Assembly: GCF_900167975.1 (NCBI RefSeq)
Contig: NZ_FUZU01000004.1
Coordinates: forward strand, 496,001 to 560,000
Length of the DNA: 64,000 nt
Origin: Ohtaekwangia koreensis
GTDB taxonomy: Bacteria > Bacteroidota > Bacteroidia > Cytophagales > Cyclobacteriaceae
Reading direction: 5' to 3'
The notes under the pieces are model-generated. The model did no database searches and had not been told where the DNA came from. It saw only the letters and a program-made list of their open reading frames with translations. Below, piece after piece: positions 1 through 64,000 of this stretch (positions are counted from its first letter, which is position 1; each line of letters begins with the position of its first letter). The position numbers and the translations under genes are program-made.

Positions 1-486
1 ATCAACAAGCTTCCTCTAAGGGCAAGTATAGCGTATCACAATGTTCCCAAGCAGTTCAACTATCCTATATTTATTATTGCTGTCGTGATCATTGTTATCA
101 TCGCGGCAGTAGCGTGGTTTGGTTTCGGCAAAAAGATCAGGCGACATTTCCGTATCAAAAGAATGGTGGAGGCTCATCGTAAATTTGTGGAAAGCTATAT
201 GCGCGAAGTCGCTGCATTACGCAATACTTTTTCAACGGTAACGACAGAAGCAGCCCTGGCCCATTGGAAACTATATATGGAGCAACTTGAAGCACGCCCC
301 TATACCAAACTCACTACGCGTGAAGCACGAAATTTCTTTAAGGATGAATCGCTCATCAAAAACCTTCAGACCATTGACGGGGCTATTTATGGACATAATG
401 CCAATGTAGTTGAACCGTTAGAAAATCTGAAAGCTGTTGCAGATCAACGCTTCCACTCAAAACTACAGGAGGTAAAAAATGGATAA
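1..486 (+). CDS. Bat-operon membrane protein, 5'-truncated by window edge
   Basis: The reading frame is open from base 1, so the start lies upstream; 161 residues are visible. Seen: a short extracytoplasmic piece, one strongly hydrophobic segment at about visible residues 20-41 (bases 61-126), a basic KKIRRHFRIKR stop-transfer stretch, and a helical cytoplasmic tail without known catalytic motifs. The stop overlaps the ATG of the following von Willebrand protein by 8 bases, which indicates one operon with translational coupling. In Bacteroidota aerotolerance (Bat) clusters an unnamed single-pass protein commonly sits between the DUF58 protein and the first VWA protein, and this fits that slot. 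The family assignment rests mainly on context. GTG at 85 is an internal codon inside the membrane segment and not the start. Confidence 0.6.
   Translation: MNKLPLRASIAYHNVPKQFNYPIFIIAVVIIVIIAAVAWFGFGKKIRRHFRIKRMVEAHRKFVESYMREVAALRNTFSTVTTEAALAHWKLYMEQLEARPYTKLTTREARNFFKDESLIKNLQTIDGAIYGHNANVVEPLENLKAVADQRFHSKLQEVKNG
467..472 (+). promoter_or_regulatory. strong Shine-Dalgarno AGGAGG before the VWA gene
   Basis: AGGAGG lies 6 bases before the ATG at 479, inside the end of the upstream gene. It is worth noting because almost no other gene in this window has a recognisable Shine-Dalgarno, as is normal for Bacteroidota. It fixes the VWA start and suggests reinitiation at the 8-base overlap. Confidence 0.7.
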
Positions 487-1522
487 AGATCTCACTCCAT
501 GGTATTCATTCGACTGGTTCACACCTTCAACCTTGCGTTCATTCACATGGGAGAATAAGATTTTTCTATACCTGCTGATTGCTATACCTGTATTATTTAT
601 ACTCCGTTGGTTGCTGCGAAATAAATTCAATCAGAAATTACCCATCGCGGTAACGCAAAAAGATTTTCATGTTTCGCCTATCAACCTGATTCGCCTTTTG
701 CCGGAGGTTTTATTAATGTTTGTCTTGGCATTTGTACTCATGGGTTTGGCGCGTCCGCAAAAGACAAATGAAAAAGTAGAGCAATGGACAGAAGGTATAG
801 ATATCATGATTGCGCTTGATATTTCGCAGTCGATGATGATTGAAGACTTTACTCCCAACCGCCTTGAAGCCGCGAAAGAAGTTGCGCGTAACTTTATAAA
901 CGGTCGTGTACAGGATCGAATCGGGTTAGTAGTTTTTGCAGGAGATGCTTTCTCTATGTCGCCTCTTACAACGGACTATGAATTGTTGCGCTCGTACCTA
1001 AATGAAATAACATTCGAGTTGATCGAAACAAAAGGTACTGCTATCGGAAGTGCCATGGCGGTTGTTACCAATCGTATGGGCGAATCGGAGACAAAATCAA
1101 AAGTATGTATCTTATTGAGTGATGGTGAAAATACATCGGGCAACATCGATCCCATTACGGCAGCAGAACTTGCGAGCGCCTATGGAATCAAGATATATAC
1201 TATTGTAGTGGGTAAAGAGGGTATGGTACCTTATGGTAAAGATTTCTTTGGTCGCCCGCAGATGATCGAAAACACCATTGATGAAACTACCATGCGCAAA
1301 ATGGCCGACATCGGTGGTGGACAATTCTTTCGCGCAGCAGATAACAAAGCTCTTGAACAGGTTTTTTCACGTATCGACAAATATGAGAAAGCCGAAATTA
1401 AGGAGACGCGCTTTAAGGATACTTCCGATTACTATGTGATATACCTGCATTGGGCCGTTGCTTTCTTCCTGCTGTGGCTGCTGCTGAAGTCTACGTTTAT
1501 TACCAATGTGTTGCAAGACTAA
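479..1522 (+). CDS. von Willebrand factor type A membrane protein (BatA/BatB type)
   Basis: 347 residues. Two membrane segments lie near residues 28-45 and 74-91, then a VWA domain (about 105-300), then a C-terminal membrane helix (about 322-340); this is the BatA/BatB layout. The MIDAS metal site is complete: DISQS gives D114, S116 and S118, with T187 in KGTAIG and D215 in LLSDGEN. Bat proteins of Bacteroidota are linked to aerotolerance and envelope integrity, but their biochemical role is not settled. Only one VWA gene follows here: the next gene is convergent, so the second VWA, TPR (BatC) and BatD genes usual in this cluster are not downstream. Confidence 0.88.
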   Translation: MDKDLTPWYSFDWFTPSTLRSFTWENKIFLYLLIAIPVLFILRWLLRNKFNQKLPIAVTQKDFHVSPINLIRLLPEVLLMFVLAFVLMGLARPQKTNEKVEQWTEGIDIMIALDISQSMMIEDFTPNRLEAAKEVARNFINGRVQDRIGLVVFAGDAFSMSPLTTDYELLRSYLNEITFELIETKGTAIGSAMAVVTNRMGESETKSKVCILLSDGENTSGNIDPITAAELASAYGIKIYTIVVGKEGMVPYGKDFFGRPQMIENTIDETTMRKMADIGGGQFFRAADNKALEQVFSRIDKYEKAEIKETRFKDTSDYYVIYLHWAVAFFLLWLLLKSTFITNVLQD

Positions 1523-1648
1523 TTTTTTTAAGCTGCAGCTTTAGTTTCCTATTGCCAGAGTTTTAATGCAGGTTGCTCATTCGTGGATATATACTATAAT
1601 TTGAATAGCCAGTGCATGGCTAAACTTCACTGACCTGAACACAAAATT

Positions 1649-2278
1649 TTAGTGCGGTATATTATCCGGGAAAAGAATTAGTCTCCCTGCAAAAATCACG
1701 AGTACGATTCCCAATACTATATTCATAACCCGAATTACGATGGGGGTCATGACCAGCCGTAGTTTATCGGCAAGCTTGGCTTTGATTGTATCCGTAATAA
1801 ATACAGTCCCAACGATAGATGAGAAAAAGATAAAGGCTTCGCGATTCGTATTATAGTTTAACTGTGTGGTTGCAACACCAACGGTGGCAATCCAAAAGAA
1901 GAGTACCATCGGACTTAATCCGTTAATGATAAAACCTTTTGCGGCAAGCCTCCACCAACTGCGTGCTTCAATTTTCTGTGGATCGTAATGTACCAGCTTT
2001 TTACTCTTGATCAGCAAGTAATATAAACCAAACAAGAGCAATACTATACCACCTCCATATGCCAGGTAATGCCTGAAGCTTTCAGTCTCCATGAATTGCA
2101 CCAAACCCAGGTATGAAACGAATATATACAGTGCATCGCTGAAGGATACACCTACCGCTACAAATACACCACTGGTAAAACCACGCTCGATGCTGGTTTG
2201 AATAATGGTGAAGAAAACCGGCCCGATCAAAAATGCGAGTACAATGCCGGAGATAATTCCGTTAAGAACGATTTCCAT
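1649..2278 (-). CDS. LysE-family amino-acid exporter
   Basis: About 209 residues from the ATG at 2278, where the protein begins MEIVLNGIISGIVLAFLIGP. An in-frame start at 2323 would add 15 polar residues and is less likely. The N-terminal helix with G-x-x-x-G-P-V and about six hydrophobic helices match the LysE/RhtB translocator family, which exports amino acids or related small molecules through the inner membrane. The substrate cannot be read from the sequence. The start overlaps the end of the GH3-family gene by 17 bases, so the two are co-transcribed, which raises the possibility that the exporter handles an amino acid or conjugate related to the GH3 reaction. Confidence 0.85.
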   Translation of the reverse strand: MEIVLNGIISGIVLAFLIGPVFFTIIQTSIERGFTSGVFVAVGVSFSDALYIFVSYLGLVQFMETESFRHYLAYGGGIVLLLFGLYYLLIKSKKLVHYDPQKIEARSWWRLAAKGFIINGLSPMVLFFWIATVGVATTQLNYNTNREAFIFFSSIVGTVFITDTIKAKLADKLRLVMTPIVIRVMNIVLGIVLVIFAGRLILFPDNIPH

Positions 2279-3818
2279 TGGTGTGATTTTGCAGAAACGT
2301 TTTCCAATCTTCCAGCTGCGCATTTTTTATTACGCGTGGAAATTTATTCTGCCCTCCTACCTTACCTTTTGATTCCATCCAGCTATAAAAAGTTTTCACC
2401 GGAACTACATCTACCAATACTTCTTTCAACGCTGCGCTACGCTCTACGGCATAGTCATCATTTAACTCTTTGAGATGTTGATCAATTTTTTCTTTCAATG
2501 CTTTCGGATCTACTTTATCATCTGTACCTATAAACCAATGGTGTCCAAAGAGTGAATCGTATGGTATACCGGCAACTGTAAATTCCGGAATGGTAATATT
2601 AAAATCGTTGGAAACAAGTTCTATAGCCTTGTTCATGTTATCCACCGAAAGGTGCTCACCACACAAGCTCAGGAAGTGTTTTGTGCGACCTGTGATTACG
2701 ATCTCTGCTTCTTCCAGTGAAGTAAATTTGATTACGTCACCGATCAGGTATCGCCATGCCCCTGCACATGAAGAAAGTAATATAGCGTACTCTTTACCTT
2801 CTTCTACTTCATCGATCATGAGTGTCTCTGCGTCAGCATGTATCTCACCATTCGAATCGAAGTTCTTCGCTTCAAACGGTACGAACTCATAGAATATACC
2901 ATTGTTCAATACAAGCCGCATAGTACGCTTGTTCGGATACGCCTGGAAAGCGATAAAGCCTTCAGAGGCAAGGTATGTCTCTATATAAAAAATCGGACGG
3001 CCTAACAATTTTTCAAATCCTTTTCTATAGGGATCGAACGACACACCACCGTGTACATATACCCGGAGATTCGGCCATATTTCATGTATATTATTAACGC
3101 GGTGATACTTGATGATCTTCTCCATCAGGATCTGGATCCAGGCCGGTACACCTACTACTATACCTATATCCCACTCGGTTGCGTTACGGGCGATTTCATC
3201 GAGCTTGGCATCCCAGTTACGGGTGCGCGCGATTTTCTTTCCAGGCTTATAAAAATGCTGAAACCAGAATGGAAGTCGTGCCGCCTGTATACCGCTGAGA
3301 TCGCCTTCAAAGAAACTTCCCTTACGATTCAGGTGAGTACTTCCGCCAAGCATCAATATACCGGATTCAAAAAGTTCGGGTGCCAGGTCGTATTTCGAAA
3401 GCGTAAGAATCTGACGCACGCTCGTCTTGCGTATAGCTTGCGTCATATCTTTTGTTACCGGTATATATTTCGATGATGCTTCCGATGTACCAGAGCTTAA
3501 TGCAAAGTATTTAACCCGGCCAGGCCAGCAAACATTCTTGACACCTTTCTGCGAAAGCTTCCACCAGTCACCATACATTTTATTATAGTTATGGATGGGT
3601 ATATGGTTTTTATAGCGCTTGTAAAATTCTTTATCGCCTTTGCGGAATGCGTGAAGAATCTCCGCGAAATTATAGTGCTTTCCGAATTCCGTTTGACTGG
3701 CTGTGATGAGCAGCTCTTTCAATTCCTTTTTCTGAAGATCGTATGGCGAGGTATATTCCTGCTCCAGCATCTCACGAATTCGAATTCCTTTTTTCAGCAA
3801 CGTTCCAAGGATCGCCAT
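2262..3818 (-). CDS. GH3-family acyl-amido synthetase
   Basis: 518 residues, the usual length for bacterial GH3 proteins. The three adenylate-forming motifs are visible: a Ser/Gly/Thr phosphate-binding loop LSSGTSEASSKYIPVT (about 108-122), YLASEGF near the middle, and YLIGDVIKF further on. The family adenylates a carboxylic acid and joins it to an amino acid or amine; plant members conjugate auxin and jasmonate. Bacterial members are common in Bacteroidota with no known substrate. It overlaps the LysE-type exporter downstream, and a promoter motif pair lies just upstream at 3851-3882. Family is certain; reaction partner unknown. Confidence 0.9.
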   Translation of the reverse strand: MAILGTLLKKGIRIREMLEQEYTSPYDLQKKELKELLITASQTEFGKHYNFAEILHAFRKGDKEFYKRYKNHIPIHNYNKMYGDWWKLSQKGVKNVCWPGRVKYFALSSGTSEASSKYIPVTKDMTQAIRKTSVRQILTLSKYDLAPELFESGILMLGGSTHLNRKGSFFEGDLSGIQAARLPFWFQHFYKPGKKIARTRNWDAKLDEIARNATEWDIGIVVGVPAWIQILMEKIIKYHRVNNIHEIWPNLRVYVHGGVSFDPYRKGFEKLLGRPIFYIETYLASEGFIAFQAYPNKRTMRLVLNNGIFYEFVPFEAKNFDSNGEIHADAETLMIDEVEEGKEYAILLSSCAGAWRYLIGDVIKFTSLEEAEIVITGRTKHFLSLCGEHLSVDNMNKAIELVSNDFNITIPEFTVAGIPYDSLFGHHWFIGTDDKVDPKALKEKIDQHLKELNDDYAVERSAALKEVLVDVVPVKTFYSWMESKGKVGGQNKFPRVIKNAQLEDWKTFLQNHTNGNRS

Positions 3819-3850
3819 ATTTTTGCGTTAGCTTTGATGGATTTTAACGC

Positions 3851-3882
3851 CAAAAATAGGAATTGGATTAACCATTCACAAA
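3851..3882 (-). promoter_or_regulatory. Bacteroidota-type promoter for the GH3-LysE pair
   Basis: Read on the minus strand: TTTG at 3882-3879, a 20-base spacer, then TATTTTTG at 3858-3851, matching the TTTG / TAnnTTTG consensus of the Bacteroidota housekeeping sigma factor. The predicted start of transcription is about 25-30 bases before the GH3 ATG at 3818. Confidence 0.6.
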
Positions 3883-3934
3883 ATGGATGGCATAAAGGAT
3901 GATCGAACCGGACAAAAGCTGACCCCAAACGCAC

Positions 3935-4606
3935 ATGAGTATAAAAAGTAACCTTCAGTTCTTTCTTGAGAATTTGCCACCTGATTGTCAATTGATTGCG
4001 GTAAGTAAAACAAAACCAACAGAAGCGATCCAGGAAGCGTACGATGCAAGGCACCGTGTATTTGCGGAGAATAAAGTGCAGGAACTTGTTCCAAAATACG
4101 AAGCGCTTCCAAAAGATATTCAATGGCATTTAATCGGCCACTTGCAAACCAATAAAGTAAAATACATTGCTCCCTTCGTGCACTTGATTCACTCCATTGA
4201 TAGTTTCAAGTTGCTGGAAGAAGTAAATAAGCAGGCTCAGAAAGTCGATCGTACCATACCGTGTCTCCTGCAATTACACATCGCTGAAGAAGAAACGAAA
4301 TTTGGTTTCTCTGAGGATGAAGTAACGGCTTTACTTGCGTCTGATGAATTCCATAAGTTGACCAACGTTACCATTACAGGGCTGATGGGAATGGCAACGT
4401 TCACAGAAAACAAGGAACAGATTCGAAGGGAGTTCAGAGGTTTGAGAGGATTCTTCGAAAAACTTAAAGCTTCGTCATTGCCACCAGCTGTAAGTATGCG
4501 TCATCTTTCAATGGGCATGAGCAGTGATTACCAGGTTGCCCTGGAAGAAGGAAGCACGATGATACGGGTGGGCTCTGCTATATTTGGAGAGCGTAGTTAT
4601 ACATAG
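3935..4606 (+). CDS. yggS: YggS/PROSC-family PLP homeostasis protein
   Basis: 223 residues, normal for the family. K25 in IAVSKTKP is the pyridoxal-phosphate lysine. Downstream motifs are GENKVQE-like (AENKVQE), WHLIGHLQTNKVKY, and the C-terminal SMGMSSDYQVALEEGSTMIR phosphate-binding region. These single-domain fold-type III PLP proteins bind PLP without known catalysis and keep PLP and amino-acid pools balanced. The start at ATG 3935 leaves the usual short N-terminal helix. It is followed by a DUF423 gene after 48 bases, probably in the same transcript. Confidence 0.95.
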   Translation: MSIKSNLQFFLENLPPDCQLIAVSKTKPTEAIQEAYDARHRVFAENKVQELVPKYEALPKDIQWHLIGHLQTNKVKYIAPFVHLIHSIDSFKLLEEVNKQAQKVDRTIPCLLQLHIAEEETKFGFSEDEVTALLASDEFHKLTNVTITGLMGMATFTENKEQIRREFRGLRGFFEKLKASSLPPAVSMRHLSMGMSSDYQVALEEGSTMIRVGSAIFGERSYT

Positions 4607-4654
4607 TGCCACAGAAGTATATACATTAAATATAGTCAACACGAAAGCTAAATC

Positions 4655-5032
4655 ATGAATCAACGGAATACATTACTGGCAGCATCGGTATTGGGCGCAC
4701 TGGCGGTAACCATCGGTGCCTTTGGTGCACATGCGTTAAAACCTTCGCTTGTAGCAGCCGGAAAGTTTGAGGTATATGAACTTGCCACACGCTATCAGTT
4801 TTATCACACACTGGCTTTGCTGGCAATCGGAATTCTGCAGCAATTTATACCGGGCAAGAAACTGGAATATGCGTCTTTGTTTATGTTGATCGGTACTGTG
4901 TTTTTCAGCGGAAGCCTATATTTACTTTGCTTTGTTACTCTGGGCGGTATAGGAATTATTACACCTATAGGCGGTGTGTTCCTGATCCTGGGATGGCTTT
5001 TCTTGCTGCTTGGTATAGCAGCAAAAAAATAA
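4655..5032 (+). CDS. DUF423 family small membrane protein
   Basis: 125 residues, four hydrophobic helices. It starts with a membrane helix followed by GAFGAHALKPSL, the family hallmark, and later FYHTLALLAIGI and the glycine-rich GGIGIITPIGG. DUF423 (YgdD-type) proteins are small inner-membrane proteins of unknown function found very widely. It ends exactly at a bidirectional terminator hairpin: the last bases of its stop codon are the first bases of the stem. Confidence 0.92.
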   Translation: MNQRNTLLAASVLGALAVTIGAFGAHALKPSLVAAGKFEVYELATRYQFYHTLALLAIGILQQFIPGKKLEYASLFMLIGTVFFSGSLYLLCFVTLGGIGIITPIGGVFLILGWLFLLLGIAAKK

Positions 5033-5050
5033 GGTCTCTTACGAGACCTT
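5031..5050. terminator. bidirectional intrinsic terminator
   Basis: Stem AAGGTCTC / GAGACCTT (8 bp, loop TTAC), preceded by seven A residues and followed by ATTTTTTTG. It serves both converging genes, DUF423 (+) and DUF1573 (-). A third copy of the arm, GAGACCTTA, recurs at 5075-5083 over the stop codon of the minus gene and could form an alternative stem. Confidence 0.85.
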
Positions 5051-5080
5051 ATTTTTTTGTTTTAATCTTTCGAAGAGACC

Positions 5081-5491
5081 TTATTGAGGCTGCTCTTTCT
5101 TTTCTACAACCTGCGTTGTGAAAGATATCTTTGCGTCATCTGAGTTGCTTGCATTCGAAACGATTGTAACAACTTTATCCTGACGGCCGATTTTACCGGC
5201 ACTGTTAAATGCTATTGTAATTTCACCTTTTCCACCGGGTTGGATCGGATCACGTGGCCAGCCTTTAGGAGTAGTACAACCACATGTAACCTGTACGTTT
5301 GTAATGATCAACGGTTCATTACCAGTATTGGTGAACTTGAAAACCTGTTCAACTTTATCACCCTGAACGATCTGACCGAAATCGTGCGTCTTTTTTTCAA
5401 ACGCGATAACAGGTCCGCTAGCCTTTGCAGACTGGGCGAAAGCTCCAACGGCTAATCCCAGCATAACCACTAATACCAAATACTTCTTCAT
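5081..5491 (-). CDS. secreted DUF1573 protein
   Basis: 136 residues. A signal peptide (about 1-19, ending GAFA-Q) is followed by a single beta-sandwich DUF1573 domain: FEKKTHDFGQIVQGDKVEQVF, then FTNTGNEPLIITNVQVTCGCTTP, the signature of the family with its CGC pair. The predicted location is the periplasm or cell surface. DUF1573 proteins are abundant in Bacteroidota and of unknown function; the fold resembles the immunoglobulin-like ASH/PapD group. A TAAATTTG element lies 15 bases upstream of the ATG. Confidence 0.92.
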   Translation of the reverse strand: MKKYLVLVVMLGLAVGAFAQSAKASGPVIAFEKKTHDFGQIVQGDKVEQVFKFTNTGNEPLIITNVQVTCGCTTPKGWPRDPIQPGGKGEITIAFNSAGKIGRQDKVVTIVSNASNSDDAKISFTTQVVEKKEQPQ

Positions 5492-5505
5492 ATCTTATTT
5501 TTTTA

Positions 5506-5513
5506 CAAATTTA
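5506..5513 (-). promoter_or_regulatory. -7 element upstream of the DUF1573 gene
   Basis: Minus-strand TAAATTTG is an exact match to TAnnTTTG, 15 bases before the ATG at 5491. A good -33 TTTG at the normal 19-21 base distance is not seen, so only the -7 half is supported. Confidence 0.4.
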
Positions 5514-5612
5514 AACACTTCACTTCAACAATTTTGCCAGAAAAAGCGAAATTTCTGACATCCTTTTCGTGACTTTATCTTCGATCGCGAATTAACTAAA
5601 CATGTAACCGGA

Positions 5613-6077
5613 ATGGACGCAGAAATCGCCAGAGTTTATGGAAACCGTGTCAGAATAAGAGTTTGCGGGTTATGCTGGCACACGGACAAATTGTTAATGG
5701 TAAATCATAAAGATCTGAAGGAAAGCGATTTCTGGGCTCCGCCGGGAGGTGGTGTTGAATTTGGCGAGTCGTTGGAGGCTGGGTTGAAGCGTGAGTTCAT
5801 GGAAGAAACCAATCTCATTGTAAAGCCCGGAAAATTTCTTTTCGGCTGTGAGTATATACAAGATCCGCTTCATGCTATAGAATTATTTTTTGAAGCTACC
5901 CGATTGTCAGGGGAATTGCAGACGGGTAAAGATCCGGAGCTTCCGCTCATCCAAGGTGCCGCATTTTTCACCATCAAAGAAATACTAGATATGCCGCAAG
6001 ATCAGGTGCACGGTATATTCCGAATGATTCGCAGCGCCAATGATATCCGCACACTAAATGGATTTTACACGCTTTAA
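5613..6077 (+). CDS. NUDIX hydrolase
   Basis: 154 residues. A complete NUDIX box, G-x5-E-x7-REFMEETNL, lies at about residues 46-68; the consensus Gly near its end is Asn here. The metal-binding Glu pair of the REuxEE core is present. The N-terminal part (RVRIRVCGLCWHTDKLLMVNH) and HAIELFFEATRLSG resemble the MutT/ADP-ribose branch. It probably hydrolyses a nucleoside-diphosphate-linked compound; the substrate cannot be inferred. It is divergent from the DUF1573 gene. Confidence 0.88.
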   Translation: MDAEIARVYGNRVRIRVCGLCWHTDKLLMVNHKDLKESDFWAPPGGGVEFGESLEAGLKREFMEETNLIVKPGKFLFGCEYIQDPLHAIELFFEATRLSGELQTGKDPELPLIQGAAFFTIKEILDMPQDQVHGIFRMIRSANDIRTLNGFYTL

Positions 6078-6210
6078 TTGTGCTTCTGTACAATCTGTTT
6101 TGTGATTTACCCTCTAAAATCTTTATTATTGCAAAGAACCCGGAACTTTTTGCTTTTCAAAAAGTGGTTCACCCTTGATCTAACTTACAAGCGGAAAACA
6201 GGAAATTACT

Positions 6211-7098
6211 TTGCAAACAACCACGCTCAATTATAAGCTCATCAAGAAAGTACGGGATGAACGTTTCGATGAAGAGTTTATTCATCAATATCATTTGCTA
6301 ATTCATCTTGGCACTCGTGACTTTCAGATCTGTGTGATTGAACCCGATGAAAGCCGGGTTCTGTTGCTGGAAGATTTTGTTCTTCCTAATTTAACTTCAC
6401 ACGATGAGTTACTTCATCTGCTTGATCAGTTATTCGATTCGCACGCATTGTTAAAGGCGGGCTTCTGGAAGAAGATAAGTATATCATTAAAGAGTCAGAA
6501 ATTTGTTCAGGTACCTCAGGCGTTGTTCGCGGAAGAGTCCATGGCCGATTACCTGAAGTTCAATGCACCGGTCGATCCACTGAAAGAAGATTTCCTGTCC
6601 ACGACAAACCCGGCTACCCAAGCTGTCACGGTTTTTGCCGTAAACAAGGATCTGAAAAACTGGCTCGATGGTCTATACCCTAACAACAGACCAATCTTTA
6701 CACACCAGTCTGCAGCACTGATCGAAGGAACTCTGAAAGCTTCTTTATCCCGTAAAGATAATCCGCTCTATATATATGTAGATCGTTTCAAGTTACATAT
6801 CCTTTCATGCAAGGATGGTAAGCTGATATACTATAATCAGTTTGCGATAAAAGAGTTCTCCGATTACGTGAAGTATATAATGCTGGTGATGAAATCACTC
6901 AACATGAACCAGCAAATAAGTCAGGTAGTGTTGTGGGGATATATCGGTAAGAATTCACCTCATTATAACGAACTCTATAAATACATCAACAATGTAATTT
7001 TCGGGAACAGACCTGGAAACTTATCCTTCGGATATGCATTTGATGAATTGCAGGATCACCACTTCTTTGATCTTTACAGCATCTACCTGATGGAGTAA
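6211..7098 (+). CDS. DUF3822 family protein
   Basis: 295 residues from a TTG start at 6211. The frame is blocked by a stop at 6181 and no ATG occurs early, so TTG is the best choice. The protein resembles the actin/ASKHA-like DUF3822 family restricted to Bacteroidota: a first lobe (DERFDEEFIHQYHLLIHLG), SLKSQKFVQVPQALF, and YIYVDRFKLHILSCKDGKLIYYNQF in the second lobe. Function is unknown. It sits directly before coaD (8-base gap), a conserved pairing in this phylum; the rsmD methyltransferase gene often found with the pair is absent here. Confidence 0.82.
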   Translation: MQTTTLNYKLIKKVRDERFDEEFIHQYHLLIHLGTRDFQICVIEPDESRVLLLEDFVLPNLTSHDELLHLLDQLFDSHALLKAGFWKKISISLKSQKFVQVPQALFAEESMADYLKFNAPVDPLKEDFLSTTNPATQAVTVFAVNKDLKNWLDGLYPNNRPIFTHQSAALIEGTLKASLSRKDNPLYIYVDRFKLHILSCKDGKLIYYNQFAIKEFSDYVKYIMLVMKSLNMNQQISQVVLWGYIGKNSPHYNELYKYINNVIFGNRPGNLSFGYAFDELQDHHFFDLYSIYLME

Positions 7099-7106
7099 TT
7101 ATAGTC

Positions 7107-7568
7107 ATGACTAAACGTATTGCACTCTTCCCTGGCTCGTTTGATCCTTTTACCAAAGGACACGAAGATATAGTATTGCGTGGCCTGCAAGTGTTTGATG
7201 AGATCATTATTGCGATCGGTTACAATACACAAAAGAGCAATCGTTATTTTCCGATTGATATGATGATCGGGAAAATTCAGCAGACGTTTGAAAAATATCC
7301 TGCTATCAAAGTACTTACGTATTCTGAACTTACAGCAGAGTATGCGCGGAAACAAGGTGCTCAATTTTTATTACGCGGCCTGCGTAACACTACAGATTTT
7401 GAATACGAAAACAGTATATCGCAGGTAAATCGAAAATTATACGAAGATCTCGAATCGGTGTTTCTCATTACTACACCACAACTGGCATGGATCAGTTCGT
7501 CCATCGTTCGCGAAGTACACAAGTATGGCGGAGATGTATCGCAATTCATTCCCTATAAACTGAGCTAA
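7107..7568 (+). CDS. coaD: phosphopantetheine adenylyltransferase
   Basis: 153 residues. It catalyses the adenylation of 4'-phosphopantetheine to dephospho-CoA, the fourth step of CoA synthesis, in the cytoplasm. The nucleotidyltransferase motif T16-K-G-H19 follows FPGSFDPF. RGLRNTTDFEYE and the ISSSIVREV loop near the C-terminus complete the family signature. The start is the ATG at 7107, 8 bases after DUF3822. It ends before an AT-rich hairpin shared with the converging NUDIX gene. Confidence 0.97.
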   Translation: MTKRIALFPGSFDPFTKGHEDIVLRGLQVFDEIIIAIGYNTQKSNRYFPIDMMIGKIQQTFEKYPAIKVLTYSELTAEYARKQGAQFLLRGLRNTTDFEYENSISQVNRKLYEDLESVFLITTPQLAWISSSIVREVHKYGGDVSQFIPYKLS

Positions 7569-7606
7569 TCTTTCGCTCTATACTCAAACCAATTCATCAA
7601 CAATAC

Positions 7607-7638
7607 TATATCTATATTCCAACTGAAATATAGATATA
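7607..7638. terminator. AT-rich 12-bp hairpin between converging genes
   Basis: A perfect 12-bp inverted repeat, TATATCTATATT / AATATAGATATA, with an 8-base loop lies between coaD (+) and a NUDIX gene (-), touching the stop codon of the latter. There is no long T tract, so termination would be weak; the position between converging genes is the main argument. Confidence 0.5.
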
Positions 7639-8325
7639 TTATCGTGTTGGCTTGAGCTCTACTTTTTCGTAGTATTTCTCCATAACGTAGTTAATGGATT
7701 TATAGGAATGCTCGAGGGCATGGTATACTTCTTTGCTGCTCATCCAACGGGCTTCTTCTATATCCTCTTCGGTAGCAGGGCGCATGCGTGAATCATCTAC
7801 CAGGTCCATGATATACCAGCGTGTCTTCTTCATCATGGCATTTTTATTCATGGTATAGGTATGCCAGGTGGTACAAACTTTTTTTCCGAGGCGCACGGTA
7901 ACATTGCACTCCTCCTCTACTTCACGAACAGCGGTCTCTTTATAGCGTTCACCTTTCTCCTTCTTGCCTTTCGGCAGATCCCACTTCTTCATTCTGTAAA
8001 TCATCAGGAACTTGTCCTTCTTACGAATTACACCACCCGCTGCCTTTATTATTTTGAATTTGCTCCGGATATAAACTCTTATCGAATCGTAATCCATTAC
8101 AGACAAAGCTAAAGAAAGCACTCCGGTAGGAATCTTTGAATCCAAAAAACCAAGAATAGTATCTATTTCCGATTCGCCCACATTCTTGATCCATACATGA
8201 TGGATAAGACTTGCCTGTGTGATCGTAGTTATAGCCGCATCTACCGTATGATTAATACGGCCACCATCGGGCGTCTCAGTGGATCTCAAAATTCTTACTG
8301 GAATGTCGTTGATAAAAATGATCAT
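7639..8325 (-). CDS. NUDIX hydrolase with N-terminal extension
   Basis: 228 residues. The first ~90 residues have no known motif. A NUDIX domain starts at about residue 95 (AAGGVIRKKDKFLMIYR, WDLPKGKKEKGE) with the box G-x5-E-x7-REVEEECNV complete, and ends with EARWMSSKEVYHALEH. The W-D-L-P-K-G run is typical of the branch that cleaves diadenosine or inositol polyphosphates or ADP-ribose. It is divergent from pyrE, a pairing repeatedly seen in Bacteroidota. The exact substrate is unknown. Confidence 0.88.
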   Translation of the reverse strand: MIIFINDIPVRILRSTETPDGGRINHTVDAAITTITQASLIHHVWIKNVGESEIDTILGFLDSKIPTGVLSLALSVMDYDSIRVYIRSKFKIIKAAGGVIRKKDKFLMIYRMKKWDLPKGKKEKGERYKETAVREVEEECNVTVRLGKKVCTTWHTYTMNKNAMMKKTRWYIMDLVDDSRMRPATEEDIEEARWMSSKEVYHALEHSYKSINYVMEKYYEKVELKPTR

Positions 8326-8442
8326 ACCGTACAGTTTACGCCCTCACCATGCCCGCAAAAGAATAAATTATTTGGAAGCTGGCAAGCGGTTTTAAAAAAG
8401 ATTTTCAAACTAGGGCTTCACGCCTTGGGATGAGGGAAAATT

Positions 8443-8450
8443 TATTTTTG
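8443..8450 (+). promoter_or_regulatory. -7 element upstream of pyrE
   Basis: TATTTTTG, an exact TAnnTTTG match, lies 62 bases before the preferred pyrE ATG at 8513. The nearest TTG (8425-8427) is only 15 bases away, short of the usual 19-21. A second, weaker TAACTTTC at 8499-8506 would give an almost leaderless transcript. Confidence 0.4.
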
Positions 8451-8512
8451 AAAAGACTCCTGATCGCGCTTCCGATACCCTGATTCAAATTTTAGTGATA
8501 ACTTTCGGACCT

Positions 8513-9163
8513 ATGCCTATTATAAAAGTACAGGAACAAACTGCCAGTAAAGTAGCTTCCATGCTACTACAAATTCAGGCCATCAAGCTCAACTTACAAA
8601 AACCTTTTACATGGGCTTCCGGATGGAAGTCACCGATCTACTGCGACAACCGGCTTTCACTTTCCTTTCCGGAGGTGCGCTCGGCCATTCGCGAAGGTCT
8701 GGTTCAAGCCATCCGCGAAAATTTTGCTTCCGCTGAATCCATAGCCGGTGTAGCCACAGCAGGTATCGCGCAAGGCGCATTGGTAGCCGATGCCATGAAC
8801 CTTCCTTTTCTATACGTTCGTCCCAAGCCGAAAGATCACGGCATGGAAAATCTGATCGAAGGAAAAGTAACAAAAGATCAGCAAGTGGTTGTTATTGAAG
8901 ACCTGGTATCAACGGGAGGAAGTTCACTGAAAGCGGTACAAGCTCTTCGCGACGCTGGCTTTAATGTATTGGGCATGGTTTCCATTTTCAATTATGGATT
9001 CGATATTGCCACACGTAATTTTTACGAAGCAAATACTTCACTCGTAAGCTTAAGCGACTATAGTTATCTGATTAACTACGCGCTCGATAAGCAGTATATA
9101 ACAGAAGAACAACAGATCTCTCTGAAAGCGTGGCGGGTTGATCCTTCCAACTGGAAACCATAG
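8513..9163 (+). CDS. pyrE: orotate phosphoribosyltransferase
   Basis: About 216 residues from ATG 8513; an in-frame GTG at 8495 would add six residues. It converts orotate and PRPP to orotidine 5'-phosphate in pyrimidine synthesis. Visible motifs: FTWASGWKSPIYCDNR (orotate site), VAGVATAGIAQGA-like segment, RPKPKDHG with the catalytic Lys loop, and the PRPP-binding VVVIEDLVSTGGSS. Length and motif order are normal. It stands alone, divergent from a NUDIX gene. Confidence 0.96.
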   Translation: MPIIKVQEQTASKVASMLLQIQAIKLNLQKPFTWASGWKSPIYCDNRLSLSFPEVRSAIREGLVQAIRENFASAESIAGVATAGIAQGALVADAMNLPFLYVRPKPKDHGMENLIEGKVTKDQQVVVIEDLVSTGGSSLKAVQALRDAGFNVLGMVSIFNYGFDIATRNFYEANTSLVSLSDYSYLINYALDKQYITEEQQISLKAWRVDPSNWKP

Positions 9164-9239
9164 TAAAATAGCTTCAATTTTCATTGAGCACATTCAGCTA
9201 TATATATACCGTATATACCAGGACACTTAAACATGTTTA

Positions 9240-10433
9240 ATGTCTCTTAATACGTTTGCTCCCTCATCTTCTGCGAAAACAAGTAGTACGAGCTTCCCAA
9301 CATTTTCTGCTGGCTCGAAGGTTATTGTTATTGGTGCAGGTGCATTCGGAGGCTGGTCTGCTTTGTATTTATTGCGACAAGGATATAGCGTAACGTTAGT
9401 AGATGCATGGGGGCCTGGTAATTCACGTGCAAGCTCGGGTGACGAAACACGGGTGATCCGATCTACTTACGGTGCGAATGAAATATACTTTGATCTGAAC
9501 GTCCGTGCACTCAGCTTGTGGAAGGAGAATGAAAAGCTCTTCGATAAAAAGCTCTTTTACAATACAGGTGTACTCTGGTTTTGTTATGAAGATACAACAC
9601 CTCTTGTAGACGACTCCATTTCATTTGCAAAAAAACATCGTATGGAGTACGAATTACTTTCGCGTGCTGAGCTTGTCAAACGGTTTCCATTTATATATGC
9701 GGATGACTTACACCATGCTTACTTTGATCCACATGGTGGATATTTGAAGGCACGCGAATCGTGTCAGGCTGTGAAAGATCAGTTTATAAAGGAAGGCGGA
9801 GAATATATACATGCGCAAGTCGTACCAGGCAATATTTCTAATCAGCAGCTTGATGCGATCACTTTATCCAATGGTGCTACACTTCAGGCTGATGTCTACT
9901 TATTCGCCTGTGGATCCTGGCTCGGCAAAATATTTCCCCATGTGCTAGGTGATGTCATTACGTGTACAAAGCAGGAAGTATACTATTTCGGAGTGCCCGC
10001 ACAGGATGCTTCACACTATGAAAATTTCCCGGTGTGGGTAGATGTCGATGGAAAAGATTTTTATTATGGCATTGCCGGTAACGCGCATCGTGGATTCAAG
10101 ATCGGCGTTGATATCCGCGGTGCTATATTTGATCCGACCACGGGCGAACGAAGCATTACACAAGAAGTATTAACCAAAGCGCGCGAATTTATAGCACATC
10201 GTTTTCCTGACTTGAAGGATGCTCCACTTATTGAAAGCCGTGTATGTCCTTATGAGAATTCACCCGATGGTAACTTCATCTTCGAAATTCATCCGCAAGC
10301 AGCAAATATAGTCTTATTAGGAGGTGGTTCAGGCCATGGCTTCAAACACGGACCCGCGTTAGGTGAATTAGTCGCAAATAGTTTTGCTGGAAAAATAACG
10401 CCTCCTCAAATTTTCAGAAGAAAGTTAAAATAA
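9240..10433 (+). CDS. FAD-dependent sarcosine / N-methyl-amino-acid oxidase family protein
   Basis: 397 residues. A Rossmann FAD motif IGAGAFGG begins at residue 31, followed by the family block RASSGDETRVIRSTYG. C336 in RVCPYENSPDGNF lies where monomeric sarcosine oxidase and N-methyltryptophan oxidase attach FAD covalently, and GGSGHGFKHGPALGE matches their C-terminal FAD-contact segment. It should oxidise a secondary amino acid, giving an aldehyde or imine product and H2O2; the substrate is not deducible. Odd: about 26 Ser/Thr-rich residues precede the FAD motif, longer than usual and without a signal-peptide or twin-arginine pattern. It ends at a strong hairpin. Confidence 0.85.
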   Translation: MSLNTFAPSSSAKTSSTSFPTFSAGSKVIVIGAGAFGGWSALYLLRQGYSVTLVDAWGPGNSRASSGDETRVIRSTYGANEIYFDLNVRALSLWKENEKLFDKKLFYNTGVLWFCYEDTTPLVDDSISFAKKHRMEYELLSRAELVKRFPFIYADDLHHAYFDPHGGYLKARESCQAVKDQFIKEGGEYIHAQVVPGNISNQQLDAITLSNGATLQADVYLFACGSWLGKIFPHVLGDVITCTKQEVYYFGVPAQDASHYENFPVWVDVDGKDFYYGIAGNAHRGFKIGVDIRGAIFDPTTGERSITQEVLTKAREFIAHRFPDLKDAPLIESRVCPYENSPDGNFIFEIHPQAANIVLLGGGSGHGFKHGPALGELVANSFAGKITPPQIFRRKLK

Positions 10434-10466
10434 AAACGGGTTCATATAGTATATATGAACCCGTTT
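10434..10466. terminator. 15-bp perfect hairpin between converging genes
   Basis: A perfect 15-bp stem, AAACGGGTTCATATA / TATATGAACCCGTTT, with a 3-base loop. It starts right after the stop of the flavoenzyme gene and ends 19 bases before the stop of the converging siroheme gene. A-rich and T-rich flanks on both sides suit a bidirectional terminator. Confidence 0.8.
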
Positions 10467-10485
10467 AGCTTACGCTATATATCTG

Positions 10486-11085
10486 CTACGGATTAACCGG
10501 TGTAGTTCCTGTTTCCAGGAATGAAGTAGTGATATCGTTTAATACTTTCACTTTATGACTGAAGTCTCCTTTGATCTGCTCGCGAATCTTCTGCATATTA
10601 TTTAACAGGTCGTTTGTGTCTTCAGGCAAAGCTTCTTCCAAATACTCGCGAATCCGTTTTGAGATTGTTGGCGATTTTCCATTGGTGGAAACACCTATTT
10701 TCAAATTACCTTTTGTTACTACTGACCCGAGATAGAAATCACACAAGTCAGGAGTGTCTGCCACATTGATGAGCAGCTTACGCGTGCGGGCAAATTTCCG
10801 GATGGTTTCATGAAGCTGACGATTGTCGGTGGCAAGAATTACCAGGTCTTTATCCCACAGATCCCACAACTTGAAATTACGCTCTTCCAACTTAACGTGC
10901 GCATGTTTTCGTGCAAGCTCTTTAATCGGTTCCTGAATATTACGCGCCACGATGGTGACGTTGGCTGCCGGACTGTTCTTTAGCACTGCGCTGAGTTTTT
11001 CCAACCCAACATTACCACCCCCTACAATAAGGGTGCTTAGTGATTCAAGTTTCAGGAAAACGGGAAAGAGATTGTTGCGTTCCAT
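10486..11085 (-). CDS. precorrin-2 dehydrogenase / siroheme synthase N-domain
   Basis: 199 residues, corresponding to the Met8/SirC-type N-terminal part of CysG. An NAD-binding GGGNVG lies at residues 22-27, then ILATDNRQLHETI, NVADTPDLCDFYLGSVVTKG and GVSTNGKSPTISKRIRE, which carries the conserved Ser. It oxidises precorrin-2 to sirohydrochlorin and may also insert iron to make siroheme. With the SUMT gene 114 bases upstream and the siroheme-dependent reductase before that, it completes a siroheme supply line. It is the last gene of the unit, before the hairpin at 10434. Confidence 0.92.
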   Translation of the reverse strand: MERNNLFPVFLKLESLSTLIVGGGNVGLEKLSAVLKNSPAANVTIVARNIQEPIKELARKHAHVKLEERNFKLWDLWDKDLVILATDNRQLHETIRKFARTRKLLINVADTPDLCDFYLGSVVTKGNLKIGVSTNGKSPTISKRIREYLEEALPEDTNDLLNNMQKIREQIKGDFSHKVKVLNDITTSFLETGTTPVNP

Positions 11086-11199
11086 GACGTTTTTTAAGTG
11101 TTAAGAGTAAGACAATTATTGTAAGACATTATTATAAGTTTTATGTTATTCTGTTTTGTGATTGTATTTCAGAGTGAATCTATACTATAGATATAGAGG

Positions 11200-11982
11200 C
11201 TACGCCATCGACTTTGCTGCGAGCACCACCTTTTCAAGTGCTTGTGCATAACGCACTACTTCGCCTACGATGATGATGGCTGGAGCACTGATTTCATTCG
11301 CAGCAGCTAACGATGCAATGGAACTTGCAGTTCCGATTACACTTTTTTGATTCGGCAGCGATCCATTCTGTACAATGGCTACCGGTGTATCTGATTTGCC
11401 ATGTGCAGCAAAAGTTTCCATGATGGCTTCGACTTTAGAAAGGCCCATGAGTATAACGATGGTGGCAGTAGACTGTGCTGCCAATGCTATATCTCCGGAT
11501 ATAGCACCTGCTTTGGTTGTACCTGTAACGACCCAAAAGCTTTCGCTGATGCCACGTGCTGTTACAGGGATTTTAAGGGAGGCAGGAACTGCTATAGCAC
11601 TGCTGATGCCCGGTACAATTTCGGTATGTATACCATGTGCTTCAGCATATTCAATTTCTTCTGAACCTCTGCCGAATACAAATGGATCTCCTCCTTTTAA
11701 CCGCACTACATGGCCATAGCGATAAGCAAAGTCAACGATCAGGTCATTGATCTCTTCCTGCTTGTATGAATGTTCGCCGGCACGCTTACCTACTGAGAAA
11801 GCAGGGATACCTTTGGGAATCCACTCCAATATTTCAGCTGATACTAATGCATCATATAAAACCACATCGGCTTTCTTGAGCGCATTTATAGCCTTTACCG
11901 TGATCAACTCAGGATCACCAGGCCCTGCTCCTACCAACGTAAGCCGTGGTTCTTTTTCCAATATGGAAATTGTCTCGATCAT
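11200..11982 (-). CDS. cobA: uroporphyrinogen-III C-methyltransferase (SUMT)
   Basis: 260 residues. It transfers two methyl groups from SAM to uroporphyrinogen III to give precorrin-2. SUMT signatures: LVGAGPGDPELITVKA near the N-terminus, VVRLKGGDPFVFGRGSEE, PGISSAIAVPASLKIPVTARG, and IVILMGLSKVEAIME. Its ATG overlaps the TGA of the reductase gene by four bases (ATGA), so it is translationally coupled to the enzyme that consumes siroheme. No separate cobalamin genes are nearby, so siroheme is the likely end product. Confidence 0.95.
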   Translation of the reverse strand: MIETISILEKEPRLTLVGAGPGDPELITVKAINALKKADVVLYDALVSAEILEWIPKGIPAFSVGKRAGEHSYKQEEINDLIVDFAYRYGHVVRLKGGDPFVFGRGSEEIEYAEAHGIHTEIVPGISSAIAVPASLKIPVTARGISESFWVVTGTTKAGAISGDIALAAQSTATIVILMGLSKVEAIMETFAAHGKSDTPVAIVQNGSLPNQKSVIGTASSIASLAAANEISAPAIIIVGEVVRYAQALEKVVLAAKSMA

Positions 11983-14090
11983 TTCGCTACTACTTCATTA
12001 CCGATAGCCCGATACGCCATTACATCTTCGAGGAATTTTTTAGAATCCTCCAGATAGGCGATCGCAAATTCTTCAGTAGGTTCATTCTTATTGATACGCA
12101 ATACATGCTCTCTGAAGTTTACCGGCATTTGAAAAAGACCGGTCTCCACAAAATGCTGTTGAAAATCGAGAAGCACCTGAATCTGTGTACTTGGTTTTAC
12201 ATCACGCGTAAGCAATAATGCTTTTGCAGTGTTGATGAATGCGCTATAGCTTTGGTATATAGCATCTGCATAATGTGCATCACGCAGCGCTTCCTTTGCC
12301 CACTCTAACTTCTCTTCAGATTCGTAGAACAAAGTGGCTACGAGATCGATGATCACACCAGCACACTCTCCCACTGCTGTATGCAGAATGAAGTTATGTT
12401 CTTCTCCCCAATCTATATAGTCTGTTGGCACCACACTCGTAAGATCACCCAACGGTTTCAATATAGTATAGAAGTGGTTTCTTCCAATACGCTTGAAGTA
12501 GTCATGGTAATATTCTCCTTCGAGGCTGTTTGCTTCGTAATCATCAAACAAAATACGCAACGCTTGCGGTCCGCGTTTGCTTGGGATCTTCAGGATCTTG
12601 TCTGAAATTATACCCTCGCCATTTTTTAATTTACCACCCCCTAATAATACTACCAGTGCCGGCAATACTTTGCCCTGCTTGTCTTTTATAGTACTACCAT
12701 GTAAACCTATACCGGCAAGTCCATGCTGACCGCACGAGTTCGGGCAACCGCTGATCTTGATCTTGATATCCGTATTGAAAACCATTTCCGGATATTCCTC
12801 TCTGATAACTTTTTCAAGAGCCAGTGAGATCTGTGTACTATCAGATATAGCAAGGTTACAAGATTCTGTGCCAGGACATGCTGTGATATCAGCAACACTG
12901 TCGAAACCAGGTTCTGCCAACGCCAGTTTGTCAAGTGCTACATAGAGATGCTTCAATGCCTCAGGCCGAACAAAGCGAATGAGGTATCCCTGATTTACGG
13001 TAATGCGAAGTTCTGTTGCTGCATATGTATCTACTATATCTGCAAACTCGCGCGCGAGGTTTGACGACATATTACCCAGTGGAAGCTTTACATATACTCC
13101 AAAGAAGCCATCCTGTTTTTGTTTGATCACATTGGTTCTATACCAGCGATCGTATTTATCAGGATTCGTAATAACTGCTTCAGCAGTTGGTATAGCTTCC
13201 GGAAGTACAGGCTCAGGAAGTGTATGAAGATCTATAGTATATTGCTGAACTTTCACCGCCTGTTTTTCTTCTTCTACCAGCGCCATAATCTTTTCAAGAC
13301 CGAGGTCGTCCAGTAAAAATTTAAAACGTGCTTTCATTCTGCGCGTGCGTTCACCATAGCGATCGAATACACGAAGTACAGCTTCTGTAAAAGGAATGAT
13401 TTGATCTTCTTCCAAAAATTCATAAGCTGTTAACGCAAGGGTTGGATTTGCACCCAGTCCTCCGCCAATCATTACTTTGAAGCCACGTTTACCGTCTACA
13501 ATTTTCGGAATGAATCCGAGATCGTGTATAAAACTAAAAGCAGTATCATCATCGCTGGATGAAAACGAAATCTTGAATTTACGTCCCATCTCCTGGCACA
13601 CCGGGTTCCTCAAAAAGTACCGGAACATTTCTTGTGCATATGGAGATACATCGAATGGTTCATTCGGATCTATACCTGCGAGGTCTGATGCTGTGATGTT
13701 ACGCACGGTGTTACCACACGCTTCACGCGTGGTGATATCATCTTTCTCTAACTTGGCCCACAACTCAGGCGTACGATCGAGGCTCACAAAATGTATCTGT
13801 ATATCCTGGCGCGTAGTAGCATGAAGATTCTTACTCGCATACTCGTCTGATATATCTGCTATTCTGCGCAACTGTTTTGTAGTAACGCGACCGAGCGGAA
13901 GTTTAATCCGAATCATCTGCACGCCCGACTGACGCTGTCCATAAATTCCACGTGCCAATCGAAGGCTTCGAAACTTATCACTATCAATCTTGCCCTCGCG
14001 GAAAAGACGTATCTTCTTCTCCAGGTCAAGAATGTCCTGCGCTACTACCGGGTTGTTCAAATCTTCAAGTTCAGTGCGAAAGCTTTGCAT
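11979..14090 (-). CDS. siroheme [4Fe-4S] sulfite/nitrite reductase with HEPN-like C-terminus
   Basis: 703 residues, longer than plain ferredoxin-type reductases (about 510-590). Two ferredoxin-like half-domains (IKLPLGRVTTKQLRRIADIS near 67; VKLPLGNMSSNLAREFADI near 330) alternate with siroheme-binding domains. The cluster ligands are C-P-G-T-E-S-C and C-P-N-S-C in the second half. After about residue 560 comes a helical tail (EWAKEALRDAHYADAIYQSYSAFINTAKALL) resembling a HEPN-type bundle; this fused form is known in Bacteroidota. Homology alone does not separate sulfite from nitrite reductase. The Cys-codon leader upstream (14196-14297) and the siroheme genes downstream favour assimilatory sulfite reduction to sulfide for cysteine. 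Confidence 0.9.
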   Translation of the reverse strand: MQSFRTELEDLNNPVVAQDILDLEKKIRLFREGKIDSDKFRSLRLARGIYGQRQSGVQMIRIKLPLGRVTTKQLRRIADISDEYASKNLHATTRQDIQIHFVSLDRTPELWAKLEKDDITTREACGNTVRNITASDLAGIDPNEPFDVSPYAQEMFRYFLRNPVCQEMGRKFKISFSSSDDDTAFSFIHDLGFIPKIVDGKRGFKVMIGGGLGANPTLALTAYEFLEEDQIIPFTEAVLRVFDRYGERTRRMKARFKFLLDDLGLEKIMALVEEEKQAVKVQQYTIDLHTLPEPVLPEAIPTAEAVITNPDKYDRWYRTNVIKQKQDGFFGVYVKLPLGNMSSNLAREFADIVDTYAATELRITVNQGYLIRFVRPEALKHLYVALDKLALAEPGFDSVADITACPGTESCNLAISDSTQISLALEKVIREEYPEMVFNTDIKIKISGCPNSCGQHGLAGIGLHGSTIKDKQGKVLPALVVLLGGGKLKNGEGIISDKILKIPSKRGPQALRILFDDYEANSLEGEYYHDYFKRIGRNHFYTILKPLGDLTSVVPTDYIDWGEEHNFILHTAVGECAGVIIDLVATLFYESEEKLEWAKEALRDAHYADAIYQSYSAFINTAKALLLTRDVKPSTQIQVLLDFQQHFVETGLFQMPVNFREHVLRINKNEPTEEFAIAYLEDSKKFLEDVMAYRAIGNEVVAK

Positions 14091-14120
14091 ATGGCTAAGG
14101 GCTGTTTGTTCGGTTATGCG

Positions 14121-14160
14121 TTAAAAGAAAAGAGCCTTTCCCGATTTGCAGGAAAGGCTC
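14121..14160 (-). terminator. leader terminator (attenuator hairpin) of the sulfite reductase operon
   Basis: On the minus strand a perfect 10-bp stem, GAGCCTTTCC / GGAAAGGCTC (14160-14151 with 14141-14132, 9-base loop), is followed directly by TTTTCTTTTAA (14131-14121). It sits 30 bases before the reductase ATG and after the leader ORF. That is the wrong place for an end-of-operon terminator and the right place for an attenuator. Confidence 0.85.
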
Positions 14161-14217
14161 GTTATGTTCTGAAAGTTAAATCTTGTCTGAAACCATTACG
14201 TATCCATTATTCCTGCA
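14147..14217 (-). promoter_or_regulatory. antiterminator pairing segments
   Basis: Leader RNA TGCAGGAA (14217-14210, inside the leader ORF) is perfectly complementary over 8 bases to TTCCTGCA (14154-14147), which forms part of the 5' arm and loop of the terminator. Pairing these would destroy the terminator. A competing upstream CTGC (just after the three Cys codons) can pair with the GCAG of the same segment. This gives the alternating segment 1/2/3/4 logic of amino-acid attenuators. Pairing was derived by eye, not by energy calculation. Confidence 0.65.
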
Positions 14218-14297
14218 CTCAGCAGATGTTTACAGCAACACTTCTTTGTTGCGTAAATTTTCATCTTCATGCAGTTGGTGGTGGTGATCATGGTCAT
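14196..14297 (-). CDS. cysteine-codon leader peptide (33 aa)
   Basis: The ORF starts ATG ACC ATG ATC ACC at 14297 and stops with TAA at 14196. The peptide begins MTMITTTNC and contains K-K-C-C-C-K at residues 18-23. Three consecutive Cys codons (TGT TGC TGT, 14240-14232) and one more Cys at residue 9 are far above expectation for 33 codons. The last Cys codon is 14 bases before the antiterminator segment, a spacing that lets a stalled ribosome cover the competing segment. A matching promoter lies 11 bases upstream. By analogy with trp/his/thr leaders it should sense charged tRNA-Cys: low cysteine stalls the ribosome, the antiterminator forms, and the reductase is made. It is too short for routine gene calling. 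Confidence 0.75.
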   Translation of the reverse strand: MTMITTTNCMKMKIYATKKCCCKHLLSAGIMDT

Positions 14298-14307
14298 TAA
14301 TCTACTA

Positions 14308-14338
14308 CGAAAGTAGGGTATGTGATTTTAAAATCAAA
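14308..14338 (-). promoter_or_regulatory. promoter of the sulfite reductase operon
   Basis: Minus strand: TTTG at 14338-14335, a spacer of exactly 19 bases, then TACTTTCG at 14315-14308 (7 of 8 matches to TAnnTTTG). The predicted transcript starts only a few bases before the leader ATG at 14297, so the leader ORF would be almost leaderless. Confidence 0.65.
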
Positions 14339-14379
14339 TCAATCACCTCAAAAAAATTATTTAGTTGTTCTAACGGTCA

Positions 14380-15429
14380 TTAGCCACCAAGCTCGGCATC
14401 CAGGCGGTCGCCTATAAAAGTACGCTCATGCTGCGGATAATTGGCTGTTTTTTCCTTTGCTTGGGTATTCATACGGGCCAGTTCTTCAATTTCATGTACC
14501 ACAAACTGGTGTTCCTCTACTTTCAAAAGATTGTCGTATGGACCTTTGTTGGAAATAAGTTTTACAAAAACCGGGGCTGTTTCGATGGCAATAAACAGCA
14601 GCATGATAAACCAATGTGCCCACGCCATGGCACTGCTTTCTTCCGTAATCCTGCTGAGAGCTTCCATACGCGCAGCCGGTCCGTTCATCCGGCTTTTCTC
14701 CAACGCGATCATTTCCTGGTGTTGCATGGAATCGCTTTTTGACAAACTCTTTTCGTAAAGATTTATACGAGCCTGGTTGCGAGCCGTTAATGCTGCAAGC
14801 TCTGCCTCTGCTGCATCAGCATCAGCCTTCTTTACTTTATATATAGGGCCAAGATTTTTCTTCTTGCTCCCTCCTGTTCCATCTGCTTCTTCGCGCGCAA
14901 TGCGCACCAGCTCATCACGCTTTAATGCCTTGGCTGCAAGCTCTTGCCGCAAACCGGCAACGGCACGTTTGATGCTATCCTGTGTACTTTGAAAGCGGAA
15001 TCGTACTTGTGCTTCCTGCTCACTGTATTTCTGTTGCTCCATTACAATGAGTTCAGGCTCTATTTCTTTTTCGAAGATCTTTAATTCAAGAGGCTTGGCG
15101 ATCACTATAGAAATCAGAATTGCCAGGAGTATACGGGGTGTTGCGATCAGCAACTCTTTCCCGGTTTTCCCTTCCTTCCGCATACTGGAAACGATATACC
15201 GGTCAAGATTAAAAATCATTAATCCCCAGAGTATACCAAATGCTGTGGCAATCCAGGCATTATCAAAAACGGTATATAGCGCGTACGCGCCAGACATGGC
15301 TGCAAATAATCCTGTAAAGAAAATCGTAGCGCCTATACCAGCATACTTGCTGGTTTCAGAAGAGCATTTTTTCAGTATAGACAGGTCTGCACCGGAGCAG
15401 CGCAGAAAGAAGGTTGTTATTTTTTGCAT
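14380..15429 (-). CDS. DUF4407 membrane protein
   Basis: About 349 residues from ATG 15429 (MQKITTFFLRCSGADLSILKKCS). The longer open frame to 15627 would overlap the kinase gene and adds unconserved sequence, so the internal start is preferred. N-terminal part: two hydrophobic hairpin helices (GIGATIFFTGLFAAMSGAYALY; WGLMIFNLDRYIVSS), a third helix (ILLAILISIVIAKPLEL), then a long charged helical region (EQQKYSEQEAQ... to residue ~250) and a last membrane helix (MAWAHWFIMLLFIAIETAPVFVK). This is the DUF4407 layout. Function unknown. It lies 145 bases downstream of the histidine kinase stop and on the same strand. Confidence 0.85.
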   Translation of the reverse strand: MQKITTFFLRCSGADLSILKKCSSETSKYAGIGATIFFTGLFAAMSGAYALYTVFDNAWIATAFGILWGLMIFNLDRYIVSSMRKEGKTGKELLIATPRILLAILISIVIAKPLELKIFEKEIEPELIVMEQQKYSEQEAQVRFRFQSTQDSIKRAVAGLRQELAAKALKRDELVRIAREEADGTGGSKKKNLGPIYKVKKADADAAEAELAALTARNQARINLYEKSLSKSDSMQHQEMIALEKSRMNGPAARMEALSRITEESSAMAWAHWFIMLLFIAIETAPVFVKLISNKGPYDNLLKVEEHQFVVHEIEELARMNTQAKEKTANYPQHERTFIGDRLDAELGG

Positions 15430-15574
15430 GTACACTTTTAACGCGAGTAGAATGTTGTTATTGTTATTTCGCAGCCCAATTAATATGCCATCTGCGGAAA
15501 CCTGATTTAAATAAACTGGAGGGTGCAACAAAGATATAAATTGTACAGATGTGAACACACCGCTGTACGATTTA

Positions 15575-18418
15575 TCATGCGGTAGCGGGTATATAAATGA
15601 AGAACGTAGCTCCTTTGCCTGGTTCACCGATCGCCTTTATAAATCCGTGATGGTTCTCCACAATTTTTTTACAAATCGCCAGACCGATGCCTGTACCTTC
15701 ATATTCATTTCTCCCATGAAGGCGTTGAAAAACCTGAAAAATGCGTTCACTAAATTGTGGATCGAAGCCGATACCATTATCGGTAATGGCAATCTGATAG
15801 TATGTGCTTGTGGTTTCTCCCACGGAATGCTGGATCGTTTCTGAAGATACTGTGGAGCAGGCTATATCTATGCGTGGCGCAATTTCCGGGTTTGAAAATT
15901 TTAAGGCGTTGGAAATAATGTTTGTAAAGAGTTGTTCGAATTGATATGGAATGATTCGAACCGTTGGTAAGGATGAAAAATTAATAACTGCGCCTTTTTG
16001 ATCCATTGTTTCTGCCAGCTGCTCTAGAACATTTTGAAGTATAGCATTGACATCAGCTATTTCAAAATGTGATTCAGATGCATTCGTGCGGGAAAAAGAA
16101 AGTAAATCCTGGATAAGCTGCTGCATTCTTCCAGAGGCATTCTGCACGCGATTAAAGTAATCTTTATCCTTTGCAGAAAAGCTACTCTCTTTGCTCTCTG
16201 CGATACGTGAAACGAAGGTTTGAATTTTGCGCAGCGGTTCCTGCAAATCATGACTTGCTACATAGGCAAATTGCGCGAGTTCATAATTGGACCGGATCAG
16301 ATTTTCGTTTGTAAGATGCAGCTCTCTGGTTCGCTGTTGTACTTGTAGCTCCAACTCATCAATAAATAATTTACGATCGTTGATATCGGTACTTGTACCG
16401 ACCCACATCTGTATTACTTCATCCGCATCAACTTGTGGTGTAGCGCGACTCAATTGCCATCTATATACACCATCATGTCTTCGGAAACGATGCTCAAATA
16501 TAAATGGCTTGCCCGTGGCCAATGCATCTTTCCATAGCCGAACGTTCTCTTCACGATCATCCGGGTGAACGATCTGAAGCCATCCCTCATTCATTAATTG
16601 CTCGTTCGTCAGACCCGCGTAGTCAAACACAGATTGACTAAAGTAATTTAGATTTCCCTGTGCATCTGCAGTCCATATCAATTGAGGCATCGAGTCCGCC
16701 AACATCCTGAATTTACGCTCGCTCTCTTCGATGGCCTGTTTATATCGCTTCTCCTCCGTTACATCCATCATGGTACCGAGCATTCGAACGGGGGCATGGT
16801 GTATATCAAAGATTACCTTTCCGTGCGTACGAATCCAATGCACCGATTTATCAGGACGTATAATGCGAGCCTCGTAGTAATATATACCCGTTAAGAGTGC
16901 TTTCTCAAAAGCTTTTTCAACCACGGAATGTATATCGTCCGGATGAACATGGCTTCGCATTTCCGGATGAGTAAGAATTTTATCTTCATCGTACCCAAAA
17001 ATCTTGAGGAGTCTTTTTGAATAGATGATATCGAAGGTGACTAAATTAAGATCCCATGTAGCAAGCTGTGTCCCCTCCGTTGCAAGCGATAATCGTTCTA
17101 CAGCGTCTTTGATTTGCTGCCGCGATTCTGCTTTTTCGGTAACATCACTAACCGTGACCATGATACCAGATACAGTTCCATCCGTCTCAAATAAAGGAGC
17201 ATACTCGAAGTCAAGATAGAATTTCCGCGTACCATCTTTCCCATCTATATATGCGACCGCTTCATTTTCTTTGTAGGCTCTTCCGCTGTTATATACTTCG
17301 TTGAGTTGAGCAGGAAACTGCTGATCCTTCAACTCGGGAAATACATCCATCAATTTTTTCCCGTATACCTCATGCGCTTTCCTACGCCACAGCTTTTTCA
17401 AGAGGGATTCATTCGCCATGTCTATAATCCAATCCTTACCTTTCAGTATAGCCATAGCAATTGGCGATTGAGCTGCCAGGTTTCTAAACTGATTCTCGCT
17501 TTGTTGCAAAGCATATCGTGCTTCAACTTGTGTGGTCACATCCGTAGCGACCACGATGATACCGCTCACTCTTCCGTCATGCTCGCGTAAGGCCTGGTAT
17601 ACAAAGGAAAAATATGATTTCTCAATCTTCCCAAAACGTTTCAGGTTTACGGCAAACTCATTACCATAATAGGATCGCCCGGTTTGCAACACTTCATTCA
17701 GCAAAGGCTCCACAGCGGTCTTTACTTCTGGCAACGCATCGAACAAACGCTTCCCCACAAAATCGTTTTCATGCCGGTCAACAATTTGCAAATACGTTTC
17801 ATTGGCAAGCTCTATAACAAATTCGGGTCCTCTTAAAATAGTAATACCTACTGGTGCTTGCATTACCGTGCTTCGAAATTTGTTTTCAGTCCCGCGCACT
17901 TCATCGCGTGCACGCTGCTCATTTATTTTGTGAGCACGCACCAACTCATCTTGTTTCTGAATGAGTTCATGTAACTCTAAAAGTTCCTGATATCCTATCG
18001 TTATTTCCTTGGGAATTGCAGGTATACCAGAAGCCTCTGCATCCTGTGCTTTAATTTCTTTTTCAACTGTTTCGAGAAGCTCACTAAATTTTTCAGTCAA
18101 TACTTCCAGTTGTGAAAGCACTTCACCTATCTCTTCTGTTATACTGTTCTTATATAGTGCAATTAATTTCTCTGCGCATTCCTGAATTTTAGCATGAACT
18201 CTTTCAAGCTCCGAAACAGCAGCTATATGTATATAGCGTTCAGCTTTTTCATGAATCCATTTTTCAATGGTAGCCAAGTGATGAGAGCCCAGAGAAGTGT
18301 CATCTATAGCGGAACCTTTAATCACAGATTGCAACCTGATCTTAAACAAAATATGCCTTGTCTTAATCTGCTCGAATTCCAATGTTGCCATATCCATACC
18401 TGGGTTGTGTTCATGCAA
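15575..18418 (-). CDS. soluble multi-PAS sensor histidine kinase
   Basis: 947 residues, with no membrane segment, so a cytoplasmic sensor. Order: an N-terminal helical region of ~115 residues resembling a CZB-type zinc-sensing bundle (RHILFKIRLQSVIKG, LGSHHLATIEKWIHEKAERY), a coiled coil, four PAS/PAC modules (about 175-300, 305-430, 435-560, 570-690), a HisKA domain with the phospho-accepting H723 in FAYVASHDLQEPLRK, and an HATPase domain with N box (NIISNALKF), DNGIGF and GTGIGLAICKKIV. The usual CZB cysteine is not seen. A broken receiver-domain gene lies 41 bases upstream on the same strand and was probably its partner. Confidence 0.92.
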   Translation of the reverse strand: MHEHNPGMDMATLEFEQIKTRHILFKIRLQSVIKGSAIDDTSLGSHHLATIEKWIHEKAERYIHIAAVSELERVHAKIQECAEKLIALYKNSITEEIGEVLSQLEVLTEKFSELLETVEKEIKAQDAEASGIPAIPKEITIGYQELLELHELIQKQDELVRAHKINEQRARDEVRGTENKFRSTVMQAPVGITILRGPEFVIELANETYLQIVDRHENDFVGKRLFDALPEVKTAVEPLLNEVLQTGRSYYGNEFAVNLKRFGKIEKSYFSFVYQALREHDGRVSGIIVVATDVTTQVEARYALQQSENQFRNLAAQSPIAMAILKGKDWIIDMANESLLKKLWRRKAHEVYGKKLMDVFPELKDQQFPAQLNEVYNSGRAYKENEAVAYIDGKDGTRKFYLDFEYAPLFETDGTVSGIMVTVSDVTEKAESRQQIKDAVERLSLATEGTQLATWDLNLVTFDIIYSKRLLKIFGYDEDKILTHPEMRSHVHPDDIHSVVEKAFEKALLTGIYYYEARIIRPDKSVHWIRTHGKVIFDIHHAPVRMLGTMMDVTEEKRYKQAIEESERKFRMLADSMPQLIWTADAQGNLNYFSQSVFDYAGLTNEQLMNEGWLQIVHPDDREENVRLWKDALATGKPFIFEHRFRRHDGVYRWQLSRATPQVDADEVIQMWVGTSTDINDRKLFIDELELQVQQRTRELHLTNENLIRSNYELAQFAYVASHDLQEPLRKIQTFVSRIAESKESSFSAKDKDYFNRVQNASGRMQQLIQDLLSFSRTNASESHFEIADVNAILQNVLEQLAETMDQKGAVINFSSLPTVRIIPYQFEQLFTNIISNALKFSNPEIAPRIDIACSTVSSETIQHSVGETTSTYYQIAITDNGIGFDPQFSERIFQVFQRLHGRNEYEGTGIGLAICKKIVENHHGFIKAIGEPGKGATFFIYIPATA

Positions 18419-18459
18419 GAAAACTTCTCACACCTAAACCCCGTAAAGTGAAAATCGTT

Positions 18460-18910
18460 TTAAAATGCGAGAAGAAATTTCTCTTTTGGTGTATGATTTG
18501 TATGCTCACCCCAGTTGATGGACAAGATCTGTTGTATGGCCATTTTCAATTGTGCGAATGACCCCGGCTTGCGCACATAATAATTTGCTCCGGATTCATA
18601 TACTTTATCTACAGAATCGCTCTGTGCAGATGTTGAAAAAATAACGACTGGAATATTTTTCAGCTTATGCGTTTCTCCGTATTTCCTCGAGGCATTCAAA
18701 CCCGTTTTTACGGGGCATATTCAGATCCAGAAATATAACATCGGGAGGCGGAGGCACAGTCTCTTCCAGCTTACCCATCAATTCCATTCCATCTTTGGCA
18801 GTAGTGAGCTGAGTACGGGTACAAATCTCACGAAGTGCATCCTGAAACAGCAAACAATCGTCATCATCATCGTCTGCCAGAAAAATGGATTTCGCTTGGG
18901 CTATAGTCAT
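18460..18910 (-). pseudogene. frameshifted single-domain response regulator
   Basis: Two overlapping frames together make one receiver domain. The first (18910-18665) carries the acidic pocket LADDDDDD, the phospho-acceptor D62 in FLDLNMP, and ends after EIRRNA. The second (in frame from about 18685 to 18460) continues LKNIPVVIFSTSAQSDSV...YYVRKPGSF with the conserved Ser/Thr and Lys. Removing one base near 18666-18672 would restore the typical N-x-x-LKNIPV reading. So this is a single-base insertion in a REC-only regulator of about 148 residues: a real mutation, a sequencing error, or less likely programmed frameshifting. It sits directly upstream of the PAS kinase. A TAAATTTG -7 element at 18922-18929 precedes the ATG. 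Confidence 0.8.
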
Positions 18911-18972
18911 GTTTTAAAATACAAATTTATAGATAGATATCTAACCGATGTTTATACCAATGTGAAATATAG

Positions 18973-20037
18973 TTATGTCGTTACTGTTCTTTTTATTTTC
19001 CGTGTCCTGCCTTTCATTAATGCAATGATGTCGTCTTCAGAGGCAAATATACCGTGAATGTTTACTACATGTTTGGCAAGCCTGGTATAGTCTTTCTTCA
19101 TCAGATACCACCAGATGTGCAGAAAATGAATGCCTTCAAAAACCAATGCTTTGTTATCAGCATATGCCTGTAAATTTGTTTGCAGATGCTCGGGATGAAG
19201 TGTCCAATGCATGCTTGGTTTTATATGATGGCTGATGTGATAACCATCATTCCAGCACTTATGGTTATAAGGTGTATTGATACAGGTGATACTGTTTTTA
19301 TAAAAATTCTCAGGGTCGGCTTCATCAATAAAAGAATGCTGCGCCCAGTTCCCTACCATCATGATAATTCTTGAGATCAGCAACGGTAATAAAAACACCA
19401 TTACTGTTGCCTGCCAGCTTACCAGGCAGAGCAATGCGCATACTCCGAAAAAAGCGAGTTCACCGCGAATAACTCTATTCCGTAAGGCCAGTTGACTACG
19501 TTCATTGAAGTACCATGCGAGCGATGGTATCACGGTAAAAAAGAATCGGCTGAAATATAGCAGGAAGTCACGGAGGCTATCGCGTTGATAATGCATGGTT
19601 GAACTTAAATCATTCTCCAAATTATTTTCCCGGTGATGCATAGCCAAGTGGTGGCTTGCGTACGTCTCGGGAGTCTGCCCAAATAAGGGGCCGATGATCC
19701 AGGGAAGGTATCTATTAAGCCATGCATACTGCTGATTAAAAAGTGGCCGGTGACTTGTGCAATGCAACATCAGACCAAACGGTCCTTTGAATATAAAATT
19801 ATTAAAGATTATATATAGTATAGCAAAAAACCACCATACCCAGCCCGTGATAAATGGCATATATAGTAACACCGCTATCGGCAACATTGTAAATGTTATC
19901 CGAAGCGTGAGGTAAATAAAAGGAAGATCACGTTCGTCCTTTATAATTTTGAGCCAGAACCGGTCGAATGCTGTATAGGTATTGTCAGATAAAAAAACAG
20001 GGTCCCCTAATGTAAGACTTCTTACTACTGGTTTCAT
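18973..20037 (-). CDS. membrane fatty acid desaturase family protein
   Basis: 354 residues. The diiron histidine boxes are visible: HCTSHRPLF (box 1), HHLAMHHRENN (box 2), and GYHISHHIKPSMHW (box 3). At least two pairs of hydrophobic helices (TLRITFTMLPIAVLLYMPF; VWWFFAILYIIFNNFIF; ALLCLVSWQATVMVFLLPLL) surround them. It should hydroxylate or desaturate a lipid acyl chain at the inner membrane; the substrate and position cannot be read. It is monocistronic between the broken regulator and a 325-base gap. Confidence 0.85.
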   Translation of the reverse strand: MKPVVRSLTLGDPVFLSDNTYTAFDRFWLKIIKDERDLPFIYLTLRITFTMLPIAVLLYMPFITGWVWWFFAILYIIFNNFIFKGPFGLMLHCTSHRPLFNQQYAWLNRYLPWIIGPLFGQTPETYASHHLAMHHRENNLENDLSSTMHYQRDSLRDFLLYFSRFFFTVIPSLAWYFNERSQLALRNRVIRGELAFFGVCALLCLVSWQATVMVFLLPLLISRIIMMVGNWAQHSFIDEADPENFYKNSITCINTPYNHKCWNDGYHISHHIKPSMHWTLHPEHLQTNLQAYADNKALVFEGIHFLHIWWYLMKKDYTRLAKHVVNIHGIFASEDDIIALMKGRTRKIKRTVTT

Positions 20038-20363
20038 GCGCGATGTTTTTTGCCTATAATTAAAGTTAATGATACTCTCTGCGGTTTTACATTTTTACCC
20101 AAAAGCACCTCGTTCCTAACTCAAAGTCTTCAAAGAGAGTAAAATTTTACTCAACTTAATAATTTGACTCTGGATACGGCGGGGAATTGGAAGATAAACG
20201 CCACACTCTATAATACCTGGCCAAGACATTAAGTTTATTTATATTATTTTTGATTCATAGCTAAAAAATGCCTTCAGTCGAATGGATGCTGGTTCAAGCC
20301 GTGGCATATATTTTTACTTGAGTCAATATGCTATTTTGATAGTAATGTTAATTTAAGACCCCA
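20038..20363. other. 325-base intergenic region between divergent genes
   Basis: No ORF with a recognisable product. The + strand has TATTTTTG at 20245-20252 (exact TAnnTTTG) about 110 bases before the response regulator, without a good -33 partner. I see no hairpin, repeat or RNA motif that I can support. For the desaturase on the minus strand no clear promoter word is seen. Confidence 0.5.
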
Positions 20364-20789
20364 TTGAAAACCTTGTCAAATAAGCCGATCATTATTATAG
20401 ATGACGATGAAGATGATCATTATTTTTTCCGAAAAATCTTCCAGAAGCTAAACACGCTGAACGAGCTTATTTTTTTCAATAATGCGCATGCAGCACTTGA
20501 GTATCTCAAGACTTCAGAGGAAAATCCTTTTCTATTACTTTGCGATATAAATATGCCGTTGATGAACGGACTTGAATTGCGTAAGCAAATAAATGAAGAT
20601 CAGGCACTCAAACTGAAAAGCATTCCTTTCATTTTCTTTTCTACTGCGGCCAGCCGCGACCAGGTACAACAAGCATACGACTTGCATGTACAAGGCTTCT
20701 TTCTAAAAGGACAGAGTTTCGATGAAATTGAAATTACGCTGAAAGCGATCCTGGAATACTGGCGTCTCTGTAAATATCCACACGTCTGA
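20364..20789 (+). CDS. single-domain response regulator (REC only)
   Basis: 141 residues from a TTG start at 20364. The start is supported by the compact N-terminus MKTLSNKPIIIIDDDEDDHYFF. Acidic pocket D13-D15, phospho-acceptor D61 in LLLCDINMP, FIFFSTAAS for the switch Ser/Thr, and Lys in FFLKGQS, where the usual following Pro is Gly. There is no output domain. This class is frequent in Cytophagales, often next to or near hybrid/PAS kinases; the PAS kinase at 15575-18418 is a candidate partner, as its adjacent regulator is broken. The assignment of partner is inference. Confidence 0.9.
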   Translation: MKTLSNKPIIIIDDDEDDHYFFRKIFQKLNTLNELIFFNNAHAALEYLKTSEENPFLLLCDINMPLMNGLELRKQINEDQALKLKSIPFIFFSTAASRDQVQQAYDLHVQGFFLKGQSFDEIEITLKAILEYWRLCKYPHV

Positions 20790-20798
20790 AAATAACAA

Positions 20799-20818
20799 AC
20801 CCCGGCAAATGCCAGGGT
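20799..20818 (-). terminator. terminator of the glutamine synthetase gene
   Basis: Minus-strand RNA forms ACCCTGGC / GCCGGGGT (8 bp, one G-U pair, loop ATTT) followed by TTGTTATTTTC. The wobble pair works only in the minus-strand transcript (it is a C-A mismatch on the other), and the T-rich tail is on the minus side, so it belongs to the gene ending at 20861. Confidence 0.75.
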
Positions 20819-20860
20819 CTGTGTTCACAGGTTTAGGTGTAAGCTAACTAGGTATCTTTC

Positions 20861-23023
20861 TTAGCGTAAGAACAACAACTCTCTGTATTTTACTAAAGGC
20901 CAATCTTCATTGTCCACCAGCAACTCGAGTTTGTCTACAGCATCACGGATTGAATCAAAGTATTTTTCTTTGATCTCATCACAGTATGCTACCGCACGCT
21001 TATGTGTATCTGTAATTTTATTGATACGCTTACGATCTTCTACCATTGCGCGTACACCGTTCTTAATGGTGTCGATATGGCCAGAGATTTCGCGAATCGT
21101 TTGAACAACTGCTGCGTTGTCAACACCAAGTCCTTTCAGACCATTTGCGTTTTCAATCAACTTTGTCTGGTAAGCAATCGCAGTTGGAACGATGTGGTTC
21201 ATAGCAAGATCTCCCATAACACGTGCTTCAATCTGAACACGCTTCATATAGGCCTCTTGTCTGATCTCCACACGTGCTTCTGTTTCTTTGTGCGACATTA
21301 CTTCGTGCTTCTCGAATAAATCGAGCGACTCTTTAGTAAGGTATGCATCCAGTGCACGTGGTGTGTTTTTTACGTTACCAAGTTTACGCTTAGCAGCTTC
21401 TTCAACCCAACCATCAGAATATCCATCACCTTCAAAGCGGATGTCTTTTGATTCCTTAATATAGTCACGCAGTACATTTACAATCGCCAGGCGCTTCTCT
21501 TCACCTTTTTCGATTTGCTTGTTTACAGCAGCAAAGAATTTATCAAGCTGTTCTGCAACAATTGTATTCAAAGCAGTCATGGCAACAGCACAATTATCGC
21601 TTCCACCTACTGCACGGAATTCAAATTTATTTCCTGTAAATGCGAATGGTGATGTACGGTTACGATCTGTAGCATCAAGTATGATCTCAGGGATCTGATC
21701 GATACCAAGCTTCATGTACATGTTATCACCTTTCTCGATCTTTACATTTCCTTTCTTCTCAAGCTCATCCAGTACAGCGGTCATTTGTGAACCGATGAAC
21801 ACAGACATGATTGCAGGAGGCGCTTCGTTAGCACCCAAACGGAAATCGTTCGCTGCAGTAGCTATACTTGCACGCAACAAGTCACCGTAAGAATGTACAG
21901 CCTTAATGGTTGTTACAAAGAATGTAAGGAACATGAGGTTGTCACGAGCACTGCTGGTAGGAGCATACAAGTTTACACCTGTATCAGTGATCAATGACCA
22001 GTTGTTATGTTTACCACTTCCGTTCAAACCTGCGAAAGGTTTTTCATGGAAGAGAACTCTCAGGTTATGACGATCGGCTACGCGTCCCATCACATCCATC
22101 ATCAACTGATTGTGATCGTTGGCTACGTTTACTTCTTCAAATAAAGGTGCTACTTCAAACTGGCTTGGAGCCACTTCGTTGTGACGTGTACGTACCGGGA
22201 TTCCCAACTTCCATGCTTCGATTTCAAAGTCTTTCATGAAATCATAAACACGTGACGGAATTGATCCGAAGTAGTGATCCTCCATTTGCTGTCCACGTGC
22301 AGGAGCATGTCCGAATACGGTGCGGCCCGCCATCACGAGATCAGGGCGAGCATCGAAGAGAGCTTTGTCTACTACGAAGTACTCTTGTTCAGCACCCAAC
22401 GATGCCACTACATGTTGAATATCTTTATCGAAAAGTTGGCAAACTTTAGTCGCTGCAAGATCAACTGCTTTTAATGCTTTTAACAAAGGAGCTTTTGTAT
22501 CCAATGTTTCACCAGTATAGGAAACAAATACAGTAGGGATACAAAGTGTGCGGCCATATACAAACATTGGTGATGTAGGATCCCATGCTGTATAACCACG
22601 TGCTTCAAATGTACTGCGGATACCACCGCTTGGGAATGAAGATGCATCCGGTTCTTGTTGAACCAATTCGCTTCCTTTAAATCTTTCAATGCCGGCAAGT
22701 GCATCAAAGAATGAATCATGCTTCTCAGCAGTTCCACCCGTCATAGGTTGAAACCAGTGTGTGAAGTGAGTTGCGCCTTTGGCCATTGCCCAGGCTTTCG
22801 CTGCAGATGCTACTGCATCGGCCGTTACTTCATCAATTTTTTCGTGGTTCTTAATAGCCTGGCTTACTTTCTTATAAAGTGCCGGGGCCAGGGTAGCGCG
22901 CATTTGCTCCGGACCATACACATTCTCTCCAAAAAATTTGGATACGTTCGTGCTGGGTAGATCTGCATGCACGCGAGTACGTTCGCTCAATTTTTTAAGA
23001 GCTTCAAATCGTAGTTGCGCCAT
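20861..23023 (-). CDS. glnN: type III glutamine synthetase
   Basis: About 720 residues from ATG 23023, the normal size of GSIII and much larger than GSI. It makes glutamine from glutamate, ammonia and ATP. Visible: N-terminal FGENVYGPEQMR, THWFQPMTGGTAEKHDSF, a long catalytic region with EQEYFVVDK, the active-site GLNGSGKHNNWSL, and NRTSPFAFTGNKFEFRAVGG. A TTG-started frame to 23092 exists, but the promoter words lie inside that extension, which argues for 23023. It is monocistronic with its own promoter and terminator. GSIII is the typical glutamine synthetase in Bacteroidota. Confidence 0.96.
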   Translation of the reverse strand: MAQLRFEALKKLSERTRVHADLPSTNVSKFFGENVYGPEQMRATLAPALYKKVSQAIKNHEKIDEVTADAVASAAKAWAMAKGATHFTHWFQPMTGGTAEKHDSFFDALAGIERFKGSELVQQEPDASSFPSGGIRSTFEARGYTAWDPTSPMFVYGRTLCIPTVFVSYTGETLDTKAPLLKALKAVDLAATKVCQLFDKDIQHVVASLGAEQEYFVVDKALFDARPDLVMAGRTVFGHAPARGQQMEDHYFGSIPSRVYDFMKDFEIEAWKLGIPVRTRHNEVAPSQFEVAPLFEEVNVANDHNQLMMDVMGRVADRHNLRVLFHEKPFAGLNGSGKHNNWSLITDTGVNLYAPTSSARDNLMFLTFFVTTIKAVHSYGDLLRASIATAANDFRLGANEAPPAIMSVFIGSQMTAVLDELEKKGNVKIEKGDNMYMKLGIDQIPEIILDATDRNRTSPFAFTGNKFEFRAVGGSDNCAVAMTALNTIVAEQLDKFFAAVNKQIEKGEEKRLAIVNVLRDYIKESKDIRFEGDGYSDGWVEEAAKRKLGNVKNTPRALDAYLTKESLDLFEKHEVMSHKETEARVEIRQEAYMKRVQIEARVMGDLAMNHIVPTAIAYQTKLIENANGLKGLGVDNAAVVQTIREISGHIDTIKNGVRAMVEDRKRINKITDTHKRAVAYCDEIKEKYFDSIRDAVDKLELLVDNEDWPLVKYRELLFLR

Positions 23024-23053
23024 AGGTGGTCGAAATTTTTTGTTGTAGTTGTT

Positions 23054-23087
23054 CAAATCTATTGTATTTTTTGAGACAGGACTCAAA
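23054..23087 (-). promoter_or_regulatory. promoter of glutamine synthetase III
   Basis: Minus strand: TTTG at 23087-23084, a 22-base spacer, then TAGATTTG at 23061-23054 (exact TAnnTTTG), 31 bases before the ATG at 23023. The spacer is slightly longer than the usual 19-21. Confidence 0.55.
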
Positions 23088-23269
23088 ATCAACCCATAAT
23101 TTTAACATTTTGTTAAGAACACGTTTGCAACTGGTTAATTTTTAAACTAACGCGGTAATTTTTTTAAATTCTGATTTACCAATGCGTTAATTCCAGCCTG
23201 TGTTTTTAACACACAATCCACTTTTTCTTAAACCACGTTTCAACTAGCCGTTACCTCTGATTTTTATAC

Positions 23270-23995
23270 ATGACTTACGTTTGGGGGCAAATGACAAAGC
23301 CCGTAAAAACTTCATTCATTGCCTCCGAACTTTCCATCACCCGCCCCTATAGACTGGTTCTGATCTTCCTATTTATAGCTTCACTATGCGTTGATAAAGG
23401 AATGGATGTTCTATGGATCAACGGACACTATACTGTTTGGCTCGATTCGTTTTTCAAAACGATCACTAACCTCGGTGACGGATTGATCTTTATACCGATT
23501 ACGCTTCTGGCATTGTTCATTCGCTTTCGGTATGCGATTGCTGCGGTCGCGGCTTCAGTTGCCCACGGTCTGCTAATCAGTTTATTCAAGCGTCTTTTGT
23601 TTCCGGGACTTGAGCGACCACGAAAGTTTTTAGGAGATGACCTCATCCATTTTGTATCCGGTATAGATGTACACAATGCCAATTCATTTCCTTCGGGACA
23701 TACTGCTACTGCATTTTGTGCAGCATTGTTCCTTGCCTTGCTATCGCGAAATAAGGTGATTGGAATTTTTGCTTTACTCCTTGCTACGCTGGTAGGATAC
23801 TCCAGGATATACCTTGCACAACACTTCCTGATTGATGTAGCCGCTGGTGCCGTAATTGGTTCGTTTACAACATATATAGCCTGGCAGATTGTAGAATTCA
23901 ACACCTTACCCGCGTGGATGAATCGAAAGCTGAATATACCCTCTGCCTTCACCAACCATAAATCTCAAACACTACGTTTAAAGGTGAAACGATAA
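23270..23995 (+). CDS. PAP2-family membrane phosphatase
   Basis: 241 residues, about six membrane helices. The three PAP2 motifs are present: K-RLLFPGLE-RP (spacing longer than the common K-x6-RP), FPSGHTATAF, and SRIYLAQHFLIDV. The catalytic His residues should be those of PSGH and QHFLID. Such enzymes remove phosphate from lipids, for example undecaprenyl diphosphate, phosphatidyl-glycerophosphate or lipid A. The start is ATG 23270; a second ATG eight codons later is possible. Together with the ArnT-like and GT2 genes that follow it may act on a lipid carrier or lipid A. Confidence 0.88.
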   Translation: MTYVWGQMTKPVKTSFIASELSITRPYRLVLIFLFIASLCVDKGMDVLWINGHYTVWLDSFFKTITNLGDGLIFIPITLLALFIRFRYAIAAVAASVAHGLLISLFKRLLFPGLERPRKFLGDDLIHFVSGIDVHNANSFPSGHTATAFCAALFLALLSRNKVIGIFALLLATLVGYSRIYLAQHFLIDVAAGAVIGSFTTYIAWQIVEFNTLPAWMNRKLNIPSAFTNHKSQTLRLKVKR

Positions 23996-24015
23996 AATAA
24001 AACTATATACTGATA

Positions 24016-25584
24016 TCACCGGTTCTTCAGCAACACCGTAACCGGTCGCTCAAAGAGGTCTTTACCTTCATACACCACCTGAAAGTTTTCACCAGCGAGT
24101 TCAGCTATATGTCGCTTTTGTGTTACAATGTAGAATTGATCATGCGCATTGGCATAATCGTGAAGTGCTGCCGGTGTTTCAATTTTATTTACAGGTTTCT
24201 GAAAATAGAATATATAGGCAGGATTGAAATCCTTATATCCTACAACAGGTATTTCAGTGTGTTGGTTGAAATGAGCAACACTTTGCGTAACCGGATTGCG
24301 CTCATCAATTTCAGGAAAAGCGCTATAAAAAAAGATCATCAGAAAAACTACGGCCGTGAGGGTATAGATATAGAGCGCTGTGTCAAGGTCTTTTTTCCAG
24401 AGATATACCAGGGCTGCACCGGCCCCTAAAGGAAGGAGTACAAAATAGACTGCCAAACTGGAAAGGTCTTTAAGATTACTCTCGGCCTGTAAAGCAAACC
24501 ACACACCGAAAGGAATCGCTAACGCTATTATTAAATATACCAGGGCATTGATTCGAAGCTTAAGACGCTTGACCTTCCCTTTCTTCTGCACCCAATAAAA
24601 AAAGTAACCGAGTAGTATAGCAAAGAAAGGCACAGCCGGCTCCGGGTAGCTGGGAAGTATAGTGCGGGAGAAAGCAAAGAAGATAACAACGACCGTCATG
24701 GCTATAAAACAAAACTGAACAAATGCGTCTTTCCGCTGCTCTTTCCAGATCATTCTAAGCGCTTGTGGGAAAAAGAATGAGAACGGCATTAACGCTCCGA
24801 TCACAATGACAACGGATGCAAGTGGAAATCCTCCGTGGCCTTCCATGGAAGATGTAAAGCGATTTACATTGTGCTTGAAGAAAAATTGTTCGAGCCATGC
24901 TCCTTGTGTCTCCACACCTACCGCTATATACCAAGGCAGTACAATCACCAGAAAAAGCAATGTACCCTGAAATAGTTTTAGCTGCATCAATGTTTTCCAT
25001 TTAAAGTTACGTTGTGCGAACAGGAAAATCAGTACAAGCAAACCAGAGAATATAACCGCCACGGGACCTTTCGCCAATGTGGCCAAGGCTATTGCAGCAT
25101 AAAATATATAGTAGTAATTATGCTTCTTCTCCACATAAGCATATATAAAGCTTAACCAACCCAGTGTCATAAAAAAGATCAGGTAAGGATCAGGCACCGC
25201 CAAATGAAACTGAACGGCCAACTGCAATGAAGACACCAGTATCATGCCTGCATAAAAGGCAGCATCTTCATGAATCATTGTTCTGCAAAAAAGAAATACG
25301 ACCAATACCGTAAGAATGCCCATTACAGATGAGAATATACGGGCGCCAAACGGTGTTATTCCCACTATACTAAATCCTGCCTTCATAAAATAATAGTGCA
25401 GCGGTGGTTTATCCGTACGCAGCGCTTCATTAAACGTGGGTACTACCCAATCTCCGCGTTGATACATTTCCATGGCACAGCCGGCATTTTTGGCTTCGTC
25501 AAGTATATAGATAGAAGTCCCCCATATATTAGCAGTATATACTACCGCAGCCAGCGCAAGCAGCAGCACGAGATTTTTATTCAT
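24016..25584 (-). CDS. GT39 (ArnT/PMT-type) membrane glycosyltransferase
   Basis: 522 residues with about a dozen hydrophobic helices. The first periplasmic loop carries the catalytic-type Asp-Glu in YILDEAKNAGCAMEM and the RGDWVVPTFNEALRTDKPPLHYY segment that defines the ArnT/PMT superfamily. These enzymes use polyprenyl-phosphate sugars and transfer the sugar outside the inner membrane onto lipid A, protein or other glycans. A soluble C-terminal portion (about 420-522) lacks known motifs. It is divergent from a GT2 gene of the type that makes polyprenyl-phosphate sugars, a natural donor-transferase pair. Confidence 0.87.
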   Translation of the reverse strand: MNKNLVLLLALAAVVYTANIWGTSIYILDEAKNAGCAMEMYQRGDWVVPTFNEALRTDKPPLHYYFMKAGFSIVGITPFGARIFSSVMGILTVLVVFLFCRTMIHEDAAFYAGMILVSSLQLAVQFHLAVPDPYLIFFMTLGWLSFIYAYVEKKHNYYYIFYAAIALATLAKGPVAVIFSGLLVLIFLFAQRNFKWKTLMQLKLFQGTLLFLVIVLPWYIAVGVETQGAWLEQFFFKHNVNRFTSSMEGHGGFPLASVVIVIGALMPFSFFFPQALRMIWKEQRKDAFVQFCFIAMTVVVIFFAFSRTILPSYPEPAVPFFAILLGYFFYWVQKKGKVKRLKLRINALVYLIIALAIPFGVWFALQAESNLKDLSSLAVYFVLLPLGAGAALVYLWKKDLDTALYIYTLTAVVFLMIFFYSAFPEIDERNPVTQSVAHFNQHTEIPVVGYKDFNPAYIFYFQKPVNKIETPAALHDYANAHDQFYIVTQKRHIAELAGENFQVVYEGKDLFERPVTVLLKNR

Positions 25585-25788
25585 TCAAAATGTTTTAACT
25601 ATAATATAGATTGTACCAGGCTACGTATCATGTACCCATCCTTTGTAAAAGTCAGGACAAGCATATTTACACCAGTGCAATTTTAGATTAAAAAAAGATG
25701 TAGCCTGTTAAGCCGGTGTGAAGCTATCTTCATGAAATGTTAATCGCGTTATAAAGTCTGAGCAACACAAGCTTCGTTAATTTGTATC

Positions 25789-26757
25789 ATGGAACTATCG
25801 GTAGTTATTACCTTACTGAACGAGGAGGATAACATCCGCCCTCTGTTTGCCGCTATCCGTAAAGCGCTTACACATTATGATTATGAGTTGATCCTGGTGA
25901 ATGACGGATCTACAGATTCCACAGTTTCCAAAATCAAAGCGGAAGCTGATCACCGAACAAAACTTGTTTCCTTCAATCGCAATTACGGACAAACTGCTGC
26001 AATGGCAGCAGGTATCGATCATGCACAAGGCGAATATATAGTTACTATGGATGGTGATCTTCAGAACGATCCCAGCGATATACCGGCTATGTTGATGAAG
26101 TTAAAAAGTGAAGGTTGGGATGTAGTAGCAGGCAATCGAAAAAACAGACAGGATGGTTTGCTATGGCGCAGAATACCCAGCAGAATAGCAAACCGTATGA
26201 TCCGTAACCTCACCGGAGTTTTCATCCGTGACTACGGCTGTACACTAAAAGTATTTACCCGTGACATCGCGCAACGCCTCGGGTTGTATGGAGAGTTGCA
26301 TCGTTTCATTCCTATACTTGCTGTGTTACAAGGTGGAAAGATTGCAGACATGGATGTAAATCATCATGCGCGAATCCATGGGAAATCAAAATACGGAATT
26401 GGACGCACCTTGAAAGTTGCGAGCGATTTGATGCTGATGGTATTCTTTCAAAAGTACTTCAGAAGACCTATACATTTATTCGGCCCCATTGGAATCATAT
26501 CGTTTCTGATAGGCTTCGCGATAAATTTCTATCTCCTGGTCTTAAAGATTATGGGGCAAGATATATGGGGAAGGCCTATCTTAATTCTTGGTGCTTCACT
26601 GATACTGGCGGGTATACAATTTTTAACATTTGGACTTATCGCAGAGCTGATCATGCGAACGTACTATGAGTCACAAAACAAAAAGACTTATACTATCCGG
26701 GAAGTATTTACAGGCTCAAGACCTTCGCGCATTTTAGAAGAGGAAGTATCGGTTTGA
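25789..26757 (+). CDS. GT2 polyprenyl-phosphate glycosyltransferase (DPM1/GtrB/ArnC type)
   Basis: 322 residues. GT-A domain: LSVVITLLNEEDNI at the start, VNDGSTDST, the metal-binding MDGDLQNDP, and RQDGLLWRRIPSRIANRMIRNLTG. Two C-terminal membrane helices (PIGIISFLIGFAINFYLL; ILGASLILAGIQFLTFGLIAEL) anchor it, as in GtrB/ArnC. It would load a sugar from a nucleotide donor onto undecaprenyl phosphate at the cytoplasmic face. Its last 70 bases overlap, tail to tail, the end of the hydroxylase gene on the other strand. Confidence 0.92.
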   Translation: MELSVVITLLNEEDNIRPLFAAIRKALTHYDYELILVNDGSTDSTVSKIKAEADHRTKLVSFNRNYGQTAAMAAGIDHAQGEYIVTMDGDLQNDPSDIPAMLMKLKSEGWDVVAGNRKNRQDGLLWRRIPSRIANRMIRNLTGVFIRDYGCTLKVFTRDIAQRLGLYGELHRFIPILAVLQGGKIADMDVNHHARIHGKSKYGIGRTLKVASDLMLMVFFQKYFRRPIHLFGPIGIISFLIGFAINFYLLVLKIMGQDIWGRPILILGASLILAGIQFLTFGLIAELIMRTYYESQNKKTYTIREVFTGSRPSRILEEEVSV

Positions 26758-27527
26758 AGTGTACGCGATTTTACTTCATCAAAACGGTCGTCATATCCGG
26801 CTTGCAGCGTACCCATCCAGCGATCCCACCAAAGGAAATATAGTCCATAGTTTCCATGAAAATGCTGGTGATGCATATTATGATTAATGGAAGTATTGAT
26901 CCACTTGCCTACCCTGCTTTTTGAAAATCCCTTCGGATAGAGCTCGTAGCCTAAATGTCCATATACATTATAGGTCATCATAAACAACAGAAATATACCT
27001 ATGGCCAACGGGTGTACGGGAAATATGAAAGCCATGAAGGCAATAACACTCCCTTCGATCACGGCTTCCAGCGGGTGAAATGAAAATGCCGCCCATGGTG
27101 ACGGGTTGGTCGACAGGTGGTGTACTTTATGGAACCATTTAAAAACACGTTTACCATGCATCCATCGGTGTGTCCAATAAAAGTAAGCATCGTGTATTAC
27201 AATCATCAGAAATATACTTCCAATAAAGTATACAATGCCGTATTCATTGATATTGTAATAGGACTGTGTAAAGCGTGCGATCGGAGAAACAAAAACAATA
27301 AAGCCAATCGCTGTAAAGATGAATGACGTTAGAACGGAAAATAAAATCTCGCGCCAGTAGTCTGTGCCGGCCGGAAAGCGTTGTTGTATCTTCAACGCAA
27401 ACCAGCTTCTTCTTTTAATCACGTAGTAAATCAGAAAAGCAACCGAAGCAATAATCATGTAACGCAGCAGTATAACGCTGAATAACATGTAGGGATTTTT
27501 ATTGCCGGTTAACCAATCCGTGTTCAT
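26688..27527 (-). CDS. sterol desaturase / fatty acid hydroxylase family protein
   Basis: 279 residues with four or so hydrophobic helices. The diiron His clusters are HDAYFYWTHRWMH, KVFKWFHKVHHLSTN, and NHNMHHQHFHGNYG. The family oxidises lipid or sterol-like substrates at membranes. The C-terminal ~23 residues after DEVKSR have no family features and are encoded in the 70-base overlap with the GT2 gene, so the frame may have been extended by loss of an earlier stop. It lies 7 bases after surE on the same strand and is likely co-transcribed with it. Confidence 0.88.
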   Translation of the reverse strand: MNTDWLTGNKNPYMLFSVILLRYMIIASVAFLIYYVIKRRSWFALKIQQRFPAGTDYWREILFSVLTSFIFTAIGFIVFVSPIARFTQSYYNINEYGIVYFIGSIFLMIVIHDAYFYWTHRWMHGKRVFKWFHKVHHLSTNPSPWAAFSFHPLEAVIEGSVIAFMAFIFPVHPLAIGIFLLFMMTYNVYGHLGYELYPKGFSKSRVGKWINTSINHNMHHQHFHGNYGLYFLWWDRWMGTLQAGYDDRFDEVKSRTLQTDTSSSKMREGLEPVNTSRIV

Positions 27528-27534
27528 CTATAGT

Positions 27535-28380
27535 TTATTGAATTTTCAATCCATCTTCTGCTCCGGGTATACGATACTCGCTTACTTCAGTTTGTTCCGA
27601 ACGGTCGAGGATCTCCCATTCTTCATTGAGTATAGATATAGCCTGGTGTGCGGTGAGATCGAACTGGCAAGGCACAACCGAAACATAGTTGTTTGCTATA
27701 GCCCACTCATCGTTATCTTCACCCTTGTCGAAGTTAACAAAACTTCCGGCCATCCAGAAATACCGGCGGCCATTCGGATCAAAGCGTTGATCAAATTCTT
27801 CAACCCATTTTGCATTGGCCTGACGGCAGATGCGAACGCCTTTCAGCGGTTGGCTTTGCTTGGGAGGGAAGTTAACATTTAATGCTACTCCTTTCGGCAA
27901 ACCTTTATCCAAAACCTGTTTGGTAATTTTCTTTATATATTCTTCGGTATGCGAGAAGTCTGCATCATGTGAATAGTCACACAGTGAAAAACCAATCGCA
28001 GGAGTTCCTTCTATAGCACCTTCAATGGCTGCGGACATAGTGCCAGAGTATAGCACACTGATAGAAGTGTTACTTCCGTGGTTGATGCCGCTGACAACAA
28101 CATCGGGTTGACGCTGGCCCTTCAACACAAAGTGTCTGGCCATCTTTACGCAATCGGCCGGTGTACCTGAACATTGATACGCTTTCACACCTTTAAACAC
28201 CAGGTTCTCTTCCAAACGCAACGACTCCCCTACTGTAATGGCATGTCCCATTCCGGATTGCGGACTATCAGGCGCGACTACGAGTACATCGCCTAATTCT
28301 TTCATAACATTAATCAGTGTAAGAATTCCTTTGGAAGTGATTCCATCATCGTTGGAAACTAAAATAAGAGGTCGGGGCAT
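27535..28380 (-). CDS. surE: 5'/3'-nucleotidase SurE
   Basis: 281 residues. N-terminal LVSNDDGITSKGI carries the metal-binding Asp pair D10-D11. VVAPDSPQSGMGHAIT, SGTPADCVKMA and VVSGINHGSNTSISVLYSGTM are all SurE signatures. It dephosphorylates nucleoside monophosphates and is divalent-metal dependent. It is slightly longer than many SurE proteins (about 250-265) because of its C-terminus. The downstream neighbour is the lipid hydroxylase. Confidence 0.96.
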   Translation of the reverse strand: MPRPLILVSNDDGITSKGILTLINVMKELGDVLVVAPDSPQSGMGHAITVGESLRLEENLVFKGVKAYQCSGTPADCVKMARHFVLKGQRQPDVVVSGINHGSNTSISVLYSGTMSAAIEGAIEGTPAIGFSLCDYSHDADFSHTEEYIKKITKQVLDKGLPKGVALNVNFPPKQSQPLKGVRICRQANAKWVEEFDQRFDPNGRRYFWMAGSFVNFDKGEDNDEWAIANNYVSVVPCQFDLTAHQAISILNEEWEILDRSEQTEVSEYRIPGAEDGLKIQ

Positions 28381-28420
28381 ATTGAAGTGTGAATATTAAT
28401 ATATAGTGCGTAAAGATAGT

Positions 28421-29089
28421 TCAGGTACCGAAGAGTGAGTTATAGTATGCCACAATTTTCGCCAGGTCGTACTTTTCATCGTACTTCAGGTGATTCGTTT
28501 TCATATACTTCTCTACTTCCTCGCCACGCTTGCCCATCAAATCAAGCAAGTCGTTTTTGTTGCCGTTGAACTCCACTATATCACCATCCTCTTCCATAAA
28601 GAAATATTTATAGACGAGCACTACGCGTGTATAGGAGCCAACATAATACGGAGAGCTATAGGTTCTGTTTTCGAGTGCTTCGCGTACGAGCAAAGTCATC
28701 TTCCCTTCTTCGAGCAATTCAAAAAAAATAGGGGCGCGGTAACCTGACTGAGTTGTAAAGGGCAATGCAAAAAACTGACGATAACGGTGAACGGTGTTAT
28801 CAAATATTTCGAAGAAGAGCACTTTGCGTGCTGAGTATGCCTCTACTTTCTGATCGCGGTAGTTATACTGCAGCAGGTCTTGTTGAAGATCGTATTTTAC
28901 CAATCCCTTCAATGTATCTCCCTGCAGCAAAACAATTTTGCCTTCATGCCAGAGTTCAAACGGCCATTGTTGTGCTTTGGAAGGAAAAGAGAGAACGGTA
29001 GAAATCAATACAAGACAAGAGAACATTTTCAGCGTGTAGGCCAAACGTTCCGGATAGTATGTTCTGTTCTTTTCTTTCAATGCAATCAT
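28421..29089 (-). CDS. secreted protein of unknown function
   Basis: 222 residues; I do not recognise the family. A hydrophobic segment ([20 protein letters not shown], ending at about residue 40) looks like a signal peptide, and an internal Met at residue 22 would make it a canonical one. The rest is rich in beta-type and aromatic residues ([42 protein letters not shown]), then a charged helical end. Its ATG overlaps the TGA of ribBA by four bases, so it is co-translated with a riboflavin enzyme, without an obvious reason. Confidence 0.7.
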
Positions 29090-30309
29090 TTAGTTCTCGC
29101 CTTCAATATAGTATGTCCAAGCTTGTCGCGCTTGGTTAACAAATAACGTTCGTTGTGTGGATTCGGTACAATCTCGATCGGAACATTATCGATAATTTCC
29201 AAACCATAGCCCATCAGTCCAACACGTTTCTTAGGGTTATTCGTAATTAGCTTGATTTTGGTTATACCCAAGTCGCGAATAATTTGTGCTCCCACGCCAT
29301 AATCGCGTTCATCCATATCAAATCCAAGCTGGAGGTTTGCCTCCACGGTATCCAATCCTTGCTCCTGCAATTTATATGCCTTCAGTTTATTAAGCAGGCC
29401 GATGCCTCTTCCCTCCTGTTTCATATATAGCACTACGCCTTTTCCTTCCTGGTCAACAATCTCCATCGCTCTGTGCAACTGTGATCCACAATCACAACGG
29501 CATGAGCCGAATATATCGCCCGTTACACAGGAAGAGTGTACGCGCACCATCACCGGTTCATCTTTATCCCACGTACCTTTTACCAATGCCATGTGAACAT
29601 CCAGTGTGTTGGTTTGTTCGTATGCAATTAATTTAAAGTGACCATGCTCCGTTGGCATATCCACTTCAATCTCGCGTTTGATAAGCGACTCCTTTTTCAA
29701 ACGGTATTCGATCAGATCTTTAATCGATACGAGCTTCAGGTTAAAACGTTTTGCCACCTTCACCAGGTCTGGCAGACGCGCCATCGAACCATCTTCGTTC
29801 ATGATTTCCACCAATACACCGGCGGGCTTAAAGCCTGCGAGTCTTGCGAAATCTATAGCAGCTTCTGTATGACCACTTCTTCGTAACACACCACCACGCT
29901 TGGCACGAAGTGGGAATATATGTCCGGGTTTACCAAGCTCTTCAGGTTTTGTTTCCGGATCAACCAGGGCACGTATAGTTTTAAAGCGATCGTGCGCTGA
30001 AATTCCGGTAGTACAACCATGACCGATCAAATCAACTGACACTGTGAATGGAGTTTCAAACACCGCTGTGTTTTTACCAACCATTAATTCGAGGCCGAGT
30101 TCTTCACATCGATCTTCATTCAAGGGAGCACAGATCAATCCGCGACCATGTGTGGCCATGAAGTTAACGATCTCGGGAGTAATACATTCAGCCGCACAAA
30201 TAAAATCTCCTTCATTTTCGCGGTCCTCATCGTCCACCACTATAATTACCTTACCGTTCTTGATTTCTTCAAGGGCTTCTTCGATCGTGTTTAATTTGAT
30301 GTCGTTCAT
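29086..30309 (-). CDS. ribBA: bifunctional DHBP synthase / GTP cyclohydrolase II
   Basis: 407 residues. N-terminal half (about 1-203): 3,4-dihydroxy-2-butanone-4-phosphate synthase with [24 protein letters not shown] and the [12 protein letters not shown] segment. C-terminal half: GTP cyclohydrolase II with zinc ligands in [26 protein letters not shown], and [16 protein letters not shown]. Both committed steps of riboflavin synthesis are thus fused. The remaining rib genes are not in the window. It is followed by the overlapping secreted protein of unknown function. Confidence 0.97.
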
Positions 30310-30436
30310 GTTGTATAGTTCCCGTTATGATTTCCGCGAAGAGGAAATCGTTCTGTTACAGCTTCATTCCTGCTAGTGAATGGAAGCCTTTTTATCTCGC
30401 TCTCTTTAACAAAGACTTCGTGAAGTCTGTTCCAAA

Positions 30437-32356
30437 TCATTTTGCAATTACAATTCCCAGTATCACCGCCAGGTCTTTTTCAGCCCCTTTCAACTGTTCA
30501 TGAATCGTAAAATACTTCTCAAGGTCTTCTTCCGTTGTAGCCTGTTTCATCTGCTGCAGGTTTTCTTCCATCAGCTTTTGTATCATCCTGAATTTTAAAC
30601 GCAGCACATTCGTATAGGCTACATCGTGCAATATTTCACGCTCGTGCGGAAAGTAAATATGATATTCTTCGCCCCACGATTTACTGGTCTCATATCGTGA
30701 AGTGGTTAACTCGGCTACCATGTTGCGTGCCGTAACAGAACCATGTTCCATGAAATATAGCGGATCGCGTACTTCACCACGCTCGGCTCCTTCGCGAAAA
30801 GCAAGGTAAATTTCCTTAAACACCGGATTCACAAACTCAACGTCTTCCAGTTCGGCCATCATGAAATCAATCAGGCGCTGATCATCATACGCGTTCTCGG
30901 CATAGTTCAGCAGTAAACGAATCGTTTCGCGTTCCTGCACCTGCACCATACCAGACGTATCAAGCTTCGTAGCGGTTGCCACATCCGGAAGTATATCTGC
31001 TACAGGGGCTTTTGCATCGCTGCGTGTTTTCTCCTGTTGTTGCTTTTGACGTTCTCCGATCAGGATCTTGTTAAGCTCGGTGAGCAGAACGGATTCCTGC
31101 ATCTTTAGCAACTGCCCTGTTTCCTGGATATAGACCGAGCGTTTGATCGGATCAGGGATCAGCGATATACTCGTAACGATCTCGCGTATAGCTTCGGCTT
31201 TTTTTATAGGATCATGAACCGATTCCGATGCAAGCAAATCGATCTTGAATGAGATAAAATCTTTTGAGTGTGATTTGAGGTATTGCTTGAATTCGGTGCT
31301 CCCCATTTTCTTGGAGTAGCTGTCCGGATCATCACCATCGGGCAACAATACTACGCGAACGTTCAAACCACCTTTTAACACCAGGTCTATCCCTCGAAGG
31401 GCGGCCTTTATACCTGCAGCATCTCCATCAAACAGAACCGTAACATTTTCAGTAAACCTTCTGATGAGTTTGATCTGCTCCTCCGTAAATGCAGTACCGG
31501 ATGAAGCCACAACATTGTCAACATCAGCCTGATGCATGGAGATCACATCAGTATAGCCTTCCACGATGTAACAAAAATCTTCTCTGCGAATGGCGTTCTT
31601 TGCCTGGAACATACCATAGAGTACATTGCTCTTATGGTATATCTCTGTCTCAGGAGAATTTATATACTTGGGCTGATCTTTTTCTTTCGTGAGGATGCGC
31701 GCACCAAACGCGATCACCTTCCCGGAAAGGTTATGTACCGGGAAAATTACTCTTCCGCGGAAGCGATCATAAAACCTGCCGCCTTCTTTTTTCACGATCA
31801 AGCCTGCCTTTTCCAGCAAGTCATCGGTATAGCCAATCCCCATAGCCTTTTTGCTCAGGTGATCCCATTCATTCAAGCTATAGCCTAACTCAAACTTTTC
31901 AAGCGTGCGATCATGAAAGCCGCGTTCGCGGAAATAACTCAGCCCTATACTTTGTCCTTCTTCGGATGTTGTGAGCGACTCTTTATAATAATCTTTCGCA
32001 TAGTTCATCAGCGCATACAATCTGTCGCGATCGCTTTGCTGAAGAATATCTTCGGGTGTACGGGCTTCTTCTTTGAGATCAACCCCATATTTTTTGCCGA
32101 GATAACGAATGGCTTCGATATAGCTCATTCCCTCGTGCTCCATCACAAACGTGATGCTGTCGCCACCTTTGCCGCTGCTGAAATCTTTAAAGATTCCTTT
32201 CGCAGGAACGACATAAAAGGATGCTGTCTTTTCGTTTGTAAAGGGACTTAACGCCTTGTAATTCTGGCCACTACGTTTCAGAGACACAAAATCTCCTACC
32301 ACATCAACAATGTCAACACGGCTCCTTACTTCATCTATTGTTTCGCGGGAGATCAT
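30437..32356 (-). CDS. dnaG: DNA primase lacking zinc ligands
   Basis: 639 residues, normal for DnaG. It makes RNA primers for replication. N-terminal CHC2-type zinc-ribbon region (1-100), TOPRIM catalytic core (FCYIVEGYTDVISMHQADV, VTVLFDGDAAGIKAALRG, LPDGDDPDSY), and a helicase-binding C-terminal domain. Odd: where most primases have C-P-F-H and C-x2-C, this protein has SPFT and KDFSSG, so all four zinc ligands are missing while the surrounding NEKTASFYVVPAKGIF fold is kept. I believe relatives in this phylum share the change. Confidence 0.95.
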   Translation of the reverse strand: MISRETIDEVRSRVDIVDVVGDFVSLKRSGQNYKALSPFTNEKTASFYVVPAKGIFKDFSSGKGGDSITFVMEHEGMSYIEAIRYLGKKYGVDLKEEARTPEDILQQSDRDRLYALMNYAKDYYKESLTTSEEGQSIGLSYFRERGFHDRTLEKFELGYSLNEWDHLSKKAMGIGYTDDLLEKAGLIVKKEGGRFYDRFRGRVIFPVHNLSGKVIAFGARILTKEKDQPKYINSPETEIYHKSNVLYGMFQAKNAIRREDFCYIVEGYTDVISMHQADVDNVVASSGTAFTEEQIKLIRRFTENVTVLFDGDAAGIKAALRGIDLVLKGGLNVRVVLLPDGDDPDSYSKKMGSTEFKQYLKSHSKDFISFKIDLLASESVHDPIKKAEAIREIVTSISLIPDPIKRSVYIQETGQLLKMQESVLLTELNKILIGERQKQQQEKTRSDAKAPVADILPDVATATKLDTSGMVQVQERETIRLLLNYAENAYDDQRLIDFMMAELEDVEFVNPVFKEIYLAFREGAERGEVRDPLYFMEHGSVTARNMVAELTTSRYETSKSWGEEYHIYFPHEREILHDVAYTNVLRLKFRMIQKLMEENLQQMKQATTEEDLEKYFTIHEQLKGAEKDLAVILGIVIAK

Positions 32357-32581
32357 TCTTAAAATGCTGTCCGGGCAAAGATACTTTAATCCGCCAAAGT
32401 CAAATAGTCCGGGTGCAAGAGTTTATTGTAACAGAATAAGGTTTGCGGACTCTATTATAGTACTATGGACTTATCAGACTTTCCATCTAAATTGCGCCCG
32501 TTTTCACGGATTTCGGATTTTGGTTCGAATAAATTGAATTAACGGAACTTTAATCCTGCATCTGAAATTTGACATTCTGAA

Positions 32582-33667
32582 ATGATTACATCTGCCGACA
32601 TACTGAAAGCTCTTTCTACAGTAGAAGATCCTGACCTGAAACGCGACCTGGTTACCCTGAACATGATTAAAGATGTGAAGGTTGAACCGAAAAAAGTAAG
32701 CTTCACGGTTGTACTGACAACACCTGCGTGCCCACTGAAAGAAAAAATCCGACAGGATTGTGAAGATGCTGTTGAGAAAGTAACAGGTCCGGATGTTGAT
32801 ATCTATATTTTAATGACGTCTTCCGTAACAACCTTACGGGACAATGCTCCGCTCCTTCCTGGCGTAAAAAATATAATTGCCATTGCCTCTGGTAAAGGTG
32901 GCGTGGGTAAATCTACGGTGACGTCTAACCTGGCCGTTGCGTTGGCACAAACCGGAGCGAAAGTAGGGTTGATCGATGCAGATATATACGGTCCATCTAT
33001 ACCCGTGATGTTCAACTGCGAGCATGAACAGCCCATGGTAAAACAGGTCAATGGAAAGAACATCATCATTCCGATAGAACAATATAATGTGAAGCTGATT
33101 TCTATTGGCTTCCTTGCTCCACCTGACAGTGCTGTAGTTTGGCGCGGCCCGATGGCAAGCTCTGCACTGAAACAATTTTTCAGTGATGCCGATTGGGGTG
33201 AACTTGATTACTTATTGATCGACCTGCCTCCAGGTACAAGCGATATACATCTTACCATGGTGCAGACTGTGCCTGTAACGGGTGCCGTGATTGTTACCAC
33301 ACCACAGAAAGTAGCACTCGCAGATGCGAACAAAGGTATGGCGATGTTCAAGCAACCGCAGATTAATGTACCGATCCTCGGTGTTGTGGAGAACATGGCT
33401 TACTTCACACCGGAAGAATTGCCGGATAATAAATACTATATCTTCGGAAAAGATGGTGGCAAGAACTTATCGGAAAAACATAACGTTCCATTTTTAGGTC
33501 AGATACCGTTGGTACAAAGCATCCGCGAAAGCGGTGACAGCGGTTTGCCTGCAGCTATGAAGGAAGGTCCAACGGCCGAAGCCTTCAAAGACCTGGCAAA
33601 GACATTGGCAAGACAGATTGCTATTCGCAATGCACAAAAGCCAACGCTGGTAACGGATGTGAAATAA
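32582..33667 (+). CDS. Mrp/NBP35-family Fe-S carrier ATPase
   Basis: 361 residues. N-terminal MIP18 (DUF59) domain of about 85 residues (ILKALSTVEDPDLKRDLVTLNMI), then a P-loop ATPase with the deviant Walker A SGKGGVGKSTV, IDADIYGPSIPVM, and LLIDLPPGTSDIHL. The C-P-x-C that bridges the carrier dimer in most Mrp proteins is absent: NMAYFTPEELPDNKYYIFG stands in its place. It likely delivers Fe-S clusters to apoproteins. The next gene, 73 bases downstream, is a NifU-type scaffold domain, which fits the role. Confidence 0.93.
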   Translation: MITSADILKALSTVEDPDLKRDLVTLNMIKDVKVEPKKVSFTVVLTTPACPLKEKIRQDCEDAVEKVTGPDVDIYILMTSSVTTLRDNAPLLPGVKNIIAIASGKGGVGKSTVTSNLAVALAQTGAKVGLIDADIYGPSIPVMFNCEHEQPMVKQVNGKNIIIPIEQYNVKLISIGFLAPPDSAVVWRGPMASSALKQFFSDADWGELDYLLIDLPPGTSDIHLTMVQTVPVTGAVIVTTPQKVALADANKGMAMFKQPQINVPILGVVENMAYFTPEELPDNKYYIFGKDGGKNLSEKHNVPFLGQIPLVQSIRESGDSGLPAAMKEGPTAEAFKDLAKTLARQIAIRNAQKPTLVTDVK

Positions 33668-33740
33668 AACTGCATCTGTAAATTCGATGCAGATTCGTTA
33701 CCTTTAGGCAGAAGAAGAATAAAGCTGAAACAGACACCTG

Positions 33741-34001
33741 ATGAATACGCTTGAAGAATTAGCCCAGAAGATTGAAACGTCACTGAATTCCATTCGCCCT
33801 TACCTGGAAGCAGATGGCGGCAATGTAAAAGTGAATGAGATTACACCGGAGCACGTTGTGAGACTTGAATTTGTAGGCGCTTGTGGTAACTGCCGCATGT
33901 CTACCATGACTTTTAAAGCTGGCGTTGAAGCAGCCATCAGACGCGATGTTCCCGAGATCAAAGGCATCGAAGTGATCAACCTGACGCCCATGGTAAATTA
34001 A
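33741..34001 (+). CDS. NifU C-terminal domain Fe-S scaffold
   Basis: 86 residues, a stand-alone NifU-like C-terminal (Nfu) domain: IRPYLEADGGNVKVNEI and the cluster-binding CGNC followed by RMSTMTFKAGVEAAIRRDVPEI. It assembles and hands over [4Fe-4S] clusters. It lies directly after the Mrp-type ATPase, in the order usual for Bacteroidota. A near-consensus TACCTTTA at 33699-33706 could give it an own transcript. Confidence 0.94.
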   Translation: MNTLEELAQKIETSLNSIRPYLEADGGNVKVNEITPEHVVRLEFVGACGNCRMSTMTFKAGVEAAIRRDVPEIKGIEVINLTPMVN

Positions 34002-34061
34002 GTACCGGCCGTTCGCTTGCGTGTATAGATTCTCGTTAACCGCTATATATATAACTTCGTT

Positions 34062-34442
34062 TTATTTCAAGACATGATGAGCAAGTACATTTTGCACATC
34101 ATATACATTCACGGATTTATTAAACTTCTTTGTAATACTGGGATTCACTTCACTCGAAATCCAGATTTTTAATTCAGCATCCAGATCGAAAGTCCCTGCG
34201 GTTTCCACGCTGAACCTGGAAATATTCTTATAAGCAACAGACATATACTCGGTTTTACTTCCCGTTATTCCTTGCTTATCAACCAGTATAAGTCGTTTGG
34301 ACGTAAAGATAGAAGTGTCACGAATCAGCTTAAAGCCGAGCTCAATTTCTTCACCTTCTATCAAAAGTTTTCCAAAATCCTTTACGAGTTCTTCTTTGCC
34401 TATTGCTCCTGCATTGCCAAGTATCGCTGAAAATAGTCCCAT
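34062..34442 (-). CDS. bacterial PH-domain protein
   Basis: About 126 residues from ATG 34442 (MGLFSAILGNAGAIGKEELV). An in-frame ATG at 34463 would add seven residues. The small beta-rich domain has LIEGEEIELGFKLIRDTSIFTSKRLILVDKQGITGSKTEYMS-like order (written here in part: FTSKRLILVDKQGITGSK), matching the bPH_3/YvbH-type fold. It is cytoplasmic with no catalytic residues; bacterial PH domains are binding modules of unknown ligand. It stands alone. Confidence 0.82.
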   Translation of the reverse strand: MGLFSAILGNAGAIGKEELVKDFGKLLIEGEEIELGFKLIRDTSIFTSKRLILVDKQGITGSKTEYMSVAYKNISRFSVETAGTFDLDAELKIWISSEVNPSITKKFNKSVNVYDVQNVLAHHVLK

Positions 34443-34526
34443 AGTATAGTTACGAATGTTCAATTTAAGAACAAAATTATACTACACAACAAGATCACTG
34501 AAAGTATATATTCACCAGTATACGCT

Positions 34527-36896
34527 CTATTCATCTTTCAAGCTATGAACAGGATTTATCCTGGCAGCCCGTATTGCTTGTGAGCCTACAGTAAGCCACG
34601 TGATGAGTAACACAAGTATACCTGTACCGATAAAATACCACCACTCCAGATCCACTTTAAAAGCGAAGCTATCCAGCCATTGTCTGACGATTAAGTAGCT
34701 GATAGGTAAGGCAATTATGATTGCAGCAAAAACAATTTTGGTGAAATCGCCTGATAACAGAACTATAATATTTACTACACTTGATCCCAATACTTTGCGT
34801 ATACCAATCTCCTTGCTTCTTCGCTCGGCTGTAAAAGCTGCCAGCGCAAATAATCCCAGACATGAAATAAGTATAGCAAGCGCTGCAAAGTATCGCGACA
34901 AAACACCAATGCGTGCCTCCGCTATATATTGTGACTGATAATTGTCGTCCAGGAATTTATAATCGAAAACAAAACCAGGATTATACTTTTGATATAGTTT
35001 TTGAAGTTGTGTAATCGTTTCGTGCTCGGTGCCGGCTTTTAATTTTGCAACGATTTTATAGGTATTTAACGGCTCCAGCCTGATCGCGAAAGGTTTTACA
35101 TTTGCATGAAGTGATTCAAAGTGGAAGTCTTTAACAATACCCACCACGGTTCGCTCACTGCCCCACATTTTAACAGTTTTACCTATAGGATCCTCAAGTC
35201 CCATTTGTCTAATCGCTGTTTCATTAAAAATTATCTCAGCGCTATCGGTACTTACATTCCTGGAAAAACTTCTGCCTGCGATCAGCCCCATTCCCAGTGT
35301 TTCAATCATGTCGTAATTAAAACCAACATTGCCGAATCCAATCCGGTCAGATGGAGATTTACCTTCCCACGATATATCATCCGTTGAACCAAACTGACCA
35401 ATGATCGAGTTGTCCATACTTGACGCGCTCACAATGCCTGGCAGGTTTTTTATCTCGGATAGAAAAGTACCGGTGTTGGCCAGAATATTTTCAACTTTAC
35501 CGGCCATATCGAAAGACAATGCATTGTCTTTGCTATAGCCTATATTTTTGTTTTGTACGAATTCAATTTGTCTGTAAACAACTAACACCGAGACTATAAA
35601 TACAACGGATAACGCAAACTGGAATACGACCAATCCTTTACGAGCCCATAGTTCTCCCAACGAAGCATTGACTTTTCCCTTTAATACCGTAGCAGGATTA
35701 AACCCTGAAAGATAAAAAGCCGGGTAACTTCCGGACACTAATGCCGTGAAGATTGTGATTGCTGCTATCGACAGAAGAAGGTCTTTGCTAAAATCAAGTA
35801 TAAGATGTTTACCGGTTATCGTATTGAATTGAGGAAGTAACAACTGCACAATAACCAAGGCTATAAACAATGATACCAAAGTTGTAGCCAGTGATTCGCC
35901 CAGGTATTGCCGTATTAGTATTTTACGGCTGGCACCAATGGCCTTCTGTATACCCACTTCCTTTATTCTTCGGGATGCTTTCGCTGTAGACAAGTTCATG
36001 AAATTGGTACACGCGATAACCAGTATAAATATAGCGATGATGCTAAAGAGCTTTACATATTCAATTCTTCCGCCAGTCTGTACACCATTTTCATACTTGC
36101 CGTACAGATAACCTTGTGAGTATGGTCTGATGGATAATGTGATCTCGGAGTCTTTGTATTTGTTTTTGATGAATATCGAAATCTTGCTTTCAAATTGACC
36201 GATGTTTACATCTTTCTTCAGTAGTAAGTAGGTATAGGGATCAACACTTGTCCATTCTTTTAAATGTGGATTATCAGCGAGGAATAATTCAAACGGTAGA
36301 ATAACATCAAATTGAGAAGACGAATTGGAAGGTATATCTGCAAAAATACCGGAAACTATATACTGTTTGTCGTGCTGCCAGTCAACTGTTTTGCCAATGA
36401 CATTGTCAGTAGTTTGAAACAGCTTTAGCGCGAGTTTTTCAGATATAACAATAGAATTCTTATCCTCTAGTACTCGATTCTTATTACCTTGAATAAGTGG
36501 ATAAGAAAATATACTGAAAAAATCTTTTTCTGCATATAGCAACGTACCCTTCACGTTGTTATCATTCACAGAAAGTGTACTCTCACTATACCACGCAGGA
36601 GCAATAGCAGCAACCGCATGTTCAACCTCAGGCATTTCATCTTGTAATGCTTTTGCTAAAATACCAGGTGTAGCTTCGTTTGTGACAATGCCTTCAGAAT
36701 TTTCCGAGTTACACATCACCTGGTATAACTGACCATCGTTTTCATGGAACTTATCGAAATTCAGTTCATCCTGTATCCAGAGATAGATCAGAAGTGTACA
36801 CGCCATGCCAGAAGACAGACCAATTAAGTTGATAAAGAACGTGCTTTTGAATCGCTTGAAGTTTCTATACAAAAGAAGAAAGTGATGGTATAACAT
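34527..36896 (-). CDS. FtsX/MacB-type ABC transporter permease
   Basis: 789 residues. Layout: N-terminal membrane helix (FFINLIGLSSGMACTLLIYLW), a MacB periplasmic core domain (about 45-250), three helices (IIAIFILVIACTNFMNLS; SLFIALVIVQLLLPQ; LLSIAAITIFTALVSGSYPAFY), a second MacB-type periplasmic domain, and three C-terminal helices. NLSTAKASRRIKEVGIQKAIG and ERRSKEIGIRKVLGSS are the two FtsX signature helices. This double permease form is abundant in Bacteroidota and needs an ATPase partner, which is not in the window. It is of the mechanotransmission class, probably acting on envelope substrates. Confidence 0.9.
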   Translation of the reverse strand: MLYHHFLLLYRNFKRFKSTFFINLIGLSSGMACTLLIYLWIQDELNFDKFHENDGQLYQVMCNSENSEGIVTNEATPGILAKALQDEMPEVEHAVAAIAPAWYSESTLSVNDNNVKGTLLYAEKDFFSIFSYPLIQGNKNRVLEDKNSIVISEKLALKLFQTTDNVIGKTVDWQHDKQYIVSGIFADIPSNSSSQFDVILPFELFLADNPHLKEWTSVDPYTYLLLKKDVNIGQFESKISIFIKNKYKDSEITLSIRPYSQGYLYGKYENGVQTGGRIEYVKLFSIIAIFILVIACTNFMNLSTAKASRRIKEVGIQKAIGASRKILIRQYLGESLATTLVSLFIALVIVQLLLPQFNTITGKHLILDFSKDLLLSIAAITIFTALVSGSYPAFYLSGFNPATVLKGKVNASLGELWARKGLVVFQFALSVVFIVSVLVVYRQIEFVQNKNIGYSKDNALSFDMAGKVENILANTGTFLSEIKNLPGIVSASSMDNSIIGQFGSTDDISWEGKSPSDRIGFGNVGFNYDMIETLGMGLIAGRSFSRNVSTDSAEIIFNETAIRQMGLEDPIGKTVKMWGSERTVVGIVKDFHFESLHANVKPFAIRLEPLNTYKIVAKLKAGTEHETITQLQKLYQKYNPGFVFDYKFLDDNYQSQYIAEARIGVLSRYFAALAILISCLGLFALAAFTAERRSKEIGIRKVLGSSVVNIIVLLSGDFTKIVFAAIIIALPISYLIVRQWLDSFAFKVDLEWWYFIGTGILVLLITWLTVGSQAIRAARINPVHSLKDE

Positions 36897-37115
36897 AAAG
36901 TTATGGCTTAGGTATATCTATACCTTACTGTCAATAGTTGTGCCATCATAAACAACGTTGATTGAATGAATTCGCGGTTTGTAATTTCACGCCTGTCCGC
37001 TTATGGGATTGGTTGTGCGCATATGGCTCAGTGCCTTGCAGTGGAGATATACCAACCCTCAAGTGCTTACGAAAATTGCCAAAGTATATAATACATAGAA
37101 GGTCAGTGCCTCTCG

Positions 37116-38558
37116 TTACCAACTACTGCTGGATCCGCCACCACCGGAACTGCCACCACCCCAACTCCCTCCTCCGGAGGAACTGCCACTCGATGAACCA
37201 GAACTTCCGGAGGAAGAACTCTCAACAAGCTGTGCAATAGTATACCGCGCCTTCTTCGTTTTTCCGCAAAACTTACAGGCATGAATGGATTCTCCGAAAC
37301 CACTCGAAGAATAGGTAGCTTGCTCAATGGTCTGTTTACTGACAAGGCAATACGCAATGGTCTTGCATTCAGGACATGGCTGATATTTCGTGCGGTGGTT
37401 CAGGTAATGCCACATTTCTGTGGATTGGCAGTTGCTGCAGTGCCATACATCATAATCTACAGAACGTAACTGTTCTTCCATCTGCATACCTTCGCTGAGG
37501 TATATATACTCTTCTTTTCCGCGCAACTTTCGCAGCGCTCCCTGACATTGTTTGCAGTTGCGTGAATGATCCCGATAAATGCGCTTGCGTACAAGGTGAT
37601 AAGGGAAATAAAAGATAAACGGAAGCGGAAAGGCCAATGCCATGAAAAACCAAAACAACTGTTGCTTCCGGATAAACTCGACAATCTCATGATACTGCTG
37701 TGCTTCTGCAAAACGATTTATCACTTTTTTCATTCGCCACAAGCGATAAAAGAGTGTCGCCATAAAATATAGGTATAGCGATGCAAAACACCAGATAGCA
37801 GCATTTTCAACGGAACTAACACCAAAAAACACAACGATACATATTGGTATACCCACAAATACTGTTAACCACACAAGGCGACTCAAGCGCATTTCAGGAT
37901 ACGGAGTATAGACTACTTTTTTGGAATCGGCAAAATTTCCGCTTACTGCTTTTACGATATATACTATCAGCGCAGCGGGTGCAACAAATACTGAAAGCAA
38001 GATTATAAAACCAGCCCAGTTACTGGTTGTGTCACTTTCGGGCTCTGCAAGTTCAACGGCATAGTCGGGGTTGGTTAAAACTTTTGACACTTCTTGTACC
38101 CCTGCCAGTATACCCGCATTGTAATTTTCGTTTTTAAACTCTGGCACCATCACCTCACGTTGAATGCGCTTGCAAGTAATATCCGGTAATATACCTTCGA
38201 GGCCATACCCGGTATGAAAGCGAACCGTACGTTGATCTTTTACCAGCAACACCAGTAATCCATTATCACGCTCTTTGTTTCCGATGCCCCACGCAGTGAA
38301 AAGCTCTTGTGCGAAGTCAACTATATCTTGCTCACCAATGGATTCCACGATCACGACAGCAACTTGGGCTGTCGTTTTCTTTTCAACCGAAGCAAGTAAA
38401 GTATCGAGTTGAAGAACCGTTGTGGCATCCAAAATATCATCAGGGTTTGAAACATAACTTCCATTGATAAGCTTTTGGTTCGGGATTGACTCAACCGTAG
38501 ATTGTGCCGGCAACATTACCGCGGAAATCAAAAAGAATAAGGTTAGAATATATCGCAT
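37116..38558 (-). CDS. TPM-domain membrane protein with zinc ribbons and Gly/Ser tail
   Basis: 480 residues. Signal peptide (1-18), a TPM domain (about 35-165; YVSNPDDILDATTVLQLD, FHTGYGLEGILPD), then about four membrane helices between residues 185 and 320. After them lie four C-x2-C pairs (CKQC, CSNC, CPEC, CKFC), enough for two zinc ribbons, and a C-terminal stretch of ~35 Gly/Ser residues ending in Trp. Such Gly/Ser tails are common in this family. TPM proteins (YgcG/TLP18.3 type) act in membrane-protein quality control in plants; the bacterial role is unclear. Confidence 0.85.
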   Translation of the reverse strand: MRYILTLFFLISAVMLPAQSTVESIPNQKLINGSYVSNPDDILDATTVLQLDTLLASVEKKTTAQVAVVIVESIGEQDIVDFAQELFTAWGIGNKERDNGLLVLLVKDQRTVRFHTGYGLEGILPDITCKRIQREVMVPEFKNENYNAGILAGVQEVSKVLTNPDYAVELAEPESDTTSNWAGFIILLSVFVAPAALIVYIVKAVSGNFADSKKVVYTPYPEMRLSRLVWLTVFVGIPICIVVFFGVSSVENAAIWCFASLYLYFMATLFYRLWRMKKVINRFAEAQQYHEIVEFIRKQQLFWFFMALAFPLPFIFYFPYHLVRKRIYRDHSRNCKQCQGALRKLRGKEEYIYLSEGMQMEEQLRSVDYDVWHCSNCQSTEMWHYLNHRTKYQPCPECKTIAYCLVSKQTIEQATYSSSGFGESIHACKFCGKTKKARYTIAQLVESSSSGSSGSSSGSSSGGGSWGGGSSGGGGSSSSW

Positions 38559-38789
38559 CGTTTATTTACTTACAGTTCCCTATAGCTGCACCTAAAAATC
38601 ACTTCCTTTAACTTTATTGCCAGCTTTGGCAAAGAAACAATATTACAAGGCATAGTTTAAAGTACGCGGGCAAAGAAAACGCTCCAAACATCTTCTCACA
38701 GAAGGATTCCTTACACCCGTTCCAAATGTATGGTTACTCTTTGTATATTTCCCTGACAAAGTTTCGTGGCCTGGATTAAAATTGATTGT

Positions 38790-40964
38790 GTGAAACCTAT
38801 ATTCATATTAGATTTCTTCTTAAAAGTAATATCAGCGGGCTGTGTGCTTGCAGTATTATGTACACCACTACAAAGTATAGCACAGCAACGCTGTGGTGTT
38901 GTTGAGCATACAAATAACCTGCGAACAAATAAAGGTATCCCTGAAAACGATGCTCAATTTGAGCAGTGGCTTAACAATGCAACACAGCAACGGTTGAAGC
39001 GTGAAAAAAACGGAAACAAGATTCAATCTGTATATCAGATTCCTGTAGTGGTACACGTCATCCACAATGGCGAATCGGTGGGCAATGGTACAAATATTCC
39101 CGAGGCTCAGGTGCTTTCGCAGATCCGTGTATTAAATGCAGACTATCAGCGTACCAACAATGATGCAAGCAGCACTCCAGCAGAATTTCAATCGGTGGCC
39201 GGAAGCATGAGCATTGAGTTTGTGCTGGCGAAGAGAACTCCGGATGGTTTTCCAACCAATGGTATAGTACGCGTGAAGGGAACAAAATCTTCGTGGACTT
39301 CCAATGATGATGTCCAATTGAAAGCATTGAGCTATTGGCCTTCCGAAGATTACCTGAACATTTGGGTTTGTAACCTTACTGGATACCTGGGTTATGCGCA
39401 GTTTCCGGTATCAGATATAGCAGGGCTCCAGGAATACCAGGATGGATTAGCAGTAACGGATGGTGCTGTGTTTGCGTACCGCGTGTTTGGTTCCATTGAA
39501 GACGGGGCTTTTAATTTAAACTCAAAGTATAACCGGGGCCGCACGGCAACCCATGAATTAGGACACTTCTTTGGTCTTCGCCATACATGGGGAGATGATG
39601 GTGGAGCTAATAATTGCAGTGGAACCGATTATGTAAACGACACTCCCAACCAGGATATTGAAACTTATAACTGTCCGACACACCCGCAGGCATCGTGTAA
39701 CGTAACCAAAATGTTTCAGAACTACCTGGACTATACCGATGATGCTTGTATGAATCTTTTTACAAAGGGTCAGGTGTCCAGAATGATTACGGTGCTGGAG
39801 AGCAGCCCACGAAGAGAATCATTGTTAACCTCACCCGGATTGCTCGATCCAAATGCTGAAGGCAACGATCTGATGATCGGAAAAGTTATTGCGCCATCGC
39901 CTGTTACGTGTAGTGACCGCGTTGTGCCTAAACTATTGATCAAAGTGAATCATAGTATAGAGACTATAACATCTTTTACAATCACCTATAGTATAAACAA
40001 TGTCTCCTTAGAAAAAACATTTCCTGGCTACAACCTGGAGGAAGGTGACGAGACCGAAATATCCTTGCCAGAAATTCAATTGGCGGCAGGAGAAAATACA
40101 CTTTCGTTCGAAGTAAATAAACCGAATGAAGGCATCGACATCAATCCATTCAACAACAACAAATCTACATCGGCAATCATTAATACACAGAAGGATGTAA
40201 TACCACTCCGGCAAGACTTTGAACAAGCTTTTGATGAGGCGTGGACAATCGCCAATCCTGTTGGAGGAATGAACTGGCAGGCTGTTGATCTGAGTGGTAA
40301 TACAGCTATATATATGAATGCCTTTACCAATACTGTGGCAAACGATGAATCGTGGTTGGTCAGTCCGGTGCTGGATTTCACATCGTCAACAGAAGCGAGC
40401 ATGTCGTTCGATCTTTCGTATGCATACCGCTCCGGTAAATTTGATACATTCAAGGTGCTGGCATCAAGAGATTGTGGCACTACATTCGACATTACCTTAC
40501 TGGAACTTACCGGTCCAACGATCGCTTCCCGCACGTCTACAACGGCATGGCAACCCGCATCCGCGGATGATTGGGAAGTGAATAAAAATATTTCACTTGA
40601 AGATTTCGCAGGAGAAGGTGAAGCGCGTGTTGCGTTTGTTTTCACTAATCAGAATGGAAATAATCTATACCTCGACAACGTTGAATTTTTCCAGTACGAA
40701 AATCCAATAACGGTGAGCAGCAGACTTGCTGTGTCTCCGAATCCTGCTTCCGCAGAAGTAAGCGTCAGGCTAAACTTGCCACAGCGTGAAGATGCAACCG
40801 TAACGATAACCGATGTTCTGGGAAAGATTGTCAGCAGTCAATCGATCAAGAATGGATTGAACCAGAACTTTACCTTCCAGGTATATGGAATTAACCCTGG
40901 CCTATATCTCGTGTGGGTAAAGACTTCCTCCGGCAGCTGGTCATCGCGTTTGCTGGTGCAATAA
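38790..40964 (+). CDS. secreted M43 metalloprotease with T9SS sorting domain
   Basis: About 724 residues from GTG 38790, where a clean signal peptide begins (MKPIFILDFFLKVISAGCVL, cleavage near SIAQ-Q). A GTG at 38766 would add eight residues. Zinc motif HELGHFFGLRH at residues 255-265 (H-E-x2-H-x5-H), and YTDDACMNLFTKGQVSRM with the Met-turn of the pappalysin/M43B group. A central Ig-like and CHU-type region follows (about 370-640). The C-terminus (about 650-724; VSPNPASAEVSVRL ... GLYLVWVKTSSG) is a type A T9SS sorting domain, so the protease is exported across the outer membrane. Confidence 0.93.
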   Translation: MKPIFILDFFLKVISAGCVLAVLCTPLQSIAQQRCGVVEHTNNLRTNKGIPENDAQFEQWLNNATQQRLKREKNGNKIQSVYQIPVVVHVIHNGESVGNGTNIPEAQVLSQIRVLNADYQRTNNDASSTPAEFQSVAGSMSIEFVLAKRTPDGFPTNGIVRVKGTKSSWTSNDDVQLKALSYWPSEDYLNIWVCNLTGYLGYAQFPVSDIAGLQEYQDGLAVTDGAVFAYRVFGSIEDGAFNLNSKYNRGRTATHELGHFFGLRHTWGDDGGANNCSGTDYVNDTPNQDIETYNCPTHPQASCNVTKMFQNYLDYTDDACMNLFTKGQVSRMITVLESSPRRESLLTSPGLLDPNAEGNDLMIGKVIAPSPVTCSDRVVPKLLIKVNHSIETITSFTITYSINNVSLEKTFPGYNLEEGDETEISLPEIQLAAGENTLSFEVNKPNEGIDINPFNNNKSTSAIINTQKDVIPLRQDFEQAFDEAWTIANPVGGMNWQAVDLSGNTAIYMNAFTNTVANDESWLVSPVLDFTSSTEASMSFDLSYAYRSGKFDTFKVLASRDCGTTFDITLLELTGPTIASRTSTTAWQPASADDWEVNKNISLEDFAGEGEARVAFVFTNQNGNNLYLDNVEFFQYENPITVSSRLAVSPNPASAEVSVRLNLPQREDATVTITDVLGKIVSSQSIKNGLNQNFTFQVYGINPGLYLVWVKTSSGSWSSRLLVQ

Positions 40965-41056
40965 CGTTGTCCTGTCTTATTATGATTATCGTTCTTCGTA
41001 AATCATTCGACTCAATACAGGCATTTCACTATCTTTCGGCAAGAAATATTTTGTAG

Positions 41057-42142
41057 ATGCCTAAAAAGAAAAAAGTAGCCATCCTCTATGGAGGTCGCTC
41101 TGTGGAGCACGGTGTATCGGTCAATTCAGCCCGCAACATTTTTGAATTCATTGACAAGAAGAAGTTTGAACCTGTACCTATTGGTATCAGCACCACGGGC
41201 AAGTGGTATCTCACAGACGGTGTTAGCAAAAATGTAGAGAAGGGACAGCCGTTGGCTTTATTGCTGGATCCTGCCAAACCCGGTTTCATAATTCTTTCGA
41301 GTGGCGACCGCTTTAAGGTTGATATCATTTTTCCTGTTCTGCACGGCACCGATGGTGAAGACGGCAGCATCCAGGGTATGATCAAAGCGATGGATCTTCC
41401 GATGGTTGGTACCAGTGTGCTGGGCTCTTCCATGGCGATGAATAAAATTGTAGCGAAGCGATTACTGAAGGAAGCCGGACTACCGGTTACAAACTTCATG
41501 ACGTTCCGTTATGATCAAAAAGACAAAATCAGTTTTAACGCGATCGCGAAAGAACTTGGTACACCGTTCATGTTAAAGTCGGCAAGCCTTGGTTCTTCTG
41601 TTGGCGTTTCGAAAGTGAAAACTAAAAATGATTTCAAGAATGCTGTGGAAGAAGCATTCAAGTATGACGATGAAATGATTGCCGAAGAGTATATCTCGGG
41701 TCGCGAAATAGAATGCGCTGTATTGGGTAACTATCCACCGGAAGCATCTTATCCGGGCGAAGTGGTGATCAGTAAAAATTATGAGTTCTATACCTTCGAT
41801 GCTAAGTACGTTGACCCGGACGCTGTGCGCATTGATGTGCCTGCAAAATTACCGAAGGCTATTGCCGAAAAAATACGCAAGGCTTCTGTAAAAGCTTTCG
41901 AAGCATTGCACTGCGAAGACTTCTCACGCATCGATCTTTTCCTGGACAAAAAAGGGAATATCTATATCAATGAAATAAACAGTATCCCGGGCTTCACCAA
42001 TTCCAGCATGTACCCTGTGATGTGGAAGGAACGTGGTGTTAGTTTTCCTGATCTGATTACACGGCTGCTTAACCTCGCACAAGAGCGTTACGACCGTAGT
42101 AAGCGCATCGAACGTGGTTTTCAATCCGGATTGAAATTCTGA
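41057..42142 (+). CDS. ddl: D-alanine--D-alanine ligase
   Basis: 361 residues, ATP-grasp. It joins two D-Ala for peptidoglycan. Motifs: ILYGGRSVEHGVSVNSA, FPVLHGTDGEDGSIQG, LKSASLGSSVGVSKVK, EEYISGREIECAVLG, and INEINSIPGFTNSSMYP with the Asn/Glu metal ligands. A near-consensus TATCTTTC -7 element lies at 41030-41037. It is followed 34 bases later by a PASTA-domain gene, a pairing that links it to cell-wall work. Confidence 0.97.
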   Translation: MPKKKKVAILYGGRSVEHGVSVNSARNIFEFIDKKKFEPVPIGISTTGKWYLTDGVSKNVEKGQPLALLLDPAKPGFIILSSGDRFKVDIIFPVLHGTDGEDGSIQGMIKAMDLPMVGTSVLGSSMAMNKIVAKRLLKEAGLPVTNFMTFRYDQKDKISFNAIAKELGTPFMLKSASLGSSVGVSKVKTKNDFKNAVEEAFKYDDEMIAEEYISGREIECAVLGNYPPEASYPGEVVISKNYEFYTFDAKYVDPDAVRIDVPAKLPKAIAEKIRKASVKAFEALHCEDFSRIDLFLDKKGNIYINEINSIPGFTNSSMYPVMWKERGVSFPDLITRLLNLAQERYDRSKRIERGFQSGLKF

Positions 42143-42147
42143 TGCTG

Positions 42148-42155
42148 TATATTTG
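42148..42155 (+). promoter_or_regulatory. -7 element between ddl and the PASTA gene
   Basis: TATATTTG, an exact TAnnTTTG match, lies in the 34-base gap, 22 bases before the PASTA ATG at 42177. No -33 TTTG at the proper distance is seen, so this is only a possible internal promoter. Confidence 0.35.
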
Positions 42156-42176
42156 CGTTAACTATCCTATCGAGAA

Positions 42177-42974
42177 ATGAAACTCTTCCCTGGCAAATTT
42201 GCTCCCAACACTCTGGGTGGTATACTGATCAGTCTTGCGCTGGCATGGGCTATCATTTTTGTATTTATAGCACTATACTTTTTTACATACCTGCCCAGCG
42301 TAACCAATCACGGTCAAAGCATTACTGTTCCAAACATTGAAGGCATGCAGGTAAAGGAGCTTGAAGATTTCCTGATAAGAAAGGATTTGCGCTATGAAGT
42401 CAGTGACTCAACATACTCTTCAAAATATCCTCCGCTCACGGTATTAAAACAATATCCGCATGCTGGCGCTAAAGTGAAACAAGGAAGAAAGATCTTCATC
42501 ACGATCAACCATGTTACCGCCCCAACGGTACCGGTACCTAACCTGATCGATGGGTCCGTGGTAAATGCTGAAGCTGTACTGGCCAGCAATGAACTGAAGC
42601 GCGGAAGAATAGAACTTGTATCAGGCCCGTTCAATGTTGTAAAAGAAATGAAATATCGCGGGGCGAAGATCGAACCCAATGTGCGCGTACCAAAAGGTTC
42701 TGTGATAGACCTCGTGGTGATGGATGGAGGAAAAGGAGATTATACCATGGATAATATGGTAGGACAGGAATTTGAAGATGCAAAAGTGTATATTTTGGGA
42801 GCCAATCTGAATCTCGGAACCGTAACGACTACAGATGATACGGTTGGCATCGTACCCGTGGTAATAAAACAAATACCTGAGGCTGGAGAAAAGATTAAGG
42901 CTGGTGATGTCGTTGATCTATGGATAGGAAAACCCGAATCCGTACCTTCCGATGATGATGACGAACAACTCTGA
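42177..42974 (+). CDS. membrane-anchored PASTA-domain protein
   Basis: 265 residues. One membrane helix (about 15-38; GILISLALAWAIIFVFIALYFF), then three PASTA repeats (about 47-117, 118-190, 191-258): ITVPNIEGMQVKELEDFLI, VPVPNLIDGSVVNAEAVLAS, YTMDNMVGQEFEDAKVYI, ending in the acidic tail SDDDDEQL. PASTA domains bind peptidoglycan or muropeptides. There is no kinase or transpeptidase domain, unlike the better-known PASTA proteins of Gram-positives. It sits directly after ddl, and its last 23 bases also encode the start of the next gene. Confidence 0.9.
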   Translation: MKLFPGKFAPNTLGGILISLALAWAIIFVFIALYFFTYLPSVTNHGQSITVPNIEGMQVKELEDFLIRKDLRYEVSDSTYSSKYPPLTVLKQYPHAGAKVKQGRKIFITINHVTAPTVPVPNLIDGSVVNAEAVLASNELKRGRIELVSGPFNVVKEMKYRGAKIEPNVRVPKGSVIDLVVMDGGKGDYTMDNMVGQEFEDAKVYILGANLNLGTVTTTDDTVGIVPVVIKQIPEAGEKIKAGDVVDLWIGKPESVPSDDDDEQL

Positions 42975-44946
42975 TCATTATAGCGCTACCATTTTTTATA
43001 AAAAGGCCGTTCCCGGATGGCCTTCGAAATATCTTTATAGTATACTCTTCATTGCGCTTCTGTTCAGTACAACGGATAGCCTGGGGCAATTAACGCTCGA
43101 CCACGTGCAGCGCAGGTCGAAGGCACGTGTCACAGCAACGCCGACAGCTCGTACAAAAGCAACGACTCCCCTATCACTTCCTTTCTGGGAAGACTTTTCT
43201 TTTACACCAATCGATATACCAGGCGATACAAATTCTAATTACCCACTGGATTCCATCTGGCACAACAGCAATAGTGTATGGATCAATGCAGGTGTTGGTA
43301 TAAATGCTCCCAGTAAAAACGTAGCATCCTTTGACGGACTGGATGAACTCGGACTTCCTTATTCAGATGCAATTCTCACAAACGGATTTCGGGATAGCCT
43401 TACATCGCAGCCGATCGACATGAGTGAAACAAGTGTACCCGTGGCCGAACGGAATTCAGTTTTCTTCAGCTTCTTCTATCAGTGGCAGGGAAATGGAGAG
43501 CCTCCTGATCCGAATGATTTTCTTCAGGTAGAGATGAAAAACAGTTCAGGCAAATGGGAAATTGTACTAACCATCATACCGAAAGGAACTATGAGCCGGT
43601 CGGAGTTTTACGATACAATAATCCAAATACCGAACGATAACGCTCGCTTCTTTCACAACCAATTCAGATTTCGTTTTGAGAATTTTGGGAGAAAATCTGG
43701 GCCGTTTGACACGTGGAATATAGACTATATATACCTGGCCAAGAACCGGACCTTGAGCAGCAACTCTTTCCCGGATCGTGCTATCGCTTCGCAGGCAACA
43801 CCGCTCTTCGGCAGATATACAGCAGCACCACTGGAACATTTTCTAAAAACAACACCATTTGACAGTGTCGAGTTCGATGTAAAGAACTTAAAGAAGGCAG
43901 TAGCTGAGATTGCGATTGGATATGAAGCCAACATGACGTTCAGAAATTATGATGACGGTACGTTTACTGACTATACCATTCCGTTTAGCGCTGGTGGTGT
44001 AGGACCCAATGGAGGATTAATGAATCCTTCAGAACGGGCACGCGTACGGATGGAAAATATACCTGACACCAATGATCCGCAGCAATTTAATCCTGCAGCA
44101 GATTCTATTGATATTGAACTTGACATTAAAGTCATCAGCGGTGACAACCTGGACAGTAGCAGACCTAATTTTTTACCAATCGATTTCCGGATAAACGACA
44201 CACTCTCCACAACCTATAGATTAAAAGATTACTACGCATACGATGATGGCACTGCCGAGTATGCGGCACGTCTCAATACTACAACCGATAAACTCGCTGT
44301 AGCATTCGATATGCTCACCGATGTAGCGGATACGCTTGTAGGGTTTGATATATACTTTCCTGACTTTGGCTTAAACAGCAATCGCCTGGTAGATTTTTCA
44401 GTGTATGAAGATAACAACGGCATGCCTGGCGATGCCATCTATACCATCTCCAGCTATAGCTTGCAAGTACAAGACGCCATCAACAAGTTTCAACGCGTCA
44501 AGATCATCGAAAATGTTCGGGTTCAAAACCGCTTTTATATAGGATATACATCTCCTTCTGTTCGCATCGGCCTTGACTATAGCAATAACACTGGCGACAA
44601 AATATTTGTAGACATTGGCAGTGGCTGGTATCAAAACACCGATATCAATGGAACGCTGATGATTCGTCCTTTATTTGGGAAAGGTGAGCAGGGTCCCGTT
44701 ACAGGAATTCCTGAAGAGGTCCTCACCATAGCAACGTATCCGAATCCAAACAACGGAGAGTTCTTTGTGGATAGCAAGATCGAAGTTCTACAAATTATTA
44801 ATGTAGCAGGGCAGCCCATTCGCTACTCCATTGAAACGGTTGGCGAACAACAGCGCGTAAATCTGCAGCAAACTACTCCAGGCCTATATATCCTTAAAAT
44901 CAAAAAAGGAAATTCAGTAGCAGCTCATAAAATTATCGTACGGTAA
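42952..44946 (+). CDS. secreted T9SS-sorted protein of unknown function
   Basis: 664 residues. A run of ATG ATG ATG at 42952-42960 gives alternative starts; all lie inside the end of the PASTA gene in another frame. A hydrophobic segment (YLYSILFIALLFSTTDSLGQ, about residues 27-46) is the signal peptide, unusually far from the start. The body is beta-rich with repeated extracellular-type segments (WEDFSFTPIDIPGDTNSN) and no enzyme motif that I recognise. The C-terminus (YPNPNNGEFFVDSKIEV ... GLYILKIKKGNSVAAHKIIVR) is a type A T9SS domain. Probable cell-surface or secreted adhesin-like protein. Confidence 0.88.
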   Translation: MMMTNNSDHYSATIFYKKAVPGWPSKYLYSILFIALLFSTTDSLGQLTLDHVQRRSKARVTATPTARTKATTPLSLPFWEDFSFTPIDIPGDTNSNYPLDSIWHNSNSVWINAGVGINAPSKNVASFDGLDELGLPYSDAILTNGFRDSLTSQPIDMSETSVPVAERNSVFFSFFYQWQGNGEPPDPNDFLQVEMKNSSGKWEIVLTIIPKGTMSRSEFYDTIIQIPNDNARFFHNQFRFRFENFGRKSGPFDTWNIDYIYLAKNRTLSSNSFPDRAIASQATPLFGRYTAAPLEHFLKTTPFDSVEFDVKNLKKAVAEIAIGYEANMTFRNYDDGTFTDYTIPFSAGGVGPNGGLMNPSERARVRMENIPDTNDPQQFNPAADSIDIELDIKVISGDNLDSSRPNFLPIDFRINDTLSTTYRLKDYYAYDDGTAEYAARLNTTTDKLAVAFDMLTDVADTLVGFDIYFPDFGLNSNRLVDFSVYEDNNGMPGDAIYTISSYSLQVQDAINKFQRVKIIENVRVQNRFYIGYTSPSVRIGLDYSNNTGDKIFVDIGSGWYQNTDINGTLMIRPLFGKGEQGPVTGIPEEVLTIATYPNPNNGEFFVDSKIEVLQIINVAGQPIRYSIETVGEQQRVNLQQTTPGLYILKIKKGNSVAAHKIIVR

Positions 44947-44956
44947 TAAATATACT

Positions 44957-46108
44957 CTATCCATTTCCTCCTACGACCTCAATCACTAACGGTGTAGGGC
45001 TAAAGCAAAGTATAAAGATCAGTAAAGTGACCCAGCCGAGGATAACCCGCTTCGGATCAAGCGGCATTTCTATTTCACTTGGCGGATGTTCAATGCCCAC
45101 AAAGCGGCTCACGATAAATCCGAATAACAACCAACCTGAATAACCATTGATTTGAGGGAAGCCCCAGCTTATAACGAATTGTGCTGCGAATAATATCAAC
45201 GCATACATGATGCGATCGCGCTTTGATATCTTTAATGCTGCGAAGCATGAATAGTAAAACAAGACCAATGCTGGTACAGCCCACAGTAAGGTTGTCTGTG
45301 GCAGAGTTGGTGTCACCAGTCCTAACCCAGAGTAAAAGGTAAGCAACAGAAAAAATATAGTAGCAATCAACTTATGTCCACGCGAACCGAATAGCCCATA
45401 CGTTACGTGGCCGCCATCGAGTTGTCCAATGGGAAGCAAGTTCATACTGGTAAAGAAGAGTGCTATAAAGCCAGCCAGTAAAAATGGATAGTGCATCAGT
45501 TCGTGCGGATTTGGAATGCGCGATGGATCAGCAACAAATTTCTCACAAAACATATACAGCAGGTTATCACCGATCTGTAAATCAAGAGCGCTATGATCCT
45601 TCATATACTCTGGTGAATATACATGCTTGGCGTAATCCAGTCCGAACTGTTTATACTCGGGGTGAAAATTGAAAACATACTCCGCAGGAGGTAGTGTTGC
45701 AAAGCCGTAGACTATAATTGCCAGCGCCAGTATAAATCCGGCAAGTGGCCCGGCAAGACCTATATCAAAATGCTGGCGGTTTGATCGCACCTTCTCTTCA
45801 ATTCTGATCACGGCACCAAGGGTACCGATCGAAGGAATTATAGGATTGGGAGGAAACGGAATATAGTATGGCAATGATGCGCGTATCTTGTGATACATCG
45901 CTGTAAAATAATGACCAAACTCATGCACGGTTAATATCAACAGGAAAGGAATTGAAAACTGCATCCCGCTCAGAAAATCATTCCAGGTATATTCTCCATA
46001 GAAAATACTTTTCCCGAAACACCATTCAGCGCCTGCAAAAGTTGTCGTGATAAAGCTGGCTATAAATAATCCAACCTGAATTAAAACTGTACGCGTTTTA
46101 CTAGGCAT
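44957..46108 (-). CDS. site-2-protease-type M50 membrane metalloprotease
   Basis: 383 residues, about eight hydrophobic helices. Zinc motif LTVHEFGHYFTA at about residues 60-72 inside a helix, TLGAVIRIEEKVRSNRQHFDIG, GLAGPLAGF, and the second-site NLLPIGQLDGGH with the third zinc ligand Asp. This is the EGY1/S2P-like subgroup, without a PDZ domain. It probably cleaves a membrane-bound regulator; the target is unknown. It overlaps the HAD phosphatase gene by 8 bases. Confidence 0.92.
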   Translation of the reverse strand: MPSKTRTVLIQVGLFIASFITTTFAGAEWCFGKSIFYGEYTWNDFLSGMQFSIPFLLILTVHEFGHYFTAMYHKIRASLPYYIPFPPNPIIPSIGTLGAVIRIEEKVRSNRQHFDIGLAGPLAGFILALAIIVYGFATLPPAEYVFNFHPEYKQFGLDYAKHVYSPEYMKDHSALDLQIGDNLLYMFCEKFVADPSRIPNPHELMHYPFLLAGFIALFFTSMNLLPIGQLDGGHVTYGLFGSRGHKLIATIFFLLLTFYSGLGLVTPTLPQTTLLWAVPALVLFYYSCFAALKISKRDRIMYALILFAAQFVISWGFPQINGYSGWLLFGFIVSRFVGIEHPPSEIEMPLDPKRVILGWVTLLIFILCFSPTPLVIEVVGGNG

Positions 46109-46730
46109 GGAAGTAATCGATTATGTGATTGGGTGTAATCACGTGCACGGTTTGAATTCCCAACGCATGTGCACCTCCTATATTATCTGCATTATCATCC
46201 AGGAAAAGCGTTTCCTGGGGTTTCAGATTATTCTCTTCCAGCACCTGTTCAAATATATCCGCATCGGGCTTACGCTTTTTCATATAGTGCGAATAGTACG
46301 TCTTATGAAAATAACGATCGAGAGATTTTTCACCAAAAACCGGTGTCAGGATCTGATCATTGATATAGTTAAGGTGAATGTTATTCGTATTGCTCAACAG
46401 GTAAACATTAAATTTCTCTTTGAGCGTGAGCAGTAAATCAAGTTTTTGTCGGGGTATACCCAGCAACATGGCATTCCAGCTTGCGTCCAATGTAGCATCA
46501 TCTGCCTGAACAGAATACAAGTCACGGACAAATGAACGGAACTCATCATCTTCTATTTCACCCTTTTCATAATCCAGAAAACCTTTCGAAGAGATGAAAA
46601 GCTCTTTTACTTTTTCTTTCTTAAGACCAGAGATCTCGGCAAATGATTGTAGTGTATGATCTACTGAAAGATCCAATATCACACCACCTAAATCGAAAAT
46701 GAGATTTTTAATAGAAGAATCCTGCGCCAC
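46101..46730 (-). CDS. HAD-superfamily (subfamily IA) phosphatase
   Basis: About 209 residues from GTG 46730 (MAQDSSIKNLIFDLGGVILDL); a TTG at 46781 gives an unlikely hydrophobic extension. Motif I is FDLGGV, with Gly replacing the second Asp, a variant common in this subfamily. Motif II is LLSNTNN, motif III Lys in KKRKPD, and motif IV FLDDNADNI. Alpha-helical cap between motifs I and II. It hydrolyses a small phosphorylated metabolite, identity unknown. Gene order suggests co-transcription with the M50 protease downstream. Confidence 0.88.
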   Translation of the reverse strand: MAQDSSIKNLIFDLGGVILDLSVDHTLQSFAEISGLKKEKVKELFISSKGFLDYEKGEIEDDEFRSFVRDLYSVQADDATLDASWNAMLLGIPRQKLDLLLTLKEKFNVYLLSNTNNIHLNYINDQILTPVFGEKSLDRYFHKTYYSHYMKKRKPDADIFEQVLEENNLKPQETLFLDDNADNIGGAHALGIQTVHVITPNHIIDYFHA

Positions 46731-46864
46731 AAAAACTTGTATTTGATATGAGATGCTAAAATAAGAAAAGGTTGCTATCAACGGCCAACTTTTCTTCCAA
46801 TGGAATGGATGAGCTTACGATGCGACTTTTAACATGTATGCACTCTTCAAAATGAGCAACAAAA

Positions 46865-46888
46865 AACCCCTGGTTTGCACCAGAGGTT
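46865..46888 (-). terminator. terminator of the 46938-48062 lipoprotein gene
   Basis: Minus-strand RNA: AACCTCTGGT / ACCAGGGGTT (10 bp with one G-U pair, loop GCAA) followed by TTTTGTTGC. The G-U pair becomes a C-A mismatch on the other strand, so it is oriented for the minus gene ending at 46938. Confidence 0.82.
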
Positions 46889-46937
46889 TCCGTTCTCCAA
46901 ACGTACTTTTGCCTGACGTCAGATCACTGATAAGATT

Positions 46938-48062
46938 TTATTTGAAAGAAATCGAAAGATCGCTTGTTGCTTTTGGATTGTAAGGACTCAATGCATCCAA
47001 TCGCTTGGCCAACACATCCCACGCAGCGCCAGGGGATTTTCCTCCGGATATAAATCCTTGTGAGTCGTTAAAGTATCCTGGCGCTGCGGTAGTCGATAAG
47101 TAAGCCGCCAAAACATTCTGATCAATACCAGGCCACACAGCGGTGATCTCGTTCGTGAATACATTTTTAATAGAGTATTCTTTTAATAATACGGAACGGT
47201 CATCGGAATCCAATGTGCTGGGAGGCAAGCCCACTTCTGCAACACCAATGTTTGCAGGGTCATTGCCTGATGCAACAAACGCCCAGTTAAAGCCTGGTGT
47301 ACCGGAGAACAATATAGCGTTGGGATGATTGCTGTTACCATATACATCAACTACATCGCCCTTTTTACCGGCAAACATGTGCAGGCTATTGATCGCATAC
47401 AGATCATTCAACGGGCTGCCTACTGGCAAACCTGCTATACTTACTTCCATGTGCGCATCGTAACCAAGTTCACCTGCTTCGCTATAGTCGATACGGAACA
47501 TGGCATCGGGTGCATTTTCATTTTTAATACGATCGCAGTTATAGGGCTTGATGATCGCGATTCCTTTTACCGTACTTGCTTTATTCCAGAAGATCTGCAG
47601 CGCCTTACCACCATCCGTTTCACTTTCAGAATCAGCATCTGTAATGGTGAGTTCATAGTCCCAATCTTGTCCTTCAAAAGAAACATCTGACAAAACGATA
47701 AGGTTCTTAACACGATTGTCATCTTCACCAACATAGGTAATCGACATCACGCGATCAATTTTATACTTACGGATACCTGCTATAAATTCCTCCACCAGCT
47801 GTGATGAAGCCTCCCCTACTGCTATAAACGTCCCCAGGTTTACATATATATCATTTCCCTTTACGGTGTCTTCAGCACTTCTTGCACCGAGTCTTCCATT
47901 TGCAGTACTGCTGCTGATGGAAGCCGGTATATCTACGCTGAAAGAAGAAGGAAGTATATCTTCCTGTGACGTTTCGTCCTGGTTCATTTCGCAGGACGTT
48001 AACAAAATAGAGAACGCCAGACCCATGATTAAGACAAATGAAATCAGTTTTGCAGTCTTCAT
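46938..48062 (-). CDS. lipoprotein of unknown function
   Basis: 374 residues. Signal peptide with lipobox ILLTSC, Cys24 being the lipidated residue. An acidic linker (QDETSQEDILPSS) follows, then a large beta-type region with many Asp/Asn/Gly turns (ITYVGEDDNRVKNLIVLSDVSF, ITDADSESETDGGKALQIFW). I recognise no family. The start is ATG 48062. It has its own terminator and a 235-base gap upstream, so it is a single-gene unit. The likely location is the outer membrane. Confidence 0.75.
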   Translation of the reverse strand: MKTAKLISFVLIMGLAFSILLTSCEMNQDETSQEDILPSSFSVDIPASISSSTANGRLGARSAEDTVKGNDIYVNLGTFIAVGEASSQLVEEFIAGIRKYKIDRVMSITYVGEDDNRVKNLIVLSDVSFEGQDWDYELTITDADSESETDGGKALQIFWNKASTVKGIAIIKPYNCDRIKNENAPDAMFRIDYSEAGELGYDAHMEVSIAGLPVGSPLNDLYAINSLHMFAGKKGDVVDVYGNSNHPNAILFSGTPGFNWAFVASGNDPANIGVAEVGLPPSTLDSDDRSVLLKEYSIKNVFTNEITAVWPGIDQNVLAAYLSTTAAPGYFNDSQGFISGGKSPGAAWDVLAKRLDALSPYNPKATSDLSISFK

Positions 48063-48297
48063 GATTTTTGCTGTTTAGTTAAGTGTTTTTTGGTTTCTGT
48101 TTTGAGAAAGCAAGTGATTAACCTGCCTTACATCCCTAGAACACACGGATTTGGATATACCCTTATGTCACCTTTCGATTTTTTTAGAATGGCCTTTTTT
48201 GACAGTGAAAACAAAGAAAATGTGTTATAGCCGCGAGCGATTACCGTTATCCTTATTCATTAACTATTAAGAAGTAATGATTAATTGCTAAGCTTCA

Positions 48298-49089
48298 CTA
48301 TTGGATGATCGTTGTGTCGGAAACAACTGTTGAGACTGCGAAGAAGCCGATGGCACCTTCGCTGAGGTTGGTACTTACATTGTCGCGTTGCACATCGAAA
48401 ACGCCTCCCCTCCATTCGGTCTCGGAGAGTAAAGATCGAAGAAAAGCCTTGTATGCAGGACTTAATGAATATTTCCTGCGAACAATGGCAGTATTCAACG
48501 GAAAAGTAAAATCTGTTTTATCGGGTTTATATATATCGTTTACGTCAACGGTCTTCAGGTCATAGTATACAACTTTGCCTGCGCAGTTTGCGGCTGTACA
48601 TGCGCTGGTATTCTCCCAGGTAAGTATATGATCGATAAAGTTTGCATCTCGCCCAGAAGGGCTAAACGTTAATATATAGGCGTCATCTTTCTGCTCGTAA
48701 TGCAACGCAGGAAGCGTTTCTACCGGCACGGCGCTGTCCGCAGCAGTATATTCTTTTTCATTGTACTGAATCGACAAGCTATATATCCTCTCGGTTACGG
48801 CTCGTAATGTAGGGGTATAGTATTCTCCAGATCCTGCAGGTAATTCTGTTAATGTATATATCGTTGTTCCGTCTCCGATTGTTACCACAGCACCGCTGAT
48901 CGGCTCAGGCGTTTCGTTTTGTGTTTTATAGGGACGCGTTAATTTGATTCTGTGATTTATACTCTCGTTGGTCAATATCCCCTCCACCACAACCAGGTTG
49001 GTATCGTACGATGATAGCGGAAGATCAGCAGATTCTTCACATGCTATCAGCATATACATGAAGAAGGCTATAACACTTTGTGCCCTCAT
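48298..49089 (-). CDS. DUF4249 lipoprotein, TonB-receptor partner
   Basis: 263 residues. Lipobox LIAC with Cys17. DUF4249 features: LVVVEGILTNESINHRIKLTRPY near the start and GAVVTIGDG, followed by beta-strands and the region IVRRKYSLSPAYKAFLRSL. The family is found almost only in Bacteroidota, immediately after STN-type TonB receptors; it plausibly forms the surface lid or capture lipoprotein in place of SusD. Its ATG overlaps the receptor stop by four bases. Confidence 0.88.
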   Translation of the reverse strand: MRAQSVIAFFMYMLIACEESADLPLSSYDTNLVVVEGILTNESINHRIKLTRPYKTQNETPEPISGAVVTIGDGTTIYTLTELPAGSGEYYTPTLRAVTERIYSLSIQYNEKEYTAADSAVPVETLPALHYEQKDDAYILTFSPSGRDANFIDHILTWENTSACTAANCAGKVVYYDLKTVDVNDIYKPDKTDFTFPLNTAIVRRKYSLSPAYKAFLRSLLSETEWRGGVFDVQRDNVSTNLSEGAIGFFAVSTVVSDTTIIQ

Positions 49090-51725
49090 AAGAATTTAAA
49101 GTTATAGGCTATAGATGGCGTGAATCTGAATAAATAGAAATGCGATGTTGTACGGTTATTCTCCAGCAGGTTGGAAGGTATCTCAAAATCACCATCGCTT
49201 GATTCCGTTTTGTTATAGTTTACAAAGAGTGAGTTTTTCCGTCCGTAGAGATTGAAAACAGAAAACGAGACACTATGCTTGAATCTCTTTTCAGGGTTCT
49301 TGTTCAGCTTAAAAGTAGCCGAGATATCCAGTCGGTGATAATCGGGAAGCCTGTCATTGTTCTTCTGTCCATATACCGGAACCTCTTCACCATTATACAT
49401 ATAAAAACTAATGGGTGAAGAAAACGGAGCACCGGTTGAGTACGTCCAGTTCATGCCAAAGTTCCAACGCAAAGAAAGATCATAGGCAAGCATCAGATTT
49501 ACCTGGTGAGGTCTGTCATAAAAAGCATTATATACCCGACCTTCATTAACATCAGCAAATTTTCGCTTCGCGCGCGAATAGGTATAGCCTGCCCATCCAC
49601 GAAGGCGACCTTCATCCTTTTTAGCAAGCAATTCAATCCCGTAAGCAGTAGCCGTACCGATGCGCAGTTCACGCTCTACCAAAGGGTTCAGTAACGTTTC
49701 GGCATGCGCGTTATAGTCAATCTGGTTGTCCATCTTTTTATAAAAAGCTTCCGCCATAACAGATGTACCCAAACGTTGCAGCGATCGATAGTAACCAAGT
49801 GTTACCTGGTTCGAATATTCCGGCTTTATATTTATACTGCTGGGAAGCCAAACTTCCAGTGAAGTAAACGGGCTGGTAGAATTCGAAATTAAATGAACAT
49901 TTTGAACGTTGCGAGAGAAGCTTGCTTTGACCGATGCGTTCTCATTCAACAAATAGCTGATCGTGGCGCGGGGCTCTACATTCACAAACTGTTTATAGTT
50001 CTCCCCTTTCTTATAGTATAAAGTATCTATCGGGTTTCTGTTCTCATCGAAAACAAATTCAAAAGCTTCGCCCGTATTTGACCAAAGCGAAAATCGCAAA
50101 CCATAATTTATACCCCATCGCTCTCCGAGTTTTACTTCATGGTTGGCATACAATACCACTTCAAACGCATTTCGAACAGAAAGCGAAGGTATAGATGCCA
50201 GCGTTGTATCCGACTTGAAATTCCCCGGATTGAAAGTGTATCCGTTTACACCTATACCAAACGTTACTTCATTTTCTGGCTTTATAAAGTAGCTGAAATC
50301 TGATTTCAGATTGATATTGGATATATGAGAATTCCACCTCGTTTTCGTATCAACATCGGTATATAAGAAGTAATCATACCCGGCTATAGCCAGCGTGGTG
50401 TTCATAAACAGGCGATCGCTGAACAAATGATTCCATCGGAGTGTACCTGCAGTATTCGTCCAGGAAATTCCCGTGTTGTTGTTAAAGTAATTGTCGCCAC
50501 CGGTATAAAATGAAAAGAAAAAATGATTACGCTGATTCAACCTGACATTTACTTTGGAAGTGAAATCATGAAAGTCAAACTGTTTTATATCGCTATCCAC
50601 CTTTTGCAAAATCCATTTCACAGTAGAGGCACGCGCGGAAACGAGAAATGAACTTGCGCTTTTTTTGAAAGGTCCTTCCACACCAAGCTTGGTAGAAATG
50701 AGGCCCGTACTTCCCCACACCTGTACATGTTGATCGTTCCCTTTCTTTGTACGTATATCCAGCACAGACGATAATCTTCCGCCAAGCGAAGCAGGCATAT
50801 CTCCTTTATATAGCGTCATGTCATTTACGGCATCGGGTATAATGGTGGAAAAAACACCTAGCAGGTGGCTCGGATTATAGATCGGAGCATCGTCTATCAA
50901 TACCAGGTTCTGGTCCCGGTTTCCACCGCGCACATAGTAAAATGTCGAGCCATCGGCATGCATCTTTACACCAGGTATAGATTCCAGTGATTTCACTACA
51001 TCCATTTCTCCGAATAGTGCGGGCCGTTCTTCTACCACCTTGGGGCGTACATGGGTATTGCCCGCAGTAATTTCCTGAACCATATCCGGCAGCGCATTGC
51101 TTACAACAACTTCTTCTAATACCGGTAACTCTTCCTTCAATGCTATATCTTGCTGATAAGAGGCACTTAGATCTATGGCTGCCGAATATTCCTTGTACCC
51201 CAGAAATGAACTGGATATAGTATAGCTACCTTTCGGAACGGTAATAGAAAAGAAACCAAAAGCGTTTGTAACGGTACCCGTTTGAAGCTCTTTTAAAAGA
51301 ACAGTGGCACCGATAAGGGCTTCCCCGGTATCGGCATCCTTAATATTTCCGCTGAATGTAAAAGTAGACGCGTTATTTTTGTCTGCACGTTTTTCAGGCT
51401 TCAGTATAACTTGTCCTTCTACCAAAGTATATTTCATCCCAAACTGCTCCGACAGATCATTTAGAATAGAAGTCAACGACTGATTGACAACTCTATAACG
51501 AACTACTTGTGCGGCTGGAATTTTTTTAGGATTGTACGAAAATCGAATACCGCCTTTCTGAGCAATGATGGAGAGCAGCTCCGTGAGAGACGTATTCACA
51601 TCTATACTGAGTGTTACATCGGGCAGATTATTTTGTGCAGAGGCATGCAGGTATAAAAAGATCATCGGGGCTACCAGTCCCTTTAAAAGTTTTTTTTGGA
51701 TGGATTGCTGAATACCTACTAGCAT
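49086..51725 (-). CDS. TonB-dependent receptor with STN signalling domain
   Basis: 879 residues. Signal peptide (about 1-31), STN domain (about 38-110; VTLSIDVNTSLTELLSIIAQKGG, SLTSILNDLSEQFGMKY), carboxypeptidase-like domain (about 122-205; FTFSGNIKDADTGEALIGATV), plug (EVVVSNALPDMVQ ... VLIDDAPIYNPSHLLGVFS), then a 22-strand-type barrel ending in an aromatic residue (YNFKFL). The STN domain lets substrate binding signal to the FecR protein encoded just upstream. The substrate is unknown; no siderophore, sugar or vitamin genes adjoin. It overlaps fecR by 7 bases. Confidence 0.93.
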   Translation of the reverse strand: MLVGIQQSIQKKLLKGLVAPMIFLYLHASAQNNLPDVTLSIDVNTSLTELLSIIAQKGGIRFSYNPKKIPAAQVVRYRVVNQSLTSILNDLSEQFGMKYTLVEGQVILKPEKRADKNNASTFTFSGNIKDADTGEALIGATVLLKELQTGTVTNAFGFFSITVPKGSYTISSSFLGYKEYSAAIDLSASYQQDIALKEELPVLEEVVVSNALPDMVQEITAGNTHVRPKVVEERPALFGEMDVVKSLESIPGVKMHADGSTFYYVRGGNRDQNLVLIDDAPIYNPSHLLGVFSTIIPDAVNDMTLYKGDMPASLGGRLSSVLDIRTKKGNDQHVQVWGSTGLISTKLGVEGPFKKSASSFLVSARASTVKWILQKVDSDIKQFDFHDFTSKVNVRLNQRNHFFFSFYTGGDNYFNNNTGISWTNTAGTLRWNHLFSDRLFMNTTLAIAGYDYFLYTDVDTKTRWNSHISNINLKSDFSYFIKPENEVTFGIGVNGYTFNPGNFKSDTTLASIPSLSVRNAFEVVLYANHEVKLGERWGINYGLRFSLWSNTGEAFEFVFDENRNPIDTLYYKKGENYKQFVNVEPRATISYLLNENASVKASFSRNVQNVHLISNSTSPFTSLEVWLPSSINIKPEYSNQVTLGYYRSLQRLGTSVMAEAFYKKMDNQIDYNAHAETLLNPLVERELRIGTATAYGIELLAKKDEGRLRGWAGYTYSRAKRKFADVNEGRVYNAFYDRPHQVNLMLAYDLSLRWNFGMNWTYSTGAPFSSPISFYMYNGEEVPVYGQKNNDRLPDYHRLDISATFKLNKNPEKRFKHSVSFSVFNLYGRKNSLFVNYNKTESSDGDFEIPSNLLENNRTTSHFYLFRFTPSIAYNFKFL

Positions 51726-52744
51726 CCTGCTGCTGTGATTACAATCTGATTTCCGTTAACCTGGTAGGTAAGATTAAGCGTTGTTTCCAGCACGTGCAGT
51801 ACTGCATCAAGAGACTGATGATCGAACGTAACCGTTACAACACAAGATGCAGGAACGTCAGCAGCAATGGTGATATTGGCCCGGTATATTTTGTTCAACG
51901 TTTCCACCACAGCACGAAGATCATCTTCAGTAAATATAATTTTGCGCGTATTCCACGACTGGAAGTTTACATCCTTATTTATACTACTGCTTACTTGCTG
52001 GTTGGCTTTGCTATATATACCCTTTTCTCCGGCAACAAGCTTCACTTCTGTTTTTGAATCCGGTACAGAAAGCTTTACAGTACCAGTCTCAACAACCACT
52101 TCTACTCGCGCCAGGCTATCGTATGCCAGCACATTGAACGATGTTCCCAGCACTTCTACTACAGCACTGTTCGCGTGTATGCGAAACGTTTTTTGAGGAT
52201 TGCGCGTGACTTCGAAAAATGCTTCGCCCTGCAAAGTCACAGTTCTGTCCTTTTCATTGAAGGAGGAAGAATATGAAAGTTCAGAATGACTATTCAGGGT
52301 TACCTGCGATCCATCCGGTAAAGATATAGTGCGCGTTTCTGAAGCAGTTTGATAATGTATAGTATCATCTCCCGAAATAAAATTTAGGATGATCCAACTA
52401 GAAACCGCTACCAGTGCTATAGCCGCTGCAATTTTATACCAAAAGTTTAATGGAGATTTTTCTAAAGAACGAAGTTTACCTTCCGGCTTCTCTTCATTCC
52501 TCTGAATGGTTGTTATGAAATGATTCCACTCGTGATCTATATCAACTGTATGTATTGCTTCAGCCTGATGTGCATAGTGATTCTCGCTTATCTTGAATAC
52601 TTTTTTGTATGCAAGATAATGGCGCTCATTTTCCTGTGCCTCTGCAATCCAGTCACGTAATACCCTCTCCTCTTCAGAGGAAGCTTCACCCGCCAGATGC
52701 TTTGTTATCAGCTCTTTTACACTATCGTTGAAATCATTTTTCAC
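51719..52744 (-). CDS. FecR-family anti-sigma / transmembrane signal protein
   Basis: 341 residues. Cytoplasmic anti-sigma domain (1-~100; LITKHLAGEASSEEERVLRDWIAEAQENERHYL), one membrane helix (about 107-127; IAAAIALVAVSSWIILNFIS), periplasmic FecR domain (TRTISLPDGSQVTLNSHSELSYSS, LQGEAFFEVTRNPQKTF) and C-terminal DUF4974 (LRAVVETLNKIYRANITI ... LDAVLHVLETTLNLTY). It should hold the adjacent ECF sigma factor and release it when the receptor STN domain signals. It lies 41 bases after the sigma gene. Confidence 0.93.
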   Translation of the reverse strand: MKNDFNDSVKELITKHLAGEASSEEERVLRDWIAEAQENERHYLAYKKVFKISENHYAHQAEAIHTVDIDHEWNHFITTIQRNEEKPEGKLRSLEKSPLNFWYKIAAAIALVAVSSWIILNFISGDDTIHYQTASETRTISLPDGSQVTLNSHSELSYSSSFNEKDRTVTLQGEAFFEVTRNPQKTFRIHANSAVVEVLGTSFNVLAYDSLARVEVVVETGTVKLSVPDSKTEVKLVAGEKGIYSKANQQVSSSINKDVNFQSWNTRKIIFTEDDLRAVVETLNKIYRANITIAADVPASCVVTVTFDHQSLDAVLHVLETTLNLTYQVNGNQIVITAAGC

Positions 52745-52785
52745 TCATCTATTCTGTTTTATAACACATAAATTCAACGTTACCC

Positions 52786-53310
52786 TTATTGTCTCCACAT
52801 AAAAAATATCAGCGTAAGAAATTCGCCCAGATGTTCACGAAGTACACTCAGGGCTTTCGACATCTGCGCTTCAACCGTCTTGATGGAGATTCCCATTTTC
52901 TCTGCGATTTGTGCATACTTCAAGCCTTCCATACGATTCAACTCGAAAACCATTCTGCATTTTTCAGGCAATGATTGGATGCCGATTTCAATTTCACGCT
53001 CAAGTTCGGAAGTCTCCAGCGATGTGTTGTTTTCCACCAACGCCTCCTCTTTCACATTTTCAAGTATAACATGCTTTTTATTATCGCGGATGTGATTGAG
53101 ACTTCGATTTCGCACCGCTGTATATAGATAGCTTCGATAATTCGTATCCGAAGGAAGTGTATCAAATTTTTCCCAAACGGTAACAAATACATCGTGCACC
53201 AAGCCTTTTGCCTCATCCCAGTCTCCTACATACTTGAATGAAAAACTGCAGAGTGGTTTGAATAACTCTCTGAACAATTGTTCGAACGTATTTAAGTTCT
53301 TATCTGCCAA
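52786..53310 (-). CDS. ECF RNA polymerase sigma-70 factor
   Basis: 174 residues. Region 2 (FEQLFRELFKPLCSFSFKYVGD ... RSYLYTAVRNRSLNHIRD, about 8-75) and region 4 with a helix-turn-helix (LPEKCRMVFELNRMEGLKYAQIAEKMGISIKTVEAQMSKAL, about 115-155; given here as family evidence in part: KYAQIAEKMGISIKTVEAQM). It belongs to the expanded Bacteroidota ECF group tied to FecR and STN receptors. It is first in the sigma-fecR-receptor-DUF4249 operon and probably directs its own transcription. Confidence 0.93.
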   Translation of the reverse strand: MADKNLNTFEQLFRELFKPLCSFSFKYVGDWDEAKGLVHDVFVTVWEKFDTLPSDTNYRSYLYTAVRNRSLNHIRDNKKHVILENVKEEALVENNTSLETSELEREIEIGIQSLPEKCRMVFELNRMEGLKYAQIAEKMGISIKTVEAQMSKALSVLREHLGEFLTLIFFMWRQ

Positions 53311-53521
53311 GATTCCGATGGCTTGTTAGGCTTTATTAAACTTAAAGATATTAAAAATAAACATCTGCCATCGCTCGTTATTACGCGACAAAGACCAGAA
53401 TAAACATTGCATTATTGAATCTAAAAAAATAAGGTCGCAGAAAATATGCTTAGCGGCCGAATTGTCTTATCTTTTAGAATTATTGATAGCACAATGCTAT
53501 CCGGTCGATAAACCTGAACCT

Positions 53522-54649
53522 GTGAAAGTAAACGAACAAGTAAAATTTGCCAAAGACTATACTGGTTTCTACGCCAAGGTAAGAGAACGCGCAGACCATT
53601 ATTTTACCAGCAAAAACTTATCGCGCAACGCAGACGCGCTCATGATTTTCAAAACTGTATTTTTCCTAGGAGGCACATTCAGTTTATACTTGCTCATTCT
53701 ATCCGATTCATTTTCATTATGGACGATGTTCGCGATGGCGATCGGCTTAGGAGTTTTCTCTGCGTTCATCGGCTTCAATGTATGCCATGACGCTATACAT
53801 GGCTCGTACTCTTCCAATACTTTTGTGAATACAGCCCTCGGATCAATCTTTAACCTGATCGGTGCCAATGTATACAACTGGAAGATCTCTCATAATTTAG
53901 TTCACCATACGTTTACTAACATTCATGAACATGACGATGATCTTGTGGTGGCGCCTGGCCTGGTGACGGTATGTCCTCAGGAATCACCATTGCCCATTCA
54001 ACGTTACCAACATTTCTATGCCTTCCTGCTTTATGGAATGGCAAGTTTAGCGTGGATCTTCGCGAAAGACTATATTAAGTTTTTCCAAAGTAAAATTGGC
54101 AGTCACGCAACACCACGCCATCCGCGCATCGAGCTTTTCAAACTCTTCTTCTTTAAAATACTATACTATATATTGGTTATTGTATTGCCTTTGATGTTGA
54201 TTGATTCCATTACCTGGTGGCAATTCGCGATTGGATTTGTATGTATGCAAATGGCAAAAGGTTTTGTGTTGGGATTAGTCTTTCAACTTGCTCATATCGT
54301 GGAAGGACTGGAGTTTCCTGAGCCTGATACATCCGGACAAATGGAAGATGCATGGGCAGCCCATCAGATGCGTACTACAGCCAACTTCGGAGTACAGAAT
54401 TTCTTTACCTGCTTTTTCTGTGGTGGACTCAATATGCAGATCGAGCATCATTTATTCCCGAAGGTTTGCCATACACATTACCGCGCATTATCCGCGATTG
54501 TAAAGAGCACCGCGCACGAATATGGTTTGCCGTATTTTGAAAACGACTCTTTCTCTACAGCACTCGCGTCACATTACCGCCTCTTGCGGAAGTTCGGCAA
54601 GGAAGCTTTGGACAGCAACTCTATCCGGGCAAAGGAACTCGTAGTCTAA
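53522..54649 (+). CDS. front-end-type fatty acid desaturase
   Basis: About 375 residues from GTG 53522 (MKVNEQVKFAKDYTGFYAKV), the start that best fits relatives; TTG at 53462 would add 20 residues. The three His boxes are HDAIHGS, HNLVHHT and QIEHHLFP. The Gln at the start of box 3 is typical of front-end (delta-5/6-type) acyl desaturases, but there is no cytochrome b5 domain. Four membrane helices in two pairs. It introduces a double bond into membrane fatty acids, probably for fluidity. It is followed by a hairpin. Confidence 0.9.
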   Translation: MKVNEQVKFAKDYTGFYAKVRERADHYFTSKNLSRNADALMIFKTVFFLGGTFSLYLLILSDSFSLWTMFAMAIGLGVFSAFIGFNVCHDAIHGSYSSNTFVNTALGSIFNLIGANVYNWKISHNLVHHTFTNIHEHDDDLVVAPGLVTVCPQESPLPIQRYQHFYAFLLYGMASLAWIFAKDYIKFFQSKIGSHATPRHPRIELFKLFFFKILYYILVIVLPLMLIDSITWWQFAIGFVCMQMAKGFVLGLVFQLAHIVEGLEFPEPDTSGQMEDAWAAHQMRTTANFGVQNFFTCFFCGGLNMQIEHHLFPKVCHTHYRALSAIVKSTAHEYGLPYFENDSFSTALASHYRLLRKFGKEALDSNSIRAKELVV

Positions 54650-55263
54650 AACAAAATATACTTCCTTACCAATCTCTCTCTAGGGAGATTGGTAGGAATT
54701 CTTACTCAACTATTCTGTATTCAGTAATTCTTCTATAGTACTTCTGCAAAGGTTACCGATTTTGAATTTGCTCAACTCGTGTTAACTGAATCTAAAGAAC
54801 TCTCTCTTCTCATACTACATAGGTATACGGTCCAGTGATTGGGACGCGAGTATGATCTGATCTATAAAGACATTTTTCTTAAACATTTTTAAGCTGCTCT
54901 CATCAGTATACTGATCTGTGACTCCGTAAATCCACCGAGGTACTTACGTGTAGTAAGACTTACATTTTATATAATTTTTCAAAAATCAAGTTTAACCTTA
55001 CAATGATTGTATACATGCCGTTAGCATAAATATACCTTGGGCCTAATGTTAGATTTTTGCGAAAGAGTTTTCATAATCACTATACCCCACCTTGAAATAC
55101 GGATTCGCCTCAAAGCATTTATCATTAGATAATAAATAAGCTAACATTATTTACTGAGAAGATTCACTGAAATATAACAGGAGCACTGATATATATAGCA
55201 AGGTGTTTCAGCAAACAAGAGAGTAATAAATAAATTAAGATATAAAATTTAGGAATTGGCTTT
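54650..55263. other. 614-base intergenic region
   Basis: After the desaturase comes a hairpin (54667-54694). The rest, 54700-55260, is AT-rich with no ORF that resembles a protein, no tRNA-like fold and no repeats that I can see. No exact TAnnTTTG word precedes the CHASE3-GAF gene; TAGATTTTTG near 55050 is one base too long. A small RNA cannot be excluded. Confidence 0.5.
54667..54694 (+). terminator. hairpin after the desaturase gene
   Basis: TACCAATCTC / GAGATTGGTA, 10-bp perfect stem with an 8-base loop, 18 bases after the desaturase stop. The following sequence (GGAATTCTT) is only weakly T-rich, so it may be a weak terminator or an mRNA 3'-end stabiliser. Confidence 0.6.
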
Positions 55264-56835
55264 ATGAAAAAAAAGATAGAAGGGTATATCCGGAAACATA
55301 TAATTGTATTTTCTATAGGTTTAATAGCTACGTTGTTGGTGATAAACATTGTGTTTATGTTTCGAAACAAGGAGAGCATTGTTAAGAATAACAATATTCG
55401 GGAAGATGCGGACGCTATCATCAAAGATGTTGATCGGCTTATAACTTTTTTGAATGTTATAGACCTTGGTGTAAGAGCCTATGGTGTTACCAAGAAACCC
55501 GAAATGCTGGCGACTACAACAAACGGAATAAAATATTTATGGCCGCATTTTGAAAGCCTCGAGCAAAGACTTGTAAAGGAAGGCTACGATGTAACACAAT
55601 TTAAGGTACTTGAGAAAACATACCGTGACTATGTCGATTTCAACATGAAGATGGTAGAAATGGCGGATCTCGATAGCAGCGAAGTATTTAAAAGCATGAT
55701 GATGGAAGACCGGGGAATGATCGCCTGGACAAAAACACATGAGATCGGTGGAAAGATTATCGAATTTGAAAAGGCGAAGAGTCTTGCCGCCGAAGTGAGC
55801 TATCAGTCGGCTGTTGAAAACAATCTATACCTCCAATTTCTTATACTTCTGATTGGATTTCCAACTCTCGGTTTTATTGTTTATAAAATGATAAACGATA
55901 ACCGTGCGCGGCAGAGATTATTGATTGAACTGGAAGAGAATAACCGGAAGTATGTATTTAATCCGGGCACAGATATACATTTCAATGACCAGCAGGAATT
56001 GATTGCAAACTCCATCCGAAACCTTCAGCATGCCAGTGAATTTATCGAACATATAGCGGACGGCAATTATTCTACCGAGTGGGCAGCACTGAGTGAGGAC
56101 AACAAAGCAATCAATGAGACAAGCCTTGCCGGAAGACTTACCAAGATGAGAGACCAGTTGAGACAGATGAAGCGTGAGGAAGAAACGCGTCTATGGAGTA
56201 ACGAAGGATTAACTAAAATTTCAGAAACGGTAAGAAATCATCAGAATGATCTCAAGGTTCTATCCGATGAGGTCGTAAGATTTTTAACGAAATATATGGG
56301 AGCTCAGCAGGGCGGACTATTTATTTTGAAGAGTGATGATGAGCAAGGCGAATACCTGGAGCTCGCAGCGTGTCATGCTTATGACAGAAAGAAATTTCTG
56401 GAGCGCAAGATTAATATAGGTGTAGGTCTGGTAGGACAAACATTTTTGGAAGGAGAAACTACGATGCTGACGAAACTTCCGCAAGGCTATACCTATATAA
56501 CTTCTGGTATGGGCGAAACTACACCCAGTTGTGTTGTGATTGTTCCGATGAAATACAATGACAAAATCGAGGCCATTATAGAAATAGCCGGACTTGAGAA
56601 ATTTGAGAAACATCAAGTCCATTTCCTTGAGAAAGCTGGCGAGTTTGTTGCCTCTGCATTACAGAGTGTAAGAACAACCGAGAAAATGAAAACACTGTTG
56701 GCAGCTTCACAACAACATGCCGAAGAAATGCGCGCCACAGAAGAAGAACTGCGACAGAATATGGAAGAACTGATTGCCACGCAAGAGACGCTGATGCGCA
56801 AGCAGGCCAATGCTGCTCAGCTGCACGAGAACTAA
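55264..56835 (+). CDS. CHASE3-GAF membrane receptor without output domain
   Basis: 523 residues. First membrane helix (about 14-33), an extracytoplasmic helical domain of CHASE3 type (about 34-180), second helix (about 190-210), a HAMP-like linker (to about 290), a GAF domain (about 320-480; LKVLSDEVVRFLTKYMGAQQGGLF, INIGVGLVGQTFLEGETTML), then a coiled coil (MRATEEELRQNMEELIATQETL). In relatives that coiled coil usually leads into a PAS and histidine kinase or other output. Here it stops about 10 residues later. It may act through a partner or may be a truncated receptor. A strong terminator follows. Confidence 0.82.
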   Translation: MKKKIEGYIRKHIIVFSIGLIATLLVINIVFMFRNKESIVKNNNIREDADAIIKDVDRLITFLNVIDLGVRAYGVTKKPEMLATTTNGIKYLWPHFESLEQRLVKEGYDVTQFKVLEKTYRDYVDFNMKMVEMADLDSSEVFKSMMMEDRGMIAWTKTHEIGGKIIEFEKAKSLAAEVSYQSAVENNLYLQFLILLIGFPTLGFIVYKMINDNRARQRLLIELEENNRKYVFNPGTDIHFNDQQELIANSIRNLQHASEFIEHIADGNYSTEWAALSEDNKAINETSLAGRLTKMRDQLRQMKREEETRLWSNEGLTKISETVRNHQNDLKVLSDEVVRFLTKYMGAQQGGLFILKSDDEQGEYLELAACHAYDRKKFLERKINIGVGLVGQTFLEGETTMLTKLPQGYTYITSGMGETTPSCVVIVPMKYNDKIEAIIEIAGLEKFEKHQVHFLEKAGEFVASALQSVRTTEKMKTLLAASQQHAEEMRATEEELRQNMEELIATQETLMRKQANAAQLHEN

Positions 56836-56893
56836 AGTATAGCTGTATAGCTAGCGCTTGCAGTCGCACAGACACCTACAAGTCAAAAAAATC

Positions 56894-56937
56894 ATGAAAG
56901 AAGCAGGCTCGATTAATTTCGGGTCTGCTTTTTTCAT
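56894..56937 (+). terminator. 19-bp terminator after the CHASE3-GAF gene
   Basis: A 19-bp stem with three G-U pairs, from ATGAAAGAAGCAGGCTCGA to TCGGGTCTGCTTTTTTCAT, with a 6-base loop. The 3' arm contains a TTTTTT run, and the stem lies 58 bases after the stop. Confidence 0.82.
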
Positions 56938-56990
56938 AGATGACCGGCAACCAGGTACGCAATTCTTTTCAACTTTTTTGCCTGGTAATC

Positions 56991-57021
56991 TTTGTAAACC
57001 ATGCAGAAAATATTACGTTTG
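56991..57021 (+). promoter_or_regulatory. promoter of the tRNA(CAT) gene
   Basis: TTTG at 56991-56994, exactly 19 bases, then TACGTTTG at 57014-57021, a full match to the TTTG-N19-TAnnTTTG promoter of Bacteroidota. The predicted start is about 57028, 9 bases before the tRNA 5' end. Confidence 0.8.
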
Positions 57022-57036
57022 CAATCCTAAAATTTA

Positions 57037-57110
57037 GGGCCCATAGCTCAGCTGGTTAGAGCACCTGACTCATAATCAGGGGGTCGCTGGATCGTGCCCA
57101 GCTGGGCCCA
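57037..57110 (+). tRNA. tRNA with CAT anticodon (Met elongator or Ile2)
   Basis: A full cloverleaf: acceptor GGGCCCA/TGGGCCC, D stem GCTC/GAGC, anticodon stem CCTGA/TCAGG with loop CTCATAA (CAT at 57071-57073), 5-base variable loop, T stem GCTGG/CCAGC. CCA is not encoded. The G1-C72 pair rules out the usual initiator. Telling tRNA-Met from lysidine-modified tRNA-Ile2 needs comparison. Odd: the T loop is ATCGTGC, not TTCGANY; T54 is A and A58 is T, so both bases of the conserved T54-A58 pair are exchanged. Its own promoter and terminator flank it. Confidence 0.93.
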
Positions 57111-57120
57111 CTTAAAAATC

Positions 57121-57149
57121 AGCCACTTACATTGTCCATGTAAGTGGCT
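57121..57149. terminator. terminator after the tRNA gene
   Basis: Perfect 12-bp stem AGCCACTTACAT / ATGTAAGTGGCT with a 5-base loop, followed by TTTTTATTT and preceded by AAAAATC. It begins 11 bases after the tRNA and can also stop the converging ArsC-like gene. Confidence 0.9.
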
Positions 57150-57176
57150 TTTTATTTCCGTTACCTCGTGTCAACG

Positions 57177-57527
57177 TTATTTCGCGAATACTTTCTTATA
57201 CTCCTGCTCATCAAAGCCCAGCGCGATAACTTTTCCTTCGCGCTCGATCAGGGGACGTTTGATCACACTGGTCTTTTCTTTCATCAAGGCCACAGCCGCG
57301 GATTCATTTTTTACATTGGCTTGAACGGCTTCGTCCAGTTGCCTCCACGTTGTGCCGCGCTTGTTTACCAGGCTCTCCCACCCTACCTGTTTACTCCAGT
57401 CCTTTAACTTTGCATCGGTGATACCTTTCGCTTTGTAATCATGAAATTCGAATTCAACGTTATGTTTCTTTAACCAGTCCAAAGCAGATTTCACCGTATT
57501 GCAGTTTTTAATTCCGTAAATGATCAT
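57177..57527 (-). CDS. ArsC/Spx-family thioredoxin-fold protein (YffB type)
   Basis: 116 residues. Single active Cys in GIKNCNTVKSALDWL (C10, C-x3-K pattern), IKRPLIEREGKVIALGFDEQEY near the C-terminus, the Arg of KRPL being typical. This is the YffB branch of arsenate reductase-like proteins, whose natural function is unclear; many are not arsenate reductases. There are no ars genes nearby. It converges on the tRNA and is divergent from the aminopeptidase gene. Confidence 0.9.
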   Translation of the reverse strand: MIIYGIKNCNTVKSALDWLKKHNVEFEFHDYKAKGITDAKLKDWSKQVGWESLVNKRGTTWRQLDEAVQANVKNESAAVALMKEKTSVIKRPLIEREGKVIALGFDEQEYKKVFAK

Positions 57528-57574
57528 AGCGGTTCAATAAAAAATATAGTAGTTTGTCTTTCAAATCCGAAGGT

Positions 57575-59443
57575 ATGAAGATAACAAACATCACAAAACT
57601 AAGCTGCCTGCTGGCACTTTCTCTGTTCATCTCCTGCCAGTCGAAACACACAACTGAAACTGTAATGAAACCAAACGATCCACATTCATACGCACAACCC
57701 GGTATAGCCCGCGTAAAACATTTACACTGGAAAGCTTCTGTTGATTTCGATAAGAAGATGATCACTGCAGTGGCTACATGGACTATAGAAGCCAACGCTG
57801 ATGCTGACCTCATTACATTTGATATAAAAGGACTCGCCATTGAGAAAGTAACGCTGAATAAAACTATAGCAACAGAATATAGACTATCGGAATACGATTC
57901 TATTTTCGGACAAGCACTTGCTATACTATTGAAACCCGGAACCACAGAAGTATCAATCTCCTATCACACCAATCCGGACGCGGAAGCGTTGCAATGGTTG
58001 AGTCCACAGCAAACGGCTGGAAAGAAGTATCCATTTCTCTTCACACAGTCACAGGCTATATTAGCCAGAAGCTGGGTACCTTGCCAGGATTCCCCCGGAG
58101 TACGCTTTACATACGATGCGGAAGTCACCGTTCCTAAAGATCTGTTGGCTTTGATGAGTGCTTCCAATCCACAATCAAAAAACGATACCGGCATATATAC
58201 TTTTGAAATGAAGCAGCCGATACCCTCGTATCTGCTGGCGTTGTCGGTGGGAGACCTTTCTTTTAAACCGATCAGTTCACGATGTGGTATATATGCTGAA
58301 CCTTCCCTCGTGGATACAAGCGCCTGGGAGTTTGCTGATCTTGAAAAAATGATTGCCGGTGCGGAAGAGCTCTATGGTAAATATCAATGGGATCGTTATG
58401 ATGTATTGGTATTGCCACCCAGTTTTCCATTTGGAGGAATGGAGAACCCGCGGCTCACATTTGCAACGCCCACTATATTGGCCGGTGACCGCTCCCTCAC
58501 TTCCCTCATTGCGCATGAACTGGCACACAGCTGGTCTGGCAATCTTGTTACCAATGCTACCTGGGACGATTTCTGGCTGAACGAAGGATTTACTGTATAC
58601 TTCGAAACGCGCATCATGGAGAAACTATATGGTAAGGATTATGCAGAGATGCTGGCATCCCTCAATCTGCAAGGACTTCATGAAGAAATAAAATCGCTTA
58701 CCGAAGCAGGCAATTCTGCCGATACAAAACTAAAGCTTCACCTGGAAGGAAGAAGTCCTGATGATGGAGTAACGGAGATCGCCTATAACAAAGGATATTA
58801 TTTCCTGCGCACGATCGAAGAACAAAATGGTCGCGATAAATTTGATCAGTTTATAAAGGATTACTTTACAGAGAATGCTTTCAAAGTAATGACCACGGAA
58901 GAGTTTATTCCGTTTATCAAAAATTATTATCAGCAAAAATTCAATATAGCTTTATCGGATACATTGTTCAATGACTGGATATATACCGAGGGACTTCCAT
59001 CTTATTGCCCTGCGCCTGTATCAGATCGTTTCAAGAAGGTTGACGAAACGCTTACGCAATGGAAAGCGGGCACTGCCATTCCACCTTCATCTATAGCAAC
59101 CTGGAGTACACACGAGTGGTTGCACTTTCTGAAAAACTTACCAGATACACTTGATCAAAAACAAATTGCAGCGATTGACGACCTTGGTAAATTTACGGCC
59201 TCCGGGAACTCAGAGATCATTACAGCCTGGGGAGTGATCGCGATTCGCAATCAGTATAAAAAAATGTATCCGAAAATTGAAACATTCCTGATCAACACGG
59301 GACGCAGAAAATTCCTGATGCCGCTATACAGTGAGTTAATCAAAACGCCTGAAGGTAAAAAGCTTGCGTTAGATATATATAGCAAGGCACGTCCGAATTA
59401 TCATTTTGTGGCCATCAGTAGTCTGGACAAGTTGTTGAAATAA
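57575..59443 (+). CDS. M1-family lipoprotein aminopeptidase (LTA4 hydrolase-like)
   Basis: About 622 residues from ATG 57575, which starts a lipoprotein signal (LFISC, Cys21); a TTG at 57554 is less likely. Substrate-anchoring FGGMENP precedes the zinc site H314-E-L-A-H318 with E337 in WLNEGF. The C-terminal helical domain is of the leukotriene-A4-hydrolase type. It removes N-terminal residues from peptides, in the periplasm or on the outer membrane. It ends at a long hairpin shared with the converging DAHP synthase gene. Confidence 0.94.
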   Translation: MKITNITKLSCLLALSLFISCQSKHTTETVMKPNDPHSYAQPGIARVKHLHWKASVDFDKKMITAVATWTIEANADADLITFDIKGLAIEKVTLNKTIATEYRLSEYDSIFGQALAILLKPGTTEVSISYHTNPDAEALQWLSPQQTAGKKYPFLFTQSQAILARSWVPCQDSPGVRFTYDAEVTVPKDLLALMSASNPQSKNDTGIYTFEMKQPIPSYLLALSVGDLSFKPISSRCGIYAEPSLVDTSAWEFADLEKMIAGAEELYGKYQWDRYDVLVLPPSFPFGGMENPRLTFATPTILAGDRSLTSLIAHELAHSWSGNLVTNATWDDFWLNEGFTVYFETRIMEKLYGKDYAEMLASLNLQGLHEEIKSLTEAGNSADTKLKLHLEGRSPDDGVTEIAYNKGYYFLRTIEEQNGRDKFDQFIKDYFTENAFKVMTTEEFIPFIKNYYQQKFNIALSDTLFNDWIYTEGLPSYCPAPVSDRFKKVDETLTQWKAGTAIPPSSIATWSTHEWLHFLKNLPDTLDQKQIAAIDDLGKFTASGNSEIITAWGVIAIRNQYKKMYPKIETFLINTGRRKFLMPLYSELIKTPEGKKLALDIYSKARPNYHFVAISSLDKLLK

Positions 59444-59471
59444 TATATAAAATAGAAATAGCATATATACC

Positions 59472-59525
59472 GCTGTTGGAAGTTTGCAGAACGATCTATA
59501 AAGGTTCTGCAAACTCTCCAGCAGC
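59472..59525. terminator. 21-bp bulged hairpin between converging genes
   Basis: Inner stem AGTTTGCAGAAC / GTTCTGCAAACT (12 bp, 11-base loop) plus outer stem GCTGTTGGA / TCCAGCAGC (9 bp, one G-U pair on the + transcript), separated by a single bulged C. A GATTTTC tract follows on the + side. Longest inverted repeat in the window. It lies between the aminopeptidase (+) and DAHP synthase (-) stops. Confidence 0.72.
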
Positions 59526-59530
59526 GATTT

Positions 59531-60541
59531 TCAAAAGCTTTGCAGCAGCGCAGCAGCTTTCTTCAAATGCGCAATCAGTGTTGCAGACTCCTCAAAATCC
59601 AACGTCTGCTGTCCATCGGAGGCAGCCTTCTCGGGCTCTTGATGTGTTTCATAAATTATACCATCCGCCCCTGCCATTACCGCTGCCAAAGCAACAGGCT
59701 CTACAAACTCGCGTATACCTATACCGTGTGAAGGATCTGCGACCACAGGTAAATGCGTTTTCTCCTTCAGAATAGGAATGGCATTTACATCCAGTGTATT
59801 TCTGCTGGCACGTTCATAGGTACGTATACCACGCTCACACAATATTAGTTTTTCATTCCCTGCTGCAAATACATATTCAGCAGAGTATAGTAATTCCTCG
59901 ATTGTTCCGGATATACCACGCTTGATCATAACAGCCTTATCAACTTTACCAAGTTCATCCAGCAAATTAAAGTTCTGCGTATTGCGTGCACCTACCTGGA
60001 ATACATCTACATAATCATACATCTCGACAATCTGGCTCACCTGCATTACTTCACTGATAATCTTGATACCAGCTTTCCTTGCCAACGTATACCACATCTT
60101 TAATCCATCTATACCCAAGCCTCTGAAAGCATACGGAGAACTGCGTGGCTTGAATACACCGCCCCGCATAATGCGCACTCCGTTCTTCACCAGGTGATCA
60201 ATCGTCTTCTGTACCTGATCTTCATTTTCAATTGAACACGGACCAGCCATGATGGACAAATTGCCATCGCCAATAAGAACACCATCACCAAGATCAATAT
60301 AGCTGCGACCAACCTTCCACTTTCGTGAGACAAGTTTATAATCATCGGATACACGATGTATATCTGATATACCCGGCAGCTGTCCGAGCTGACGGATATC
60401 AAAATCTTTTTTCCCGATAGCAACCAGGTAACTACCTCGTTGCGTTTTCACTTCCGTTGTTTTATACTCCAGACTTTTTACACGCGTGATAATAGATTCC
60501 TTGTCGGGGGTAGATATAGTGGGATTGAGTTGGATGATCAT
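59531..60541 (-). CDS. aroF: 3-deoxy-7-phosphoheptulonate (DAHP) synthase, type I-beta
   Basis: 336 residues. N-terminal ferredoxin-like (ACT-type) regulatory domain (about 1-75), then the KDO8PS-like barrel: MAGPCSIENEDQV, RGGVFKPRSSPYAFRGLG, EVMQVSQIVEMYDYVDVFQVGARNTQNF, ILCERGIRTYE, VVADPSHGIG. It condenses PEP and erythrose-4-phosphate, the entry step to aromatic amino acids. The N-terminal domain suggests feedback control by Tyr or Phe. It is the last gene of the trp-gene string, 25 bases after trpA. Confidence 0.95.
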   Translation of the reverse strand: MIIQLNPTISTPDKESIITRVKSLEYKTTEVKTQRGSYLVAIGKKDFDIRQLGQLPGISDIHRVSDDYKLVSRKWKVGRSYIDLGDGVLIGDGNLSIMAGPCSIENEDQVQKTIDHLVKNGVRIMRGGVFKPRSSPYAFRGLGIDGLKMWYTLARKAGIKIISEVMQVSQIVEMYDYVDVFQVGARNTQNFNLLDELGKVDKAVMIKRGISGTIEELLYSAEYVFAAGNEKLILCERGIRTYERASRNTLDVNAIPILKEKTHLPVVADPSHGIGIREFVEPVALAAVMAGADGIIYETHQEPEKAASDGQQTLDFEESATLIAHLKKAAALLQSF

Positions 60542-60566
60542 AGCACAGATTTTTAACGCTTACGTA

Positions 60567-61346
60567 TTATTTATTCCTTAGTGATTTGACAAACTTTTCG
60601 ATATCACCAGGTATATCTTTTGAATCTTTCAACAAGTTGATAAACGCACTTCCTACAATGGCACCGGCACTATATTGTGAAGCGTTGCTGAAGGTCGCAT
60701 GATTCGAAATTCCGAAGCCGATGAGAAACGGATTCTTCAGATTCATTTTCTGCAAGCGCTCGAAATAGTTCGTTTGCTCGGCAGTAAAATTACCTTTGGC
60801 CCCGGTAATACTGGATGCTGATACAGCATATATAAATCCTTCTGTAACCGCATCAATTTTACGAATGCGATCTTCAGATGTTGTTGGCGAAATCAAAAAT
60901 GTATTGCAAAGATTCAATGACTTGAATAAATCTTTATACTGTTCTTCAAACTCGTGTAGTGGCAAATCCGGAACAATCAATCCATCCACACCCAAAGCAG
61001 ACGCATCTTTTGCGAACTTCTCAACACCATATTGAATAACAGGATTTATATACCCCATCAGAATAATGGGAAGCGTAACAGTCTTACGCAGTTCCTTGAT
61101 TTGATCCAGGAGAAGATGCAACGTCATGCCGTTATCCAGCGCTACTTTATTACTCTCCTGGATAGTAGGTCCATCTGCAACCGGGTCCGAGAATGGTATA
61201 CCGATTTCAATAATATCAGCACCTGATTTCTGCAACGCTTGGGCTATGGCCACAGTATCGTTCAATGCCGGGAAGCCAGCCGTATAGTATACATTTAGAA
61301 TATTTCCTTTCTTCTTAGCGAATAGTTCTGTGATTCTGTTTTTCAT
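60567..61346 (-). CDS. trpA: tryptophan synthase alpha subunit
   Basis: About 259 residues from ATG 61346 (MKNRITELFAKKKGNILNVY); a longer frame to 61403 adds 19 unconserved residues overlapping trpB. It cleaves indole-3-glycerol phosphate to indole. Catalytic Glu and Asp lie in DIIEIGIPFSDPVADGPTIQ (Glu) and GVDGLIVPDLPLHE (Asp); SASSITGAKG is the phosphate loop. It works as an alpha-beta complex with the upstream trpB product. Confidence 0.96.
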   Translation of the reverse strand: MKNRITELFAKKKGNILNVYYTAGFPALNDTVAIAQALQKSGADIIEIGIPFSDPVADGPTIQESNKVALDNGMTLHLLLDQIKELRKTVTLPIILMGYINPVIQYGVEKFAKDASALGVDGLIVPDLPLHEFEEQYKDLFKSLNLCNTFLISPTTSEDRIRKIDAVTEGFIYAVSASSITGAKGNFTAEQTNYFERLQKMNLKNPFLIGFGISNHATFSNASQYSAGAIVGSAFINLLKDSKDIPGDIEKFVKSLRNK

Positions 61347-61399
61347 TTCTGTAAGATGTTGAGTATAGGATGGAAGACGAATTGATAAATTATGTATAA

Positions 61400-62599
61400 T
61401 CAATATTTACCCCATCGGATATAGGTCTCCAGATCTTTATCACCCCGACCCGAAAGATTTATAACGACAACATCATCTTTATCGAATTCAAACTGACTCA
61501 GCGCTGCTATAGCATGTGCAGATTCAATTGCAGGTATAATTCCTTCGAAGCGACTCAACTCAACACCGGCATTCATGGCCTCATCATCCGTTGCACTTAC
61601 AAACTTGACACGTCCTACTTCACACAAGTGAGCATGCATCGGTCCTATACCCGGATAGTCTAATCCGGCAGATATAGAGTGCGGTTCTACCACCTGACCA
61701 TCTTCCGTTTGCATCAACAACATTCTGCTTCCGTGCAACACGCCTACTTTACCCAACACCGTTGTGGCCGCAGACTCACCGGAATTGATTCCTTTTCCAG
61801 CGGCCTCAACGCCTACCAACGTAACATGTTCATCTTGCAGAAAATGATAGAATGCACCAGCGGCGTTGCTTCCACCGCCTACACAAGCAAATACATAATC
61901 CGGAAACGGATTGCCAATCTCTTCCTGTAATTGTTTCTTCATTTCATCGCTGATGACGGACTGAAATCTTGCGACCATGTCGGGATACGGATGCGGGCCC
62001 ACCACAGAGCCAATGATATAGTGTGTGTCGGTAGGGTTGTTAATCCAATGACGCATCGCTTCGTTGGTAGCATCTTTCAAAGTCATGCTGCCACTCAGCG
62101 CAGGAACTACTTTTGCACCCAATATGCGCATGCGCTCAACATTGGGACGTTGCCGCTCCATATCAACTTTGCCCATATATACTATACATTCCATTCCCAT
62201 CAGTGCGCATACCGTTGCCGTTGCAACACCGTGTTGTCCTGCGCCTGTCTCTGCTATAATCTTTTGTTTACCGAGTCGTTTTGCCAGCAGAATCTGTCCA
62301 ATGGTGTTATTGACTTTATGTGCTCCGGTATGACACAAATCCTCACGCTTCAGGTATATCTTCGCGCCATACTTCTCTGACATTCGTTTGGCATGATAGA
62401 GCGGTGTAGGACGGCCTACATAATTTTTCAACAAGTCATCGAACTCTTTTTTAAAGTCATCCTGCTGGATGATGCGCAGGTAATTATTGCGGAGTTCTTC
62501 TACATTCGGATATAGCATCTCCGGAATGTAAGCACCTCCGAACTGACCATAATATCCGCGTTCGTCAACTGTATAATTCATGTTTTTTATTTTAGACAT
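61400..62599 (-). CDS. trpB: tryptophan synthase beta subunit
   Basis: 399 residues from ATG 62599, which overlaps the trpF stop by 8 bases; ATG 62581 ([20 protein letters not shown]) is an equally good start. It makes Trp from indole and Ser with PLP. PLP Lys in [15 protein letters not shown], the [12 protein letters not shown] carboxylate-binding motif, [12 protein letters not shown] phosphate cup, and [10 protein letters not shown] at the end. Full length, all motifs intact. Confidence 0.97.
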
Positions 62600-63236
62600 T
62601 GGACTTTGTATGTAAATGTGTGATCTGGGAAATCAATGAATTTAGCTTATCTATACTTTTCATCGCGGGCGCTGCTTCTACACCGCTGTTCACATCGAGC
62701 GCATGTATATTCATACCGTTGAGTGCCGTTACTGTGCCTATATTATCAGGCGTAATTCCACCGCTCAGAAAAAATGGTACCTGCTGATCATATTTTTTCA
62801 ACAAAGACCAGTCAAACAACTGTGCATTCCCTCCATAGTATTTACCTTTTGTATCGAACAGGAAATAATCGGAAACTGGTTGATAAGGCTTCGTACCGTT
62901 GAAATCAAATTCTTCATCGACAGAAAAAACCTTGATAACTCCGATACCTTTACTTTTCATTTCCTGACATACTTCCACCGATTCATGCCCATGCAACTGC
63001 ACGTAATCAAGCTGTAACTGTTTTGCAATACGAGTCATGTTTTCAACGGTCTCATTTACAAAAACACCTACGCGCTTGATTGAAGATGGAAAAAATTCCG
63101 GTAGCGAAAAATTTTCACCCACATATCGAGGCGACTTATCATAGAATATAAAACCCATGTAGTCGGGGCGCAATAAAGAAACCTCCAACACATTCATTCC
63201 ATCCCGCATCCCGCAAACCTTCAGCTTTACATTCAT
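62592..63236 (-). CDS. trpF: phosphoribosylanthranilate isomerase
   Basis: 214 residues. [15 protein letters not shown] carries the catalytic Cys (C8), [29 protein letters not shown], and the catalytic Asp in [25 protein letters not shown] and [20 protein letters not shown] close the barrel. It converts phosphoribosylanthranilate to CdRP. It lies 61 bases after trpC and overlaps trpB. Confidence 0.96.
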
Positions 63237-63297
63237 ATATATTCCCTATAGTATATTTATATCAACCACTCGCCGCTTATACTTTAAGCTTTCTATT

Positions 63298-64000
63298 TTA
63301 AGCTTTTGTCTTAATCCTCAATTCATCCATAAACTCCATCGCAGCGGTCTCCGGGCGGCTATGCTTCATAAAGTTCTCTCCCATCAGAAATCCTCTATAC
63401 CCATGCTTCTTTAGTTCCAGTATAGTGTCCACGGACGAGATTCCGCTTTCAGATACTTTAACAATAGAATCAGGAATCATTGGTGCAAGTCTTTTGGAAA
63501 CATCTATACTTACCTCAAAGGTTTTCAGGTTCCTGTTATTGACACCAATCAGATCGGCACCGGTCTCCAGATTTTTCTTCAGTTCATCTTCATCATGTAC
63601 CTCCAGCAAAACTTCCAGTCCAAATGAATGTGCGAAGTCAGTTAATTCTTTTGAACGTTTCGGTTCGAGCACTGCTGCAATCAACAAGATTGCATCGGCT
63701 CCAATGGACTTCGCTTCAATAATCTGATATTCATCAATCGTAAAATCTTTACGAATGATGGGGCAAAAATTAAACTTACGCGCGGTCATTAAATCCTCAT
63801 TGCTGCCACCGAAGAAAGGTTTATCAGTAAGTACCGACAACGCAGAGGCACCTGCCTGCATATAGCCAATCGAAGTGCGCTCTACGGAGGCATGTGCATT
63901 GATAATACCTTTGGAAGGAGATTTTCTTTTAAATTCTGCGATGATACCCGTCTTGTCTTCGCGGAGTATATATTTCTTCATTGAAACCGGAAGCGTTGAG
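63298..64000 (-). CDS. trpC: indole-3-glycerol phosphate synthase, 5'-truncated by window edge
   Basis: 234 residues visible. The frame stays open through the right edge: codons before the internal ATG at 63981 read S-T-L-P-V-S, matching the stretch that precedes MKKYILRED in relatives, so the real start is beyond 64000. Family motifs: IIAEFKRKSPSKG (catalytic Lys), LSVLTDKPFFGGS, IIRKDFTIDEYQI, LIGVNNRNLKTFEV, VSESGISS. It closes the indole ring of IGP. First visible gene of the trpC-F-B-A-aroF string; trpE, trpG and trpD are expected just outside. Confidence 0.96.
   Translation of the reverse strand, partial: STLPVSMKKYILREDKTGIIAEFKRKSPSKGIINAHASVERTSIGYMQAGASALSVLTDKPFFGGSNEDLMTARKFNFCPIIRKDFTIDEYQIIEAKSIGADAILLIAAVLEPKRSKELTDFAHSFGLEVLLEVHDEDELKKNLETGADLIGVNNRNLKTFEVSIDVSKRLAPMIPDSIVKVSESGISSVDTILELKKHGYRGFLMGENFMKHSRPETAAMEFMDELRIKTKA

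Follow-up and report, generated by a model that had tools for sequence, protein, structure and literature searches.

A probable cysteine-sensing transcription attenuator preceding a putative sulfite reductase operon in Bacteroidota

The stretch of DNA analyzed here (64 kb; hereafter, the window) carries on its minus strand a 289-bp gap between the stop codon of a DUF4407 gene (14380) and the ATG of a siroheme reductase gene (14090). In the direction of transcription, this gap holds a promoter-like site, a short upstream open reading frame (uORF) that includes the segment TGCAGGAA (14217-14210), and a putative intrinsic terminator (14160-14123). All features are collected in Table 1. These parts had been listed in a first-pass annotation, and recounting altered only some of the numbers. 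The promoter-like TTTG-N19-TACTTTCG element is present, and the spacer between it and the uORF ATG measures 10 bases instead of the 11 claimed. The 33-codon uORF was found as described, with TGT-TGC-TGT as codons 20-22 and a fourth Cys codon, which is codon 9. As had also been asserted, TGCAGGAA lies 14 bases past the Cys run and is an exact complement of TTCCTGCA in the 5′ arm and loop of the terminator (14154-14147). The hairpin with its U-run tail contains 12 pairs (10 bp had been given), and 32 bases, as opposed to 30, separate the end of the U-run from the reductase ATG.

Table 1. Features of the leader and of the downstream genes (positions are those of the window).
Feature	Position	Strand	Basis and remarks
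Promoter-like site, TTTG-N19-TACTTTCG	14308..14338	-	sequence; one mismatch to the Bacteroidota consensus TAnnTTTG (available text of PMC7366714); weak alone
Leader uORF, 33 codons, peptide MTMITTTNCMKMKIYATKKCCCKHLLSAGIMDT	14196..14297	-	ORF call; translation putative
Cys codons 20-22 (TGT TGC TGT), proposed stall site	14232..14240	-	sequence; further Cys runs are found before homologous genes
Region 1, CTGCAT, partner GTGCAG in the ribosome-free fold	14269..14274	-	MFE and centroid fold
Region 2, putative antiterminator half TGCAGGAA	14210..14217	-	exact complement of 14147-14154; TGCAGGA kept in the relative L173
Region 3, TTCCTGCA, terminator 5′ arm and loop	14147..14154	-	exact complement of TGCAGGAA
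Predicted intrinsic terminator: hairpin (14160-14132) and U-run TTTTCTTTT (14131-14123)	14123..14160	-	12 pairs, including one U-G
Siroheme reductase, NirA type, 703 aa, probable sulfite reductase	11979..14090	-	two stretches of Pfam NIR_SIR and two of NIR_SIR_ferr; under all curated NCBIfam cut-offs
Uroporphyrinogen-III C-methyltransferase	11200..11982	-	4-bp overlap with the reductase gene
Siroheme synthase N-terminal type protein (CysG-N)	10486..11085	-	family search
Terminator-like hairpin past the third gene	10434..10466	-	terminator scan

As predicted from their sequences, the downstream genes form an operon of a siroheme enzyme and the genes for its cofactor. The best PDB sequence matches of the reductase are named nitrite reductases. 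A nitrite reductase is allowed by the family scores and is disfavoured, the operon context being against it. Mucilaginibacter aquatilis (L206) has these genes in identical order behind a Cys leader, and there the series continues into cysH, cysD, and cysN. Because of that operon and of the Cys codons in the window leader, assimilatory sulfite reduction is the suggested pathway, and the enzyme is probably a sulfite reductase. In the first-pass name “sulfite reductase”, the sulfite substrate is deduced, with help from the cysH-cysD-cysN operon of the relative. The C-terminal part of the reductase (residues 587-651) matches HEPN just below the Pfam cut-off (21.3 vs. 22 bits).

Several features of the leader are not significant alone when scored within the window. 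The segment TGCAGGAA occurs four times on the minus strand of the window. Genome-wide, exact matches to the promoter pattern are only slightly more numerous than those to the reversed control (52 vs. 43), and the window site has a mismatch to that pattern. Other features do set the leader apart. Short ATG ORFs encoding CCC number three on the two strands of the 64-kb window, and a terminator follows within 160 nt only in the case of the window leader. The fold of the 190-nt leader was bettered by one of 200 shuffles (z = -3.76). Such structure would also be expected of a metabolite-binding riboswitch or a protein-binding leader; this explanation is extremely unlikely, since no aptamer-like sequence common to the leaders of different genera was seen by eye. 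A riboswitch was rejected on the grounds that no Rfam family exceeded its threshold, the best sub-threshold match being rnk_leader (21.9 vs. 50 bits). The weight of the case is carried by conservation and covariation in the sequences of relatives.

Conservation was examined in two sets of upstream stretches. A reductase match was present in 145 of 291 genomes of the window's order; 142 upstream stretches were fetched, and 140 were long enough for ORF counts. Eight rows were left out of this order set: fragments of split genes and a single distant match. From 589 confirmed places, the best 80 made up the named set, and some of its genomes are also in the order set (L002/L174 and L013/L207). At least three consecutive Cys in a short ATG ORF were found in 18 of the 140 order-set stretches in the sense orientation, in 0/140 antisense, and in 0.34 per shuffled set; for at least four consecutive Cys in the same stretches, the corresponding values were 11, 0, and 0.02. 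No other amino acid approached Cys in the same run count, with Ile next (4 sense vs. 0 antisense) and Leu at 11 vs. 11. A looser criterion (three Cys in eight residues) returned 25/140 in the sense orientation, yet 14/140 antisense and 4.6 in shuffled sequences. Applied to 79 loci from the best 80 of 589, it returned 25/79 sense, 3 antisense, and 3.5 shuffled. Pedobacter, Mucilaginibacter, Chitinophaga, Pontibacter, and Reichenbachiella are among the genera with leaders in the named set (best 80 of 589).

The distribution of these predicted leaders is patchy. By family, the looser criterion was satisfied in f13 (4/4), f15 (6/6), f4 (3/4), f5 (4/8), f19 (5/16), f16 (1/16), and the window's own family, f1 (2/29); no such leader was found in f11 (0/45), f20 (0/9), f17 (0/2), or f22 (0/1). 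Cys leaders thus occur before the reductase gene in other genera and are missing in 27 of the 29 genomes of the window's family. The leader peptides are mostly unrelated to one another; what recurs is the Cys codons, the terminator, and a stretch that can pair with the terminator 5′ arm. These observations bear on a further alternative, namely that the hairpin is a plain terminator of the DUF4407 gene, which is upstream on the same strand, and that the uORF arose by chance. That proposal is very unlikely: the hairpin is ca. 220 nt past the DUF4407 stop, and other genera also have Cys runs and arm-matching segments at this place.

The nearest named relative among the best 80 of 589 places was L173 (Fulvivirgaceae bacterium JP3-4), whose reductase is 77% identical to that of the window. 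Its leader consists of MRTRNASPREFKVIKMTWCCMHLHSHAGELE (Trp-Cys-Cys), followed by TGCAGGA and a terminator, GAGCCTTTCCTGCA...GGATAGGCTC plus a U-run, with TCCTGCA contained in the arm. In a pairwise alignment with the window, the terminator arms match column by column, and the TGCAGGA segments are out of register, being located 17 nt (L173) and 14 nt (window) past the Cys codons. At the sequence level, the Cys codons and the TGCAGGA/TCCTGCA pairing are retained between the two, and the peptide is different. The first-pass annotation had named the lack of a Cys run and of an alternative stem in close relatives as a result that would refute an attenuator; in L173, Cys codons and a candidate alternative stem are both present, and the proposal was not refuted.

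Leaders whose Cys are paired or nearly so, with a terminator after them, were present in 43 of 222 stretches. In 18 of these 43, the spacer beyond the stalled ribosome paired with the terminator 5′ arm better than its shuffles did (p ≤ 0.05); the value for the window's own pairing was p = 0.11. When spacers and arms were compared between matched and swapped species, the matched pair was better (44 rows; mean residual -2.85; null 0, sd 0.35; 0/20,000 permutations). Because the row sets of the pairing tests include related genomes, the rows are not independent; with one row per genus group (22 groups), 0/20,000 permutations was again obtained. The same count resulted when six doubtful or hand-added rows were removed (38 rows; 0/20,000). 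L173 was added by hand to the 44-row covariation and folding sets because its mismatched stem is missed by the terminator scan. Covariation within the terminator was uninformative for Pedobacter (9 rows; the observed value was reached in 272/500 shuffles). For Mucilaginibacter (12 rows), 0/500 shuffles reached it on four of five measures and 52/500 on the fifth, a result owed in part to one divergent row.

The leaders were also folded in a model of the RNA before the terminator 3′ arm is made. In 44 rows, the 5′ arm paired upstream with a mean probability of 0.73 when the ribosome was placed on the last Cys codon vs. 0.22 when it was placed at the stop codon; for shuffled spacers, the values were 0.47 and 0.35, respectively (Wilcoxon p = 4e-11; 44 rows). 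Stall pairing exceeded stop pairing in 41/43 leaders. The window itself gave 0.78 (stall) vs. 0.11 (stop), with 14/1000 shuffles equally different, and L173 gave 0.82 vs. 0.01, with 0/1000. Once the window RNA is complete, its fold favours the terminator (probabilities of 0.998 vs. 0.002), and thus the switch must be kinetic, acting during transcription. With no ribosome, the 5′ arm paired upstream at a mean of 0.62 (43 leaders) and at 0.78 in the window, and stalling added more than 0.3 to this pairing in only 6/43 rows. Since the ribosome-free arm pairs upstream about equally well, strong protection by a 1:2 stem would not appear to be a general feature; such a stem was seen in the fold of the window and was weak across the 43 leaders. 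A five-pair antiterminator register in Mucilaginibacter fits some rows only.

Leaders of the trp/his/thr type feature a uORF with a run of end-product codons and a mutually exclusive antiterminator and intrinsic terminator. The window sequence has an end-product codon run in its uORF and a terminator between the uORF and the first gene, and sequence and folding models together point to an antiterminator that excludes the terminator, is freed by stalling, and is hidden when the ribosome is at the stop codon. Very probably, the window leader senses cysteine as a ribosome-mediated transcription attenuator of the classical kind. This was the first-pass interpretation, and it is supported by the Cys codons, the terminator, and the co-varying antiterminator, which recur in other genera. 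Transcription would start a few bases upstream of the uORF. When Cys-tRNA is ample, the ribosome would reach the stop codon and cover TGCAGGAA, the terminator would form, and the transcript would end before the reductase gene. When Cys-tRNA is scarce, the ribosome would stall at codons 20-22, leaving TGCAGGAA free to capture TTCCTGCA in the nascent terminator arm. RNA polymerase, so antiterminated, would continue into the reductase gene and the two siroheme genes.

The position of the RNA end was estimated from the promoter. The sigma-A box is located at -12 to -5 (available text of PMC9723704), which would place the window uORF ca. 6 nt from the end of the RNA. The exact spacing TAnnTTTG-N4-ATG was found at 17/80 named loci (best 80 of 589), with none antisense, and all 17 ORFs contain Cys; 16 of these 17 are Pedobacter, Parapedobacter, or Mucilaginibacter records, and one is a Bacteroidetes bin. 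The spacing occurred once in the order set. An N4 spacing would put the A of the ATG at +1, i.e. the mRNA would be leaderless. In Bacteroides thetaiotaomicron, 5′ UTRs of less than 10 nt account for ca. 3.7%, and Shine-Dalgarno sites are not expected in Bacteroidota (both from the available text of PMC7366714).

Leaders of other construction were encountered in the same collections. The motif [KR][KR]C[AE]CW[FYH]WCC was present before the reductase in L003, L004, L005, L011, L049, L141, and L175 (with a variant in L176); the counting of Cys codons leaves its conserved Trp codons unexplained, which suggests selection at the level of the peptide. In nine loci (L012, L014, L127, L137, L142, L177, L179, L192, and L196), the uORF has 5-10 consecutive Cys located 0-4 codons before the stop; these uORFs are 236-404 nt from the reductase, and the scan found no terminator. 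They are perhaps a second class, Rho-dependent or translational. Such designs raise the question of whether the window leader could respond to cysteine by another route, in which nascent-peptide arrest, control of reductase translation by ribosome position, or Rho is the operative element and the hairpin is secondary. The recurrence of the Trp-containing motif with synonymous codon changes in the leaders of seven loci is consistent with this, as is the fact that the scan found no terminator in 9/10 leaders whose 5-10 Cys lie close to the stop; Actinobacterial cys leaders are likewise described as terminator-less in the available text of PMC1262725. However, both features (the WCC motif and the terminator-less Cys tail) are absent from the window leader, whose terminator is strong and whose antiterminator co-varies, and for it another route is quite improbable.

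Other observations concern neighboring cases. Two tandem Cys-rich uORFs precede one reductase gene in L010, L072, L096, and L135. In genus g46 of family f11 (L048, L052, L054, L057, L059, L060, L062, and L074), whose reductase genes have no Cys leader, a conserved short hairpin (of the CGCCGG...CCGGCG type) followed by TTT(C/A)GTTTT is located ca. 95-56 nt before the matched reductase start. In the window genome, a uORF ending in CRLHSCKLLCCW, with no terminator, precedes cysC-cysD (L263; contig C4, upstream of 1025519). Strong cysD matches were present in 19/20 genomes (18 over the cut-off), and a poly-Cys ORF was found no more than 1.5 kb upstream in 2/19 (L266 and L271); by the same criterion, there was none in 17 longer cysD upstream stretches from the genomes other than those two. 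A Cys-run leader was found at 0/6 loci examined before cysK-like and cysS genes in the window genome and L173. Among 30 of the 78 places with CCCC codon runs in the window genome, six were in short ATG ORFs, with no terminator in the next 400 nt in any case.

The attenuator proposed for the window resembles several known systems. With trp/his/thr attenuators (background in the available text of PMC2965389 and PMC1262725), it shares the end-product codon run and the exclusive antiterminator and terminator; it differs in that it would act on cysteine and sulfite reduction, in a phylum without Shine-Dalgarno sites, with a uORF probably ca. 6 nt from the RNA end. The first-pass annotation had cited Cys leaders in Actinobacteria, correctly, but a tandem-Cys uORF with a terminator is also found before cysS in Rhodobacterales. 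This uORFC-8-2 motif has an AUG uORF and a terminator stem with a U-run, and ribosome-mediated attenuation is predicted for it (available text of PMC8632094). The window leader has the same elements; whereas uORFC-8-2 controls cysteinyl-tRNA synthetase, the window leader precedes a reductase gene, and cysS has no Cys-run leader in the window genome or L173. The short ORFs of Actinobacterial cys/cbs operons also place a Cys run before a cysteine-pathway gene, but their run is near the stop codon and no conserved terminator is described in the available text of PMC1262725, unlike the window leader, which has one. The mycobacterial polycysteine leaderless sORFs (Canestrari 2020, via the available text of PMC13236596) are cysteine-responsive and are described there as acting by translation attenuation. 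They are similar to the window uORF in being short and Cys-rich, and they are at or near the RNA end, as the window uORF may also be, with a putative 5′ UTR of 6 nt; they differ in being translational and having no intrinsic terminator. In the same phylum, clues to leader peptides and transcription attenuation before amino-acid operons are reported for Flavobacterium psychrophilum, with no cysteine or sulfite reductase case in the available text of PMC9723704. A literature search, with most subscription papers outside its reach, turned up no such leader described before a sulfite reductase gene, nor one for cysteine in Bacteroidota, in keeping with the first-pass statement that none was known in Cytophagales. 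Because Cys-codon attenuators are known elsewhere, the window leader would be a known type of switch in a new setting; as far as was found, a predicted cysteine attenuator before a sulfite reductase gene, in Bacteroidota, is new.

A broader proposal is that sulfite reduction in Bacteroidota is governed by several leader-peptide designs: classical Cys-codon attenuators, as in the window; uORFs that are exactly leaderless, in Pedobacter and its relatives; leaders that end in 5-10 Cys and have no terminator, perhaps Rho-dependent; and RCxCWxWCC leaders, which may be arrest peptides that sense a sulfur compound instead of Cys-tRNA. We put this forward tentatively and regard it as rather unlikely. 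The window leader would itself be a well-defined case of ribosome-mediated attenuation acting on sulfur assimilation in Bacteroidota, which have unusual promoters and no Shine-Dalgarno sites. Among relatives in the best 80 of 589 places, predicted leaders of this sort are seen in Cytophagales-type genera, Pedobacter, Mucilaginibacter, and Chitinophaga. Attenuation by a near-leaderless uORF thus becomes directly testable in culturable genera, and a role in sulfite reduction is supported for enzymes that resemble nitrite reductases.
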